Notes under the pieces: generated by a model
Databases searched by the model: none
What the model saw: only the letters and a program-made list of their open reading frames with translations
What the model was told of the DNA's origin: nothing
NCBI GenBank assembly: GCA_919901855.1
Contig: CAKKQC010000043.1
Location: forward strand, 1 to 55,671
From: a bacterium
GTDB taxonomy: Bacteria; Oederibacteriota; CAKKQC01
DNA length: 55,671 bases
Reading direction: 5' to 3'
Made by a program: the position numbers and the translations under genes
Shown here: positions 1 through 55,671 of the stretch, one piece after another
Position numbering within the stretch: the first letter of the stretch is position 1
Layout of the letters: every line of letters begins with the position of its first letter

Positions 1-1012
1 GGGCCGGGACCGCGAGCGCCGCCGCGGCGGCCTCCCCCGTCCGGGCCGCCGCCAGCGGATCGAGCCAGCCCCGCCCGGCGGTCTCGCCGGGCTCCGCCGC
101 CGACGACAGCACGGCGAGGTTCGCGTGCACGCGCGCGCCGCGCGCCAGGACCCAGGGCGACGCCATGCCAAGCTCGTAGCTGGCGTGCGTGAACGCCGCC
201 TTCCGCAGACCCGGCATCTCCGCCTTCAGCCGCTCGACCAGCGCGATCGTCGAACGCCTCGCCCCGATCTCGGCCGCCATGAGTCCGTCCAGGTCGGCGG
301 ACGGCAGGCCCACGTCGATCCACGCCTCGAGCAGGCGGTGGCCGGGCCCCAGGTACCCTTCCCGCCACCCGCCCTCGGGCCCGTCCCGCAGACGCCCCGG
401 GTCGCATTCCGTGAACTCGATCGTCCGGGAGGCCCGGATCCGGGCGGGAAGCCTCCACCGTTGCTCGAACCTCTCCCCCGCCAGCCGGGCGACGAGCCCC
501 CACTCCGTCGCGTCCGCGACCGCCCGGCCCAGTACCGCGCGCCGGCCGCCCTTGCCCGCCACCACGAGTCCCGCGAGCCGGCCGCCCTCCCGCACGATCC
601 CGACCGGCTGGCTCGCGTAGAGCAACCGGACGCCTGCCGCGAGCAGGACGTCCTCGAGCCCCCGCTTCATGCGGTCCGGATGGAGCGCGATCCGCCGACC
701 GAGCTCCACCCGCCGCGACGCCGCGCCGATCCAGGGCTTGAGCAGGGCCGGCGGCCGGTCGAGCGCCGCCGCGTCCATCCACGGCCGGTACAGGGCGCCG
801 GCCTCGTACCCGGGCGCCGTGCGCGGCTCCACGACCACGACGCGGGCGCCCCGTCTCGCCGCCCCGAGTGCCGCCGCGCACCCCGCGAACGACGCGCCGG
901 CCACCACCAGGTCGGCCTCGGCCTCCACCGCCATCCGCCCGGCGGGGATGAACAGCCGCTCCATCGGCCGGTACATCGGCTCGAGCAGAACCTTGGGCTT
1001 GTGCTTGCTCAT
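1..1012 (-). CDS. FAD-dependent oxidoreductase (partial, runs off left edge)
   Basis: Reading leftwards from the ATG at 1012, the frame appears open to the window edge, so only the N-terminal ~337 residues are present. Near residues 25-50 is a Rossmann dinucleotide-binding segment (VVAGASFAGCAAALGAARRG followed by a VVVVE strand), typical of FAD-dependent oxidoreductases of the FAD_oxidored/thiazole-synthase-like type. The first Gly of GxGxxG is Ala here. A GGAG lies 5 nt before the ATG and a TACCAT -10-like box lies 9 nt before it. The substrate is unknown. It is separated from the next gene by an inverted-repeat spacer, so it is probably transcribed alone. Confidence 0.8.
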   Translation of the reverse strand, partial: MSKHKPKVLLEPMYRPMERLFIPAGRMAVEAEADLVVAGASFAGCAAALGAARRGARVVVVEPRTAPGYEAGALYRPWMDAAALDRPPALLKPWIGAASRRVELGRRIALHPDRMKRGLEDVLLAAGVRLLYASQPVGIVREGGRLAGLVVAGKGGRRAVLGRAVADATEWGLVARLAGERFEQRWRLPARIRASRTIEFTECDPGRLRDGPEGGWREGYLGPGHRLLEAWIDVGLPSADLDGLMAAEIGARRSTIALVERLKAEMPGLRKAAFTHASYELGMASPWVLARGARVHANLAVLSSAAEPGETAGRGWLDPLAAARTGEAAAAALAVPA

Positions 1013-1098
1013 CGTGGCTCCATGGTACACGACTCCCCCGGCTTCGATGACTGAGGGTCTAGGCTAGGACCTTGATCGATGCCATTCGCTCGAACGAA

Positions 1099-1338
1099 GA
1101 GGGGCTGGGGTGAGGTCTCTGAAGCGCTGGCCGGCCGGTCCGGAGTCGCAAGCGTTTCGGTCGCGGTCGGCCGACACGGGCCCACTCGCAGGCAGAGACT
1201 GCCCGTCGGCGGCCGGACGCGACGGCCTGCGAAACGCGCCTGCGACGAAGGACGCAGCGCTTCAGGCGAGGCCGGCCCGCAGCGAGGCGACTCGGCTTGA
1301 ACGCCGAGCGTGCTGAAGAAACCTCACCCCGGCCCCTC
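1099..1338. repeat. MITE-like element with imperfect terminal inverted repeats
   Basis: The left arm GAGGGGCTGGGGTGAGGT (1099-1116) is matched, with one mismatch, by the reverse complement of 1321-1338. The similarity continues less perfectly inwards (CTCTGAAGCGCT against TTCTTCAGCACGCT). The ~200-nt interior is very GC-rich and holds no convincing gene. It fills most of the 394-nt spacer between the FAD oxidoreductase and the amidohydrolase. The layout resembles a non-autonomous miniature element or a long hairpin, but I saw no second copy in this window and no clear target-site duplication. Confidence 0.5.
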
Positions 1339-1406
1339 GCGCGCCCGAGCGGTCCGCGGAAGCCCTGATCCACTGCCCTCACAGGCCCCGCGCCCACCCG
1401 AAGTCT

Positions 1407-2240
1407 CTATGCCTGGATCAGCCTCCGGATGTTGCCCCCGAGCATCAGCTCCGCGCCCGCAGGATCGGGCGAGAGCGACCGCAGGATGGTGACCTCGGCG
1501 TTCACCGAATCCCGCTTCACCCACGGGTAGTCGTTCCCGTAGATGATCCGCGAGGGGCCGAGCCGGGACAGCGCCGTCGCCCACTTCTCCCGCTCCACTT
1601 CGGTCAGCATCGCCGTCGTCTCGAGGTACAGGTTCGGGCATTCCTCGCAGGCCCGGATGCTCGTCTCGAACCCGTCCACGCCCCAGAAGCTCCCGGCGTG
1701 CGCGAGCAGGAGCTTCAGCTTCGGGTGCCGCTTCCCCAGCTCGAACGCGACCTCGGCCCGCGCGTCCGTCGACGGCCAATCCCAGAATCCCCCTCCCGTG
1801 TGCATGATCACGGCCATCCCGAGCTCCGCGACGAGGGAGAAGTACCTGGTGCTGTCCGCGTCCAGCGGATTGCACCGCTGGACGATGGCGTGGACCTTGA
1901 GGCACCGGACGCCCCGGTCGTAGGCCGCCTTGAGGCGGGCCAGCGAGGCCGGGTCCTGCGGCTTCAGCGTGGCCGCGGGCAGGATCGGGGAGTCCGGCCC
2001 TGCCCCGATCCCGGGCTGCCCCATCAACCACTCCAGCCCGTCCTGTCCTGCCCCGATGCGAGCCAGCTCCTGGGGGTCGGGCGGATTCTCGTGCGGCGCC
2101 AGCCCGATGGCCTGCGAGAACCCGACGCTCCTGATGAACCCCGCCAGGTGCGCCGCGGTGCCGGGAATCCCGAACTCGTCCCGCGACTCCTCCCCCTTCC
2201 CGCCGGGGTACAGGTGGCAGTGGGACATGATCGCGTTCAT
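1407..2240 (-). CDS. Amidohydrolase family protein (amidohydrolase_2-like, TIM barrel)
   Basis: 277 aa. The N-terminal HCH (residues 7-9) is the HxH metal pair of the amidohydrolase superfamily. Later landmarks are KVHAIVQ, VIMHTGGG and LLLAHAG (core-strand histidines) and IIYGNDYPW near residue 235 (the strand-8 Asp). This pattern fits PF04909-type hydrolases and decarboxylases acting on cyclic or carboxylated substrates; the actual substrate is not evident. The ATG at 2240 has GAGGAG 6-8 nt upstream and overlaps the stop of the upstream EamA transporter as ATGA. It is therefore the last gene of a HAD-EamA-amidohydrolase operon, which suggests uptake or export plus turnover of one metabolite. 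Confidence 0.8.
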   Translation of the reverse strand: MNAIMSHCHLYPGGKGEESRDEFGIPGTAAHLAGFIRSVGFSQAIGLAPHENPPDPQELARIGAGQDGLEWLMGQPGIGAGPDSPILPAATLKPQDPASLARLKAAYDRGVRCLKVHAIVQRCNPLDADSTRYFSLVAELGMAVIMHTGGGFWDWPSTDARAEVAFELGKRHPKLKLLLAHAGSFWGVDGFETSIRACEECPNLYLETTAMLTEVEREKWATALSRLGPSRIIYGNDYPWVKRDSVNAEVTILRSLSPDPAGAELMLGGNIRRLIQA

Positions 2241-3106
2241 CGCCGGCTCCTCTCTCTCCGCGCTCCCCGTGGAGGAATCACTGCATATCGAACCGTCACC
2301 GCGCCCACGATCACGATGCCACCCACGATCGCCCACGGCCCCGGCACCTCGTGCAAGACCAGGAAGACCCAGAGCGGGTTCAGGATCGGCTCGATGGTCG
2401 TCACCAGGATCGCCTCCAGCGCCGTGATCCGCTTGACCGCCTCCACGTAGACGACGTACGACAGCCCCAACTGGAACACGCCCAGCAGGATCAGTCCGAC
2501 CCAGGTGGATCCGCCGGGCCCGCCCTGGAACATGAACGGCAGCCCGATCAGGGCAGTCAGGACGTTCCCCAGCAGGATGGACTCCAGCGGGGACGCATCC
2601 TTCTGCTTGCGCAACAGCGTTGCCATGCCCGCGAAGGTGACGCCGCTGGACAGCGCGAGGATGTTGCCCCACAATCCCCCGACCGTCAGCCGGTCAAGGA
2701 AGAACAGGAACATGCCGCCGAGCACGACGGCCACGGTGACCCAGTCCACCCAGGTCACGCGCTCGCGCAGGAACCACCACCCGAACAGGGCCGTGTACAC
2801 CGGCGCCGTGTACTGGAGGAGGATGGCGTTCGCCGACGTCGTCAGCTTGTTCGCCGAGACGAACATGATGACCGTCGCGGCATAGGCCACGGCGGCGCCC
2901 ACCTGCGTGGCCGACCACGTGAATCGGGGCCGCCGGATCCAGACCAACAGGACCACGGCCGCGATGGCACTACGCGCGCCCGCGATCGCAACGGGGTTCC
3001 ACTCGACCCATTTAATGAGCAGTCCGCCCAGGCTCCACAGGACCCCGGCCGCCAGCGCCATCATCACCCCCCGGGAGTGCCGGGCCCTCGCTTCGGCCGT
3101 GGTCAT
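2237..3106 (-). CDS. EamA/DMT-family transporter
   Basis: 289 aa, almost entirely hydrophobic, with about ten predicted membrane spans in two tandem EamA repeats (first around residues 15-140, second around 150-280). Family landmarks include GVLWSLGGLLIKW at the N-terminus, LLQYTAPVYTALFGWWFLRE at the end of repeat 1 and LGVFQLGLSYVVYVEAVKRI in repeat 2. DMT proteins move small metabolites or drugs across the inner membrane; the cargo is unknown. The start ATG at 3106 overlaps the HAD stop by 4 nt and its own stop overlaps the amidohydrolase start by 4 nt, so translation of all three genes is probably coupled. Confidence 0.85.
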   Translation of the reverse strand: MTTAEARARHSRGVMMALAAGVLWSLGGLLIKWVEWNPVAIAGARSAIAAVVLLVWIRRPRFTWSATQVGAAVAYAATVIMFVSANKLTTSANAILLQYTAPVYTALFGWWFLRERVTWVDWVTVAVVLGGMFLFFLDRLTVGGLWGNILALSSGVTFAGMATLLRKQKDASPLESILLGNVLTALIGLPFMFQGGPGGSTWVGLILLGVFQLGLSYVVYVEAVKRITALEAILVTTIEPILNPLWVFLVLHEVPGPWAIVGGIVIVGAVTVRYAVIPPRGARRERSRR

Positions 3107-3756
3107 TTCGTGTCCGAGCTCCGGCCCAGGATGGGTGCCAGCACGACCGTGAGGTCGTCCGCGTCGAAGCACACGTCCGCCGCCTCGCGCGCGGCGGGCG
3201 TCGCGTTCAGGGCGATGGCCAGCCCCACCTTCTCGAACAGCGGGATGTCCGACTTCGAGTCTCCGACCGCCGCGACCTCGACCATCGCGATCCCCTTGCC
3301 TCCGAAGAACGCCGCGGCGAACGTCACCTTGTCGTGCTCGTCGAAATGTCTGTCGATGATCCCGTTGAAGACCCCGGGAGGATCCTCCCCCGCAATGACG
3401 CCGCTCACCGCGTCGAACCCGAACTCCCGCTGGAACTCCTCCGCAATGAACGACCAGCCGATGGTGTTGAGGATCACCACGATCCCTTCCCCATGCAGGG
3501 TCTTCACCGTCTCCCCGATCCCCCCGATGCGGGGAAGACTCTGGAGGAGCGGGACCATGTCCGCCCGCTTCCTCCCCCGGTAGTGCCCGGCGTCACGCAG
3601 GGCCACTTCCCGGTTGGTCATCTCGCCCGCGAAGTACCGTCGCTCGAGTTCCAGCAGGCTCGCCTCGAACCCCAGCGCCCGGGCCAGGTGCGCGTCGCAC
3701 GACGTGCCGATGGTCAACGTCCGGTCCATGTCGAACGACACCGCCCGAATTCTCAC
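3103..3756 (-). CDS. HAD-superfamily phosphatase (SerB-like)
   Basis: 217 aa. Motif I is FDMDRTLT (Asp9 nucleophile, Asp11 general acid). A later GDSKSDIPLF supplies the motif IV aspartates, and NTIGWSF is in the motif II position. The size and the helical cap after motif I (residues 20-85) resemble phosphoserine-phosphatase-like HAD enzymes. A cytosolic phosphomonoesterase is the safe call; calling it phosphoserine phosphatase would go too far. It is the first gene of the three-gene operon with EamA and amidohydrolase. Confidence 0.8.
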   Translation of the reverse strand: MRIRAVSFDMDRTLTIGTSCDAHLARALGFEASLLELERRYFAGEMTNREVALRDAGHYRGRKRADMVPLLQSLPRIGGIGETVKTLHGEGIVVILNTIGWSFIAEEFQREFGFDAVSGVIAGEDPPGVFNGIIDRHFDEHDKVTFAAAFFGGKGIAMVEVAAVGDSKSDIPLFEKVGLAIALNATPAAREAADVCFDADDLTVVLAPILGRSSDTK

Positions 3757-3799
3757 CGAAGCACCCGCGTGCCCCGCGACTTGAAGCGGTCCCGGTCCT

Positions 3800-4969
3800 T
3801 CACCGCCCCGCCGGTATCGGGAGAGGATGCCCGGGGACGATCCCCGTCAGGAAGGCCCCGAGGTCGAGGCACGGGATGCCTGCCACGACTTTCGCCGACG
3901 GCCCGGGGGCCAGCAGGGCGACCGTCGATTCCGGATAGTCGGCCCGGAAGGCGCGCAACCCCGCCGCGTCGTCCGATCGCACGGTCCCGCGGGACTTCAC
4001 CTCGAAGGCATACAAACCGGCCTCCCCGAAGACCACGAAGTCGACCTCGAGGCCCGCACGCGTCCGCCAGTAGAAGAGCTCATTCTTCCCCTCACGGTGA
4101 GAGAGCCAGGAGCGCAGGTGCTGCCCAACGAGCCCCTCAAGCGCCCCGCCGCCGATCTCGCGCCCGGAATCGAGGGGATTACGCGGGCGAAGCGCCTGAT
4201 AGACGCCGGGGTCGAAGAAGTAAAACTTCGGATGGGAAGCCAGGAGTCTCTTGGCCCTTCGTCCGAAGACATTGAGCCTGAATGCGAGCATCATGTCCTC
4301 CAGCACCTGCACGTAGCCATCTACACTGCGCCGGGTGACCGAGCACTCCGCGGCGACCGCGCTCAGGTTCAACTGCCCGCCGTGGCTCAGGGAGACCGCC
4401 TCGAGGAACCTGGCGAACCCGCCCAGGTCCCGAACCGACGCCTCCTCTCTCACTTCCTGTTGGATATGGAGCGCGGCATAGGCCTTGAGCGTTTCCGCCG
4501 GCCGGACCGCCGCGAGGACGAGGGGCAGCATCCCGATCGTGGTGGCTCGGTCCAGGTTGAAGGCGGCCCCCAACTCGCAGGCGAGATATGGATGGAACTG
4601 GCGCCACAGGAGACGGCCGCCGAGGAGGTTAACACCGGTCCGACGGAGCTTCCGCGCGCTCGACCCGGTGAGAATGTACTGCCGGCGCCTCCCCCTGGCC
4701 TCCAACTCCCGGTGTACGACGTCCAGGAGCGCGGGCGCCTTCTGGATCTCGTCGATGATGACCGGTTCCGACGCGGGGACGTCCGAGATCATGCGCGTCA
4801 GGCGCTCGGGGTGCGACGACAAATCGCGGAAGACGACGGGATCGAGGAGATCGAGGTAGGCCGCCCGCGGATAGGCGTGCCTCAGCCAGGTCGACTTGCC
4901 CGACCCTCTCGGCCCGAAGAGGAAATGGCTTTCGCTGACCTTCGGGAACGCCCTGGCCCGGTACTCCAT
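3800..4969 (-). CDS. AAA+ ATPase with DUF4143 domain (copy 1)
   Basis: 389 aa. Walker A GPRGSGKST is at residues 19-27 and Walker B PVIIDEIQ at 69-76 (Asp73-Glu74), followed by a sensor strand ILTGSSARKL. A winged-helix region (SVTRRSVDGYVQVLEDMM) lies near residue 235. The C-terminal DUF4143 part keeps a PD-(D/E)xK-like pair, EVDFVV then FEVKS. The role of this very common family is not settled. The start at 4969 is chosen because a promoter-like TAAAAT ends 7 nt upstream and the alternative GTG at 5077 would read through both palindromic operators. It is probably autoregulated: the two 19-bp palindromes directly upstream have the same geometry as those of the second DUF4143 gene at 32061-33416. 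Confidence 0.85.
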   Translation of the reverse strand: MEYRARAFPKVSESHFLFGPRGSGKSTWLRHAYPRAAYLDLLDPVVFRDLSSHPERLTRMISDVPASEPVIIDEIQKAPALLDVVHRELEARGRRRQYILTGSSARKLRRTGVNLLGGRLLWRQFHPYLACELGAAFNLDRATTIGMLPLVLAAVRPAETLKAYAALHIQQEVREEASVRDLGGFARFLEAVSLSHGGQLNLSAVAAECSVTRRSVDGYVQVLEDMMLAFRLNVFGRRAKRLLASHPKFYFFDPGVYQALRPRNPLDSGREIGGGALEGLVGQHLRSWLSHREGKNELFYWRTRAGLEVDFVVFGEAGLYAFEVKSRGTVRSDDAAGLRAFRADYPESTVALLAPGPSAKVVAGIPCLDLGAFLTGIVPGHPLPIPAGR

Positions 4970-4976
4970 TGATGCT

Positions 4977-5005
4977 ATTTTAACCTGGCAGGTTAAATAT
5001 GCAAC
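4977..5005 (-). promoter_or_regulatory. Promoter/operator 1 of the DUF4143 ATPase
   Basis: A perfect 9-1-9 palindrome, TTTAACCTG-G-CAGGTTTAAA type (4979-4997, centre 4988), lies between TTGCAT (-35-like, minus strand 5004-4999) and TAAAAT (-10-like, 4982-4977). The -10 ends 7 nt before the ATG at 4969, so the transcript may be leaderless. The palindrome centre is 19 nt from the A of the ATG, and GTTGCAT begins 17 nt beyond the centre. A bound protein here would block RNA polymerase. Confidence 0.65.
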
Positions 5006-5071
5006 AGCGGCACGGGCGCTGGACCCGTTCCGGCCAATCGCCGCCTCCGCTCCCGCTCCTACGGATGCGTA

Positions 5072-5098
5072 TTTCACCTGTCAGGTTAAATATGCAAC
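5072..5098 (-). promoter_or_regulatory. Second operator copy upstream of the DUF4143 ATPase
   Basis: A near-identical 9-1-9 palindrome (5072-5090, centre 5081, one arm mismatch at 5075) is again followed at the same distance by GTTGCAT on the minus strand (5098-5092). The segment ACCTGnCAGGTTAAATATGC is shared with the proximal site, 93 nt away centre to centre. It looks like a duplicated operator/promoter block, perhaps allowing looping or cooperative binding. Confidence 0.55.
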
Positions 5099-5128
5099 TT
5101 CCCCACTACTGCGACGTCGCCTACTCGA

Positions 5129-6007
5129 TTAGGGCGGCCCGGGTGAGGGCCCAGAGAGGCCGGCCGGATAACTGACGTACATCTGCCCGAGGCGTGTCAG
5201 CCGGCCGGACTCGTCCGCCAGCAGGCTGAACTTCGGTTGCCCGGACACGCGGGCCATGAACCAGGCATATCCGGCCACGTCCGGACTGCCCTCGAGAAAC
5301 GCCAGCGCCTCATTCATGTATGCGAGCTGACCTTCCTCGTCCTTCGCCGCCCACATGTTGAACTCGGTGACCCAGACCGGGCCCCCGTATCGCTTCGCCA
5401 GCTCGCCCACCGCCCATCTCAGCTCGCCCACGTTGCCGTAGCAGTGGACCGCGAGGACCGGGGCCGCTCCGTTGGGCAGGCCGGCCCGGAAGGCGTCGAC
5501 GTACGGGACCATCCACGTGTAGGATTCCTGCTTGCCGGTCCGGGGGTTCGGTGCCGCCACGCTGTCCGCCGCCGAGGATCCGATGGCCAGATGCGGCCCG
5601 ACGAGGGGAACCCCGCACCGGTCCGCGATCTCGCGGGCCCGGAGCCACGCCCGGGCCGATGCCGCCGGAGTCATGTTGGCTTGCGGCTTGAAGTTGGGCT
5701 CGTTCAGCGCGAGGATCGCGCGGGGCCGCGGATGACTCTCGAGAAACCGCTCGAGTCCGGTCCACAGGCCGGCCGCGTCGCTCCAAAGCATGGGGATGAA
5801 CTCCGGCCCGTCCGGCGGCGCCTCACGATCGGGCTCATATCCCCAGTCGTACCACCACGACACCCCGGGTGCGAGCGCCTTGAAGTCCTCCGCGGACAGC
5901 TTCTGCGCGCAGACTCCTCTCTTGGCACTTGGCTGCGCCCACGCCACGGTCACCGCGCTGGCGGCCAGGAGCGCCGCGAGGACCAGCCCGCCGACCGCGC
6001 TCCTCAT
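5129..6007 (-). CDS. Secreted Asl1-like glycoside hydrolase (GH128-type fold)
   Basis: 292 aa. A signal peptide (residues 1 to about 26, hydrophobic core GLVLAALLAASAVTVAWA) is followed by a single small TIM-barrel domain. The pattern matches the glycosyl-hydrolase catalytic core family PF11790: an early VSWWYDWGYEP strand, LALNEPN with the probable acid/base Glu, and VWVTEFNMW with the probable nucleophile Glu. Such enzymes cut beta-1,3-glucan-type polymers outside the cell; the substrate here is inferred only from the family. The ATG at 6007 shares its A with the upstream TGA (TGATG), so it is translationally coupled to the APH-like kinase. Confidence 0.75.
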   Translation of the reverse strand: MRSAVGGLVLAALLAASAVTVAWAQPSAKRGVCAQKLSAEDFKALAPGVSWWYDWGYEPDREAPPDGPEFIPMLWSDAAGLWTGLERFLESHPRPRAILALNEPNFKPQANMTPAASARAWLRAREIADRCGVPLVGPHLAIGSSAADSVAAPNPRTGKQESYTWMVPYVDAFRAGLPNGAAPVLAVHCYGNVGELRWAVGELAKRYGGPVWVTEFNMWAAKDEEGQLAYMNEALAFLEGSPDVAGYAWFMARVSGQPKFSLLADESGRLTRLGQMYVSYPAGLSGPSPGPP

Positions 6008-6996
6008 CAGCGGCTCCTGAGACCGCGCTTCGCGATCCCGACGAACTCGCGCCGGCGCGCGGCCAGGTCCCACCGGTTCGTGGAAAGCTCAACGAGGTAG
6101 CTGAGCACGTCGAAGAGGCCGTCGGTCTCGGCCTGCCGGGGATCGAGCCGCGTTCCCGTATACGAGGCAAAGGCCTTCATGGCCATCCGGGCCAGCTCGG
6201 GATCATCCTTGGACAGCAGCCCGAACAGCCCGGGGGCGTCCCGCCACGTCAGGTAACCGAAGTCGACCGCTCCGACGAGGCGTCCGTCCCGATCGACCAG
6301 GAGATTGTCCAACTGGAGGTCGAACCCGACGATCCGGAGATTCCCCGCCCTCAGTCCCGAGACCCGCTTGCGGTAGTCGTCGAACAGCCTCCGGGATTCT
6401 GCCAGCAGGTTCCACTCACGCGTGAAGATCCGGCGGAATGCCTGCTCCGTCCGGTCCACGTCGGCGACGGCGGGAACCGTCCTGGGTCCCATGATGCGGC
6501 CGCGCAACCCCGGCCGGATCGCCCGCTGAACGCTCGCGCACAACCGGGCGAGGTCGCGAGCCAACGCCGCCCGACGGCCGCCGCTCCAGCGGCGGACTTC
6601 CTCGACCCGGGGCCGATGCCCCGGGATCAGAGGGGCCCCGAAGAACCTGCCGCGCGGACCGACGAAGACCGGCATCGGGATGGCCACACCGAGCTTCCCC
6701 CGGAGCGCCTTCAGGATCGCGATCTCCCGCATGCAGTCGGCCTTCGGATGCCACGGGAACTTGAAGACGAAGGTCCGGTCCACCTCGACCACGAGATTGT
6801 GCGCCCGCCGCAGGACCGTCACCCGCGCGCGCTTGAAGACCGGGAACCGCCGCGCAATCGTCGCCCGAATCCTGCGAACCGGCCACGAACACGGCGACTC
6901 CGATGCCTTCATCCCGAACCGCATGCGCAAGAGCCGTTCCCAATCGGCCCGCGACCGGATCATCTCCGGCGCTTCAGCTTCCTTCGCCGTCCGCAT
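6007..6996 (-). CDS. APH-family phosphotransferase (kinase-like fold)
   Basis: 329 aa. The layout is of the aminoglycoside phosphotransferase/choline-kinase fold: a lysine strand FVFKFPWH near residue 80, a catalytic-loop variant VGFDLQLDNLLV near 225 (Asp and Asn kept, the usual HGD replaced by GFD), and a metal-binding AVDFGYL. The substrate is unknown. The ATG at 6996 is preferred over the one at 6963 because TATGAT ends 6 nt upstream with no ribosome-binding site, the leaderless pattern seen repeatedly in this window. Divergent to the QueG-like gene, with only 38 nt between the starts. Confidence 0.75.
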   Translation of the reverse strand: MRTAKEAEAPEMIRSRADWERLLRMRFGMKASESPCSWPVRRIRATIARRFPVFKRARVTVLRRAHNLVVEVDRTFVFKFPWHPKADCMREIAILKALRGKLGVAIPMPVFVGPRGRFFGAPLIPGHRPRVEEVRRWSGGRRAALARDLARLCASVQRAIRPGLRGRIMGPRTVPAVADVDRTEQAFRRIFTREWNLLAESRRLFDDYRKRVSGLRAGNLRIVGFDLQLDNLLVDRDGRLVGAVDFGYLTWRDAPGLFGLLSKDDPELARMAMKAFASYTGTRLDPRQAETDGLFDVLSYLVELSTNRWDLAARRREFVGIAKRGLRSR

Positions 6997-7034
6997 GCCC
7001 GTATCATATCCCGCCGTCGTGGGATGATCAGAGC
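6997..7034. promoter_or_regulatory. Divergent leaderless promoter pair
   Basis: The 38-nt spacer holds TATGAT on the minus strand (7008-7003, 6 nt before the ATG at 6996) and GATGAT on the plus strand (7023-7028, 6 nt before the ATG at 7035). Both lack a Shine-Dalgarno sequence. With a normal -10-to-start distance, transcription would begin at or next to each ATG. Confidence 0.55.
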
Positions 7035-7733
7035 ATGAATCCTGCCCTGGGACCCGACCTGGAGGCCCTCCTGCGCCGGCGCGGGGCCGCCCTCGTCGGG
7101 TTCGCCGACCTGTCCCTGATCGGTCCGGAAGTCCGTGCGGGCCTTCCGTTCGCCGTCGCGTTCGGCGTCACGCTCACGCCCTCGATCGTCGCCGGAATCG
7201 CGGACGGGCCGACGGAGGCGTACGCGCAGGAATACGTGCGGGTGAACCACCTGCTGGACGAGATCGCGGAGGCCGGAGCCGCCTTCCTCCGCAAAGAGGG
7301 ATGGCGGGCCGAGGCCCGGAAGGCCAGCGCGCACCCGTTGCCCGACGACCTGATCACGCCGCTCCCCCAGAAGACCGTCGCCACGCTGGCGGGACTCGGG
7401 TGGATCGGCAAGTGCGCTCTCCTGATCACCCCGCAGTTCGGTCCGGCCCTCCGGCTGAACTCCATCCTGACCGACGCACCCCTGCCCCCGGCCGTCCCCA
7501 TCGTCGAGTCCGAGTGCTCGGACTGCCAGGTCTGCGTCGGCATCTGCCCCGGGGAGGCGCCCTCAGGGCGCAACTGGAAGCGCGGGATGGCCCGGGCCGA
7601 GTTCTTCGACGCGTTCGCCTGTCAGGCCGCCTGCCATCGCGTCGGCAAGCAACGGGGACTCTCCCAGCTCATCTGCGGCCGATGCGTCGCCCAATGCCGA
7701 TTCACCCAGGCCTGGCTGGCCAACTCCCGCTGA
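7035..7733 (+). CDS. 4Fe-4S double-cluster protein (QueG-like, short form)
   Basis: 232 aa. The ferredoxin-like C-terminal half has one classical motif, CSDCQVCVGICPG (from about residue 161), and a second set in CQAACH plus ICGRCVAQCRF (residues ~198-228), enough for two [4Fe-4S] clusters. The middle segment LPQKTVATLAGLGWIGKCALLI matches epoxyqueuosine reductase and its relatives. It is much shorter than QueG (about 380 aa) and lacks the usual N-terminal cobalamin-binding extension, so it is better described as a QueG-related Fe-S protein of unknown substrate. The start is supported by GATGAT 6 nt upstream. Confidence 0.75.
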   Translation: MNPALGPDLEALLRRRGAALVGFADLSLIGPEVRAGLPFAVAFGVTLTPSIVAGIADGPTEAYAQEYVRVNHLLDEIAEAGAAFLRKEGWRAEARKASAHPLPDDLITPLPQKTVATLAGLGWIGKCALLITPQFGPALRLNSILTDAPLPPAVPIVESECSDCQVCVGICPGEAPSGRNWKRGMARAEFFDAFACQAACHRVGKQRGLSQLICGRCVAQCRFTQAWLANSR

Positions 7734-7745
7734 CCGTCTGTAGAG

Positions 7746-8432
7746 CTACCGTGACGGCTGAAGGATGCTCCACTCCTTCCACGGGGGGTCCTCGCGGGCC
7801 TCCGCGGCCCGCGCTCGCCAGGCGACGGCCGAGGCCCCCAGGTCGGATGACCGCGGAGCGGTCCCGGAGAGATCCTCCAGGAACGCCATGACCTCGGTTG
7901 CCGTGCCCTGGATCAACTGGACCGCGACGACGCGCGCGTGCCGGTTCTTCGTCTCCCCGGTCACGCGATGGCGCATGAGGTACACGTGGAACTCGTGGAT
8001 GAGCTGGTCCACGGCGATCATCTTCATGGCCGGCGTCCCGGCGGCCTTCCATTGGGCGAGGAACGCGCGGAACGCGTACCCCGCTCCGCCTTCGTTCAAT
8101 TGCTGGCTCCGACACCTCTTGTGATAGGCACCCCACGTCGTGGCCCAGCCGCACGCCGGGCATTGGAGGGCCTCGGCCTCATCCCCCCCCGTGCGCGGGA
8201 TGATCGTCCGGGTCCCGGCCCGCGCACACCGCGGGCATGCGACCCGGCCGCGCATCGCCTCGGAGACGGCGAGCACGGCCTCGCACCGCAGGCAGAAGCG
8301 CGTTCCCACGTCATCCAGGAGCGCCTCATCGAGCAATCCGCGGGCCTCGGACTCGTACAGCCGGCGGATGAGGCTCTGCCCGATCCTCTGCTCCCACTTC
8401 ACCTCCGCCGCACCGTCCTCCGCCTGAGTCAT
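7746..8432 (-). CDS. Uncharacterised zinc-ribbon protein, copy 1
   Basis: 228 aa. Cysteine pairs at 47/50, 66/69 and 91/94 suggest one or two zinc ribbons. They are followed by a conserved block (QLNEGGA, KMIAVDQLIHEFH at ~137-149, RVVAVQLIQGT, VMAFLEDL). I recall similar LIHxFH...AVxLIxG proteins annotated only as hypothetical in several phyla, and I know no function. A second copy at 10859-11545 is about 93% identical at the protein level. TATCAT ends 6 nt before the ATG at 8432, so the mRNA may be leaderless. Confidence 0.7.
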   Translation of the reverse strand: MTQAEDGAAEVKWEQRIGQSLIRRLYESEARGLLDEALLDDVGTRFCLRCEAVLAVSEAMRGRVACPRCARAGTRTIIPRTGGDEAEALQCPACGWATTWGAYHKRCRSQQLNEGGAGYAFRAFLAQWKAAGTPAMKMIAVDQLIHEFHVYLMRHRVTGETKNRHARVVAVQLIQGTATEVMAFLEDLSGTAPRSSDLGASAVAWRARAAEAREDPPWKEWSILQPSR

Positions 8433-8490
8433 TTCACCATGATAGACGAGGGCGCCTCCTCGTCCGGGACTCGGGCAGGGCAAAGCGACG

Positions 8491-10113
8491 CTAGGGCCGA
8501 CGGCGGCGGAGGATGAAGACCCAGTCCTGGAGGAGGGGCAGGATCGGCGTCTGCCAGGACCCGTCGGGAGCGGGCCGCACGGGCCCGAGCGCCACGAGGC
8601 CGCCGCGGACGGGGTCCAGCCGCCAAGCGTCGTAGGGGACGCCGGGCTCGAGGGCCCGGAACACGGGGCCGTCCCAGTGGTAGTAGCGGCCCGGGATGAA
8701 CGCCACCCGGACCTCCCCCGGGATCCCGGCGCAGTAGACCCGGAAGGGCGGGGCGTAGAGCTCGGCACCCCACCGGATCGGCGCCTCGACCCACTCGGGA
8801 TGGGCTTCGAACCGGTGGAACGGCAGGCCGGCCAGGCACCGCTGCGCGAGCCCGACCTGGCAGGACCCCGGGTAGGACATGGCCTCGTCCCAGAAGACCG
8901 CGTCGTAGCCGCCGCCCTCGGGCCGGGCCCCGGTCGGGCGCCGGCGGTCGTTGGCGGCGAAGATCGCGGCGGCGCCGTACGTGAACCCGGCCGCGCCCGA
9001 GAGGAGGACGGACCAGACCCCGTAGCGCTGGACGTCGGCCCAGTTGCGACCCATGTGCCCCTCGTACGGGGGCTCGGCCACGACCACCGGCCGGTCCGGG
9101 TACCCGGCGCGGGCCTCGGCGATCGCCTCCACCTGGCCGGCGCACGAGATCATGCCGAAGTGCCCCGACTGAATCATGTGGAAGTCGAGGATGCCGGGGT
9201 CGTCCATGTCGTCCCACGACGCCCGGCGTGGATGCATCGTCAGCGGGCGCCGCCACGGATCGATGGCCCGGACGGACCGCGCGATCCGGGTCCAGCCCGC
9301 CTTCTGCCGCGCCGTGTCGGCGTCCCGGTCGGCGGAGAGGTAGTAGGCCATCGCGCCCTCGCCGGCGAGGCACCAGACGACCGGCCAGGCGCCGTAGCGG
9401 GCGACGAGGTACCGCCAGTGCCGCTCCATGCGCTCCTCGCCCATGTAGACGAGATGGTAGCCCCAGCTCCCGAGGATGCACGGGACGAGGCCGGCGCCGA
9501 CGAGGTGTTCGATCTTCGGGTCCACGGCGTCGAAGTGGCGCGGGTTGATGGACCGATACCCCGGGAGCCACGGGGGCCCGCCTTCGTTGTCCTCGATCCC
9601 ACGGAACGGCGTGATGTCACCGGGGAACCCGAGGACGGTCTGGACGACGGTGAAGCCCTTGGCGACCCGGTCGCGCGTGAGCCGGCGGAACCCGGCCATC
9701 CGGATGCGGTCGGACATGAGCATCCACCACGTGTCCCCGAGCCAGAGGAACGGCGTGCCGTCCTCGTGCTCGAACCCCCGGCCGCCCGGCGCGATGCGCA
9801 CGGCGCCGTGCCGGTCCAGTGCCGTGGGGCCGGGACGGCCGCGGACGACATCGAGGACGCCCTCGACCCCGGCGAGCCCCGTGTCGGACGCATCCGGGCA
9901 CTCGGTGACGACGCGATGGCGGCCGGGCTCGACGGGCGCGAACCGGACCCGCCACTCGCGGCCGCCGGCCCAGAACGCCGGGACCTTCCACGTCCGGCCG
10001 GAGGGCGCCGTCACGAGGGCATCCAGCGTCGTCTCCATCCACGGGTCCGCGCGGTCCCGCCTGGAGCGGTAGGCCCACTCCGCGACGCGTCCGGTCGTGC
10101 CCTTCGCCTTCAT
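8491..10113 (-). CDS. DUF4038/DUF5060 glycosidase-like protein (apiosidase-like TIM barrel)
   Basis: 540 aa, no signal peptide visible. An N-terminal beta-sandwich of DUF5060 type (residues ~1-95) precedes a DUF4038-type barrel that opens with the hallmark FLWLGDTWWMLMSD (~120-135). Further family landmarks are FTVVQTVLGFPGD, RYGAWPVVWCLAGEGAM (a putative catalytic Glu) and VVVAEPPYEGHM (a second Glu). A C-terminal beta domain resembles the putative collagen-binding domain of this family. Relatives act on plant or bacterial glycans. The ATG at 10113 is the first Met after the VapC stop region. It sits between the two copies of the zinc-ribbon protein. Confidence 0.8.
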   Translation of the reverse strand: MKAKGTTGRVAEWAYRSRRDRADPWMETTLDALVTAPSGRTWKVPAFWAGGREWRVRFAPVEPGRHRVVTECPDASDTGLAGVEGVLDVVRGRPGPTALDRHGAVRIAPGGRGFEHEDGTPFLWLGDTWWMLMSDRIRMAGFRRLTRDRVAKGFTVVQTVLGFPGDITPFRGIEDNEGGPPWLPGYRSINPRHFDAVDPKIEHLVGAGLVPCILGSWGYHLVYMGEERMERHWRYLVARYGAWPVVWCLAGEGAMAYYLSADRDADTARQKAGWTRIARSVRAIDPWRRPLTMHPRRASWDDMDDPGILDFHMIQSGHFGMISCAGQVEAIAEARAGYPDRPVVVAEPPYEGHMGRNWADVQRYGVWSVLLSGAAGFTYGAAAIFAANDRRRPTGARPEGGGYDAVFWDEAMSYPGSCQVGLAQRCLAGLPFHRFEAHPEWVEAPIRWGAELYAPPFRVYCAGIPGEVRVAFIPGRYYHWDGPVFRALEPGVPYDAWRLDPVRGGLVALGPVRPAPDGSWQTPILPLLQDWVFILRRRRP

Positions 10114-10118
10114 GGATT

Positions 10119-10505
10119 CTACGCGAGCACGAGGTCCGTCTTCTCGAAGTCCCTGCCGGAACAAAGAAGAGGCCGGCCGGCGATTCTCGCCACCGCGTAG
10201 GCCATGCAGTCGCCGAAGTTCAGCGACGCGGGATGGCGCCCCTTGCCGTACCGGTGCCACGCCTCGATGGCTGCTACCGCATGCGCCTCGGTCATGGGCA
10301 GAACGGCGATCCCGCCTTCGCGCAGGAACCTCGAGACCAGCCCGCGGGCGTCCCGCCCCATCCTCGCACTGACGACAATCGCGGTCTCGACGAGTGTCGG
10401 GGCGCCGATGGCCGCCTCAACCGCTCCGTCGAGCGCCCGCAGGAACCGCTCGTGGCCTTCCTCGCGGAACAGAATCGCAACGAGGGCCGAGCTGTCGAGG
10501 ATCAC
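10119..10505 (-). CDS. vapC: VapC-type PIN-domain ribonuclease toxin
   Basis: 128 aa, normal for VapC. The PIN acidic residues are visible: Asp4 in ILDSSALVA, Glu40 in APTLVETAIVV, Asp99 in NFGDCMAYA, and a late Asp in GRDFEKTD. These bind Mg/Mn for RNA cleavage. The GTG start at 10505 overlaps the antitoxin stop as GTGA. Toxin follows antitoxin in the usual order. Confidence 0.85.
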   Translation of the reverse strand: MILDSSALVAILFREEGHERFLRALDGAVEAAIGAPTLVETAIVVSARMGRDARGLVSRFLREGGIAVLPMTEAHAVAAIEAWHRYGKGRHPASLNFGDCMAYAVARIAGRPLLCSGRDFEKTDLVLA

Positions 10506-10774
10506 GCTCCCGCCCGGCCGTAGCCGAGGATGGACTCCTCCTCGGCTTTCGTCAGCCGCCGTCCCCTTTCCCTTCTCGGAATGGCGGGCCACACCTCCTC
10601 GGCCAGGAAGCGCCTCAGGCGCAACCCGCGGCGTTCCGGTGCGGCGGAGACGACCAGCCTTTGCTTGCGTTCCTCCAGGGCCCGCTTGACCGCCTGCGTC
10701 TTGGTCTCGCCCGTAAGCGTCGCGACCTCGCCGGCCAGCCGCTCGACCGTTGGATTCTTGATGTTCATCGCCAT
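10502..10774 (-). CDS. vapB: VapB-type antitoxin
   Basis: 90 aa. The N-terminal segment NIKNPTVERLAGEVATLTGE followed by TKTQAVKRALEER is the standard start of the Rv0623/PSK-type VapB antitoxins (DNA-binding N-terminus, toxin-neutralising C-terminus). GGAGGG lies ~9 nt before the ATG at 10774; a second in-frame ATG is at 10768. It probably represses its own promoter through the direct repeats at 10807-10836. Confidence 0.85.
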   Translation of the reverse strand: MAMNIKNPTVERLAGEVATLTGETKTQAVKRALEERKQRLVVSAAPERRGLRLRRFLAEEVWPAIPRRERGRRLTKAEEESILGYGRAGA

Positions 10775-10806
10775 GACGGGACCCTCCCCACGAACAGCAT
10801 ACCCCA

Positions 10807-10836
10807 CATGGTGTAATAAATCCACCATGGTGTAAT
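10807..10836 (-). promoter_or_regulatory. Putative VapB operator (direct repeats)
   Basis: CATGGTGTAAT occurs twice in the same orientation, at 10807-10817 and 10826-10836, with a 19-nt period. The second copy overlaps a perfect CACCATGGTG palindrome (10825-10834). The repeats lie about 30-60 nt upstream of the antitoxin start, next to a TATGCT -10-like hexamer on the minus strand. Confidence 0.5.
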
Positions 10837-10858
10837 TCCCTCCCATCCCTGCCCCCCC

Positions 10859-11545
10859 CTACCGTGACGGTTGCAGGATACTCCACTCCTCCCAAGGAGG
10901 ATCCTCGCGGGCCTCCGCGGCCCGCGCGCGCCACGCCACAGCCGAGGCGGCCAGGTCGGATGACCGCGGAGCGGTCCCGGAGAGATCTTCGAGGAAGCCC
11001 ATGACCTCGGTCGCGGTGCCCTGGATCAACTGGACCGCGACGACGCGAGCGTGCCGGTTCTTTGTCTCCCCGGTCACGCGATGGCGCATGAGGTACACGT
11101 GGAACTCGTGGATGAGTTGGTCCACGGCGATCATCTTCATGGCCGGCGTCGCGGCGGCCTTCCATTGGGCGAGGAATGCGCGGAACGCATACCCCGCCCC
11201 GCCTTCGTTCAACTGCTGGCTCCGGCACCGTTTGTGGTAGGCACCCCACGTCGTCGCCCAGCCGCACACCGGGCACTGGAGGGCCTCGGCCTCGTCCCCC
11301 GCCGTGCGGGTGATGATCGTCCGGGTCCCGGCCCGCGCACACCGCGGGCATGCCACCCGGCCGCGCATCGCCTCGGAGACGGCGAGCACGGCCTCGCACC
11401 GCATGCCTAATCGCGTTCCCACGTCATCGAGGAGCGCCTCGTCGAGTAGTCCGCTGGCCTCGGAGTCGTACAGCCGGCGGATGAGGTTCTGCCCGATCCT
11501 CTGCTCCCACTTCACCTCCGCCGCACCGTCCGTTTCGTCGGTCAC
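10859..11545 (-). CDS. Uncharacterised zinc-ribbon protein, copy 2
   Basis: 228 aa, the same length as copy 1 (7746-8432) with about fifteen substitutions. One matters: the first zinc-ribbon cysteine (47) is Gly here (LGMRC against FCLRC), so this copy should bind metal less well or has been repurposed. The LIHEFH and AVQLIQGT blocks are intact. The GTG start at 11545 corresponds exactly to the ATG of copy 1 and has CATGAT 6 nt upstream. The spacers downstream of both stops also look alike for a short distance, so the duplication unit is roughly the gene itself. Confidence 0.7.
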   Translation of the reverse strand: MTDETDGAAEVKWEQRIGQNLIRRLYDSEASGLLDEALLDDVGTRLGMRCEAVLAVSEAMRGRVACPRCARAGTRTIITRTAGDEAEALQCPVCGWATTWGAYHKRCRSQQLNEGGAGYAFRAFLAQWKAAATPAMKMIAVDQLIHEFHVYLMRHRVTGETKNRHARVVAVQLIQGTATEVMGFLEDLSGTAPRSSDLAASAVAWRARAAEAREDPPWEEWSILQPSR

Positions 11546-11552
11546 GGCTTCA

Positions 11553-12092
11553 TCATGACCTTGATCGTGCGGCGGCCAACCGCGCCCGGAACTCCGCATA
11601 GCGCGCGGACATGCCCTCCCCCTTCGACCATCGCCGGACTTTCTCCTGACGAATGCGGTGTCGGCGGGCGACCATGACCGCCTGATCGAGCCCTTGGGGG
11701 TCGCTCCAATGGTAGAAGGCGGCCAGCCGGTCCATGACGCAGTGCGTCGGATCGTAGAGCGTCAGCAAACCGCCAGAGGTTCGCCTGGTGGCGAAGTGGT
11801 CGACGATCACGCGACCAATCCCGGGAGGAGGCGGGAGGAACTCGACGATGTAGATCGTCCCCTTGCGCTCGAAGTGCCGGCCCCTCCCTTTCCTGAATCC
11901 GATGGAGGCCATCGCCTCGATGATCGCGGCGTCGCGCCCCCGGACGACGAAATCCAGATCGAGGGACTTGTATTCGTTCTCCGAGTAGATCGTCACCACC
12001 CCGCCACCGACGAGAATCGCCTCAACACCATTCGCCCGCAACGCCGCACAGACCTCGCCTGCCACCGGCTCAAGCGGCGGCAGTCGCTTCAC
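11553..12092 (-). CDS. Nucleotidyltransferase-fold protein (DUF6036/AbiEii-like), possible toxin
   Basis: 179 aa. It has the minimal nucleotidyltransferase signature: a GGGVVTIYSENEY loop (hG[GS] motif, ~residues 28-40) followed by SLDLDFVV supplying the paired aspartates, with a basic C-terminus (RIRQEKVRRWSKGEG). The GTG start at 12092 overlaps the stop of the winged-helix gene as GTGA. The arrangement (small winged-helix regulator, then nucleotidyltransferase) is that of AbiE-type and similar toxin-antitoxin pairs. The assignment is from fold and gene order only. Confidence 0.65.
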   Translation of the reverse strand: MKRLPPLEPVAGEVCAALRANGVEAILVGGGVVTIYSENEYKSLDLDFVVRGRDAAIIEAMASIGFRKGRGRHFERKGTIYIVEFLPPPPGIGRVIVDHFATRRTSGGLLTLYDPTHCVMDRLAAFYHWSDPQGLDQAVMVARRHRIRQEKVRRWSKGEGMSARYAEFRARLAAARSRS

Positions 12093-12418
12093 AACGGCTT
12101 GCCCCGGCGTCGCGGACGGGTCCGGTTGCGGTAGTACTTCATGGTCTCGCCGGGCGGCACGGTCGCCAGCGCGCGACGAAGCAGGGCCAGCAGCTCGTCG
12201 CGGAAGGCCCATCGGGGATTGAGGACGTAGAGCCGGGTGCGCCCGCGCATGCGGCTCACGACGATCCCCCCCCGCTCGAGCCGGTCGAGCCGGCCCTGTA
12301 CCGCGCTCAGGTTCAGCCCGAACGTCCGCGCGATCTCCCGCGGGTACCCCTCGGCATAGTTGGCGAGATACAGGAGCACCTGCTCCACCACGGCGCTTCC
12401 GGTCAGTCCCTCCAGCAT
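12089..12418 (-). CDS. Winged-helix transcriptional regulator paired with a nucleotidyltransferase
   Basis: 109 aa. The HTH (EIARTFGLNLSAVQGRLDRLE, residues ~33-53) and the beta wing (GIVVSRMRGRTRLYVLNPRW) give an ArsR/MarR-like winged helix covering most of the protein. The C-terminus is basic (RPRRRGKPL). The start ATG at 12418 lies 6 nt after TACACT, with no Shine-Dalgarno. The 18-bp palindrome just upstream makes autoregulation likely. It would be the antitoxin or regulator partner of the overlapping nucleotidyltransferase. Confidence 0.7.
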   Translation of the reverse strand: MLEGLTGSAVVEQVLLYLANYAEGYPREIARTFGLNLSAVQGRLDRLERGGIVVSRMRGRTRLYVLNPRWAFRDELLALLRRALATVPPGETMKYYRNRTRPRRRGKPL

Positions 12419-12424
12419 TGGTGT

Positions 12425-12456
12425 AGTGTACCACCAAAAGTGGTCATATGACCACT
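12425..12456 (-). promoter_or_regulatory. Palindromic operator over a leaderless promoter
   Basis: A perfect 18-bp palindrome AGTGGTCATATGACCACT occupies 12439-12456. Its inner GTGGT half is also paired with ACCAC at 12430-12434, so three half-sites are stacked. The -10 hexamer TACACT (12430-12425) ends 6 nt before the ATG. A protein bound here would cover the -35/-10 region. Confidence 0.6.
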
Positions 12457-12524
12457 AAGGATGGTCGGCCTTCCGTCGAGCTACGCAACAGCGCAACAGC
12501 GTCCCCCGTCAGCCCCGTCCCCTC

Positions 12525-13031
12525 CTAGTTGCGGAACGCCTGCACGGGTCGCACTTGTCCGTCTGCCCTCACAAAGGTCTCCCTGAATCTCCCCTTCGTA
12601 TAGCGCCGGATGACGCCCCTCCAGAACCGGCGAGCCACCCGATTGTGTTCGGTCTGCGAGACCTCCCACAGCCCCCGGAACCGGTCGAAGGCCTGGGGCG
12701 CAGCCTTCATCCCGACGCCATGCCGACGGAACGGCCTTGCCACGAAGAACTCGGCGATCTCATAGCCCTCCCCGCGACAGGTGACCATCTCGTGAGTCTT
12801 GACCAGGACGAACCCCGCAACCTTGCCGTCGACGTAGATGAGAAAGGGGAATCGCTTCTTGGGTTCAGTCCAGTAGTACTTCAGGTACTTGTACTCGAAC
12901 AGCCCTTTCGCGTTCATCCGGCTCTTCTCGATCTCGCTGAAGTCGTACAGGTACAACTGCATCAGGTTCCGAAGGAGCTCCTTCTGGTTCGGCCTGGCGC
13001 ACCGCAGGGAAACCACATGTCTGGTTGGCAT
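12525..13031 (-). CDS. GNAT-family N-acetyltransferase
   Basis: 168 aa. Single GNAT domain: the beta-strand FPFLIYVDGKVAGFVLVK is followed by EIAEFFVARPFRRHGVG, whose RxxGxG is the acetyl-CoA pyrophosphate loop, then a C-terminal NRVARRFWRGVIRRYT segment. It resembles the predicted acetyltransferase group COG5628. The acceptor is unknown. TATACT lies 9 nt before the ATG at 13031, suggesting its own promoter, although it also follows the multi-gene operon by 64 nt. Confidence 0.8.
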   Translation of the reverse strand: MPTRHVVSLRCARPNQKELLRNLMQLYLYDFSEIEKSRMNAKGLFEYKYLKYYWTEPKKRFPFLIYVDGKVAGFVLVKTHEMVTCRGEGYEIAEFFVARPFRRHGVGMKAAPQAFDRFRGLWEVSQTEHNRVARRFWRGVIRRYTKGRFRETFVRADGQVRPVQAFRN

Positions 13032-13065
13032 GTCGGTTCGAGTATAGGCTCATCCTTGGATGGCA

Positions 13066-13093
13066 TCCACCGCGTCGCGGACGGGACGGACGG
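13066..13093. repeat. Dispersed intergenic repeat, divergent copy
   Basis: The 28 nt here match 24 of 28 positions of the segment at about 38704-38731 (CCACCGCGnCGCG..CGG.ACGGACGG). It lies just upstream of the GNAT start at 13031. Confidence 0.35.
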
Positions 13094-13095
13094 GC

Positions 13096-13956
13096 CTATC
13101 TGTCGTCTCCAAGCACTGCACTCACCGCCACCTTCAGTTCGGCGAACATCGAGTCGACCAGCTTGCGCTTCCTCTCCAGGCCCTTCTTGTCGTTGGCCAG
13201 GACGAGCACCTTCTCCAGATTCCGGTAGAAGCCTGCCGACGGCACCCTGAAGCCCTTCATGGTCTGAAGAGTCCTCTTGTCGCCTGTGTAGTACCCTCTG
13301 TTCAGCGCGAAGGCGACCTGTGTGAAGTGGTCGATAATCCGGTTCAGACAGCGCATCGCATAGGGAACGTCACCCCGCATGCAGGCCTTTTCGTGCTCGT
13401 GGATCAGTTGCGGGTCTCCGAAAAGACGGCCCTGCTTCAGGATGATTCGGCGGAGCGGATCCGGGAAGGAAGCCTTCTTCTTGAGCCTTGCCACAACCCC
13501 GCCCTTGTCCACAAGAACGCGCCAGTAGTGAATGGTCGACAAGATGGCATATCGGTAATGGTCGAACGGCTTTCCCCGTCGGCTTGCGGGCTCCGTGTTT
13601 GCGTTGGCAATCCACGACTCGACCGTGTCGATATCCTGGCACTCGACCTCCACCCAGATGCCGTCGATCTCCAGGAAATCCAGTGCCGTCCTTCCCCACG
13701 AGTAGAGCCCGATGCTCTCCGGGTCGTCCGCCAGATTGGCGTAGATGCGCCGTCGGTCAACGGCGAGAACCCGGGCCGGTGAGCAAAGGACGACAGTCTC
13801 GAGATCAGAGAGGGTATCGGCCATGCCGACCGCGGTCGACCCGCCCACGCAGACAGCTTTCACTTCCCGTCTGTGCCGGAACGCCGCCGCCACCTTGCGG
13901 GCTACAGCCATCCGCTTCCGTGTCGGATCATTCATGCCAAGAACCGGTTCCACCAT
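13096..13956 (-). CDS. Nucleotidyltransferase-domain protein (DUF4037/ANT-like)
   Basis: 286 aa. CVGGSTAVGMADTLSDLETV near residue 40 is the Pol-beta-type nucleotidyltransferase motif GS...D.E, with a further acidic WVEVECQDID (~100-110) as the probable third carboxylate. The helical C-terminal half resembles aminoglycoside-adenylyltransferase-like and DUF4037 proteins. It begins one base after the methyltransferase start region: its ATG at 13956 and the next gene's TAA form TAACATG. It is therefore part of the exporter/kinase/methyltransferase operon. The acceptor molecule is unknown. Confidence 0.7.
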   Translation of the reverse strand: MVEPVLGMNDPTRKRMAVARKVAAAFRHRREVKAVCVGGSTAVGMADTLSDLETVVLCSPARVLAVDRRRIYANLADDPESIGLYSWGRTALDFLEIDGIWVEVECQDIDTVESWIANANTEPASRRGKPFDHYRYAILSTIHYWRVLVDKGGVVARLKKKASFPDPLRRIILKQGRLFGDPQLIHEHEKACMRGDVPYAMRCLNRIIDHFTQVAFALNRGYYTGDKRTLQTMKGFRVPSAGFYRNLEKVLVLANDKKGLERKRKLVDSMFAELKVAVSAVLGDDR

Positions 13957-13957
13957 G

Positions 13958-14719
13958 TTATCGGGGCCTCTTACATCTTATTGAAACCAGAGAGTCCCCC
14001 GGCTCAGGGGGGCTGTCGGTGTTGTCACCGCCAAGCCGGATTTCGGTGAATCCCAATGTCTTCAGTCTCTCCATGAGTTGTTGCGGATCATGGTCCCGCT
14101 GCGGGTCTTCATAGGCCTGCGATCCCACGAGCTTCCCATCCACATACAGGTCGTGGACCTGAACTCTCTCGGTTCTCCCGGTCGCCGGATCATAGCTGGA
14201 GATCTTCCGTGTCAACCAGAGCGTGGACTCCGATACCTGGCGCCAGCCATTGGTCTGCAGGTTGGACGTCTCCGGAGCCTTGGGGTCATACCTGAAGAAA
14301 TCGAATAGGAACGTTCCGCCGGGTTTCAGGTGGTTCCAGACCCGCTTGAACAGTTCCCGGATATCGTCGTCTTCGATGACCAACGTCAGGCCACCGTCAG
14401 CGAGAAAGATGAACCCGAACGTCTGGTCGAGCTCCAGGCGCTGCATGAACTGCTGATGGAGCACGGGCTTCAAACCCTTCTTCTCCGCGAAGTGCCTGCA
14501 TCGAGCGAGCATCTCCGGGGAACTGTCCGTCCCCACCACGGTGAACCCCTTCTCCATGATGGGCAGCAGGAGACGGCCATAGCCGCAGGCCAGCTCCAGA
14601 AAGGGCTGTTCATTCGCCGTCAGATACTTCGAGAGGAATTCATATTCCCCCGGATCGGGCCCCGGCCGGCCATCGCTCATCGCTTTCGACATGTACTCGC
14701 TGTAGTGGGAGTAGATCAT
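13958..14719 (-). CDS. SAM-dependent methyltransferase (class I)
   Basis: 253 aa. SAM motif I is FLELACGYGRLLLPI (~residues 40-54), followed by the acidic VVGTDSSPEML, a motif IV-like FGFIFLADGGL and a post-motif LKPGGTFLFDFF. The C-terminal beta region (QVHDLYVDGK and after) is of the kind found in small-molecule O/N-methyltransferases. The ATG at 14719 overlaps the stop of the upstream APH kinase as ATGA, so the two are coupled. Substrate unknown. Confidence 0.8.
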   Translation of the reverse strand: MIYSHYSEYMSKAMSDGRPGPDPGEYEFLSKYLTANEQPFLELACGYGRLLLPIMEKGFTVVGTDSSPEMLARCRHFAEKKGLKPVLHQQFMQRLELDQTFGFIFLADGGLTLVIEDDDIRELFKRVWNHLKPGGTFLFDFFRYDPKAPETSNLQTNGWRQVSESTLWLTRKISSYDPATGRTERVQVHDLYVDGKLVGSQAYEDPQRDHDPQQLMERLKTLGFTEIRLGGDNTDSPPEPGDSLVSIRCKRPR

Positions 14720-15759
14720 GGTTTGCCTCCAATCTCTCGCACTTGGAAATGGTGACACGGATAGGGAAGCGTGCTGGCCAGTTCATCGTGGTACCGATTC
14801 AGCCAGTCGACGACATCCTGATAGTCCTCACGGAAGACGCGAGCCACCCCGTCCGCGTCCTTCTGCCTCCGGGCGTTGGCGGCGAGAAAGTGAATGGCGA
14901 TGCATTCGATTTGGAGCGGTACTAGCCGGATTTCTTCCCGGCTCATCGGCCAGGGGCTCTGTTCCCGGTAACCATGCATGAACGCGTCGTACACAGACCG
15001 CCAGCGGACAAGGTCCTCGCCCGTCCGCCCGTGGGACGAGACAAGGAAGTGCCGGAGGAAGTAGATCGCGTAGCTCACGTCGAAGATCCTCAATCCCTCC
15101 GCCAGCATGTCGGTGTCGATGATCCCCACAACCTGGCTGGGCTCCGTCTCGGAGAAGATGACGTTCCCGCAGTGCAGGTCGCCGTGCCTGATGGCCCGCG
15201 GCAGGTCCGCGCTGGAATGCGGGTACGCCGCCCGCAAAGCCTCCCACCTCGGCAGAAACTTCGCGGACAGGACCGGACCCAGTCTCAAGAGGAGGTCGTC
15301 GACCCGCGCCGCCAGCTCCTCCGGCTCATGCTGGTTGTGCCTCTGGGGAGGTTCGTATGTCGATCGGTCCATCTCCCACCCGTATCGGTGCAGGTCGCCG
15401 AGCAGCCGGCCCATGAGCAGGGCGTCGGCTGGCTCGGGCCGCCCCGTCCGCCCGTCCACGCAGGGCAGGATCTCGCAGAAGTACCCCCGAACGACATACC
15501 AGGTGGACTCACCGACCAGGATCGGCACGGCCGCCGGGATCCCACTGTCCGCCAACCGCCGCATGAAGGCTTGCTCGAACCTCAACCGGTTCTCGGTCAT
15601 TCCCTCGGACCTGATCTTGAGGATCCGCGAGGACCCCGCGTGGTCCGTGAACCGGAGTACCCGGTTCATCTTTCCGCTGAGTTCAATCGCGTCGCCCCCG
15701 CCCACCCGCGCGAGCGCCTCCCCCACGACATCGTCCGGCGCCAGCCAGTCACGTTTCAT
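14716..15759 (-). CDS. APH-family phosphotransferase A
   Basis: 347 aa, usual length. RILKIRSEG carries the ATP-binding Lys. The catalytic loop RHGDLHCGNVIF (~200-210) is canonical Brenner-type HGDxxxxN, and GIIDTDML is the metal-binding DxD. The C-terminal helices place it with aminoglycoside/homoserine-kinase-like kinases. Overlaps at both ends (ATGA with the upstream kinase at 15756-15759 and with the methyltransferase at 14716-14719) show tight coupling. Confidence 0.85.
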   Translation of the reverse strand: MKRDWLAPDDVVGEALARVGGGDAIELSGKMNRVLRFTDHAGSSRILKIRSEGMTENRLRFEQAFMRRLADSGIPAAVPILVGESTWYVVRGYFCEILPCVDGRTGRPEPADALLMGRLLGDLHRYGWEMDRSTYEPPQRHNQHEPEELAARVDDLLLRLGPVLSAKFLPRWEALRAAYPHSSADLPRAIRHGDLHCGNVIFSETEPSQVVGIIDTDMLAEGLRIFDVSYAIYFLRHFLVSSHGRTGEDLVRWRSVYDAFMHGYREQSPWPMSREEIRLVPLQIECIAIHFLAANARRQKDADGVARVFREDYQDVVDWLNRYHDELASTLPYPCHHFQVREIGGKP

Positions 15760-16709
15760 AAGTGCATTGCTGGCAGACTACGCTCGATGGCTTCACGGTG
15801 CTCGTCCAGCCAGAGCAGGGCAGCCTCGTTGCACTTCGCGGCGGCGAGGTTCCCGGTGTTGAGGCTGAAGGCCTGGAAGATGATCTGGATCGCCTCAAGC
15901 ACGCGGACCATGCTCCTCACTTCCACCCGTGAAAGCCTGTTCTGTCCGTGGTACCCCCGGACCAGTTCCCTGAACAAACGCAACCAGCGATGGCGTTTCG
16001 TCGGGCTTCCGAATCCGCTGATCAGTATGCTCGTGGCACAGTAGCAGACGTCGAAGACGCGCGGGCCGAGCACCGCGATTTCAAGGTCGAGGAAGCCGGA
16101 TACGCGTCCCTGGTGGAACACCATGTTGGCGGGATGCGCATCCCGGTGTATCAACTGCGCGGGGATGCTCGATTGCAGTGGGCCATAGCACCGCCGGAAG
16201 CCATCCACGACACGGCTGATCGCCTTGATGTTGCACTGCTCGGGCCGTTTGCTGATCGCTTCCCACGCCCATCCCGTGACCTCCCCGGTAAGGTCCATCG
16301 TCCCAATCCCCGGCGGAATACTGCATACGGCAAGTCCACGGTGTAGTTGCGCGATCGCGACGCCGAACACCCTCGCCCGGGCCACCGACCCCCTGGCGTA
16401 GTGATGACGGTAGACCTTCCCCCGGAGGCGCGGGTAAAGGCAGTAGAAGCGCCCATCCTGTCTCACGTACCGCCGGCCGTCCGATGCGATAAGCGGAATG
16501 GCCACGGGTACACGCTGGCGGGAGAGCTCGACCAGGAGCCCGCATTCTCTCTCGAGGCGCTCCTGCGACACCTTCTGCTTCAGAATGTAGCGCACCCTCG
16601 GCCCCGAGGACACTGAGAATACGTTCCCGCCGAATGACTTGACCGGTCGAATGGTCAATCCGGGCTCGACTGACCAATGACGTAACAGCTTGGCAGAAGG
16701 CATGATCAT
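15756..16709 (-). CDS. APH-family phosphotransferase B
   Basis: 317 aa. YILKQKVS gives the ATP Lys, LIHRDAHPANMVF the catalytic loop (HRD in place of HGD) and GFLDLEIAVLG the metal motif. The ATG at 16709 has GGAGG 6-7 nt upstream; an ATG at 16703 is possible. It sits 45 nt after the nucleotidyltransferase. Two adjacent but clearly divergent APH genes suggest different substrates or sites rather than a fresh duplication. Confidence 0.85.
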   Translation of the reverse strand: MIMPSAKLLRHWSVEPGLTIRPVKSFGGNVFSVSSGPRVRYILKQKVSQERLERECGLLVELSRQRVPVAIPLIASDGRRYVRQDGRFYCLYPRLRGKVYRHHYARGSVARARVFGVAIAQLHRGLAVCSIPPGIGTMDLTGEVTGWAWEAISKRPEQCNIKAISRVVDGFRRCYGPLQSSIPAQLIHRDAHPANMVFHQGRVSGFLDLEIAVLGPRVFDVCYCATSILISGFGSPTKRHRWLRLFRELVRGYHGQNRLSRVEVRSMVRVLEAIQIIFQAFSLNTGNLAAAKCNEAALLWLDEHREAIERSLPAMHL

Positions 16710-16754
16710 GGTGTCCTCCAGGCACACGACAAAGGGACGCGCGCAGGCCAAAAG

Positions 16755-17876
16755 TCATCCATGCGTAAGCAGGGACCGTTTCAGGTCCTCCTCGGTCGTG
16801 ACACTAAGGAGATCCAGACCTTCGGAAACGAGCAGTTGCTTCAATTGCTCGTCGTGCGCCGACAGCTTGCGCCTGAACTCCGCGAACTCGTCTTGCGTCT
16901 CGCAGGAGGCGATGTCCGGGAAACGCAAAGCGTCATAGCTCTTGCTGTATTCGGCAACGACGTTGAAGGAGGTGTAGTCCACCCCTTCCTGATAGCCCGC
17001 GCGAGCCAAGGCTGTTTCGCTGAGGTAGACCATGGCCGCCGCATTCGCTTCGACCAGGTTCCCGCTGTCGCAGGCCCGGAGGGTCTTGGTGCACATGGCC
17101 CGCCACTCGGGATAGTTGATCCACTTCCAGCCGGCTTCCCGCTTCTTCGCACCCGCCCGCTGTTCCTCCACCAGCAGTCTGCGGGTCTGGCGGACCAGCT
17201 CGATGGCCGCCTGGCGCACGTTCTCGTAGGACCGGTCGACCGCCAGCGTGGTGAGCATCCGGTCGATCCCCTGGGGACATGTCGGCAATGCAGCCACCTT
17301 GTCGATGCAGCGGACCCACGCTTTCGGGAAGTAGGTCTGATTGAGCACCGTCAGGCAATGAACGATCCCGTCGGCGATCGCCATCGCCTCCTTGCGCCAG
17401 GAGCGCAGGTCTTCCTCCGCGCACATATGCTCCAGCGTCGCCAGATGATACACCGTCTCGGTGAACCGGCGAATCGCCTTGGCGAGCATCTCCCCCTTCT
17501 TCTCCGGAGTCTGCAGTTCCGAGACCCGGTCCTGCAATGCCTGAAAGCGCTTGAGCACCTCTTCCGACTTGTGATACAGGACCCGGGATTCGACGATCAC
17601 GGAGGTGCGGTCGACGTCGAAGTTCGCGTTGGCCTCGAGTCCCTCCCACTGCATGGGGTAGAAGTCGATGCAGATGTCATCGATCAGGCACTGCCAGTTC
17701 TTCCAGATGTTCTTGCCTTGCGCGGGGACGTAGGAGACATCGTAGTCGGAACCTGGCTCCGCATAGTCCTTGGCCCGGGAGCCGTAATGGATCACCAACT
17801 CGAGGTCGTCTCCGAGCTCCTTCTTCGCATGATCGACAAGGATGTTCACGAACGGCTGCAGATCCTTCAAAGGCAT
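16755..17876 (-). CDS. Nucleotidyltransferase (ANT/KNTase-like) with long helical C-terminus
   Basis: 373 aa. [20 protein letters not shown] near residue 28 is a textbook GSRA...SDxD nucleotidyltransferase active site, with [10 protein letters not shown] supplying the third acid. About 250 residues of mostly helical sequence follow ([20 protein letters not shown] and after), longer than in most resistance enzymes. The ATG at 17876 overlaps the 3' end of the exporter gene by 10 nt. Confidence 0.8.
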
Positions 17877-19672
17877 GGTCCCTCCTCCGCGGCTTCCCGG
17901 CGAGATTCCTGCCAGAGTGCGCGCATCTCGACATTGGTCTTGAGCAGATGGTCCAGTCCCCCGGCCGCATCCAGACGGCCGTCCTTGAGCACGATGATCT
18001 GGTCGGCCCGGCTGAGCACCCGGCACCGGTGGGAAACCGCCAGGATCGTCGGCCGTCTGCCGTCCGGTTGGACGGCCAGCAGGCGCTGCCAGAGGAGCCG
18101 TTCCGTGTCCGAGTCCAGGGCGCTGGAGAGATCATCGAACACGAGGAGCTCGGAGGTATGCAGGTACGCCCGCGCGGCGGCCACCCGCTGACGCTGTCCC
18201 CCCGACAGCTTCATCCCTCTCGGGCCGATGACCGTCTCGAGGCCCTGGCCGAGGGCGGACACGTCCGGCTCCATGACCGAGACCCGCATCGCCGCCTCGA
18301 GGTCCGGTGCCGCGTCCGACAATCCGAGCAGGACGTTGGTCCTCAGCGTGTCGCTGAAGAGATAGGGCGCCTGGGATGCGAAGGCGCAGCGGGGCGGCTG
18401 GAAATGCGCGCCCCGGTCGGCGACCGGCCGGTCGTTCCAGCGGACCTCGCCGCCATCCAGCGGCAGGAAGCCGAGCAGCGACCGCAACATCGTGCTCTTC
18501 CCGGAGCCGACCCGGCCCGTGATGCAGGTCAGGGTTCCCGCACCGAGTTTCCAGTTGATGTCCTCGATGCCGTGGCCGTTTCCCGAATGCCGACAGGTCA
18601 GTCCGCGCACCTCCAGCGACTCGAGGACCTCAGCGGGACTCCGGACGGGCCTGACGATCGGCGGGAACCGGCCGTCCACGTGGAGCGGCGAGGCCGCCAC
18701 CAGCCCGGCTGCCCCGCCTTCGGGCATCAGGACGAGCAGCCGCGCCGTGGACACGTCGGTCTGCCGGTAGACCACGACCATGTTGGTGAAGAAGCTCACG
18801 GAATCGACGAGGGGGTCGAGGTAGATGATGAAGAGGGCGAGATCGCCGATGCTGAAGCGTCCGGTCGCGAGCGCCGGGGCGGCCAGCACGAGCACGGCCC
18901 CGCCGACGACCTGGGTCATGCCGGAGAGACCCATGGTCACGAGCTGGTTGGCCACGACGTCGCGCATGGCCGCGTGGCGTCGCCGGCCGCAGAACGCGAT
19001 GAACCGTTCGGCCGCGGCCCGCTCGGCCCCGGCGAGCTTCAATGCCTGCACGCCGTCCAGCATCCTGTTCAGCCATCCGGCCATCGCGCCGGTGGCCTGC
19101 CGGCTCGCCTCGCGGTACCGGACCAGTTTCCTCGCGAGGACGCGCGCCAGGATCCCGCAGGCGACGAGGGGCGGCACGACGGCCAGCGTCAACCCGGGAC
19201 TGATCGCGAGCAGGATGCCGACCATGACGACGAGACGGATGGCCCGGCCCAGGGCGTCCACGGTTTCATCCGTCGTCAGGGCCGCGAGCGGCTCGACGTC
19301 GTCCCGCAGGCGGTTGAGGCTGTCGCCCACGCCCCCCACCCCCGGCATCGGCTGGCCGCCGAGACGGCGCAGGTACCCGCTCATCAGGTTGGTCCGGAGG
19401 AGCATCCGGACCCGGCCGATGTGATTGGCGAAGACGAAACCGGAGGGGAAATCGACGACGGATCGCGCCAGCCGGATCGCGAGGATGAACGCGATCCAGG
19501 TCCAGACATCGGCCAGCCTCACGGGCCCGGGAGTCAGGTGATCCAGGAGCCCGCGCATGGCCAGTCCCACACCGATATCCACGAAGAAGGCCATGACCCA
19601 GATGGCCGCCGAGGCCGAGAACCAGCCGGGCACGTAGCTGTTCAGCCGGATCGAGGCTTGCCAGGATTTCAT
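17867..19672 (-). CDS. ABC exporter half-transporter 1 (degenerate-site NBD)
   Basis: 601 aa, fused membrane domain (about six spans, residues 15-305) and ATPase domain. Walker [10 protein letters not shown] is at 386-394 and LSGGQ at 489-493. Walker B is LLVFDD (509-514), with Asp514 where the catalytic Glu normally stands; the H-loop is AVSHR. This is the degenerate half of a heterodimeric exporter. It follows the partner gene after 3 nt. Confidence 0.9.
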
Positions 19673-19675
19673 GGC

Positions 19676-21493
19676 TTACACCCCGCCCGTCTCGAGCCCG
19701 CGCTGTTCCGCGCGCAGGAGCCCGTAGTATCGGGAGGAGGGCTGGGCGGCCAGCGCCTCCCTCCTCCCGGCTTCGACCACCGTCCCCTCCTCGATCACGA
19801 GGATGTCGTCCACTCGTTGCAGGGCGCTCAGTCGATGGGAGATGACGATCGCCGTCCGGCCATCCAGCAGACGATCGACCGCCTGCTCCACCACGGCCTG
19901 GCTGGAAGGATCCAGCCGCGACGACGCCTCGTCGAGCAGCACCAGTCCCGGGTCCGCGAGGAAGACACGCGCGAGGGCCAGCAGTTGTGCCTGTCCCGCC
20001 GAGAGGCCCTGCTCCGCCTTCACCAGCACCGTATCCAGCCTCTCGGGCAATCTGCGCAGCCATCCCTCCAAACCCACTTCCTTCATCGCCCAGATCAGCT
20101 TCTCCTCCGGAACGTCCCCGAGAGCGCCGAAGAGCGTCAGATTTTCCCGCACGCTGGCGGGAAAGAGCTGGACCTCCTGGGTCACCAGACTCACCCGGCG
20201 CCGGAGGTCGCCAAGAGGGATCTCCCCGATGTTGAACGATTCGTCATCCGCGGACAGACAGATGCTTCCGGACGTCGGTTCATAGAGCCGGAGCAGGAGC
20301 CTCGCCAGGCTGGACTTTCCCCCGCCCGTACGCCCGACCACGCCGAGGCTGTGGCCCGGCGCCAGGACCAGATTCAGGCCCTTGAGGACGGGCGGACCGC
20401 CGGGGTACGCGAAGGTCACGTCCCGGAAGCGTACGCCAAGAGGTCCGCGGGGCAAGGATCGGGGAATCGCCGCATGAACCCCGGGTTCCGGCTCGCGCTC
20501 CAGGAGATCATGGATGCGCTGGATGCTCGCCCCCGCGGATTGCAGACTGCCCAACTGCTGCGACAGGTCACGCAGCGGATATCCGACCAGCCGGTTGTAC
20601 TGCATGATGAGGTAGATGGTCCCGATCGTGAAGATGCCCTTCTCGACCAGCCCGACCCCGATGGAGAGGCACAGGGCTTCATTGATCCCGAGGATGACGA
20701 GGGTGACGGCGAACGGGATCGCGCTCAGCACCCAGGATCGCTGGCACGCGAACATGTGGTTGCGGCCGGCCTGAAGAAAGCGCTGGAGGAGGAAGGGACT
20801 CGCTCCGAGCGCCCGGGCGTCCTCGGCACCGTTCAGGTTCTCCTCCAGGACGCCCATCATCTCCGACTGGGCCTGGCGTTCGGCGCGCGCGGCGGGCACC
20901 GCCACGTTCGCCAGCATCCGAAAGGCGATCACGGTGACCAGGAGGGAGAGGAGGAAGGTCAGCCCGATATGCCAGTCCTTCCAGAACAGGACGCCGATGG
21001 CGCCGAACAGGAACACTGCGTTGGTGAACAGCATGAGCAGGAACCTCGAGAAGAAGTCCTCGAGCGCGCCGACATCGCCGTCGATGCGCTCCGCGATGTA
21101 GCCGGGGGTGAACTGGGTATGGAAGTGCATGGGAAGGTTCAGGACATGGCGCGCAAGATGACCGCGGAGCCGGTTCGTCGCCAGCCAGCTCACATCCGAG
21201 GACGAGACCTTCACCGCGCCCTTCACGGCGTCGGTCGCCAGCATCGTGACCATGTACAGGAGGCCGAGGCGAACGAGCGCGTGGGCGGTGGTCCCGGACG
21301 AGGCGGCGTCGATGGCCCGCTGAAGGATCTGGGGACCCGCCAGGGCCAGCCCGGTGCTGGCAAGGATGAGGAGCCCGAGGACGGCCATCCGGCCCCAGAG
21401 GGTCCCGACATACTCCCGCAACAACGACAAGGCCTGTTGAGGCCAGGTGAAACGGTTGGTCTGACGACTTGAGGCTTCCCGACGATCCCGCAT
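19676..21493 (-). CDS. ABC exporter half-transporter 2 (catalytic NBD)
   Basis: 605 aa. Membrane domain with about six spans (~35-320), then the NBD: Walker A GRTGGGKSS (387-395), Walker B LVLLDE (517-522, catalytic Glu522 present), H-loop VISHR. The signature is LSAGQ (497-501) instead of LSGGQ. The altered signature would face the E-to-D Walker B of half-transporter 1, giving one dead and one live ATP site, as in the TM287/288 and BmrCD exporters. GGAAGG precedes the ATG at 21493. It is the first gene of the operon. The cargo is probably a drug-like or lipid molecule. Confidence 0.9.
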   Translation of the reverse strand: MRDRREASSRQTNRFTWPQQALSLLREYVGTLWGRMAVLGLLILASTGLALAGPQILQRAIDAASSGTTAHALVRLGLLYMVTMLATDAVKGAVKVSSSDVSWLATNRLRGHLARHVLNLPMHFHTQFTPGYIAERIDGDVGALEDFFSRFLLMLFTNAVFLFGAIGVLFWKDWHIGLTFLLSLLVTVIAFRMLANVAVPAARAERQAQSEMMGVLEENLNGAEDARALGASPFLLQRFLQAGRNHMFACQRSWVLSAIPFAVTLVILGINEALCLSIGVGLVEKGIFTIGTIYLIMQYNRLVGYPLRDLSQQLGSLQSAGASIQRIHDLLEREPEPGVHAAIPRSLPRGPLGVRFRDVTFAYPGGPPVLKGLNLVLAPGHSLGVVGRTGGGKSSLARLLLRLYEPTSGSICLSADDESFNIGEIPLGDLRRRVSLVTQEVQLFPASVRENLTLFGALGDVPEEKLIWAMKEVGLEGWLRRLPERLDTVLVKAEQGLSAGQAQLLALARVFLADPGLVLLDEASSRLDPSSQAVVEQAVDRLLDGRTAIVISHRLSALQRVDDILVIEEGTVVEAGRREALAAQPSSRYYGLLRAEQRGLETGGV

Positions 21494-21764
21494 CTCGTAA
21501 TCCTTCCCCTGGGCGAAACACTCGCCGCTCGAAAGAACGCTCGGGGCATTGGCCGCCCGGAGCGCCCATGGCTGTGAAGGGGGAGAGGATTAGAGAATCA
21601 TGTCAGTCGTAATTGTAGCAGTCCCCGGCTCGGCCCGGCAATCCCCGTGGCCGGGATGATCGACCCGGCGACGAACCCCCGCGACAGGGCGGACAAAGAA
21701 CACTCAACCATACCGGGATGCCGGCTCACTGCCGCGCGAGTCCGGCTGATCCGGCTTCCGACCG

Positions 21765-22589
21765 TCACTGGCGCACGGCCTCGACGATCAGTTCCGACGG
21801 ATACTGGTCACCAAACTCGTTCTTGTGGAAATCCCGGTACAACCCGGCGATCCGGAATCCCGTACGTGCCAGCAGATGCTCGATCTCATATCGGTAGAAG
21901 TAGCTGACCGGTGACGGGTAGATCAACCGCTCCTTCCTTCCCCCGGGATAGTCGATGTCGTAGTACATCTCTTCATGGATCAACTGCCTGTTGTAGTCGA
22001 CCGATGCGTTGAAGATGCCCCACTGGACTCTCCGCCCATCCGGCATCTCGAAATGGGGTTGGTCCTTGACGACGTGATAGCCGTGCTCGCTCATGCGCAA
22101 TTCCTCGTGCTTCGGGTACCAGACGTCGAACACCAACGAACCATCGTCATCGAGGTGTTCCCGAACGCAGTTCAGGCAGCTAATCTGGTCGCCCGTATCG
22201 GGCAGGCAGTTGAAGGGACCGAACGGGATCAGCGCCAGCGAGAACTTCTCGTGAAGGTCGAAACGGCGGATGTCGGCTCGGACCAACCGGACACGACCCC
22301 GCACCTCGGCCTGAAGGCGGTCGATCTTGCCCTGGCAGATCTTCAGCATGCCATCCGATCGGTCCAGCCCCGTGATCCTCTTGCCGGTTCCCGCGATGGG
22401 GACCAGGATCCTCCCCGTCCCGCATCCCAACTCCAGAATCGATCCGGGAGTGTTGACGGCATAGCTGAGGTAGAAGTCGAGATCGTCCCGGATCGCATGG
22501 TGGTCATAGAACTCGGACGAGAACCAGTCATATAGTTCTGCTCTTCTTTCGGACCTTTGTTCCGTCACGGGAGCATCCTTTCGTGACAT
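21765..22589 (-). CDS. SAM-dependent methyltransferase (class I)
   Basis: 274 aa. ILELGCGTGRILVPIAG (motif I), ITGLDRSDGML (acidic loop), RADIRRFDL (motif III), LIPFGPFNCL (post-II) and LDDDGSLVFDVW are all present. The C-terminal part (RLIYPSPVSYFYRYEIEHLL) is like the small-molecule methyltransferases at 13958 and 40753. GGGAGGG stands 4-5 nt before the ATG at 22589. It is transcribed separately from the exporter operon, with a 271-nt spacer between them in which I see nothing. Confidence 0.8.
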   Translation of the reverse strand: MSRKDAPVTEQRSERRAELYDWFSSEFYDHHAIRDDLDFYLSYAVNTPGSILELGCGTGRILVPIAGTGKRITGLDRSDGMLKICQGKIDRLQAEVRGRVRLVRADIRRFDLHEKFSLALIPFGPFNCLPDTGDQISCLNCVREHLDDDGSLVFDVWYPKHEELRMSEHGYHVVKDQPHFEMPDGRRVQWGIFNASVDYNRQLIHEEMYYDIDYPGGRKERLIYPSPVSYFYRYEIEHLLARTGFRIAGLYRDFHKNEFGDQYPSELIVEAVRQ

Positions 22590-22715
22590 GACCCTCCCGG
22601 GCCGGCTTCCCGCCGTGGCTCTCGATTCATCGTTCCCATCATGCTCATGGATGGCGCGGGAGGACAAGGGGCCGGCCCTACGACGCCGCTAACTCTCACA
22701 TTGCACCCCCACGAT

Positions 22716-22732
22716 GCGATCACGGCGGACGG
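22716..22732. repeat. Dispersed intergenic repeat copy (GCGATCACGGCGGACGG)
   Basis: Differs at two positions from the 17-nt form at 26313 and 40687. It lies in the 221-nt spacer between two divergent genes (22589 and 22811). Confidence 0.4.
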
Positions 22733-22810
22733 GCCAAGGGTTCGCTGCACTCGGAGTGCCACATGCGATAATGGCGCGTGAAACGAAGGACGCTCGTCTT
22801 CTAGAAGTCG

Positions 22811-23524
22811 ATGAAGGGCTTTCGCGCCGTGATCTTCGATGCATTCGGAACCCTTATCGACACGAAGGACGGCTCCGTCCGAGCCACGCAGGCGATATTC
22901 AGCAGGTATCTCCCCTCCTTTGATGCGGCGGCCGTTTACGCCCGGTGGAAGACTATCCATCGTGGGCTGATCAGGTCGCCCGGTCCGTTCAGGAATGAAG
23001 CGGAGATCTTCATTGCCGGACTGGGAACTCTATTCACCGAGATGGGCATCCCGGGCGACCCCGTCCGTGACATCCGCCCCATGCTGGAATCGTTGATGAC
23101 GAGGACCCCGTATGAAGACGCGGCCAGGGCGATAGAGAAGCTCAGGACGGTGGCGCGAGTATGCGTCGCGTCCAATTCGGATGACGCTCCCCTGCTGGCG
23201 AACCTCCACCGAATCCCCGTCACCTTCGACGTAGTGCTTTCATCCGAGAAGCTGCGCGCCTACAAGCCCAGCGGTCGCTTCTTCGAAGGAGTGCTTGCCG
23301 AGATCGGGTTGAGCCCTCGCGAAGTCGTCTATGTGGGGGATTCCCAGGAAGAGGACGTTGTCGGCGCGCAGAACGCGCAAATCCCCGTGGTCTGGTTGAA
23401 CCGGACGTCTCACACCCCTCTGCCGGGGATTCCTTCCCCGCAATTCACGGCACAAAACCTGGACGAATGCTCGGAATGTCTGCTATCGCGGCAGGGCTTT
23501 GATCAGGATGATCTGCGGACGTAG
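22811..23524 (+). CDS. HAD-superfamily hydrolase (haloacid dehalogenase-type)
   Basis: 237 aa. Motif I is VIFDAFGTLID (Asp nucleophile; the second position of DxD is Phe/Gly as in 2-haloacid-dehalogenase-like members). Motif II is VCVASNSDD, motif III the Lys in LRAYKPS, motif IV VYVGDSQEEDVVGA. The helical cap is at residues ~18-100. The last 22 nt overlap convergently with the DUF2283 gene on the other strand. Confidence 0.8.
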   Translation: MKGFRAVIFDAFGTLIDTKDGSVRATQAIFSRYLPSFDAAAVYARWKTIHRGLIRSPGPFRNEAEIFIAGLGTLFTEMGIPGDPVRDIRPMLESLMTRTPYEDAARAIEKLRTVARVCVASNSDDAPLLANLHRIPVTFDVVLSSEKLRAYKPSGRFFEGVLAEIGLSPREVVYVGDSQEEDVVGAQNAQIPVVWLNRTSHTPLPGIPSPQFTAQNLDECSECLLSRQGFDQDDLRT

Positions 23525-23730
23525 GATTCGAGCTGGTGGCCGACACCAATGATGGTCAGCCCAACGACCTCCCGGGCTTGCTCGTCGAACCTGACGATAA
23601 CGCCCTTGCCGATGTCGATGCCGGCGGCCGGCCGGGGCTTCCCGAAGCTGAGGTAAAGGGTGTCCGCATCTTCGTCATACTCCCAGTCGAGCTTGGCATC
23701 CTTCTTCTCGAACACCTTCACCGCTTCCAT
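23503..23730 (-). CDS. DUF2283 small protein (putative antitoxin partner)
   Basis: 75 aa. The core WEYDEDADTLYLSFG, then AGIDIGKGVIVRFDE and EVVGLTIIG is the DUF2283 signature. Such proteins often stand directly downstream of a small BECR-type or DUF4258 toxin gene. The ATG at 23730 lies inside the 3' end of the upstream gene (overlap 13 nt), so translation is coupled. Confidence 0.75.
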   Translation of the reverse strand: MEAVKVFEKKDAKLDWEYDEDADTLYLSFGKPRPAAGIDIGKGVIVRFDEQAREVVGLTIIGVGHQLESYVRRSS

Positions 23731-24029
23731 ACGACCCTCCTCAATGTCGACGCGCGCCTCGTGAAGTACGCGGTCACGACGAACCCGTCCGTCTTGCTCA
23801 CTTCCTTGTATACCACGGCGCAATGCTTCTCAGCGAGAGGCGTCTTGGGATAGTGCCGGAGCGCCACGAGCGTCGAAGCATCCCCCTCCTGGACGAAATC
23901 AGGCTGAGCCAATGTCTCAAGGATACGCGCCTGTTCTCCAGCCATTTCGGGATGTCGCCGTTCGACGTGATGCAGACGCTCTTCGGTGAAACGGATCGGC
24001 ACGCCGCCAACAGACCGCACTATCGTCAT
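23718..24029 (-). CDS. Small putative RNase toxin (BECR/PBECR-like)
   Basis: 103 aa. RFTEERLHHVERRHPEM (the HxxxRHPE cluster), then ILETLAQPDFVQEG, KHCAVVYKE and FVVTAYFTRR fits the phage-type Barnase-EndoU-ColicinE5/RelE-like nuclease group, where the histidines and late Thr/Arg are the likely catalytic residues. It pairs with the overlapping DUF2283 gene. TAGACT ends 7 nt before the ATG at 24029 with no Shine-Dalgarno. The toxin activity is inferred, not shown. Confidence 0.6.
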   Translation of the reverse strand: MTIVRSVGGVPIRFTEERLHHVERRHPEMAGEQARILETLAQPDFVQEGDASTLVALRHYPKTPLAEKHCAVVYKEVSKTDGFVVTAYFTRRASTLRRVVWKR

Positions 24030-24160
24030 CGGATCGAGTCTACCACCGGGGTGGCCAGAAGGGCTTCCCCAATCTCGTTGTGTCTAGAGTGCCAGTCTGG
24101 CATCTTCGACCGTCGCTACGGCAGAACTGCCGGCATCCGGCCCGATGCAAGCCGCGCTGA

Positions 24161-24364
24161 CTACGCCCTCGTCCATGCCATAAGGAAGCAGGAATCCGAG
24201 AATCCGTTGATCCGAATGTTGTCCCCCTGCGCTGAGTAGCCCTTCTCGAATACGGCACGTCCGACGTCGATGGCTCTCTGGATGTTCCTCGCCTCGCCCT
24301 CCGGAGTTGGCGCCGAGTACGGTCCGGTCACGAAGACGAACAGTCGTATGCTCTCGCCCGCCAT
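24161..24364 (-). pseudogene. Truncated DUF4406/nucleoside deoxyribosyltransferase-like remnant
   Basis: The first ~43 residues (FVFVTGPYSAPTPEGEARNI and after) match the intact 119-aa protein at 35591-35950. Homology then stops abruptly after EKGY, at position 24237, and an unrelated short tail follows. The C-terminal half with the conserved DALLL and SPGADREYD segment is gone, so a functional product is unlikely. It marks the left breakpoint of the duplicated block. The ~130 nt between it and the toxin gene hold nothing I recognise. Confidence 0.7.
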
Positions 24365-24391
24365 TCCACTACCCCCTTCAAGGTCCGCCCC

Positions 24392-25129
24392 CTAACGCTG
24401 AACGGACAGAATGTCGAGATACCGGCGAACAGCTTGCGCCATGCCGAACTCGAGCGCGTCGCTGACCAGCGCATGGCCGATCGAGACCTCGAGGACGTCC
24501 GGCACGGCGGCCAGGAACCCGGGCAGATTCTCGGTGTTGAGATCGTGCCCCGCGTTCACGCCCAATCCTGCTGACTGGGCATTTCGAGCGGCCGCCGCGT
24601 ACATCGGCAGGAAACGGCCAGCGTCACCTCGCACAAATGCCTGGGCGTACGGCTCGGTGTAGAGTTCGACCCGGTCCGCTCCGAGTGCCTTGACCCGACT
24701 GGCATCCCATCCCTCGCCATCCACAAAGAGGCTGACCCGTATCCCCAGACTCCGGCATTCGGCGATCACGGGCCGCAGACGATCCTCGTTCGCCCGGATG
24801 TCCCAGCCGTGATCCGATGTGCCCGCACCGGGGTCATCCGGCACGAGCGTGAACTGGGTCGGCCGGATCTCCCGCACGATCTCGAGCGCACCCGTGAACG
24901 GATTGCCCTCGATGTTGAACTCGGCCCTGGGCCACTTCCTCAGGAACGAGGCCAGATCCGTCACGTCCGAGCGCCGGATATGCCTCTCGTCCGGCCGAGG
25001 ATGAACGGTGATGCCGTGTGCCCCCGCCGCAAGGCAGATCTCGGCGAACCGGACAACGCCCGGAATGCCGATCGGCCGCGTATTGCGGATCGTCGCCACC
25101 TTGTTGAGGTTGCAGCTGAGCTTGGTCAT
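24392..25129 (-). CDS. pdxJ: Pyridoxine 5'-phosphate synthase-like protein, copy 1
   Basis: 245 aa, usual PdxJ length. Family motifs are present in order: LSCNLNKVATIRNTR (N-terminal strand), GITVHPRPDERHI (active-site His/Arg/His), FNIEGNP (catalytic Glu), FTLVPDDP, VSLFVDGEG, VELYTEPYA and GVNAGHDLN (the late His). PdxJ condenses deoxyxylulose 5-phosphate with aminoacetone phosphate to form PNP, a vitamin B6 precursor. It follows the DegT gene by 18 nt. GGAG lies 5 nt before the ATG. It is about 92% identical to copy 2 at 35955-36692. Confidence 0.8.
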   Translation of the reverse strand: MTKLSCNLNKVATIRNTRPIGIPGVVRFAEICLAAGAHGITVHPRPDERHIRRSDVTDLASFLRKWPRAEFNIEGNPFTGALEIVREIRPTQFTLVPDDPGAGTSDHGWDIRANEDRLRPVIAECRSLGIRVSLFVDGEGWDASRVKALGADRVELYTEPYAQAFVRGDAGRFLPMYAAAARNAQSAGLGVNAGHDLNTENLPGFLAAVPDVLEVSIGHALVSDALEFGMAQAVRRYLDILSVQR

Positions 25130-25147
25130 CCACTCTCCGCGGAGTAA

Positions 25148-26251
25148 CTACCGAAGGCTCTCCAAGGCCTTACCCCAGTAGTCGATGCCCCTCATGACAT
25201 CCCAATGCCAGACCGCCACGATCTCATCCTCCGCCCGTTTGGCCATGGGAAACATGGTCTCGGTGGCGTATCTCCTGAAGAGCCTTTCATCGTTCGCAAT
25301 CGTCGTGTAGAACCTTGTGTCGAACGGGACGCCCTTCTCCTTCGCCATCCTGACGAATGCCTCCGTATGCTTCGCGTCGGAACCACCCCGTCTACATAGA
25401 AAGGCATACCTCATCTGGGCCCTGGAGCGTACGGGGGCGAACTGCTGAAGCGGGAACAGGCCGTCGAGCTTCACGATCTCCCGATCCAGGAACCGCATCA
25501 CCTGTTCGCGCTTCTCGCCATTCTCGCGAAGGAGATCCAGTTGAGGCTCCAGCATTGCAGCCGCAAGCACGGACATTTGATAGTTGTCGCCTACAATCCC
25601 CAACCGGTTCACGCCACCACGAGGGTCGGATCCCCTGTTCACGATCGCATAGCATCTCTCATAGAGGTCCGGATCGGAAGTCGTCACCATCCCTCCCTGG
25701 CCGGACGTCATCAGCTTTACACCCCCAAAGCTGAAGATGCCCACACTGCCCCAACTCCCAACGTGCTTGTCGCCATAGACGGCGCCGGCCGCCTGCGCAC
25801 AATCCTCGATCAAGGCCACCTTGGCGTCCCTGCATATCTCGCCAAGCTTGTCCAGTTCCGCAACCGCCCCGGCGATGTGTACCGCGATGACCGCCTTGAC
25901 GCCGGAATCCAGCACCTTTCTGGTTTCCTCGGCCGAGATGGTAGGGTTGTCACGACAAACATCCACGAAGACAGGAGTCGCGCCGACGTTCGCGACGCTC
26001 TTGGGCAGAGAGTAGAAGTTGTAGGCCGGCAAGACCACCTTGTCTCCCGGGCCGATTCCCAGTCCGCGAAGGGCAACGTCAACGGCTACCGTGCCATTAC
26101 AGATGGACACGCCGTACTCACAATCACGCGCACGCGCAAAGCGTTTCTCGAAGTCCCTGACGGACTCAGCCGTGTACCTCCACCAGGTATCCTTGTCGAA
26201 AACGTCTTGCACGGCCTTCAGGATGGAGTCCTTGTCTTCCGGCCCCTTCAT
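25148..26251 (-). CDS. DegT/DnrJ/EryC1-family PLP-dependent aminotransferase, copy 1
   Basis: 367 aa from the ATG at 26251; an ATG at 26281 would add 10 residues. I prefer 26251 because TAGACT ends 7 nt upstream. Fold-type-I landmarks: CNGTVAVDVALRGLGIGPGD (substrate/PLP loop), VLPAYNFYSLPKSVANVGAT, ALIEDCAQAAGAVY (Asp binding the PLP ring N) and FSFGGVKLMTSGQGGM with the PLP Lys. The family makes amino sugars and related precursors. The protein is identical to copy 2 at 36711-37814. Co-transcribed with pdxJ, which may supply its cofactor. Confidence 0.85.
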   Translation of the reverse strand: MKGPEDKDSILKAVQDVFDKDTWWRYTAESVRDFEKRFARARDCEYGVSICNGTVAVDVALRGLGIGPGDKVVLPAYNFYSLPKSVANVGATPVFVDVCRDNPTISAEETRKVLDSGVKAVIAVHIAGAVAELDKLGEICRDAKVALIEDCAQAAGAVYGDKHVGSWGSVGIFSFGGVKLMTSGQGGMVTTSDPDLYERCYAIVNRGSDPRGGVNRLGIVGDNYQMSVLAAAMLEPQLDLLRENGEKREQVMRFLDREIVKLDGLFPLQQFAPVRSRAQMRYAFLCRRGGSDAKHTEAFVRMAKEKGVPFDTRFYTTIANDERLFRRYATETMFPMAKRAEDEIVAVWHWDVMRGIDYWGKALESLR

Positions 26252-26312
26252 GCGAATCAGTCTAGCAGAGCGATCCGCCATGCAGGACAGCTCCTGCGTT
26301 CCCCCCCGGGAG

Positions 26313-26329
26313 GCGATCGGGGCGGACGG
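26313..26329. repeat. Dispersed intergenic repeat copy (GCGATCGGGGCGGACGG)
   Basis: Lies in the spacer between the DegT start and the erm stop. The same 17 nt recur exactly at 40687-40703, and variants lie at 22716, 37876 and 38710. Confidence 0.45.
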
Positions 26330-26333
26330 CAGT

Positions 26334-27197
26334 TCAGGGGCCGGCGCCGCCGAGCGTGCCCAGAACGGACCGCCACTTGAGCTCTGGGACGCCCCGGACC
26401 ATGAACCTGAAGAGTCCGAGCCATTGATCGAGCGTGAGCTGGGTGCAGGTAGCATCCGGCGCGAATCCCAGGTCAGCGGACAGCCGTTTCCATTGCACAT
26501 GGGTGAAGAGGTCCCGGTAGGCGATCCGGAGGTTCGGCTTCCACCCCGAGAACCCGTACGTCGCGAATCTGCGGTACAGCACAGCGTGGCAGTCCTCCAC
26601 CAGCGGGACCGTACGTCGCTGGACGTGCAGCAACGCGACGGAGACGGAGGGCATGGGGGAGAACGCCTCTCGCGGGATGGCGCGCCCGATGGTCATCGCG
26701 AACCACGGAGCGTAGAGTACGCTGAAGAGACTGCTGCGACCTATGCCCGCGAACTTCTCCGCGGCTTCCCGTTGCACGACCAGCCATGCCTCGGCGGGCT
26801 GATGGCGCCTTCCCAGGAGCGTGCGCACGATGTGCGCTGTCATGTTGAACGGAATGTTCGCGAACACCTTGTAATCCCGGGCCGGGACGGGGAAACGACG
26901 GAAGTCTCCGAAATGCAGTTCCACGTTGGGGCTCTCCGCCATTCGGCCGCGGAGAAGACGGTAGAGGGCGGGGTCCTTCTCGACGGCGACTACCTTCCCG
27001 GCCTTCATCGCAAGGGCCTCCGTGATCGCGCCGCGGCCGGGACCGATTTCGAGTACGACATCGTCGCGCCCGATCGTCGACTCCATGACGAGCCGGGACA
27101 CGAGCCCGCGGTCAACGAGGAAGTTCTGGCCGAGCTGGATGCTCCTGTGTGGATTTGGACGATGCGTTGAATTGTACGGGTGCGTGTGATGCGACAC
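26334..27197 (-). CDS. Erm/KsgA-family rRNA adenine N6-methyltransferase
   Basis: 287 aa from the GTG at 27197, chosen because GGAGGT lies 6-7 nt upstream; the open frame extends 8 codons further. Motifs: QLGQNFLVDRG (~21-31), VLEIGPGRGAITEAL (motif I), VVAVEKDPAL, HFGDFRRF and FANIPFNMTAHIV (catalytic NIPF, residues 114-117). NIPF rather than the NLPY of KsgA points to the Erm side of the family, which methylates 23S rRNA A2058 and gives macrolide-lincosamide-streptogramin resistance. It sits between the DegT block and the metallophosphoesterase. Confidence 0.8.
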   Translation of the reverse strand: MSHHTHPYNSTHRPNPHRSIQLGQNFLVDRGLVSRLVMESTIGRDDVVLEIGPGRGAITEALAMKAGKVVAVEKDPALYRLLRGRMAESPNVELHFGDFRRFPVPARDYKVFANIPFNMTAHIVRTLLGRRHQPAEAWLVVQREAAEKFAGIGRSSLFSVLYAPWFAMTIGRAIPREAFSPMPSVSVALLHVQRRTVPLVEDCHAVLYRRFATYGFSGWKPNLRIAYRDLFTHVQWKRLSADLGFAPDATCTQLTLDQWLGLFRFMVRGVPELKWRSVLGTLGGAGP

Positions 27198-27374
27198 GAT
27201 TCGACCTCCGTAAACGAGCACAAGGGATTGTGGAGAAGCGCATTCCCATTGGCTTCGCCTGGCCGATCGTGGGGACCGGCGGTCAGGCGGTGTTTACAGG
27301 AGTTCGATGACTGTCATTCTGCGGAGATTCTAGCACGGAATGACCCGCCAGCTTGGCGAGTCCGAGAAGCCGGT

Positions 27375-29093
27375 CTATTCGTAGATCAGCTTGACGTCGT
27401 CGAGCCAGAGGTCGAACTCGGGGCCCTCCACCGGCTGGTTCCAGGACAACCCCGCGACCGAATCCACGGTCAGCGGGCCGACGCGATCCACCCCCGTCAC
27501 CCAGTCCGGCTGCTGGAACTCGCGCCAGAGGAACCGGTACTCCTTCCAGTCCTTCCCCGTCTCGTAGCTGACCCGGTGCCCGCGTCCGGTGCGGGCCAGT
27601 TTCCTTCCCCCCACGGTACCCTCGATGCCCGCCTCCCACACGTTCCCTTTGTCCGACCGGGCCCGGAACGAGATACCGGCAGAACCGGTCAGGTTGAGCC
27701 GCCCACCGCCGGCAAAATCGGTCTGGAAGTTCGTGAACGTGTAATTGGGCGCAATGCTCTTCCCCTTGACTCCCGCGACGTGCAGTACGCCGTCGGTGAA
27801 CGTCATCTCCATCCTCGACGAACCGTATTGGTCGGCCGACTGGTACCACCGGCCCGGTTTGACCGATACCTGACTCTTGTCACAGGAGTTCACGTCGTCC
27901 CCGTCGTTGAAGTCATCGATGATCCGTTCCTTCAACCCCGGGATCCGGGCCGTGATCAACGGGAGGACTTCCTTCCTGGCGACCAGCACGCCTCCGGACC
28001 GCAGCTCGAGCGAGATCGTGGGAAGCGGCAGGATGCTCCCGCCCGTCCTGGTCTTGATCCTGATCCGCTCGCGTTGTCCCGCCGCAACCGTGCCGTCCAC
28101 CCGGGCCGCCTTCCACGATCCCGTTCCCGGGACCAGACCGACTGTTGCCTGAACCGGCGTGTCCGTTGACGGGTTCTCGACGGTCACCACCAGCTCCAGC
28201 GGACGGTTCTTGCCGATGGTCCTGACCGGATCGCAATCCACCAACTTCACGGCCTTGAGATCCATCTCGTGGGTGTAGAAGGCCGCGGGCCTCTCACCCT
28301 CGGGCGTCATCAGCCGGTAGGAAACCGCGGTGCCTCTGACCTCGACGACGAGCGCACTGAAGAAACTGGATATGCTGTCCCCCGTGATCCCGGCAGTGGG
28401 ACCGAGCATGACGTATTGGACCCCGTCCCGTTTCTCGAAAAGCACGTTGTGGTGCTCGTGACCGCAGAAGACATAGTCCACGCCGGCGGCCGCCAGCAGG
28501 GGATGGACATCGGCGTTCCACTCCACGTTCTTGTATCCGGGTTTCCACAATGGCTCGTGCAGGAAGACGAACGTGGCCCGGGCGCCCTTCGCTGCCGCGA
28601 GGTCCTTCTTGAGCCACTCCAATTGCCGGTCGCCGATCAGTCCCCTCTTGCCGACTTCCTCGCAGTCGAGTGCGACGAAGTGACAGCCCTTGTGGTCCCA
28701 GGAGAACCACAGCGGCCCGTACCGCTCCCTCCACATGGCCTCACCGGTGGCGTTGTAGATGTCGTGGTTGCCGGGAACCAGTACGTAGGGGGCGTGTAGC
28801 TTGGCGGCGGTCGCGTCGAATCCATTCCAGAAGGCCGCCAGCCCTTCCCGATTCGTGTACCCGGGTGTGAGATCTCCCGCGATGGCGTAGAAGTCCCCGT
28901 CCAGGCCGTCGATCCAGGCCAGGTTGGCGATGAACATGGGCGGCTCCTGAACGTCGGCGAGGACGGCGAACGAGAAGTCCGCGTTCCCGCCGGACATCCC
29001 GGCCGGCTTGGCCGGGTCAAACCGGGCTCCGAAGGCAAGAGCGGAAACCAGGAGTAGGGATACCGCCAGAACCGCGATCTTCGCCTTCTTCAT
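27375..29093 (-). CDS. Secreted metallophosphoesterase with C-terminal beta domains
   Basis: 572 aa. Signal peptide (KKAKIAVLAVSLLLVSALAFG). The calcineurin-like catalytic domain (~35-250) has a first-motif variant LADVQEP, then IAGDLTPG, VPGNHDIY, FLHEPLW and FCGHEHHNV, giving the metal ligands of two sites. An Ig-like segment (~290-380) and a C-terminal jelly-roll (DDFNDGDDVN through FDLWLDDVKLIYE, ~395-572) of CBM/CIA30 type follow. It probably acts outside the cell on phosphate esters. The 177-nt spacer before it holds no recognised gene. Confidence 0.8.
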   Translation of the reverse strand: MKKAKIAVLAVSLLLVSALAFGARFDPAKPAGMSGGNADFSFAVLADVQEPPMFIANLAWIDGLDGDFYAIAGDLTPGYTNREGLAAFWNGFDATAAKLHAPYVLVPGNHDIYNATGEAMWRERYGPLWFSWDHKGCHFVALDCEEVGKRGLIGDRQLEWLKKDLAAAKGARATFVFLHEPLWKPGYKNVEWNADVHPLLAAAGVDYVFCGHEHHNVLFEKRDGVQYVMLGPTAGITGDSISSFFSALVVEVRGTAVSYRLMTPEGERPAAFYTHEMDLKAVKLVDCDPVRTIGKNRPLELVVTVENPSTDTPVQATVGLVPGTGSWKAARVDGTVAAGQRERIRIKTRTGGSILPLPTISLELRSGGVLVARKEVLPLITARIPGLKERIIDDFNDGDDVNSCDKSQVSVKPGRWYQSADQYGSSRMEMTFTDGVLHVAGVKGKSIAPNYTFTNFQTDFAGGGRLNLTGSAGISFRARSDKGNVWEAGIEGTVGGRKLARTGRGHRVSYETGKDWKEYRFLWREFQQPDWVTGVDRVGPLTVDSVAGLSWNQPVEGPEFDLWLDDVKLIYE

Positions 29094-29194
29094 CCGGGCC
29101 TCCTGTTCACGATCATCCCTGACTTCGAGGGCCACTTGTCCAGCAGCCATACCCGCGATTCTACCGGAAGGACGCCCCCGCTTCTCCTGGGAAG

Positions 29195-29995
29195 TCATTC
29201 GCCCTGCCTGGCGAGGACGAGGACAAGCTCATGATCTCCAGGCTTGCCATCGCAGCTGTTCGGGTCCGTGATCTCGTGCGTGATGTCCATCGCCCCGAAG
29301 ACATGCTCGATACGCATCCCGGTCAGCCGGCCCAGCAGATCCCACTCATTGATGGAGTAGATGCGCTGAGTCGCGGGAGCATCTTCCGGAGGATAGTCGA
29401 CCCCATCGCGACGGTATTGGATGACTCGATCATGGCGGTACACGTTGTTGGCCCGGGCCAGGCGAAGCGTGCCCTTCACGGTCCGGATGAGCGTGCCCCG
29501 GTCATGCTTCTGCTCGTAGCTGTCGTTGTGGAACTTGCCGTCGGCAATGGGACACCAGAGGGATCCGACCTCGATCACGATCCGGCCGCCTTCCGTGAGA
29601 CAGGATCGGCACTTGCCCAGAATCGTGAGGAGGTCGTCGTTGTCGACGAACAGCGAGAACGTGTTGAAGAAGCTGTAGGCGTACCCGAACGACGGCTCGA
29701 GACGGAGATCCCGCAGGTCCGCCTTCAGGAAGCGGCAGTTCGTGAACCCAAGCTTGGTCGCCTGGCTCTGCGCATCCTGGAGCCGCTCCTCCGAGATATC
29801 CACCCCGGTCACGTCGTATCCCCGCTTGGCCATCTCGACGGCATGCCGGCCGGTGCCGCATGCCAGATCGAGGAGCCGCGGGCTCCCGGCGTTCTGGCGC
29901 CGCATCAGGTCGACCAGGAAGTCGCAGTCCTGTTGAGTAGTCGGGGGCGTCCCGAACTGGTCGTACTCCTCTACGTCCGTCAGCGGCTGCGCCAC
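29195..29995 (-). CDS. SAM-dependent methyltransferase (class I)
   Basis: 266 aa from the GTG at 29995, which has GGAGGT 6 nt upstream and overlaps the end of the APH gene by 16 nt. Motif I is LLDLACGTGRHAVEMAKRG, then VTGVDISEERL, LKADLRDL, YAYSFFNTFSLF and LTEGGRIVIEVG. The C-terminal segment resembles glycine/sarcosine- and small-molecule N-methyltransferases. The coupling to an APH-like kinase repeats the arrangement at 13958-15759. Confidence 0.8.
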   Translation of the reverse strand: MAQPLTDVEEYDQFGTPPTTQQDCDFLVDLMRRQNAGSPRLLDLACGTGRHAVEMAKRGYDVTGVDISEERLQDAQSQATKLGFTNCRFLKADLRDLRLEPSFGYAYSFFNTFSLFVDNDDLLTILGKCRSCLTEGGRIVIEVGSLWCPIADGKFHNDSYEQKHDRGTLIRTVKGTLRLARANNVYRHDRVIQYRRDGVDYPPEDAPATQRIYSINEWDLLGRLTGMRIEHVFGAMDITHEITDPNSCDGKPGDHELVLVLARQGE

Positions 29996-31041
29996 ATGCG
30001 ACCTCCGTTTCCGCTTGTCTTGACGAGCGGGCCGTGCTTGGCCCAGTGCCTGAACCACTTCATGTGCCAATCGAAGAAATGGTCGTTGGCCCAGTGGAAG
30101 CCGTTGTATGCGGATGAGTGCTTGAGCACGATCCCCATGAGGTAGATGTGCCGAACCGCCGGTCCGAGCTTGATGGCCTCGAGTTCTCCCCGGCTCAACT
30201 TCCGCTCCCGCTGATACCCGCGCAGGAACGCCCCGAGCTGTCGCATCCGCTCCGCTTCCGCCTGCGGGGTCACGTTCATCCACTCGTGAGTGGCGTAGAA
30301 CACACCGATCTCGACCGCACGCCAGCCGCAGGCGAAGCTGTCGAAGTCGAAGAGGGTCAATCCCCCCTTGCCATCGACCCTCACGTCAGTACCATGAAGG
30401 TCCCCGTGGCAGATGCCGTACTCAGGTTTGGCCCGGCTCAGTAGTTCCGCTATCCTCCTCTTGACGCTCGCTCCGATCGCGCTGACCAGCTCGAAATCGT
30501 CCCGTCGGTGTGCCATGAACGGCCGGACGGTTTCGATCTGGCGGTCGATCAGGAAATCCAAGTCCGCGGGAGCCCTCTGGTACGTCCTCTGGATCCCGTC
30601 TGCCACCTTGTGGAGGCGCCCGATCAGGCGGCCCAATGATACACAGAATCCAGGCTGACCACAGTCCGGATCCCTGCCGGGCGCGGACCGGAAGAGGACC
30701 GCATGTCGCGTCCCTTCCGCCGCATTGAGTCTCGTTATGAATGCCCCATCGCTTCTCCTGACCAGCCCGACAACTGGCACACGATGCCGGTGCAAGTAGT
30801 TCAGGAAATGGACTTCATCCTCAACGTCCGCCCAGCTCCTGCGCCCATGCATGTAGATCTTGAGGAAGTACGTCGACGTCGGCGACTTCACCTCATACGC
30901 ATCCGTCATGCCCTTCCTGAAGAATCGACATGTGATCGGCCCGGAGACCCCGTAGCTGGACAGCACCATACGACCGAGTGCCTGGCTGTCCAGCACAGAG
31001 CTCTGGGTCGGGAAGACCCGCGCGCTCCTCACCTTCCCCAT
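29980..31041 (-). CDS. APH-family phosphotransferase
   Basis: 353 aa. YFLKIYMHGRRS carries the ATP Lys, GICHGDLHGTDVRV the catalytic HGDxxxxD loop (Asp replacing the usual Asn) and LTLFDFDSFACG the metal motif. The start ATG at 31041 directly follows the TAG of a 5-codon mini-ORF whose own ATG sits 7 nt after TATGAT. Translation may therefore depend on termination and reinitiation. Confidence 0.8.
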   Translation of the reverse strand: MGKVRSARVFPTQSSVLDSQALGRMVLSSYGVSGPITCRFFRKGMTDAYEVKSPTSTYFLKIYMHGRRSWADVEDEVHFLNYLHRHRVPVVGLVRRSDGAFITRLNAAEGTRHAVLFRSAPGRDPDCGQPGFCVSLGRLIGRLHKVADGIQRTYQRAPADLDFLIDRQIETVRPFMAHRRDDFELVSAIGASVKRRIAELLSRAKPEYGICHGDLHGTDVRVDGKGGLTLFDFDSFACGWRAVEIGVFYATHEWMNVTPQAEAERMRQLGAFLRGYQRERKLSRGELEAIKLGPAVRHIYLMGIVLKHSSAYNGFHWANDHFFDWHMKWFRHWAKHGPLVKTSGNGGRMWRSR

Positions 31042-31059
31042 CTACGTGCGCTTCTCCAT
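31042..31059 (-). CDS. Five-codon leaderless mini-ORF (MEKRT) before the APH gene
   Basis: ATG at 31059, stop TAG at 31044-31042, immediately followed by the APH ATG (TAGATG). TATGAT (31072-31067) ends 7 nt before this ATG, the same geometry as the other leaderless starts here. It may simply place a leaderless initiation signal before a gene that has none, or act as a regulatory leader. Confidence 0.35.
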   Translation of the reverse strand: MEKRT

Positions 31060-31217
31060 GTCGGTCATCATATCTCGCCGGTTATGGAGGCCGTCACGAG
31101 CAGTTACAGCAGTTGCGACAGCAACGTGCGGGCGGGGACCTTGATCGGGCGCTTCCATGAGAAGCAGTCGACATTGGTTCTTGTTCCGCCACCACACCAC
31201 CGGAAGGATCGGGGTAT

Positions 31218-32057
31218 TCAGGACTGCCTGGCAGGCGACACGCTCACTGCGGCTGACGGCAACACGCATACAGCATTCTCGCCACAGACTCCATCCTGAT
31301 AGAGCACCTTGAACCCAGCCCCTTCGAGCTCCGCCTTCAGCATCGGCGGCGTCAGGTGTCTCCGATTGAGGAGGTACCACTCATCCCCGATCTTGAGCGT
31401 CCCTTCGTACTCCTCAGGAGATCCATGAAAGGGCTGGTAGACCAGGCCGGTATCCTCTTCAAGCAGGCTCTCTTCCGCATACCGATAAAAGAGCCGCCCA
31501 CTATGGGGATCGAGGATGGGGTTCTCGGAACTCACATTCCACTCCTTGCGCATGGCGGTGCTGATCAGATAGTACCCGTCCCTCTTCAGCCTGGCGCGAA
31601 CGGCCATTAATACCCGCCGTCGGTCTGGGTCGGCAGCTATCCCCTGAAGGCAGAAGCTGTCCACGATGAGGTCGTACCGCTTGCCTTCATGAGGCAGCTC
31701 GCAAACGTCCATCACTTCGTACCGGATCTCGAGATGTCTCTCCAGAGCGATCTTTCTGGCTATCTCGATCGCAGTGGGAATGAGATCGAAGGCATCAACC
31801 TCGAATCCCCTTTCCGCCAGGAAGCAGGCCCCCGGGCCCGTGCCACATCCGCATTCGAGCACGCTTGGCCTTGAACCAGAGAGATGTAGTCGCGGCAGGA
31901 TTCTCTAAAGAAAGGAACGAGACGTGAACTCTTCGAAACCATTCGGGCAGTCGTGTATCTCGCCCCACGACCTCTTCCCTTCCTCCTTGATCCTCTGATA
32001 GCCCTTGAGATGCTCGGGATAGTAGTACTTCACGCGCCTGCGGCCCGTGTGGAACAT
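31218..32057 (-). pseudogene. SAM-dependent methyltransferase interrupted by an in-frame amber codon
   Basis: Reading from the ATG at 32057 (just 3 nt after the ATPase stop), 50 sense codons (with VKYYYPEHLKGYQRIKEE) reach a TAG at 31907-31905. The same frame then continues for 228 codons through LHLSGSRPSVLECGCGTGPG (motif I), VDAFDLIPTA and LKRDGYYLIST to the stop at 31218. Joined, this is a normal ~279-residue methyltransferase. The single TAG is a point nonsense mutation, a sequencing or assembly error, or a readthrough site. A 214-aa product from the GTG just before motif I would lack the N-terminal substrate lid. Confidence 0.75.
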
Positions 32058-32060
32058 ACC

Positions 32061-33416
32061 CTAGGCCGGCTCGGCCGGCGACGGGCTTCCGGCCAGGAAC
32101 CATTCCGCCGCCTGCCGGACGACGATCCTTGGCGGGACGTCCCCGGCGCCCCCGATCGACAGCGTCACGAGCTCCAGCCCGGCTCCGGGGTGCTCCCCCG
32201 CCGCCGCGAGCAGGGCGCGGATCTCCCGGTCCAGAGTCGCCGGGTCTCCTGGATCGGCGCACACCTGGATCAGGTTGGCGTCGCCGGACGGCGTACGTGC
32301 GAGGAAGTCCACTTCGTAGCCCTCCCGGGTGCGGACGTAGCTGAGGCGGGCACCGCGACGTTCGAGCTCGGCCCGCACGGCGGTCTCCAGCGAGTGTCCG
32401 AGGTTGGGGCCGGCCGTCAGGCCGAACACGGGGATCAGCCCCGGGTCCACGGGATATGCCTTGCGGGGGTTCACCATGCGCCGGCGCTCCGAGGCCGACG
32501 CCACCGAAACCGTACGGACGAGGAACGCGTCCTCGAGGTGGCCGAGCAGTTCGTGCAGGGTGTCCCGGGACACGGCCAGGCCCTGCGACCGAAGGGCCGC
32601 ATGGAACTTCTCCACGCTGAACAGCCCTGCCGGGTTCCCCAGCAGGTGGCGAACCAGCCAGCGGAGACTGGCGACGTTCGTGACGTCATATCGTTCGACG
32701 ACGTCCCGGAGCAGGGCCACGTCCACGTAATCGTTGAGCAGGCGGTGGCGCGTCGCCGGATCGAGCTCCTGGGCCTCGGGGAATCCGCCCACGGTCAGGT
32801 AGTCCAGGAACGCCCGCTCGAGCGCCGATCGCTCGGGCGCCGGGAGGAAGGAAGGCTGGTTCGGGATCGTGATCCCGTGGTGCCGCAAGTACTCCTCGAA
32901 ACTGAACGGCAGGATCAGGACCTCCCACGCACGCCCGCGCAGGGACGTCGCGATCTCGCGCGAGAGCAGGGCCGCCGAGGAACCGCTCAGGAACACCTCG
33001 ACCTTCTCAGAGTCGAGCAGGCGCCGGACGAACCGCTCCCACCCCGGCACCTCCTGGATCTCGTCCAGGCACCAGGTGACCGTCTCCCGTCCCCGCAGGG
33101 CCGGAAAGCGGCGGTAGTACTCGTCCACGAGCACGGTCAGATCCGCCGCCGTGATCCCCTCCAGCCGCTCGTCCTCGAAGTCCAGGTATGGCAGTCGCTC
33201 GCGGGCGATGCCGCGTTCAAGTCGTTCGCGGCGAAGCTGATGCAGGAACGTCGTCTTGCCCGACCGGCGCATCCCGACGACCGCCGTTGCCTTGCCGGGC
33301 AGGGCCACCGCGCCGTGCACCCGGCGCCGGGTCGCCTCCGGCAAAGGGGTGGTGAGGGAGTCCGCGAGCTTCTGGACCAGCCAGGCGCGCAGCGGAGACG
33401 TCGATCCGGGAGTCAT
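32061..33416 (-). CDS. AAA+ ATPase with DUF4143 domain (copy 2)
   Basis: 451 aa. Walker A GMRRSGKTT (~48-56), Walker B TWCLDEIQEV, sensor FLSGSSAALLSRE. A winged-helix-like segment (FSVEKFHAALRSQGLAVSRD) is followed by DUF4143. The nuclease-like C-terminal motif is half lost: GYEVDFLA is kept but the ExK strand reads IQVCAD. It is distant in sequence from copy 1 (3800-4969), yet its upstream palindrome and GTTGCAT stand at exactly the same distances from the ATG. Confidence 0.85.
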   Translation of the reverse strand: MTPGSTSPLRAWLVQKLADSLTTPLPEATRRRVHGAVALPGKATAVVGMRRSGKTTFLHQLRRERLERGIARERLPYLDFEDERLEGITAADLTVLVDEYYRRFPALRGRETVTWCLDEIQEVPGWERFVRRLLDSEKVEVFLSGSSAALLSREIATSLRGRAWEVLILPFSFEEYLRHHGITIPNQPSFLPAPERSALERAFLDYLTVGGFPEAQELDPATRHRLLNDYVDVALLRDVVERYDVTNVASLRWLVRHLLGNPAGLFSVEKFHAALRSQGLAVSRDTLHELLGHLEDAFLVRTVSVASASERRRMVNPRKAYPVDPGLIPVFGLTAGPNLGHSLETAVRAELERRGARLSYVRTREGYEVDFLARTPSGDANLIQVCADPGDPATLDREIRALLAAAGEHPGAGLELVTLSIGGAGDVPPRIVVRQAAEWFLAGSPSPAEPA

Positions 33417-33423
33417 GGCTCAT

Positions 33424-33478
33424 TTTCTCCTTCTACGAAGGAGAAATGCAACCTATATTCTCCTCGTAGCAAGGAGAA
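33424..33478. promoter_or_regulatory. Twin palindromic operators upstream of the second DUF4143 ATPase
   Basis: Site 1 is TTTCTCCTTC-TAC-GAAGGAGAAA (33424-33446, centre 33435, perfect 10-3-10). Site 2 is TTCTCCTCGTAGCAAGGAGAA (33458-33478, centre 33468, near-palindromic). The centres are 33 nt apart, about three helical turns. GTTGCAT (minus strand, 33452-33446) begins 17 nt from centre 1, and the ATG is 19 nt from it on the other side. The sites also lie 50-100 nt upstream of the divergent secreted-protein gene at 33525. Confidence 0.65.
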
Positions 33479-33524
33479 CTATCCTCTTGTGAATCCTGCG
33501 TTTGGACGCACTATGATCAGGTTG

Positions 33525-34646
33525 ATGAGCCTGATCCTGGCTGTACTCATTACCGCCGCCACAGCGGGGGCAGCGCCCAAGCCGGCGTACAAGGTCATGT
33601 ACCGGTGCTCGCTGGACCTGCGGGAGAAGCCGCAAAGCTTCGTCTGCCTCGACGGACCGCAGTTGCTGGACCGGGGCCGCATCGTCCAGCTCGGTCGGCC
33701 GATCGATCGACCCGATGTCCTCACCCTCCTGGATCTGTCGACGTTCCGGACGAGGGAAGTCGAAGTCCCTGGCCTGCGGGGGAAGTGGCCGCCCTCGCAG
33801 ACCGAGCCGGAGGTGGACCGGCCGATGTACTACGACACGACCGACGGCATGGCGGGCATCCTCCTGCGCACGGGCGGCGTGCGGGGCAGCGCCGAGTACG
33901 CCGAGTGGGACCTCAGGGCGAACCGGATCTCCCGCCGGTTCCCGCTCGCCACCCCCGATGGCGCGCAGTGGATGTCCGTGGACCCCGTCGGCTACGACCC
34001 TGCCCGGAAGGAGTGCTACCTCCAGGTCGTCAAGTACGGCGTCAGATTCAAGACCTCGCCCAACCGGGGCGGGCACTATGACGTGTCGGTGCTTGCCGTC
34101 TCCGACCGGGTGCGGACCGTGACCTCGTGGACGGAGAGCAACAAGCTGGGATCCAAGGGTCCGTACTTCGACCCCGTGCACCGCCGTTCGATGCACGTCG
34201 AGTACTCTGAACATGCCGGGACCATCTCCGGCGCCCACCTGGTCGACCTCGAGACCGGCGCGGTCAAGACCTATCAACTCCCGCCGCTCATCTACGGGTT
34301 CGCGTTCGATCCAGACCCCCGGAGGGCGTACGCCTACTCCTACCGCACCCGCGAGGTCTTCCCCCTCGACCTCGCGACCGGCGTGATGGGCAAGGGGCGG
34401 GTGTTCGGCAACGTCGGCCACCTCCTGGACTTCGTGGCGCCCGGGGTGCTCTGCCTGGGCCGCAACTTCGGCATGCACTTCCTGGACGCGAAGACGCTCA
34501 AGGAAAAGTGGTTCCTCAATCCCAAGGACTTCCACAAGGTGGACGCGCACCTGGAGGGCTCGATCTTCCTGCCGGGCCGCGCCCTCGTCCGCAGTTACGA
34601 GAACTTCTACGTCATCGACTTTCCCGGATTCACCGCAGCGCGCTAG
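33525..34646 (+). CDS. Secreted beta-propeller-like protein of unknown function
   Basis: 373 aa. A short signal peptide (MSLILAVLITAATAGA) is followed by an all-beta sequence with repeated strands of YVTN/WD-like character (VLTLLDLSTFRTREVEVPG, AHLVDLETGAVKTYQLPP, FPLDLATGVMGKGRVFG, MHFLDAKTLKEKW). No catalytic motif is seen. The ATG at 33525 is chosen over 33513 because TATGAT ends 7 nt upstream. It is divergent to the DUF4143 ATPase and may share its operators. Confidence 0.65.
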   Translation: MSLILAVLITAATAGAAPKPAYKVMYRCSLDLREKPQSFVCLDGPQLLDRGRIVQLGRPIDRPDVLTLLDLSTFRTREVEVPGLRGKWPPSQTEPEVDRPMYYDTTDGMAGILLRTGGVRGSAEYAEWDLRANRISRRFPLATPDGAQWMSVDPVGYDPARKECYLQVVKYGVRFKTSPNRGGHYDVSVLAVSDRVRTVTSWTESNKLGSKGPYFDPVHRRSMHVEYSEHAGTISGAHLVDLETGAVKTYQLPPLIYGFAFDPDPRRAYAYSYRTREVFPLDLATGVMGKGRVFGNVGHLLDFVAPGVLCLGRNFGMHFLDAKTLKEKWFLNPKDFHKVDAHLEGSIFLPGRALVRSYENFYVIDFPGFTAAR

Positions 34647-34668
34647 CAGTCTGCCAATGGAGGCACGG

Positions 34669-35598
34669 CTACCGGCGCCCCAATGCAATCAACGCGACCC
34701 CCGTCACCGCCGCGACCGCCGCCAGGATGACGGCCGGGCCGATCCGGACCCGGTGCCGCCAGGCCGAGACCGGCAGGATCAGGAGCGGTGAGAGCGACAT
34801 CAGCGCCGTCACCAGTCCGGCCTCCAGATGCTTGATGGCGCCCACGAAGGCGAGCATGCCCAGCACCGGGCCCAGCGCGGTACCGAAGGCGACCCAGACG
34901 ACCGCCCGACGATCGGTCAACGACCGCATCAGGACGGGGTACCCGCCCCAGACAGCCGGCATGAGCCACAGGACCATCGAGGCGGAGACCACCCGAAGGC
35001 ACGAGGCGGCGATCGGGTGCATGCCGGGATCCATCCGGTACGCCTGCCGTGCGATCACGGAGGCCGCGCCAATGGCGATGGCTCCGCCCAAGGCGCCCGA
35101 GATTCCGCGCAGGGAAACCCGGCCGGGTTCCCGCGAGGCGGGATCACGACGGCTCTCCACCCAGATCGCCGTAAAGCTCGCCAGCAGGACGAGCGCCGCG
35201 CCCCCGAACTGGACGGGAGAAACCGTTTCGCCGAGGAAGATCCACGCCAGCAGGAAGGTGAAGACCGGACCCAACGCCAGAAGCTGAACCGTCCGCCGCG
35301 GCCCGAGCTGGACCAAGGCGTCGAAGATGACGAAGTCACCGATGCCGACGCCGACCACGCCGGAGGCCGCCATCACCAGGGAGGCCCGGAGAGGCGGAAC
35401 AGATACCCGGGATACGGCAAGAATGGCGAGCAGGATGGCTGATCCCAGAGCCGATCTCCAGAGGAGCGCGTGAAAGGCGCTGATCCTCCGTCCCGCCGCC
35501 GCGTGCGCGAATGGCGAAAGCCCCCAGAAGACGGCGACGGTGAGCGCGAGTGCCACCCCGAGGGAGGTGTTGATCGATTGGGGCGGGATGTCAGTCAT
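34669..35598 (-). CDS. EamA/DMT-family transporter
   Basis: 309 aa, about ten membrane spans in two EamA repeats (VALALTVAVFWGLSPFAHA; GALGGAIAIGAASVIARQAY). LGPVFTFLLAWIFLGE and MSLSPLLILPVSAWRHR are typical repeat ends. The ATG at 35598 overlaps the DUF4406 stop by 8 nt, so it is the last gene of a DegT-pdxJ-DUF4406-EamA operon. Probably exports or imports the metabolite handled by that operon. Confidence 0.8.
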   Translation of the reverse strand: MTDIPPQSINTSLGVALALTVAVFWGLSPFAHAAAGRRISAFHALLWRSALGSAILLAILAVSRVSVPPLRASLVMAASGVVGVGIGDFVIFDALVQLGPRRTVQLLALGPVFTFLLAWIFLGETVSPVQFGGAALVLLASFTAIWVESRRDPASREPGRVSLRGISGALGGAIAIGAASVIARQAYRMDPGMHPIAASCLRVVSASMVLWLMPAVWGGYPVLMRSLTDRRAVVWVAFGTALGPVLGMLAFVGAIKHLEAGLVTALMSLSPLLILPVSAWRHRVRIGPAVILAAVAAVTGVALIALGRR

Positions 35599-35950
35599 CC
35601 AGTCTGGGAAGCTCGCTGACATCGCGATACACCGGCTTGCCCAACTGCTTGGCGAAGTCGTACTCGCGGTCCGCACCGGGCGAACGGTCGTACAGGAGGA
35701 GGGCATCGCACCTTGGGATCATGGCCAGCGTGTACTGCATGAGGGGTTCGTAGCCGAAAAGGCCCTGAGTATCGCCGTGAACGTAGAACTCCCGCACCAG
35801 CACGTGCGGCACGATCGGGTAATAGCCCTTCTCGAAAACCGCACGCCCGACGTCTATGGCTCTCTGGATGTTCCTCGCCTCGCCCTCCGGAGTTGGCGCC
35901 GAATATGGCCCGGTCACGAAGATGAAAGGACGTTTGCTCGCCGCTCCCAT
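35591..35950 (-). CDS. DUF4406-like/nucleoside 2-deoxyribosyltransferase-fold protein
   Basis: 119 aa. FIFVTGPYSAPTPEGEARNI (N-terminal strand and loop), GYYPIVPHVLVREFYVHGD, then MIPRCDALLLYDRSPGADRE (putative catalytic Glu and Asp). This Rossmann-like fold occurs in nucleoside deoxyribosyltransferases and DUF1937/DUF4406 proteins. Only 4 nt separate it from pdxJ. A truncated duplicate is at 24161-24364. Function in this operon unknown. Confidence 0.65.
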   Translation of the reverse strand: MGAASKRPFIFVTGPYSAPTPEGEARNIQRAIDVGRAVFEKGYYPIVPHVLVREFYVHGDTQGLFGYEPLMQYTLAMIPRCDALLLYDRSPGADREYDFAKQLGKPVYRDVSELPRLDD

Positions 35951-35954
35951 GCCA

Positions 35955-36692
35955 CTACCTCTCTACTGACAGAATGTCGAGATACCGGCGAACGGCTTGC
36001 GCCATGCCGAACTCGAGCGCGTCGCTGACCAGCGCATGGCCGATCGAAACCTCGAGGATATCCGGCACGGCGGCCAGGAACCCGGGTAGGTTCTCGGTGT
36101 TGAGGTCATGCCCCGCGTTCACACCCAACCCCGCGGCCTGGGCGTTGCGCGCGGCCCCCGCGAAAATGGGCAGAACACGGTGGGCGTCGCTGCGGGCAAA
36201 TGCCTGAGCGTACGGCTCGGTGTAGAGCTCGACCCGGTCCGCGCCAAGAGCCTTGATCCGACTGCCATCCCATCCCTCGCCATCCACGAAAAGGCTGACC
36301 CGTATCCCCAGGGCCCGGCACTCGGCGATCACGGGCTTGAGCCGATCCTCGTTCGCCCGGATGTCCCAGCCGTGATCCGAAGTGCCCGCCCCAGGGTCAT
36401 CCGGAACAAGCGTGAACTGAGTGGGGCGGATCTCCCGCACGATCTCGAGTGCACCCGTGAATGGATTGCCCTCGATGTTGAACTCTGCCTTGGGCCACTT
36501 CCTCAGGAACGACGCCAGATCTGCCACGTCCGAGCGCCGGATATGTCTCTCGTCCGGCCGAGGATGAACCGTGATGCCGTGTGCCCCCGCCGCAAGGCAA
36601 ATCTCGGCGAACCGGACGACGTCCGGCATGCCGATGGGCCGGGTATTGCGGATCGTCGCCACTTTGTTGAGGTTGCAGCTAAGGTTGGTCAT
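35955..36692 (-). CDS. pdxJ: Pyridoxine 5'-phosphate synthase-like protein, copy 2
   Basis: 245 aa. Same motifs as copy 1 (NLNKVATIRNTR, GITVHPRPDERHI, FNIEGNP, GVNAGHDLN) and all catalytic positions kept. The substitutions are scattered (for example MPDVVRF for IPGVVRF, ARSDAHRVLPIFAGAA for VRGDAGRFLPMYAAAA). The ATG at 36692 has GGAG 5 nt upstream. DegT ends 18 nt before it and DUF4406 follows after 4 nt. I saw no pdxA or other B6 gene in the window. Confidence 0.8.
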   Translation of the reverse strand: MTNLSCNLNKVATIRNTRPIGMPDVVRFAEICLAAGAHGITVHPRPDERHIRRSDVADLASFLRKWPKAEFNIEGNPFTGALEIVREIRPTQFTLVPDDPGAGTSDHGWDIRANEDRLKPVIAECRALGIRVSLFVDGEGWDGSRIKALGADRVELYTEPYAQAFARSDAHRVLPIFAGAARNAQAAGLGVNAGHDLNTENLPGFLAAVPDILEVSIGHALVSDALEFGMAQAVRRYLDILSVER

Positions 36693-36710
36693 CCACTCTC
36701 CGCGGAGCAA

Positions 36711-37814
36711 CTACCGAAGGCTCTCCAAGGCCTTACCCCAGTAGTCGATGCCTCTCATGACATCCCAATGCCAGACCGCCACGATCTCATCCTCCGCCCG
36801 TTTGGCCATGGGAAACATGGTCTCGGTGGCGTATCTCCTGAAGAGCCTTTCATCGTTCGCAATCGTCGTGTAGAACCTTGTGTCGAACGGGACGCCCTTC
36901 TCCTTCGCCATCCTGACGAATGCCTCCGTATGCTTCGCGTCGGAACCACCCCGTCTACATAGAAAGGCATACCTCATCTGGGCCCTGGAGCGTACGGGGG
37001 CGAACTGCTGAAGCGGGAACAGGCCGTCGAGCTTCACGATCTCCCGATCCAGGAACCGCATCACCTGTTCGCGCTTCTCGCCATTCTCGCGAAGGAGATC
37101 CAGTTGAGGCTCCAGCATTGCAGCCGCAAGCACGGACATTTGATAGTTGTCGCCTACAATCCCCAACCGGTTCACGCCACCACGAGGGTCGGATCCCCTG
37201 TTCACGATCGCATAGCATCTCTCATAGAGGTCCGGATCGGAAGTCGTCACCATCCCTCCCTGGCCGGACGTCATCAGCTTTACACCCCCAAAGCTGAAGA
37301 TGCCCACACTGCCCCAACTCCCAACGTGCTTGTCGCCATAGACGGCGCCGGCCGCCTGCGCACAATCCTCGATCAAGGCCACCTTGGCGTCCCTGCATAT
37401 CTCGCCAAGCTTGTCCAGTTCCGCAACCGCCCCGGCGATGTGTACCGCGATGACCGCCTTGACGCCGGAATCCAGCACCTTTCTGGTTTCCTCGGCCGAG
37501 ATGGTAGGGTTGTCACGACAAACATCCACGAAGACAGGAGTCGCGCCGACGTTCGCGACGCTCTTGGGCAGAGAGTAGAAGTTGTAGGCCGGCAAGACCA
37601 CCTTGTCTCCCGGGCCGATTCCCAGTCCGCGAAGGGCAACGTCAACGGCTACCGTGCCATTACAGATGGACACGCCGTACTCACAATCACGCGCACGCGC
37701 AAAGCGTTTCTCGAAGTCCCTGACGGACTCAGCCGTGTACCTCCACCAGGTATCCTTGTCGAAAACGTCTTGCACGGCCTTCAGGATGGAGTCCTTGTCT
37801 TCCGGCCCCTTCAT
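36711..37814 (-). CDS. DegT/DnrJ/EryC1-family PLP-dependent aminotransferase, copy 2
   Basis: 367 aa from the ATG at 37814 (TAGACT 7 nt upstream; alternative ATG at 37844). Amino-acid sequence identical to copy 1. Motifs include the PLP lysine in FSFGGVKLMTSGQGGM and the Asp in LIEDCAQAAG. It heads the four-gene operon. The near-perfect DNA identity with the other copy, against diverged neighbours, points to recent gene conversion. Confidence 0.85.
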   Translation of the reverse strand: MKGPEDKDSILKAVQDVFDKDTWWRYTAESVRDFEKRFARARDCEYGVSICNGTVAVDVALRGLGIGPGDKVVLPAYNFYSLPKSVANVGATPVFVDVCRDNPTISAEETRKVLDSGVKAVIAVHIAGAVAELDKLGEICRDAKVALIEDCAQAAGAVYGDKHVGSWGSVGIFSFGGVKLMTSGQGGMVTTSDPDLYERCYAIVNRGSDPRGGVNRLGIVGDNYQMSVLAAAMLEPQLDLLRENGEKREQVMRFLDREIVKLDGLFPLQQFAPVRSRAQMRYAFLCRRGGSDAKHTEAFVRMAKEKGVPFDTRFYTTIANDERLFRRYATETMFPMAKRAEDEIVAVWHWDVMRGIDYWGKALESLR

Positions 37815-37875
37815 GCGAATCAGTCTAGCAGAGCGATCCGCCATGCAGGACAGCTCCCGCGTTTCCCCCCGCGAG

Positions 37876-37889
37876 GCGATCGGGGCGGA
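37876..37889. repeat. Dispersed intergenic repeat copy (GCGATCGGGGCGGA)
   Basis: The first 14 nt of the 17-nt unit, at the distal end of the right duplicated block. The match to the 17-nt unit at 26313 ends here. Confidence 0.4.
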
Positions 37890-37896
37890 AGCCCCC

Positions 37897-38685
37897 CTAT
37901 GCTCGAAGGGCCGCGTACTCGTCGTAGGTGGAGTGGAACTTGAAGCCGATTTTCTCGTAGCATCGGATGGCCGCCATGTTCTGAGAATGGACGTTCAGCC
38001 CCACGTGCCTGGTCGTCTTCATCAGATCCTCGCAGAGCAAAGACGTCGCCTGGGCTCCCGCTCCACGGCCCCGATAGTCCGGATGGGTGGTGATGTTCCC
38101 GAGAACAGCAACGCCATACGGGGCGGAGTATACGTGCACCCCGGCAACGGCGATGATTCGATCATCGGCGAACAATCCGACGTACTTCCCCGTTTCCAGC
38201 ATTCTCCTGTCAAACCAGTTACCGGGATAGCCGGCCGAGTAGAGGGCAAAGAGCGGCTTCTCATCTTCAGGTCCAAGAAAGCGCGAGGTCGTCCCCGACA
38301 TAATCGGTACAACGCCGAAGTCAGGATTGGCGAGCCGCATCTTGTTGTGGCGGCCATGATGCTCAAGACGAAAACGCGGTCTCAGGACATCCTCCAACCC
38401 GGGTGAAAGGTGGCAGTAGAACCGGTCCGGCAGACTCGGAATCAGGTCGCACAGCAAGGCCCGGGCAGCACCCCTGTTGGCATCTTCCAGCGCCAGGATG
38501 ACCGGCAGATCAGTCCCGCAATAGACCAGCACCATCGCCGCGATCACGCCCGCCTCCTCCATTGCATACCAGGCAGTGTGCGACCAGAAGAACTCATCCA
38601 GGTCCCCGATCTCATACAGGTGGAGATACGTATCCTGCCGCATGAAGGCCTCTATCGTTGCCTTCTCAGTGATTGCTGTGATCAT
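37897..38685 (-). CDS. GNAT-family acetyltransferase with N-terminal extension
   Basis: 262 aa. An N-terminal ~120-residue domain (YLHLYEIGDLDEFFW, VYCGTDLPVILALE) precedes the C-terminal GNAT core: IIAVAGVHVYS, VLGNITTHPDYRGRGAGAQA (the acetyl-CoA loop RGRGAG) and GLNVHSQNMAAIRCYEKIGF. The two-lobed layout is seen in several small-molecule acetyltransferases. TAATAT ends 6 nt before the ATG at 38685, the clearest leaderless promoter of the window. Confidence 0.8.
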   Translation of the reverse strand: MITAITEKATIEAFMRQDTYLHLYEIGDLDEFFWSHTAWYAMEEAGVIAAMVLVYCGTDLPVILALEDANRGAARALLCDLIPSLPDRFYCHLSPGLEDVLRPRFRLEHHGRHNKMRLANPDFGVVPIMSGTTSRFLGPEDEKPLFALYSAGYPGNWFDRRMLETGKYVGLFADDRIIAVAGVHVYSAPYGVAVLGNITTHPDYRGRGAGAQATSLLCEDLMKTTRHVGLNVHSQNMAAIRCYEKIGFKFHSTYDEYAALRA

Positions 38686-38709
38686 GCGGCCATATTATCC
38701 CACCGCGAC

Positions 38710-38726
38710 GCGATCGGAACGGACGG
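38710..38726. repeat. Dispersed intergenic repeat copy (GCGATCGGAACGGACGG)
   Basis: Two mismatches to the 26313 and 40687 copies. It lies 25 nt upstream of the GNAT start. Flanking sequence also resembles 13066-13093. Confidence 0.4.
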
Positions 38727-38741
38727 GAAGGCTCACCAGCC

Positions 38742-39848
38742 TCAACGCGAGAGAGCATCCAGACGAGCGGCAACTGACGCGAGAGCTTCAGCATCCGCAT
38801 GTCGGAATACGAGATCGCCGGGACTGGGACGCGAATCCAGGGCGTGGCCGAGCCGCGGATAGTACCAGAAGGAGAGATTCGTCTTCTTCCAGACCATCCG
38901 ATTGAGCAGTTCCACGGCTCTCGCGTGGTAGGCGGGGGTCTGGTTGTCCCATTCCCCCTGGAAGATCGCCACCGGGATCGCCAGGTCCCGTATCTCCTCG
39001 GCCGCCCGGGGCAGGGCGGCTTCGTCACGGCGGTACTCGCGCATGGAGTCCCTGGGCGCGTCGACCACGATGTTCGAGAGCTGGGCTCCCAGGAACTCGT
39101 CCCGACTGACTGCCCCGTCACCGTCGAGATCCACCACGGACATCTGCGCTTTGAGGGCCACAGCGAGCGGAGCCGACCCGTTGAGTTCGGTGCCCGAGAT
39201 CCTCCCGTCATGGTCCGCATCGATCGCCTCGAATGCGGGTATCTGGCGGACGACGACCTGCTCGAAGAGGGTCGTATCCAACGAGGTAGCTCCGAAACCG
39301 ATGATGCCGACTCCGGAGACGGCCTTCTCGCGCCTGGCCACGTGGAGGGCCACGATGCCACCTTCGCTGTGGCCGAGCAGGAAGATGCCGGCCTTGGGGT
39401 ACCTCTTGGCGGACCAGCGCACGGCAGCTCGGGCGTCGTCCACAAAGAATGCGAGCGGATGGCTCGCGTAGTCCTTGAACGATTTCGTCTTCGCATAGGA
39501 TGGATCGGCCTGCAGTCGCACACGGGCCTCCCGCGAACGCTTGTTGTAACGGACGACGGTGAATCCGCGTTCCCGCAGCGCCGTGGAGAGATCGACGAAG
39601 AACCGGTTGACGATGCCCGGCTGCGACACACCCGACAGGTCCTCGTCCATGTCCTGGGGCCCGGAACCGTGGAGGAGGATGACAACCCGCTGGCCCGGCG
39701 CGGGCGGGGCGGGCTCTTCCGCACTCGCCGGGAGCACGATTCCGTCCGGTAGCCGCAATGAGAATCGCTCGACGCCGGCCCCCAACGCTGCCGATGTGCC
39801 CACAAGGGCCACCAGCACACTCGCCAGCGCTGCAACGCGGTGTCCCAT
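38742..39848 (-). CDS. Secreted alpha/beta hydrolase with two inserted EF-hands
   Basis: 368 aa. Signal peptide (~1-24). Oxyanion strand VVILLHGSGPQDMDE, nucleophile elbow LLGHSEGG (Ser161), late His in PRLGHALDSR. Between the elbow and the C-terminal strands, in the lid position, are two complete EF-hand calcium loops, DADHDGRISGTE (210-221) and DLDGDGAVSRDE (240-251). Both keep all canonical ligands. Calcium probably orders the lid outside the cell. GGGAGGT precedes the ATG at 39848. Substrate unknown. Confidence 0.8.
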   Translation of the reverse strand: MGHRVAALASVLVALVGTSAALGAGVERFSLRLPDGIVLPASAEEPAPPAPGQRVVILLHGSGPQDMDEDLSGVSQPGIVNRFFVDLSTALRERGFTVVRYNKRSREARVRLQADPSYAKTKSFKDYASHPLAFFVDDARAAVRWSAKRYPKAGIFLLGHSEGGIVALHVARREKAVSGVGIIGFGATSLDTTLFEQVVVRQIPAFEAIDADHDGRISGTELNGSAPLAVALKAQMSVVDLDGDGAVSRDEFLGAQLSNIVVDAPRDSMREYRRDEAALPRAAEEIRDLAIPVAIFQGEWDNQTPAYHARAVELLNRMVWKKTNLSFWYYPRLGHALDSRPSPGDLVFRHADAEALASVAARLDALSR

Positions 39849-39862
39849 CGATACCTCCCCCC

Positions 39863-40648
39863 TTACTCGCCAGCCAGGCTCTTCCAGAACACGAGGAGCT
39901 CCGGATCGTCCACCCGGTCCTTCGAGTTCGCCACTGCGAAGGCGATCTGCCACTTCTGCCAGGGGCCGAAGAAGACCCGGTCGAAGAGCTCCTCGTAGTG
40001 CTGCATCCTCCCAGCGAGATCCCTGCTGTCCGTGTATCCCTGGAACGCCGCCAGGAAGGGCTTGTCGTGCTCCTCGAGGTACCGGATCGCGACCTTCTCG
40101 CCGCGCCAGGGGACGTCCCGGAAATCGAAGTACTCGAGCAGGATGTCCATCACGCTGTAGAGCAGGCGCACTTCGAGAGCCTGACGGTAGAGGGCGTCCC
40201 CGTGGCGGAAGAAGCGCGTGTTGGCGAGGTAGTTGTAGTTGATCTTGCTCCAGCCCGCCCGCTTTTCGTGATCGGCGATGACCTGCCGTGGCTGATGGGA
40301 TCGGATCCACTCCTTGAGCGTCAGGAGGACGCCTTCGGGGTCGTACTCGATGCGCCCCTTGGAGAGCCACTCCACGACCATCCCCTCGAACCCGGTCGCG
40401 GACACCTCGGCCTTGCCGGTGAGACCCTTCATGAAGTCTAGGTCGAATGCGAAGATGTCCGCAAAGCGGCCGGCCACCGTGGTGAAGACGGACATCAGGC
40501 CTTCGGGATTGCGGTCGAGCACGACCACGAGATCCAGATCGCTGACCGGGTTCAGGCCGGTCGCCGTGGAACCCATGGTGAAGATGCCCTTCACGCGGAG
40601 GGAAGCCTTGAGCCGTTCCAGGAGATCCTCGAGCGACTGCTCGCGCAT
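39863..40648 (-). CDS. Nucleotidyltransferase-domain protein
   Basis: 261 aa. IFTMGSTATGLNPVSDLDLV near residue 25 is the nucleotidyltransferase GS...D.D motif, with AFDLDFMKG as the likely third carboxylate strand. The rest is helical (YNYLANTRFFRHGDALYRQA). CATAGT ends 6 nt before the ATG at 40648. The acceptor is unknown. It is 14 nt upstream of the EF-hand hydrolase on the same strand. Confidence 0.7.
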   Translation of the reverse strand: MREQSLEDLLERLKASLRVKGIFTMGSTATGLNPVSDLDLVVVLDRNPEGLMSVFTTVAGRFADIFAFDLDFMKGLTGKAEVSATGFEGMVVEWLSKGRIEYDPEGVLLTLKEWIRSHQPRQVIADHEKRAGWSKINYNYLANTRFFRHGDALYRQALEVRLLYSVMDILLEYFDFRDVPWRGEKVAIRYLEEHDKPFLAAFQGYTDSRDLAGRMQHYEELFDRVFFGPWQKWQIAFAVANSKDRVDDPELLVFWKSLAGE

Positions 40649-40686
40649 GAAGCTACTATGCCACAATCCCCCCGTGTCCACAGGAC

Positions 40687-40703
40687 GCGATCGGGGCGGA
40701 CGG
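40687..40703. repeat. Dispersed intergenic repeat copy (GCGATCGGGGCGGACGG)
   Basis: Exact match to 26313-26329. It lies in the spacer between two divergent genes (40648 and 40753). Confidence 0.45.
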
Positions 40704-40752
40704 TCTGCTCCACCTCCGTGCATCCATCAAGTGTGAGAGAATTGCGTTTGGC

Positions 40753-41484
40753 ATGTGGGACACGGTCTACGGAGTCGACTTCTCGGCAATCTACGACCGG
40801 AAATGGGTTGGCTGGACCGACCGCACGTGGCCGGCCATCCTCGCCATGGTGAAGGAACGCAATCCGGAAGCCCGAACCTGGCTGGACTTGTGTTGCGGTA
40901 CCGGCCGGCTTCTGAAGCGCGCCTCCCTGGCAGGTTACGAAGTGACTGGGGTCGACCGATCCCCCCACCAACTGCGACATGCCCGAAGGAACGCACCAGA
41001 CGTACGGTTGGTCAGAGCCGACATCCGGAGGTACACACTCGGGCGCCGTTTCGACGTTGTCACCTGCATGTTCGACAGCATCAACTACCTCATTGGGAGG
41101 TCCGATTGGATACGGGCCCTGCGAAACGCCCGGAACCATCTGGGACCGGACGGCATCTTCATCTTCGACGTGAACACGCCATACGGCCATCGCCGACATT
41201 GGTGCAGTACGGGAGTCGTCCGGGACTCCTCGTCTTTCACGACGATGGAGACCTCGTATGACCCGGGCAAGGGACTGGCCAGAGCCAGGATCTCGGGGTT
41301 CAGGAAGATGCGCCGGCAGTGGCATCAGTTCGACGAAATGCACGTTCAGCGCTCCTGGCCCGATTCGACCCTTGGGGCGATGATACGAACGGCCGGGATG
41401 ACGTTCCGGAGGTACGGGAGCCCACCCTTCAAGCCGCCCAGCCCAAGCTCAAGCCGCATCTTCTATGTCTGCAGGCTTGGCTAA
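40753..41484 (+). CDS. SAM-dependent methyltransferase (class I)
   Basis: 243 aa. WLDLCCGTGRLLKRASLAG (motif I), VTGVDRSPHQL, VRADIRRYTL, FDVVTCMFDSINYL and LGPDGIFIFDVNTP define a class I methyltransferase of the same general group as those at 13958, 21765 and 29195. No clear ribosome-binding site precedes the ATG. It converges on the APH gene at 41522-42511, another methyltransferase-APH neighbourhood. Confidence 0.8.
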   Translation: MWDTVYGVDFSAIYDRKWVGWTDRTWPAILAMVKERNPEARTWLDLCCGTGRLLKRASLAGYEVTGVDRSPHQLRHARRNAPDVRLVRADIRRYTLGRRFDVVTCMFDSINYLIGRSDWIRALRNARNHLGPDGIFIFDVNTPYGHRRHWCSTGVVRDSSSFTTMETSYDPGKGLARARISGFRKMRRQWHQFDEMHVQRSWPDSTLGAMIRTAGMTFRRYGSPPFKPPSPSSSRIFYVCRLG

Positions 41485-41521
41485 TGGACGTGACCCCAGC
41501 GGACAGACGGGGCGCGAGGAG

Positions 41522-42511
41522 CTACAAACCGCGGGCCAGGTACTTCCTGAGCTGTCTTTCGACGGTCGTCTGATAGCTGCCCCCCATATTGTTCGCGAGC
41601 CTCCAGTTCAGGAGCATCAAGCACCGGCCGGCCATCATGGCGTCCAGGTGTGTGGCGGCATCCCGCGGCCAGGGGGCAATCGTCGCGTAGCCCTCCATAT
41701 AGGAGCGGATGAATCCCCTGCGCCTCCCGTCGTGCGGCAGTTCGTTGAACGTCGTGGCGATATCCTGGATTGGATACCCCCATGCCAGGTCTTCGAAGTC
41801 GATCAGGTGCATTCTTCCCCGGCACATTCTGACGTTGTAGAAGTGCAGGTCGTTGTGGAGCACGCGAAGCCCGTCACGATCGGCGAACATGGCATCGAGG
41901 TGGCGCTGAACGGCCCGCGTCGCCCGATGAAACAATCGTCTCTGATCTGGTGAGATCTCGTCTCCGAAAGCCGCATCGAAGAGGACAATCGGCTCAACCA
42001 TCGGGAACTTCTTGTCGGAGTACGTGAAGACGCGGTCCAGCTTCCTGATCCGGAATCCTCTTGGGGGACGGAAATGCATGGCGTGGACATGGAGACTCGC
42101 CGTGCAGGCACCAAGCATATGCATGGTTTCGTCCGTGATATCGCTTCCGACTTCGGTTCCGGCAATCCACCGAAACAAGACAGAGGGCCTCGACTCTCCG
42201 GTGCCGGGCATCCGTACAGCCGAAACCGGCCGCCCGTTCCGGGCCCTCAACGGTTCCGGAACACGAAGACCGGCGTGCTGACGGACGAACTCGAGAAAGG
42301 CTATTTCCGACCGTACCTCGTCGATCCCGTGGCATTCGATCGGGCTGGTGATTCTCAGCGCATACTTCCCGCCGTCCTTGGCGTCAACGCGGAATAGGTG
42401 GTTGCTATGGTTCGCAAGAAAGGCTACACGCTTGATCGCCACGGGGTATGCCCCGAGCGCCTTCCGCGCCAATTCCAGCAGGATGGCAACACCTTGGCCT
42501 GCGTTTGACAT
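41522..42511 (-). CDS. APH-family phosphotransferase
   Basis: 329 aa from the ATG at 42511, where TATCGT ends 7 nt upstream; a GTG at 42520 is less likely. YALRITSP has Arg at the usual ATP Lys position. The catalytic loop is VLHNDLHFYNVRM (HND for HGD) and the metal motif HLIDFEDLAWGY. Overall layout is of homoserine-kinase-II/spectinomycin-phosphotransferase-like proteins. Confidence 0.8.
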   Translation of the reverse strand: MSNAGQGVAILLELARKALGAYPVAIKRVAFLANHSNHLFRVDAKDGGKYALRITSPIECHGIDEVRSEIAFLEFVRQHAGLRVPEPLRARNGRPVSAVRMPGTGESRPSVLFRWIAGTEVGSDITDETMHMLGACTASLHVHAMHFRPPRGFRIRKLDRVFTYSDKKFPMVEPIVLFDAAFGDEISPDQRRLFHRATRAVQRHLDAMFADRDGLRVLHNDLHFYNVRMCRGRMHLIDFEDLAWGYPIQDIATTFNELPHDGRRRGFIRSYMEGYATIAPWPRDAATHLDAMMAGRCLMLLNWRLANNMGGSYQTTVERQLRKYLARGL

Positions 42512-42631
42512 CAGGGGCACGATACCACGAGCGGACGAAAGGTCACGGAAGGACCGGGGACCTCGATCCCCGAGTTCCTCGACTTCTCACATACGTCCCC
42601 CTGCCCACAAAGGCTGAACTGATCTTCTGCA

Positions 42632-43195
42632 TTACGGTTCTGCCGGAGATTCGCCGGGTGGTTTGGATGGTCCCTCGATCGAGTAGGTCCAATACGGGGT
42701 TCCATGGCGCATGCTCTCGCCGACCAGCGACATTCCCACCTTCTCGGCGACGCGCCGTGAGGCGAGGTTGCCGACTCGAATCAGGCTGATGAGCCGCGGG
42801 AGTCGCAGGATCGCGAATGCATAATCCCTGACTGCGCTCGCGGCTTCGGTGGCGAAGCCGCGGTTCCAATACTGACTTCGGAAGTCATAACCCAGTTCCG
42901 CCACCCGCACACCCTCGACCTCCATCTGCTCAAGTCCACAATCACCGATGAGTGTCCCGGACTCCCTTAGGATGACCGAGAACAAGCCGTAGCCGAATGC
43001 ACTCTGGTGATCGAGATTTCTCCGCAACCAGCCTTCCATTTGATCCCGGCTGAACGGTTCGATCCCGAAAGATGCGGTGACACCGGGATCCGTAAAGATC
43101 AGGTGCAGCGCGTCGATGTCGGTTTCCTGCATTGGACGAAGGATGAGGCGTTGCGTCTCAATCTCGCCCTCAGGCTGGAGCAATCCCAATGTCAT
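42632..43195 (-). CDS. GNAT acetyltransferase, RimJ/RimL type
   Basis: 187 aa. ETQRLILRPMQETDIDAL at the N-terminus is the RimJ/RimL hallmark; then LIGDCGLEQ, AELGYDFRSQYWNRGFATEA (acetyl-CoA loop NRGFATEA) and NLASRRVAEKVGM. AGGAGG lies 6 nt before the ATG at 43195; in-frame ATGs at 43198 and 43210 are possible. It may acetylate protein N-termini or a small molecule. Confidence 0.8.
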   Translation of the reverse strand: MTLGLLQPEGEIETQRLILRPMQETDIDALHLIFTDPGVTASFGIEPFSRDQMEGWLRRNLDHQSAFGYGLFSVILRESGTLIGDCGLEQMEVEGVRVAELGYDFRSQYWNRGFATEAASAVRDYAFAILRLPRLISLIRVGNLASRRVAEKVGMSLVGESMRHGTPYWTYSIEGPSKPPGESPAEP

Positions 43196-44062
43196 CATCT
43201 TCCTCCTCATAGTGTCCTGACCTCCCCCGCCGTGCCGTCGAGGCTGAGCCCCGGTCCAGTATTTCCGCACGGTCCAAGCATGTCAGACTGGCCTCCGCCC
43301 GGCAACTCAAGAACAAGAAGTTGCCGGGCTCCGGGGTACCATTCCGCCCCGGGCTGAAGCCCGGGGTTCCCTGGTACGGCTTATGGCCAGCCCTTGGCCT
43401 GCATCACGCTCGCGGCTGCATTTGTTGAAGCAGACCTTCGCGGTCGCCTCGCTCCAATGAGCGGAGAAGACCGAAATTCTGGCAAGTCTATGGATGATCG
43501 CTCACTCAGAAAGGCAGGGCTTGCGCAGGTGATTGCGTGGGCCCATTAGTATGGTGTGCTCAACAAGCAGGAGGCAGCTCGCTTGGGGAGGCTTGGCCGA
43601 TCCAGGAATCCATATGTTCATGTCCGTCCCACATACGCGCGCGATAGCTTCATGGCGCAGAGTGTCGCCCGACGGCGCAACCCTCTTCGCACCATAGAAC
43701 GCGATGCATATCGAGCCCTGAAGTTGGTCCTGTATCTGGTCTATAGGGTCCCTTGAGATCTTCCTGTCTCTGCCGGTTCGCTTTCGTTGCCATACCCCTG
43801 CGAATCCGCCGCGGTGTTCCTCTTGCGATCTGTCCAGCACACCTTCCCCCCCACGCACAGGGTGGGCAATCTTGCGCTGATAATGGCGAGGGAGCCTTAA
43901 GGGAAGCCCCCACCCCCGTATTTCGCTCGACTCATCCACGCTCGTCCGGGATACCTCGACTGATCGCATCTTCCCGGCTTCCTTGTTGAGACGAGCAGAA
44001 TCGCCAAAAAGCATTGATTTTCAGCATATTGTAGGAGCTCCCAGGGTACTAATGACCAGCTC
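43196..44062. other. Gene-poor spacer before the DndB/GHKL island
   Basis: No gene I can support. An open frame on the minus strand (43502-44014) has no recognisable motif or start signal and I treat it as chance. By eye G+C drops from about 43.4 kb on. A GC-rich hairpin lies at 43347-43366. The stretch could be the left flank of an inserted segment, but I found no integrase, tRNA or att-like direct repeat. Confidence 0.5.
43347..43366. repeat. REP-like hairpin (CCCCGGGCT-GA-AGCCCGGGG)
   Basis: Perfect 9-bp stem with a 2-nt loop. It is a typical intergenic GGGCTTCAGCCC palindrome, without a U-tract, so not a standard terminator. Confidence 0.5.
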
Positions 44063-44106
44063 TTGACATATATCTAGAGAGCTGTTAGTATGTGCTCTAG
44101 CAGCTC
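44063..44106 (+). promoter_or_regulatory. Sigma70-type promoter with overlapping palindrome
   Basis: TTGACA (44063-44068), 17-nt spacer, TAGTAT (44086-44091). An inverted repeat GAGCTGTTAG-N8-CTAGCAGCTC (44079-44088 and 44097-44106, one mismatch) covers the -10 and start region. It is followed by AGGAGG and the dndB-like ATG. This leadered, canonical design differs from the leaderless promoters elsewhere in the window. Confidence 0.7.
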
Positions 44107-44141
44107 GCCCCGTTAGCATAAGGAGCTGTGAGGAGGACATG

Positions 44142-45281
44142 ATGAAGGTGATATTTCCGGCCATGAGGGGGATGATCGGTAAGCGCCAGTACTTCTCAAC
44201 GATGGTTGCCCTTTCCGAGATCCCGCACCTCTTCAAGTTCAACGATTGGGCTGAGTGCACGCCGGAGTTGCGAGCCCAGCGCGTCCTCAATGACTCGCGG
44301 GTGCCCGACATCGCCCGTTACATAATCGAGAACGAGGATGGCTACCTCTTCTCCTCCATCACTGCGTCGTACGACGCGAAAGAGGCAGAACTCAGATTCG
44401 TGCCTACTGACCCAAGCAGGGACGTGGGGAACGACGTGGGGAACATAGAGCTGGAGCTTGAACGAGCTCAGTTCGTGATCAACGATGGTCAGCATCGTTG
44501 CGCAGCCATCACACTCGCGCTGAAGGACAACCCTGCGCTAGGGAAAGAGAAGATCAGTATTCTTCTCTTTCCCATGGAGAACCTCCAACGGCTCCAACAG
44601 ATGTTTACGGACCTAAATCGATATGCTCACAAGACATCGAAGTCCCTCGACATCCTCTATGATCACCGAGACAGCCTCTCGGCACTGACAATGGAAATCT
44701 CGGAAGCGGTGGACGTATTCAGAGGACTGGTGGACAAGGAGCGCCTCTCTCTCCAGGTGCGATCCACCAAGCTGCTTACGCTCGCCACATTGTACGACGC
44801 CAATTTGGAGCTGTTCGCCGACGACGTGGGACCTGTCGGGAGCGACTCCTACAAGCGCACACTCCAGACTTCTCGCGAATACTGGGAGGAGATCTGCAAG
44901 GTGATACCAGAATGGAGACTTGTCAAGGAAGGGAAGGTAGAAGCCACACAACTGCGGCAGGAGAAGATCAACTCTCACGCCGTGGTGATCAGAGCCCTGG
45001 GTGGACTGGGCCACGCACTGCTCGAGAGTCACCCCAAGGACTGGAAAGAGAAGCTCCGTCCCCTGAAGGATGTGGACTGGAGAAAAGCAAACGGGATCGC
45101 CGTTAACAAGGCATGGGAAAATGTCTGCATCGTCGCCGGATCGGTGGTCTCCAATCGCCAAGCTCGTGCGGCAACACTCGCGAAGTTGATGAGCATCGTT
45201 GGTATCGCCCCTGATCAGAAGAGGACCCCGGTCGAGAAAGCCGCTTCCGGCACCCGCGCGCGCGGGAACAACGTCAAGTGA
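44142..45281 (+). CDS. DndB-like DGQHR-domain protein
   Basis: 379 aa from the ATG at 44142 (AGGAGG 5 nt upstream; ATG at 44139 also possible). INDGQHRCAAI at ~113-123 is the DGQHR signature. MFTDLNRYAHKTSKSLDILYDHRD is the typical DndB follow-up block. DndB regulates dnd phosphorothioation operons, and DGQHR relatives occur in other DNA-modification loci. No dndA, C, D, E or ssp genes are in view. Its stop overlaps a possible GTG start of the next gene (GTGA). Probable role: sensor or regulator of the module, perhaps acting on the palindrome at 44079-44106. Confidence 0.8.
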   Translation: MKVIFPAMRGMIGKRQYFSTMVALSEIPHLFKFNDWAECTPELRAQRVLNDSRVPDIARYIIENEDGYLFSSITASYDAKEAELRFVPTDPSRDVGNDVGNIELELERAQFVINDGQHRCAAITLALKDNPALGKEKISILLFPMENLQRLQQMFTDLNRYAHKTSKSLDILYDHRDSLSALTMEISEAVDVFRGLVDKERLSLQVRSTKLLTLATLYDANLELFADDVGPVGSDSYKRTLQTSREYWEEICKVIPEWRLVKEGKVEATQLRQEKINSHAVVIRALGGLGHALLESHPKDWKEKLRPLKDVDWRKANGIAVNKAWENVCIVAGSVVSNRQARAATLAKLMSIVGIAPDQKRTPVEKAASGTRARGNNVK

Positions 45282-45295
45282 GTGGGAGAACGGAA

Positions 45296-47656
45296 ATGAA
45301 GGACTACGCCCAGCTCTTCGAGAAGCTGATCCACGCCGAGCATGAGGATGAAGTTACCGAGATCATAGAGGCGTCAGGTTACCTCATCGACGACCCGGCC
45401 ATTTGGTTGCCGTTGTGCGGTTTTGACAACAACATCTCTGTTGTCAGCAACCAGGCTTCCAAGCCAGGTGCCGCCATGGTTGAGAAGATCATCAACTCTA
45501 TTGACGCCCTGTTGATGGCGAAGTGCTTCTCGCAGAAGGTCGATCCGGAGGGGCCCCACGCACCCAAGGACATGGCTGAAGCAGTCGAGAAGTTCTTTGG
45601 TGTTAAGGCTGGGCGCATTGAGGCATTGAGCCCTAAGCAGCAGACCGAGTTGGCCTCGAACATTCACGTCGTTGTCACCGGATCGAAGAGTGATCCTTGT
45701 TATATGGTTGTCGACAAAGGAGAGGGGCAGACCCCCGCTTCATTTCCCACTACCCTCCTCGGATTTCAGGAAAGCAACAAGATGAAGATCCCATTTGTAC
45801 AGGGGAAATTCCACTCAGGGGGAACTGGTGTACTCCAGAACTGCGGCACCCAGAACTACGAGCTCATAGTCTCGAAGCGCCATCCCGACGCACCTGTAAA
45901 AGCGCTCGACACGAGCAGCGGGGAGTGGGGGTTCACATTGGTCCGGCGCATTCGTCCCACTGGGACGCAGCGCAGCTCGCGGTATGTCTATCTTGCACCG
46001 GACGGCAGGGTGCCCTCGTTCAAGGCTGCCTCAATCAACGCCTTGCCAGGTACGCGATCCGGAGACAAGACTCCCCTCGCGTATGATTCTCCCCTCTCCT
46101 ACGGCACGTGCATCAAGCTCTACAACTACAGGTGGCGTGCTCACGGACTTGCCACGCTGGAGACCAGGTTCGAGCTTGAGCAGTACCTTCACGCGCCGTG
46201 CCTTCCTTTTCGGGTTACCGAGACTAGGAAGGGTTACAAAGCTAACTACTTCAGCACCACTGTAGCCGGAGTTTGGGCTTCGATTGGCACGAGAGCGGAA
46301 AGCGGGGAGCCCAGCTCTTCGAAGCTCGAAGAAGAGCCGACATATGGCGAGTTGAACCTAAAGGGAATTGGACGACTGCCATACACTATTGTCGTCTTCA
46401 AAGAAGATGTGGATACGAGGCGAGTACCCAATGGCGTCTGCTATACCCTGAACGGCCAAGTCCACGGAAGGGCGCCCGCCGATTTCATCACAAGGAAGCT
46501 GGAGTTCGCATACCTTGCCGACTCAATGCTTGTTTCCGTGGATTGCGTTCAAATAGACCCCGCCGTTCGAGAGGACTGGATTCACTCGTCCCGTGATCGC
46601 ACCCGAGACAATGAAACTGACAGAACTGTGCTCGACGCACTGGCCGAGGCTCTCAGATCCCATCCTGGTCTCCGCCGGTTGAATGCTCTCCGCAAGCAGA
46701 AGGAGGTCGAGTCATCACTGAAAGATGACAAGGAGGGGCTCGACTTCCTTCAGCAGTTGCTCAACCGAGACTCCACACTTTCAACCCTTCTTGGTTTCGG
46801 GAGCAGACTGGTTACTAAGACCGGCCCCGGAGATGTCCCGACCCTGTTCAAAGGACGGAAATTCCCCACCTACTTCCGCCTGGCTAAGGAACCCAAGGGT
46901 GGCCTTGCCAAGCACTGCCCCATCAACAAACTAGTGTCAGTAGAATTCGAGACAGATGCCGAGAATGACTACTTCAGGAGGGCTGATTCGCCTGGAGCGA
47001 TCATGATCACACCCGCTGATCTCTGCGAGTACTCGCAACTGTGGAACGGGAGATTCACAACGCGGTTCCGGGCTCCCTGGAACGCGAAACCCGGCGACTC
47101 GTTCGACATTGCCGTGCAGGTAAGCGACGTTGAACGTGATGCAACTGGTCACCCGTTCACCTCCAAGTTCACCATCGTCGCCTCCCCCGAGGATGAACGG
47201 AAGAGCCCTCCGGGCCCCTCACCTACTCCGCATAGACCGCGAAGCGCTGCCCCCACAAGCGGCCTGACTCACAGGGGCCCCCAGTTCGTTGACGTACGAC
47301 GGGACCAATGGAAAGCCCAGAAGCCTGAAGAGTTCACTGAACAGACTGCCCTCCGCATCAAGCCAGACGGGGAGGGTGGGTACGTCTTCTACTTGAATCT
47401 GGACAACACGTATCTCCTCACCGAACTGACCCGTGGAACGGAAGCGGAGAAGACCGTGGCCATGTTCCATTTCCGGTGGGGCTTGGTACTCTGCGCCATG
47501 GGAATGCTGGTGAACCTCCCCGGAAAGGACGACAACCACGGCAATGCTAGTGACGCGAAGAAGCAACTGACTGTGGACGATATCGGAAAGTGCACTGATG
47601 GGATCGCGCGGGTCATTGTGCCACTGGTCAGACAGCTATACCGGGGGCCGGACTGA
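45296..47656 (+). CDS. GHKL (MutL/Hsp90-like) ATPase of a candidate defence module
   Basis: 786 aa from the ATG at 45296 (GGAG 7 nt upstream; GTG at 45278 adds 6). The Bergerat ATP fold is recognisable: MVEKIINSIDALL (~62-74, N-box with Glu and Asn), VVDKGEGQTP (~138-147, DxGxG) and GKFHSGGTGVLQNCG (~170-184, GxxGxG-like lid). A beta-rich middle and a proline-rich linker (~640-665) follow, then a conserved C-terminal domain (TALRIKPDGEGGYVFYLNLD). No nuclease motif is seen. Such ATPases (MORC/MutL type) act as ATP-driven DNA clamps. Known neighbours are DndB-like upstream and the convergent DNA methyltransferase. Confidence 0.75.
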   Translation: MKDYAQLFEKLIHAEHEDEVTEIIEASGYLIDDPAIWLPLCGFDNNISVVSNQASKPGAAMVEKIINSIDALLMAKCFSQKVDPEGPHAPKDMAEAVEKFFGVKAGRIEALSPKQQTELASNIHVVVTGSKSDPCYMVVDKGEGQTPASFPTTLLGFQESNKMKIPFVQGKFHSGGTGVLQNCGTQNYELIVSKRHPDAPVKALDTSSGEWGFTLVRRIRPTGTQRSSRYVYLAPDGRVPSFKAASINALPGTRSGDKTPLAYDSPLSYGTCIKLYNYRWRAHGLATLETRFELEQYLHAPCLPFRVTETRKGYKANYFSTTVAGVWASIGTRAESGEPSSSKLEEEPTYGELNLKGIGRLPYTIVVFKEDVDTRRVPNGVCYTLNGQVHGRAPADFITRKLEFAYLADSMLVSVDCVQIDPAVREDWIHSSRDRTRDNETDRTVLDALAEALRSHPGLRRLNALRKQKEVESSLKDDKEGLDFLQQLLNRDSTLSTLLGFGSRLVTKTGPGDVPTLFKGRKFPTYFRLAKEPKGGLAKHCPINKLVSVEFETDAENDYFRRADSPGAIMITPADLCEYSQLWNGRFTTRFRAPWNAKPGDSFDIAVQVSDVERDATGHPFTSKFTIVASPEDERKSPPGPSPTPHRPRSAAPTSGLTHRGPQFVDVRRDQWKAQKPEEFTEQTALRIKPDGEGGYVFYLNLDNTYLLTELTRGTEAEKTVAMFHFRWGLVLCAMGMLVNLPGKDDNHGNASDAKKQLTVDDIGKCTDGIARVIVPLVRQLYRGPD

Positions 47657-47676
47657 ATGGACCGCTCTTCGCTGCG

Positions 47677-48867
47677 CTACCCCGGCCGATGCACAAGGAG
47701 ATACTCGCTTGGAGCGATAGTGCTTTCCTGTACCCGTGCGTACCACTTCCGGTTCGGCACACTCCTGCGGAGCAGCGCAGCCACATTCTCGGGAGGTTTG
47801 CAGTAAGAGTATCCAGCGTCCTTCATCGCGGCTAGGTACATGGGCAGCTGAGAGGCAGCATCGGCGAAACCTAACAGCTGAACAACAAGCGCATCGGGAC
47901 GCAAGAGGCCGTGCACCGATTTGAAGACATCGGTGATCATCTGGAAGTACTTCCTCTCGCCGGAAGGAGATCTGCTCCCTCCCGTGTAGTGCGACTCGAA
48001 GTATCCATCGTCCACCTGGGCAATCCAATAGGGAGCTGCGGTTTCCCTGCGACCACGGTACTGCCAACGATGGTAGAGAACGTGAACCTGCGGATATGGA
48101 GGAGACGTGAAGACAAGACTAGGTTTGATCTTCCCCCGGGAGAAGAGCGGGTTCCTGTCTATGCCAACAGAGGACCCGAAGATCAATCTCCTACTCCTCA
48201 GGATGTCTCGCTTGGTGAGGCCCACGTCGCCACATTTCGTGACGAATTCATCCATGCCTCCTAGCATCAACTCGGTAAGAGCAGGAAGCCTCTCGATGAG
48301 GGTCGCCCTGCGAAGTGAGGATTCCTCTCGACCATCAAGTGCCCACTGCCCAAGCCTGAGGAGGACGCAACGCGCAAAAGTACGCCTTCTCTTCCCCTTG
48401 AGCCGATCCGATTTCTTGAGTAATCCAGAAACGAAGTTGCAGACAGCGGGTGGCATATTCTTGACGACAGTGGGGATGGGCTCACATTCCCGTCGCGCAT
48501 TCCTTGCCGCAGAAGCAGCCCATTTCCGAATCGCGAGCTTGTCTGAATCTGTCAATGGAGTCGTTCGTACCTCGGTCACGAAATGAGCTAGAGCGTTGAT
48601 GTCAACGCCGACCATCTTCCTTCCCAGACCCAGCCCCTCAATGATCGAAGTCCCGCCCCCCATGAATGGGTCCATGACCCAGTCTCCTGGCGAGGAGAAG
48701 CGCTCGATCACGGCGCGTGCAAGGACCGGAGAGAACCGAGCCGGATAGTGGTAAAAAGCGTGCGTGCTTCCAGAAAGGTCACTCCGGTCAGATGAACGCA
48801 GCGCCCCTACCAGGTCGTCATTGATGAAGGCGGCTTGAACCGGCCTCTCTAGGTCAACCGTTCTCAC
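47677..48867 (-). CDS. DNA methyltransferase, amino-group (N4-cytosine/N6-adenine) type
   Basis: 396 aa from the GTG at 48867 (GGAGG 8 nt upstream; ATGs at 48873, 48882 and further up are in frame). VMDPFMGGGTSIIEG (~65-79) binds SAM and VFTSPPYPQVHV (~252-263) is the catalytic S/TPPY. FYHYPARFSP precedes motif I. The order SAM motif, ~185 residues, catalytic motif is the reverse of common PF01555 enzymes; the intervening helical region may hold target recognition. It ends 20 bp from the GHKL gene on the other strand. Likely marks self DNA or is the module's modification arm. Confidence 0.8.
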   Translation of the reverse strand: MRTVDLERPVQAAFINDDLVGALRSSDRSDLSGSTHAFYHYPARFSPVLARAVIERFSSPGDWVMDPFMGGGTSIIEGLGLGRKMVGVDINALAHFVTEVRTTPLTDSDKLAIRKWAASAARNARRECEPIPTVVKNMPPAVCNFVSGLLKKSDRLKGKRRRTFARCVLLRLGQWALDGREESSLRRATLIERLPALTELMLGGMDEFVTKCGDVGLTKRDILRSRRLIFGSSVGIDRNPLFSRGKIKPSLVFTSPPYPQVHVLYHRWQYRGRRETAAPYWIAQVDDGYFESHYTGGSRSPSGERKYFQMITDVFKSVHGLLRPDALVVQLLGFADAASQLPMYLAAMKDAGYSYCKPPENVAALLRRSVPNRKWYARVQESTIAPSEYLLVHRPG

Positions 48868-49682
48868 GCCCATGTCCTCCATACTCATCATCAACCCCAT
48901 GGGCCGAATCCCGGACCATGGATTTGACCGGTTTGACATGCGGTGGGCAGGCGGAATGACGGCCGACACAAGCACCGGAGCGCCCTAGCGAGAGGCCATG
49001 GATCGTCACCGCCACACATATGATTCTATTCCCGGACATCCCATTCTTACAACCCGGATTGAACCCTCGACAAGCGATGGAACTCCGAGAACCTGATAGC
49101 GACACGGCCCTCCGATACGACGCACCAACGCTCGTCGACCCTCCGCGATACCCCCCCGTCTAGGACCGTCCGGGGTACGCTCAGCCCGAGCAGGCACCTA
49201 CGTCGACGGCCCGAACCCCCCATGGTCCCGTGATCCCTCTGTGATCCCTTGGGACGTGGACGGAGGGGTACGGCCGGGGATTCCCGGGAAGTCACCCCGA
49301 CCCGGAGATTTCTCGAAAGCGCGTCCGCTGTTACTCTGTGAAGCAGGGCCGTCAGTTCGGAGTGGGGCTCAAAAGCGAACCAGCAGTTTTGAACGCCCCG
49401 AACCCCTACCCCGTGCGGGACGGCGTGCCCCCTTGGGTCGGATGGGCACATTAGGCCGGTAGACCAGCCCTCGGCCCCTTACGCAGACCTTGTGAGCTCC
49501 TTGTGACCTTGACACGTGGGTTGACCTGGACGGATGTGGATTCCTGGGAACTCGACTCGTATGCGAATGCCGCATGTACCGCATTTCCGCTTTCCTGTCG
49601 CCGCTTCCGCATTTCGCTGATCGGATTTCGAGTCCGCCGCCTTAAGGCGCTCAGCCGTCCGGCACTCGGCAACGCACAATCC
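48868..49682. other. 815-nt spacer with no recognised gene
   Basis: Several open frames overlap here (for example minus strand 49047-49451) but none has a credible start, codon pattern or motif. I looked for a tRNA or an att-like repeat of the 43.2-44.1 kb flank and saw none. By eye base composition returns to the high-GC background towards 49.6 kb. It forms the right flank of the lower-GC island. Confidence 0.5.
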
Positions 49683-52427
49683 TCAGCGTTTGAGGGTGCA
49701 GGCAGTTGCGACGGCGGCGGCGGGGCGGTCGGAAACAAGATAGAGCGGAGAGCCGGAGAGGACGGCCGGACCGGAGGGGCGAGGATTGCCAACGAGATCG
49801 AGGATGACGGAGTCGGCGGGGCCCGAGATCTTCCAGCCGGACTCGGCGTCGTCGTCAACCCACGCGATCACGACGCCTTGGCCGCCGCACTGGAAGGCGA
49901 AGGCGTAGACGCCGTCTCCCGCGGGGAGCCGGGACACGAACTTCGGGGACGAGCCGAGCAGGTTCGCCATCGCGGACTGGGCGGCGTAGAGCTTGCGCGG
50001 GACGCCGCCCCAGCGCAGGAACGGGCACTCGAAGCCCTCGCCGTTCACCTCGGGACTGCCGCCGGAGTGGGTGAAGATCTTCTCCACCCCGGAGGCCAGG
50101 CAGACGACGGCGAACCGGACCGACCACTCCGCGCACTCGCGCTCGCTCTCGAGGAGCCGGACCCCCGCCCAGTCGTCGGCGCCCGCCGCGTACGGCGTCC
50201 ACGGCGGGTCGTCCGCGCCGTAATACGCATACTCCGTCATCCAGATGGGCCGGCTCTTCCCCGCCGCGCGCATGACCTCGGCCAGCTTCGCGAACGAGTC
50301 CAGGAAGCTCTCGGGCGTCGCCTTGCCCGGGTAGATGTGCAGGTTCATGACGTCCACGGCGTCGAGCCCGCCCTCGCGGACGAACTCGAACGCGCGCTCG
50401 TCGGCGTCCCCGGCGATCCCGCCCAGCACACGGCAGGCGGGGTCGGCCTGCTTCATCGCCGCCGACGCGACCTTGAGCAGGGCCACGTAGTCCTTGACCG
50501 TGTAGGCGGCGCCGGGCCAGCGCTGGCCCTCGCCGGGCAGGGCGTAGTCGGTGAAGATCGGCTCGTTCAGGAACTCCCAGTCGTGGACCCAGGGCTTGAG
50601 ATGGACGACGGTGTTCCCGATGAACCGGGCGAGGAGCGCGGGGTCCTTCGGGGCATAGGCCATCTTCTTGCGGATGCCCGGATAGCCGGAGAGGTCGAGG
50701 CCGTCGGGCGCGGAGGAGGCCCAGTTCGACGACGGGAACGGCGGGAGCAGGCAGATCGCCTTGAATCCCCCCCTCACCAGCCTCCCAATCTGGCCGTCGG
50801 CGGCGGCGAAGTCGAAGCGCCCGTTCTCGGGCTCCACGGTCTGCCACTTGAGCGTCCAGTCGCGGGCCCAGACGACGCCCGCGCGCTTGAGGAGGTCGCA
50901 CCACTCCGCCGTGGCGGGGGCGTGGTTGATCCCGAACGGCGAGTCGCCGCCCCGGTACGGCTCGATGACCGTGATCCGGAGCTGGCGCACGTTGGTCCCC
51001 CGCGCGATGGCGAGGTCCCAGACACCCTTGCCCGGCGGCGTGAACGTCCACGCCGTCTCCGCGCTCCCGCGGACGGGCACGGCGAGCGTGATTGTGGAGG
51101 GCGGAAGCTTGGCCCCGAAGAAGTCCGTGCCCGTCGCTTTCAGCGATACGGTCGCGGGCTTGGCGCCGGTGTTGCGGCCCGAGACGGTGACGACGACCGG
51201 CTCGCCGCGGGTGAAGACGTTCCCGTACCGGGCGGTCGTGATCCCGATCTCGACCGGGTCCCGGGGCACGAAGGCCGTCGGCGCGCGGCCCGGCTCGAGC
51301 TGGATCGCGTCGATGAATACGGTGGCCGCCTTGATCGAGCCACGCCGGAGATCCGGCCCCACGGCCACGAACAGGCTCCCCTTCCGGGTGTCGACCGTGT
51401 ACGAGTACCGGGCCCACTCGCCGGTCAGCACCACTTCCTTCCCGTCGGTCTGCGCCCAGCTCCCGGCGTCACGCTGGCTGACGAAGAGCGTCGCGGGAAC
51501 GCCCGGCGGGTCGGAACGCATCCAGGCCGAAAGCGTGTACTTGGCTTGTCGCTTCACCTTGATCCAGCCGAGGTTGGCCGCGAGCGGCGCGACCTGATCC
51601 ACGCGGCTCGGCTCGAAGTAGTCGAACCACGTGACCGGCGTCTTGCCCGGTCCGAGTTCAATCTTGAGGCACTTGGTTCCGTCAGGCACCGCGGCTGTCG
51701 CACCTCCTGGATTGCCCGGACCGGCCGCCGACCGGGCCGACACGACCTCGCCGAAGAGACCGGTCAGGTTCCCCCAGCCGCACCGGATGCCCAGCGACCC
51801 CCAGCCGTCGGTCCCGGCCTCGAACGACCCGTTGGGGATCAGGTTCCGGGACGTCCCCGGGGCGATGGCCGAGGTGAACGAGAGCTTCGCGGGCGCGACC
51901 GCCACGATCACGACGTCGTCCACCCAGAGCGTGCCGGTCTCCGTGAACCAGATCTGGAGCCGGCTCGTCCTGGACACATCCGAGGTCGCCGTGAACGTGG
52001 TCTCGAACCTGCGCCACGCGCGCGTGAGCCGGACCGGCACCTCGAGCCCGACGCTGTCCCACGTTTGGGTGTCCTTGAGTGCGACGGTCACCTGCCTGCC
52101 CCGGAGGTGCTCGGCGCGGAACCAGCCCGAGAACCGGTAGGTCCCGCCCTTCTTCACGGCGATCCGGCCCACCTGTCCCAGCATCGAATGCCGGTCGCCG
52201 CCCCCCTTCGCGATCTCGGTGCACGCGAGCTTGGCGCACCGGCCCCCGGTCCGGCCGCGGTCGAGCGTGAGCGTCTGCGTGAGCCCGGCACCGAACGCAG
52301 CCCAGCCGACCGGCTGCCCCTTCACGACGGATTCGAACGAGCCGTTGGCGACGAGGTTCGGCGAGGCGGCAGCCACCGTGCCGACCAGCCCTAACGCCGC
52401 GAGCGCACGGATCAGGGGCGCCACCAC
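49683..52427 (-). CDS. Secreted clan-A glycoside hydrolase with two CBM4_9-like domains
   Basis: 914 aa. Signal peptide (1-21). Two carbohydrate-binding jelly-rolls, NLVANGSFESVV to WVDDVVIVAV (~24-177) and NLIPNGSFEAG to FIDAIQLEPG (~195-380). A beta domain (~390-490) and a TIM barrel (~495-820) follow, with WEFLNEPIF (acid/base Glu622) and IWMTEYAYYG (nucleophile Glu732), then a short beta domain. This matches clan GH-A enzymes of the GH39/GH5 style. The GTG start at 52427 overlaps the GH20 gene by 16 nt. Confidence 0.85.
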   Translation of the reverse strand: MVAPLIRALAALGLVGTVAAASPNLVANGSFESVVKGQPVGWAAFGAGLTQTLTLDRGRTGGRCAKLACTEIAKGGGDRHSMLGQVGRIAVKKGGTYRFSGWFRAEHLRGRQVTVALKDTQTWDSVGLEVPVRLTRAWRRFETTFTATSDVSRTSRLQIWFTETGTLWVDDVVIVAVAPAKLSFTSAIAPGTSRNLIPNGSFEAGTDGWGSLGIRCGWGNLTGLFGEVVSARSAAGPGNPGGATAAVPDGTKCLKIELGPGKTPVTWFDYFEPSRVDQVAPLAANLGWIKVKRQAKYTLSAWMRSDPPGVPATLFVSQRDAGSWAQTDGKEVVLTGEWARYSYTVDTRKGSLFVAVGPDLRRGSIKAATVFIDAIQLEPGRAPTAFVPRDPVEIGITTARYGNVFTRGEPVVVTVSGRNTGAKPATVSLKATGTDFFGAKLPPSTITLAVPVRGSAETAWTFTPPGKGVWDLAIARGTNVRQLRITVIEPYRGGDSPFGINHAPATAEWCDLLKRAGVVWARDWTLKWQTVEPENGRFDFAAADGQIGRLVRGGFKAICLLPPFPSSNWASSAPDGLDLSGYPGIRKKMAYAPKDPALLARFIGNTVVHLKPWVHDWEFLNEPIFTDYALPGEGQRWPGAAYTVKDYVALLKVASAAMKQADPACRVLGGIAGDADERAFEFVREGGLDAVDVMNLHIYPGKATPESFLDSFAKLAEVMRAAGKSRPIWMTEYAYYGADDPPWTPYAAGADDWAGVRLLESERECAEWSVRFAVVCLASGVEKIFTHSGGSPEVNGEGFECPFLRWGGVPRKLYAAQSAMANLLGSSPKFVSRLPAGDGVYAFAFQCGGQGVVIAWVDDDAESGWKISGPADSVILDLVGNPRPSGPAVLSGSPLYLVSDRPAAAVATACTLKR

Positions 52428-54508
52428 GCCTTCGCCGGGACGACCTGCCGCTTCTTGAGCCCGGGCCCTTCCCAGGCCAGCTCGAGGTCGGCGCCACCCT
52501 CCTTCTGGAAGAAGAAGACCTTGACCGCGTGCTTCCCGGCCTTGAGCGCAATCTCGCCCTTCACGCCGTCCATCTGGTGGAGGCCGTCGTTGTCCACGAC
52601 CATCTTGTCGCCGACAAAGAGCTGGCTCCCATCGTCCGACGAGAGCGTGAAGGTCCAGAGGCCGTCCCTGGGCACGTCCACGTAGCCCGCAAAGACGACG
52701 CCGTAGTTCAGCTCCCGGGGCGCCATCGAAAGGCCAAAGGCCGTCGCCGTGCCCTTGCCGGTCGGCGTGAGCGTCGCGAAATCGGGCATCCGCTCCCAGC
52801 CGACCTCGGGCGCGAGATAGACGGCCCAGTCCAGCCCCGGCGTCATCGCCGCGGCTCCGTCGGGCTCGCGCGGCACCAGCCGCTCGTACGCACGCTTCGA
52901 CGCACGGACCGAGACGTTCTTCCCCCGCACGACGGCGGCGGTGATCACGACGCTCTCGGTCAGCCGGAGCGAGTGCGTGTACTTCGACGAGGACGGCGTG
53001 ACGGGAGAGCCGTCGAGCGTGTACCGGATGACGGCGCCGGGCCTAGCCTTCAGCGTCACGGTCACGGCGTCGAGGAACGCGGGCTTCTCCGGCCCGACCA
53101 CGACCTCGTCCTTCGGGGGTCCGCCCCATGCGTCGTCCAGCCCCGCCACCGCGGTCTGCGCGATGCCGGGCTCGTCGTCGCCCCCGTGGCGCCGCTTGCG
53201 GTGCGGCGCGGCGCCCTCGAGCAGGGCCACGGTCATCCGGTCCGCGGGAATCCAGATGCTCGTGAGGACCCCGAGGACGTTCTTCTTCCCCCGGCTCTTG
53301 GCCATGAAGGCGCGGGCGCCCCGGAGCGAGCTGTAGACCGTGGGCCAGACCCGGAAACCCTTGTTCCCGAAGATCGCGATCGAGGGGTAGCTGTCCCGGG
53401 CGTCGTAGTGCCAGTCGCACATGACGATGTCCTTGGGGACCTTGTCGATCGCGGGCGCGGTCCCGTTCGTCGCCGCGGCCCAGTCCCCATAGCCGGTCTT
53501 CCGGCCGTCGAGGAACCGGTCGGCCCACATGAACATCGTCTTGCCCTTCGCCTTGAGGTGGTCGTGGAACTCGTTCACGGTCTTGGCGAAGATCTCGGCC
53601 GGGTTGGCCCCCTGGCACCGCGGGCAGGCGTCGCTCGCGATCACGAAGACCTCGTCCATCCCAACGTGGAACGCGTCGCTCTGGAAGGCGTCCATGAGCT
53701 CGTCGGCGAGGTCGAAGACAAGCTGGTGGACCCCGGGAGCCCGGGGACACCACGAATGACAGTAGAAGTTCCCGCTCCACGTCCGGGTCATCGGGATCTT
53801 CCCGTCCGGGATCTCCCAGAACTCGGGGTGGACCTTCAGCAGGCGTCCGGGCTCGTTGGCGCCCCACCCCTGGTGGCCGAGGCAGTTGATCTGCGGGATC
53901 AGCCGGATGCCCTCGGCCGCGCACGCACGCACGAGCTCGCCGACCTGGGACCGGCTCCAGCCGCCGGGCTGGGCCATCTCGGGGTGGGACGTGAACTGGT
54001 AGTTGAAGTCGATCTCGTAGATGAAGACGTTGCACTTCTCCTTCGCGAGGACCTCGTGGATCAGCCGCAGGATCCGGGGCAGGGAGTCCGGCCCGGAATC
54101 GAGCACGTGCAGGCCGCGCCACTTGAGATCGGGCCAGTCCGCCATCCGGATGCGCGGACACGCGCCCGGCTCCTGCGGAAGCTGGCGCAGGGTCTGCGCG
54201 GCCCGCAGGGCGCCCATGCCGTCCCTGGCGATGACGAGGGCGCCCGCGGGGCCCACCTCGAGGAGGTAGCCCTCGGCCGGCAGGCCGGCTTCGGGCAGGC
54301 GGCCCGCGAAGGCGCGCATCAGGGCCTTCGCCTCCGGGCTCCGCACCTTGTTCGCCGGCACGACCGTGACCGGCGCGACCGAGCCCAGCCCCTCGACCCA
54401 CTCGCCCACCCGGGGCACGGGCGTGACGGTCGGCCGGTCAACCGCTCCCACGGGGGCGGCGGCAAGCACGAGCGCGAGGATCAGTCCCGGAGCCAGCGGT
54501 CGAACCAT
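52412..54508 (-). CDS. Secreted beta-N-acetylhexosaminidase-like GH20 with CHB_HEX_C and PA14 domains
   Basis: 698 aa. Signal peptide (1-22), GH20b N-terminal domain (~25-120), GH20 barrel (~125-460) with DWPDLKWRGLHVLDSG and the catalytic pair HVGMDEV (Asp285-Glu286; Met replaces the second Gly of the usual GGDE). A chitobiase C-terminal-like domain (TLKARPGAVIRYTLDGSPVT, ~500-560) and a PA14-type domain (GLWTFTLSSDDGSQLFVGD, ~620-690) follow. GGAGG 7 nt before the ATG at 54508. It releases terminal HexNAc outside the cell by substrate-assisted catalysis. Overlaps the esterase gene by 28 nt. Confidence 0.85.
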   Translation of the reverse strand: MVRPLAPGLILALVLAAAPVGAVDRPTVTPVPRVGEWVEGLGSVAPVTVVPANKVRSPEAKALMRAFAGRLPEAGLPAEGYLLEVGPAGALVIARDGMGALRAAQTLRQLPQEPGACPRIRMADWPDLKWRGLHVLDSGPDSLPRILRLIHEVLAKEKCNVFIYEIDFNYQFTSHPEMAQPGGWSRSQVGELVRACAAEGIRLIPQINCLGHQGWGANEPGRLLKVHPEFWEIPDGKIPMTRTWSGNFYCHSWCPRAPGVHQLVFDLADELMDAFQSDAFHVGMDEVFVIASDACPRCQGANPAEIFAKTVNEFHDHLKAKGKTMFMWADRFLDGRKTGYGDWAAATNGTAPAIDKVPKDIVMCDWHYDARDSYPSIAIFGNKGFRVWPTVYSSLRGARAFMAKSRGKKNVLGVLTSIWIPADRMTVALLEGAAPHRKRRHGGDDEPGIAQTAVAGLDDAWGGPPKDEVVVGPEKPAFLDAVTVTLKARPGAVIRYTLDGSPVTPSSSKYTHSLRLTESVVITAAVVRGKNVSVRASKRAYERLVPREPDGAAAMTPGLDWAVYLAPEVGWERMPDFATLTPTGKGTATAFGLSMAPRELNYGVVFAGYVDVPRDGLWTFTLSSDDGSQLFVGDKMVVDNDGLHQMDGVKGEIALKAGKHAVKVFFFQKEGGADLELAWEGPGLKKRQVVPAKAWWRP

Positions 54509-55623
54509 TGAAAAGCCTCCTTCTGCATCGCCCGGTCGAACTTGTGTGGCCCGGGGTAGAACGAACACCGATACGCCTCGGAGGCCTTTGCTTTGCGGTA
54601 CACGGCCCGCAGGATCGCGTCCGCACGCTTCATCCCGGCGGGCGTGTAGAGCTGGTCCTGGCGGTCGTTGAGCACCAGCGTCGGCCGCGGCACCCGCAGG
54701 CCCAGGATCTCGGGGAAGTCCATCTCGTGCGGCAGGAGCGGGACGTGGGCCATCCAGGTGTGGACCCAGCACTTGTTCACCGCGAAGTCCCGCCAGGTCG
54801 ACATGAAGCCCACGCTCACGGCGCACGCGATCCGCTCGTCGAGCCCGCCGAGCCAGCACGTGCGCATCCCCCCGCCCGACAGCCCCGCGCATCCCATCCT
54901 TCGCGGGTCGACGTCTCCCCGGGCGCCGAGGACATCGAGGGCGCGCTGGTCCTCGGCCAGCGTCATCCCCGGCCAGGTCGTCCCCGCGTCGAAGAGGGCC
55001 CGCGCCACCACGCTCTCGTGGCTTCCCGCCCAGTCGTTGTACCGCCAGATCCCGGCCTCGGTCCGCGACTCCCGCACGCTCGCGCGGCCGCGGACCGGCG
55101 GGAGCACATCCTTGATGCGGACCCGACGGCTCGCGAACGGGAAGACGTCGTGGGCGAGGACGGCGTAGCCGCGCTTGGCGAGCTCGTTGGCCCAGAAGAG
55201 GCCTTCGTCGTAGTTCTCGACATGATGGCGGACGATCGGGGGCGGGGTCTCGCGCCCGCGCGCGACCTTGGTCCAGCCGAGCCACTTGTTCCCCCCGTGG
55301 CTGTGGAGCGCGAGCACGGCCGGCAAGCGACCCCTGGTCGCCGCGGGCTTGAGGAAGATCGCCTCGGTCCGCGGCCCGAACGGCAGTTGCCACGAGAGGT
55401 GCTCGACGCGGAGGCCGTCCCACTCGTACGCCCGGTCGGTCCGGACCTTGGGGAGCCTTCCGGATTCCGGCGAGGCGAAGCACTCGAGTGCCCGGCGAAG
55501 TGCCGTCGTCCGCCACGCGCGCAGGTTGCGCCACCGGGGGCTCCGGAAGGACAGGGGCCCGGGGGTCCGGATGGCCAGCCGGCCCAGCCAGTCCCCGTAG
55601 GCGCCCACCGTGGTCTTCATCAT
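54481..55623 (-). CDS. Alpha/beta hydrolase, acetyl-xylan-esterase/dienelactone-hydrolase type
   Basis: 380 aa, no signal peptide visible. AVLALHSHGG (oxyanion strand), MGCAGLSGGGMRT (nucleophile Ser in GLSGGG), LVLNDRQDQLYTP (Asp) and FYPGPHKFD (His) give a full triad; it resembles the abhydrolase_7 carbohydrate esterases. First gene of the glycan operon with GH20 and the CBM-bearing GH. Start at 55623 or 55620 (MM). TGATCT lies 7 nt before the latter, so it may be leaderless. Confidence 0.8.
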   Translation of the reverse strand: MMKTTVGAYGDWLGRLAIRTPGPLSFRSPRWRNLRAWRTTALRRALECFASPESGRLPKVRTDRAYEWDGLRVEHLSWQLPFGPRTEAIFLKPAATRGRLPAVLALHSHGGNKWLGWTKVARGRETPPPIVRHHVENYDEGLFWANELAKRGYAVLAHDVFPFASRRVRIKDVLPPVRGRASVRESRTEAGIWRYNDWAGSHESVVARALFDAGTTWPGMTLAEDQRALDVLGARGDVDPRRMGCAGLSGGGMRTCWLGGLDERIACAVSVGFMSTWRDFAVNKCWVHTWMAHVPLLPHEMDFPEILGLRVPRPTLVLNDRQDQLYTPAGMKRADAILRAVYRKAKASEAYRCSFYPGPHKFDRAMQKEAFQWFDRWLRD

Positions 55624-55671
55624 TGGTAGATCACTGGCTCAGTATCCCACAGGCGGACCATGCACCAGCAC

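Follow-up and report, generated by a model that had tools for sequence, protein, structure and literature searches.

The stretch of DNA analysed here (the window, 55,671 nucleotides) carries a dndB-family gene, a gene encoding a GHKL ATPase and a convergent gene encoding an amino-methyltransferase, all of them intact (Table 1). The open reading frames and their positions were confirmed as described in the initial annotation, as were the DGQHR and DLNR motifs of DndB, the Bergerat motifs of the ATPase, the SPPY motif of the methylase and the short gap between the last two genes. The GTGA overlap that the same annotation had suggested is present if the ATPase starts at the GTG, which shares these four bases with the dndB stop. 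However, the ATG is the likelier start, judging from the better ribosome-binding sequence, the purine-rich GGGAG, found just 5' of it. The trio has a lower GC content (56-57%: 56.3% for dndB, 56.6% for the ATPase gene and 57.0% for the methylase gene) than the DNA on its left (61.5%) and right (70.2%) sides, and the open reading frames tested in its flanks at 43271-44138 and 48976-49682 had no Pfam match. A search for flanking repeats that could bound an island gave short matches alone, of the kind expected by chance. A phage or plasmid origin of the ATPase was considered and rejected, with no phage matches and seven distant plasmid matches. No nuclease, helicase or translocase was found in the genes of the cassette, and profile and fold searches recognised no dedicated restriction endonuclease in it.

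Table 1. Genes and promoter features of the cassette, in positions of the window.
Feature	Position	Strand	Remarks
Operator-like array	44035..44128	+	five [C/G]AGCT[C/G] boxes in exact 22-bp steps
Promoter-like TTGACA-17-TAGTAT	44063..44091	+	by consensus match alone; within the box array
DndB-family gene	44139..45281	+	380 aa from 44139, 379 aa from 44142; ParB/DGQHR superfamily
GHKL (Bergerat-fold) ATPase gene	45278..47656	+	792 aa from GTG 45278 or 786 aa from ATG 45296
Amino DNA methyltransferase gene (N4-cytosine or N6-adenine)	47677..48975	-	convergent with the ATPase gene, 20 bp gap

The dndB gene is preceded by five phased boxes, which start at 44035 (GAGCTC), 44057 (CAGCTC), 44079 (GAGCTG), 44101 (CAGCTC) and 44123 (GAGCTG). 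The 16-nt spacers between them are mutually unrelated, and thus the array is not a tandem repeat. The promoter-like site lies 48 bp 5' of the dndB ATG, agrees with the consensus at 10 of 12 positions and has an extended -10; both of its hexamers fall between boxes. A pattern of three such boxes gave three overlapping matches in the window against none in 100 shuffles, is unique to this promoter within the 4.68-Mb genome, and among 94 Methylomirabilota genomes occurs only in the one that bears the trio, at its dndB. With two turns of the helix to each box, cooperative binding along a single face of the DNA would be well accommodated.

The Bergerat motifs of the ATPase (E69/N73/D76, D146xG148xG150 and G176) are kept in 72 relatives, and its S5-type loop (NGQ-HG, SRDR) is conserved among them. 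The protein fits no Pfam family above the cut-off, no NCBIfam model and no PADLOC 2.0.0 family, and ten relatives that were scanned gave no PADLOC match and HATPase_c_3 only below threshold. The earlier statement that no named system has these parts therefore holds for PADLOC, Pfam and NCBIfam, as well as for the open-access literature, where no description of the ATPase-methylase pair or of the trio was found; the search was confined to open-access papers, and PADLOC was the one defence catalogue consulted. An AlphaFold2 model built on 72 sequences (pLDDT 86.6, pTM 0.84) predicts a GHKL domain with an S5-like middle domain at residues 48-479, an Ig-like beta-sandwich at about 528-640 and a C-terminal alpha/beta tail at about 669-792, in which W678, N707, D709 and N710 are invariant or near-invariant. 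Residues 48-479 of the model match Hsp90/TRAP1 (Z 15.7, rmsd 4.6, 303 aligned), and the Foldseek matches include MORC3, GyrB and topoisomerase VI B. It had been proposed that the effector might reside in the C-terminus of the ATPase, but the predicted structure of this region, with its sandwich and small tail, does not favour that idea. Refolded alone, residues 518-792 (pLDDT 88.7, pTM 0.51) had Ig-like matches only, the best of them near background (Z 8.0, rmsd 3.2, 101 aligned). No nuclease fold was listed for these residues, the last 120 of which were little probed, and here a missing match is not an exclusion; they also contain no conserved ExK, as in the E-D-ExK of the C-terminal restriction-endonuclease domain of paraMORC3/Shedu proteins. 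By prediction, the fold class of the ATPase is Hsp90/MORC-like, with no recognised nuclease fold.

Thirty relatives of the methylase retain its motif I (DPFMGGGT) and, ahead of a long conserved stretch, its motif IV (TSPPY). The PF01555 profile (N6_N4_Mtase) matches the motif I region only (1.5e-12), and in the longest frame the N-terminal extension may be untranslated.

Relatives of the ATPase were found at 392 loci when its profile was run against 84,980 species genomes; the family thus has hundreds of members in bacteria and archaea, and no curated family covers it above threshold. The best 80 and seven viral contigs were examined (87 loci). The ATPase and a methylase of the window type lie side by side at 31 of these 87 loci (30 by gene clustering and L063 by tblastn), a figure uncorrected for shared ancestry, which kinship clustering can inflate. 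In 25 of the pairs the methylase is the next gene and convergent, with gaps of -80 to 108 bp, and at L010 an insertion-type gene stands between the two. The pairs are spread over 12 phyla or more: Methylomirabilota, Chloroflexota, Bacteroidota, Myxococcota, Calditrichota, Bacillota, Acidobacteriota, Planctomycetota, Verrucomicrobiota, Omnitrophota, Pseudomonadota and Thermodesulfobacteriota. Two main groups of the ATPase tree hold the paired rows (9/9, the window included, and 22/25); among the roughly 60 remaining rows such a methylase is all but absent, L092 being the exception. About two thirds of the examined ATPase loci lack a methylase of this type; therefore, the ATPase can work without it in other settings.

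The pairing was also examined from the side of the methylase, with its profile run against 350 Chloroflexota genomes, where full-length matches (at least 395 bits) were followed by partial ones (below 98 bits). All five full-length methylases adjoin the ATPase, two at loci already known and three at new ones; four are convergent with it and the fifth, L103, is in tandem with a divergent ATPase. None of the 25 partial-match loci inspected adjoins such an ATPase. Moreover, the distance matrices of the two proteins are correlated (Mantel r 0.48, 0/2000 permutations; 0.54 within clade B), again with no correction for shared ancestry. The conserved core is thus the ATPase-methylase pair and not a fixed trio.

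The gene just 5' of the ATPase is co-directional with it and often overlaps it by 4 bp, and its family varies among loci. This slot may be occupied by DndB, by a 370-aa protein with an RHH-like start and a wHTH-like end (13 loci), by a 200-aa wHTH-like protein (8 loci), by an HTH_17 protein, by a PIN-domain protein or by small unknowns; the PIN and the borderline HTH_17 calls are profile matches, and RHH and wHTH were read from the sequence. Most slot proteins look DNA-binding, which fits the role of a controller; those with a PIN domain would rather suit a toxin-antitoxin pair. In the window and at L009, L155, L018, L083, L095 and L002, DndB or a related DGQHR protein adjoins the ATPase or lies close to it, and the full trio was found only in the window and L009 among the loci examined. 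L009, from another phylum, has the same gene order, with a DndB 60%, an ATPase about 50% and a methylase 56% identical to those of the window; this, together with the recurrence of the pair, argues that the arrangement is not due to chance. At L155, DndB and the ATPase have no such methylase beside them. The three-gene system that had been envisaged is thus upheld as far as the ATPase and the methylase are concerned, the third place being taken by another gene in most pairs. The independent occurrence of the three genes, which the initial annotation had named as evidence against its own reading, was observed in part, at L155 and in the exchange of slot genes.

In convergent restriction-modification systems with a C protein, the controller holds back the dangerous enzyme until methylation has taken place (PMC5333194). 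The cassette resembles the AhdI, Esp1396I and PvuII systems described there in that a small controller gene precedes the effector gene in the same direction, an array covers the promoter and the methylase is convergent, from its own promoter. However, its controller is a DndB and not a C protein, and the position of the effector is occupied by a GHKL ATPase with no nuclease identified. As the layout is the same, the ATPase would by analogy be the dangerous arm, and the earlier suggestion that the methylase marks self fits such a layout. The suggestion that DndB is the regulator also appears to be the best reading, because the slot elsewhere often holds proteins of DNA-binding type and the dndB promoter has phased boxes. 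The DndB of Salmonella is a proven promoter-binding autoregulator (PMC4507180), and the window DndB is probably one too, acting on the dndB-ATPase operon through a putative DNA-binding activity.

We propose that these genes form a cassette that works like a restriction-modification system, with DndB as controller, the ATPase as the arm of restriction or exclusion and the methylase as the enzyme that marks self, and give this reading, in both its defence role and its mechanism, about an even chance of being correct. DndB would bind the 22-bp-phased AGCT array over the -35 and -10 of its own promoter and, once bound, would determine how much dndB-ATPase transcript is made. The ATPase, standing in the place of the restriction enzyme, would act as a dimeric, ATP-gated clamp of the GHKL/S5 kind, closing on DNA or on a DNA-protein complex that lacks the methyl mark of the cassette. 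The closed clamp would block replication or expression of the unmarked DNA with no recognised nuclease of its own, although it is possible that this arm acts through an unlinked nuclease. Expression of the convergent methyltransferase would come from its own side, and the enzyme would mark the host DNA, which the clamp would then spare. Here we infer three things: the binding of DndB to the array, the control of the ATPase by the methyl mark, and invading DNA as its target. Several observations weigh against this reading: the cassette has no nuclease, helicase or translocase, many ATPase loci do without such a methylase, L155 has DndB and the ATPase but not this methylase, the promoter of the window methylase carries no AGCT array, and the defence genes near relatives are scattered single cases. 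GHKL/S5 proteins are ATP-gated dimeric clamps. Nematode MORC-1 is reported to entrap and compact DNA (PMC8277788), and for these two reasons a methylation-gated clamp is favoured.

A broader interpretation can be put forward only tentatively, and we lean against it: the pair would represent a widespread kind of restriction that has no name as yet and works with no nuclease, a MORC/Hsp90-like DNA clamp excluding unmethylated DNA, accompanied by its own methylase and served by interchangeable controllers, and in one branch DndB would have been turned from phosphorothioation to the control of a 22-bp-phased operator. If the pair is a system of self and non-self discrimination, it would be a candidate bacterial parallel to the silencing of unmarked DNA by MORC proteins, and a testable case of restriction with no obvious nuclease.

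Iyer, Abhiman and Aravind (2008, PMC2292703) described prokaryotic MORC and paraMORC ATPases encoded in restriction-modification neighbourhoods, for the most part accompanied by helicases and nucleases. They share with the present ATPase the GHKL and S5 architecture, the patchy distribution and the linkage to DNA methylases, but the cassette has no SFII helicase or recognised endonuclease partner, and its ATPase family has its own Ig-like C-terminus, a dedicated convergent amino-methylase and an exchangeable upstream controller. Moreover, where the MORC motif GhXhhpXXRhl has its arginine, the window ATPase has Q394, and Gln is found in 98% of the 72 relatives in our own alignment. The family may or may not correspond to one of paraMORC1-5: compared by description, it fits in architecture and methylase linkage, and it reaches HATPase_c_3 only below threshold. 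The Shedu protein VcSduA, a paraMORC3, likewise has a GHKL ATPase domain and is a demonstrated phage defence protein (PMC12137116); however, it has a PD-(D/E)xK nuclease domain (DUF4263), and none was recognised in the window ATPase.

The likeness to MORC also allows a reading other than phage defence, namely a module of epigenetic silencing or chromosome organisation, in which the methylase would set the pattern, the ATPase would compact or silence resident DNA or mobile elements and DndB would regulate its own synthesis. The fold class common to MORC and Hsp90 and the lack of a nuclease fold match in the ATPase are in agreement with it, as is the presence of some ATPase relatives among housekeeping genes. 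However, the ATPase is patchy, being found in 2 of the 45 genomes of its phylum and in 4 of 95 Methylomirabilota genomes, and its tree mixes phyla, a distribution that suits mobile defence genes better than functions of the core chromosome. We therefore consider such a module rather unlikely. Defence genes (ThsA, AbiE, RmrA, SoFic and type II restriction-modification) were seen near some ATPase relatives, as scattered single cases.

The AGCT boxes could serve the methylase, or some other factor, as target in place of DndB, so that the promoter would sense the methylation state directly. The methylase carries SPPY, and the amino-methylase M.PvuII targets CAGCTG, a site related to the boxes. However, among 160 loci the strict array was found with DndB genes only; it is absent from the methylase-bearing loci that lack DndB. 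The promoters of other slot genes had no phased array. The dndB of L009 has four boxes with the same 22-bp spacing, that of L145 has seven boxes 21-23 bp apart with one position skipped, and that of L155 has three boxes of a different sequence (GGGGT/ACCCC), 21 and 22 bp apart by 5-mer start; each of these arrays was reached by 0/100 shuffles. L145, from a 15-kb Neorhizobium plasmid, has no other dnd genes, and its DndB with the array adjoins two N-6 methylase genes, a different type of methylase. It is thus improbable that the methylase or another factor is what the boxes serve, and DndB, given its known role (PMC4507180) and an array that tracks it and not the methylase, is the presumed binder. 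Scans of viral contigs found no DndB relatives; the 15 such contigs with four-box AGCT arrays were set aside as unrelated, those inspected having mostly tandem repeats of identical units and no DndB nearby.

DndB could also be the remnant of a phosphorothioation (Dnd) locus, to which the ATPase and the methylase became neighbours later. Indeed, the window DndB passes the equivalog cut-off of TIGR03233 (351.7 vs 328 bits, profile positions 4-353 of 355) and the curated cut-off of PF14072 (344.9 bits), which places it in the same family as the DndB of phosphorothioation systems, and some distant relatives of the ATPase on plasmids adjoin genes for PAPS reductase, DUF4007 and proteins of cysteine-desulfurase type (class V aminotransferase). 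However, DndC (TIGR03183) is absent from the genome of the window, in an assembly 93.5% complete, and from that of L009, the other bearer of the trio, and a phosphorothioation context was therefore rejected for both. In a tree of 26 DndBs, a supported group (100/98) unites the protein of the window with those of L009 and L145; that of L155 (entered there as L141) is nearby at moderate support (90/78), and the DndC-linked DndBs are placed elsewhere. The promoter design differs as well. Seven of eight phosphorothioation-linked controls were at background and the eighth, L151 (CTTCC x3), was weak (1/100 shuffles); four further ones had no phased array, and two of these, L188 and L189, have a palindrome near the start codon in its place. 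Conversely, the Salmonella-type palindrome TACGN10CGTA had no match with up to one mismatch near 44035-44139. With the same trio present in another phylum, a remnant seems very unlikely. As this branch is found where DndC is absent, behind a promoter of another design, its automatic label "DNA sulfur modification protein DndB" is unreliable, and phosphorothioation systems counted by their DndB would be overestimated.

A module of DNA repair, in which a MutL-like ATPase would be guided by methylation as in mismatch repair, is given an equally slight probability: an ATPase with GHKL and S5 domains next to a methylase does resemble the logic of MutL and Dam (PMC2292703), but no linked MutS or endonuclease was noticed, and the cassette is accessory and patchy. 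Finally, that the genes are chance neighbours acquired independently has a negligible probability, even though there are loci where DndB, the ATPase or the methylase lacks one of the other two, and for the ATPase-methylase pair it is effectively refuted by the adjacency at 31 of 87 loci, the five of five in the reverse test, the tail-to-tail order that recurs with only a few bp between the genes, and the trio in a second phylum.

Besides the window, the 15-kb plasmid NZ_CP025514.1 of Neorhizobium sp. SOG26 (L145) carries a dndB gene, accompanied by a seven-box AGCT array. As dndA, dndC, dndD and dndE were not found on this plasmid, it is a second non-phosphorothioation setting for DndB. The DndC-linked dndB genes of L188 and L189 have a palindrome (ACGCAAGTATATACTTGCGT in L189) immediately 5' of the start codon, as opposed to the AGCT array. 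Tandem repeats of 22 bp are also present on several viral contigs (L165, L168, L172, L176 and L167, L173), with identical units of CAGCTCGTGCATAGCCAGGGCG or GAGCTCTCGGGAATGACAGTGG. These are iteron-like, and no DndB was found adjoining them.

Features with coordinates in the window and in two comparison loci
Locus	Coordinates	Content	Position
Window	40753-43270	Small-molecule-type methyltransferase, aminoglycoside-phosphotransferase-family (APH) protein, GNAT acetyltransferase	Left of the cassette
L010	12244-13221	Transposase-like ORF	Between ATPase and methylase
L145	5866-13355	TIR protein, DndB, CopG protein, two N-6 methylase genes	

In seven loci with relatives of the ATPase, DndB is replaced by a PIN-domain (VapC-like) gene, located immediately 5' of the ATPase (L011, L012, L045, L052, L061, L160) or of the methylase-ATPase pair (L156). 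The ATPase relatives of L041, L059, L065, L078, L081, L094 and L008, all without the window-type methylase, share their locus with a cytosine-C5 methylase-cluster gene, in most cases at most a few genes away. The transposase-like ORF of L010 is apparently an insertion splitting paired ATPase and methylase genes.

Distant ATPase relatives in Ensifer (L003), Hymenobacter (L004) and Devosia (L005) are found in the vicinity of genes for PAPS reductase, DUF4007, a class V aminotransferase (cysteine-desulfurase-type), SIR2 or DUF262 proteins. In L003 and L005 the surroundings of the ATPase also include genes for another GHKL protein and for a response-regulator-like one. Together, these neighbourhoods suggest that the relatives belong to a branch linked with Ssp or BREX-type-4 modules.
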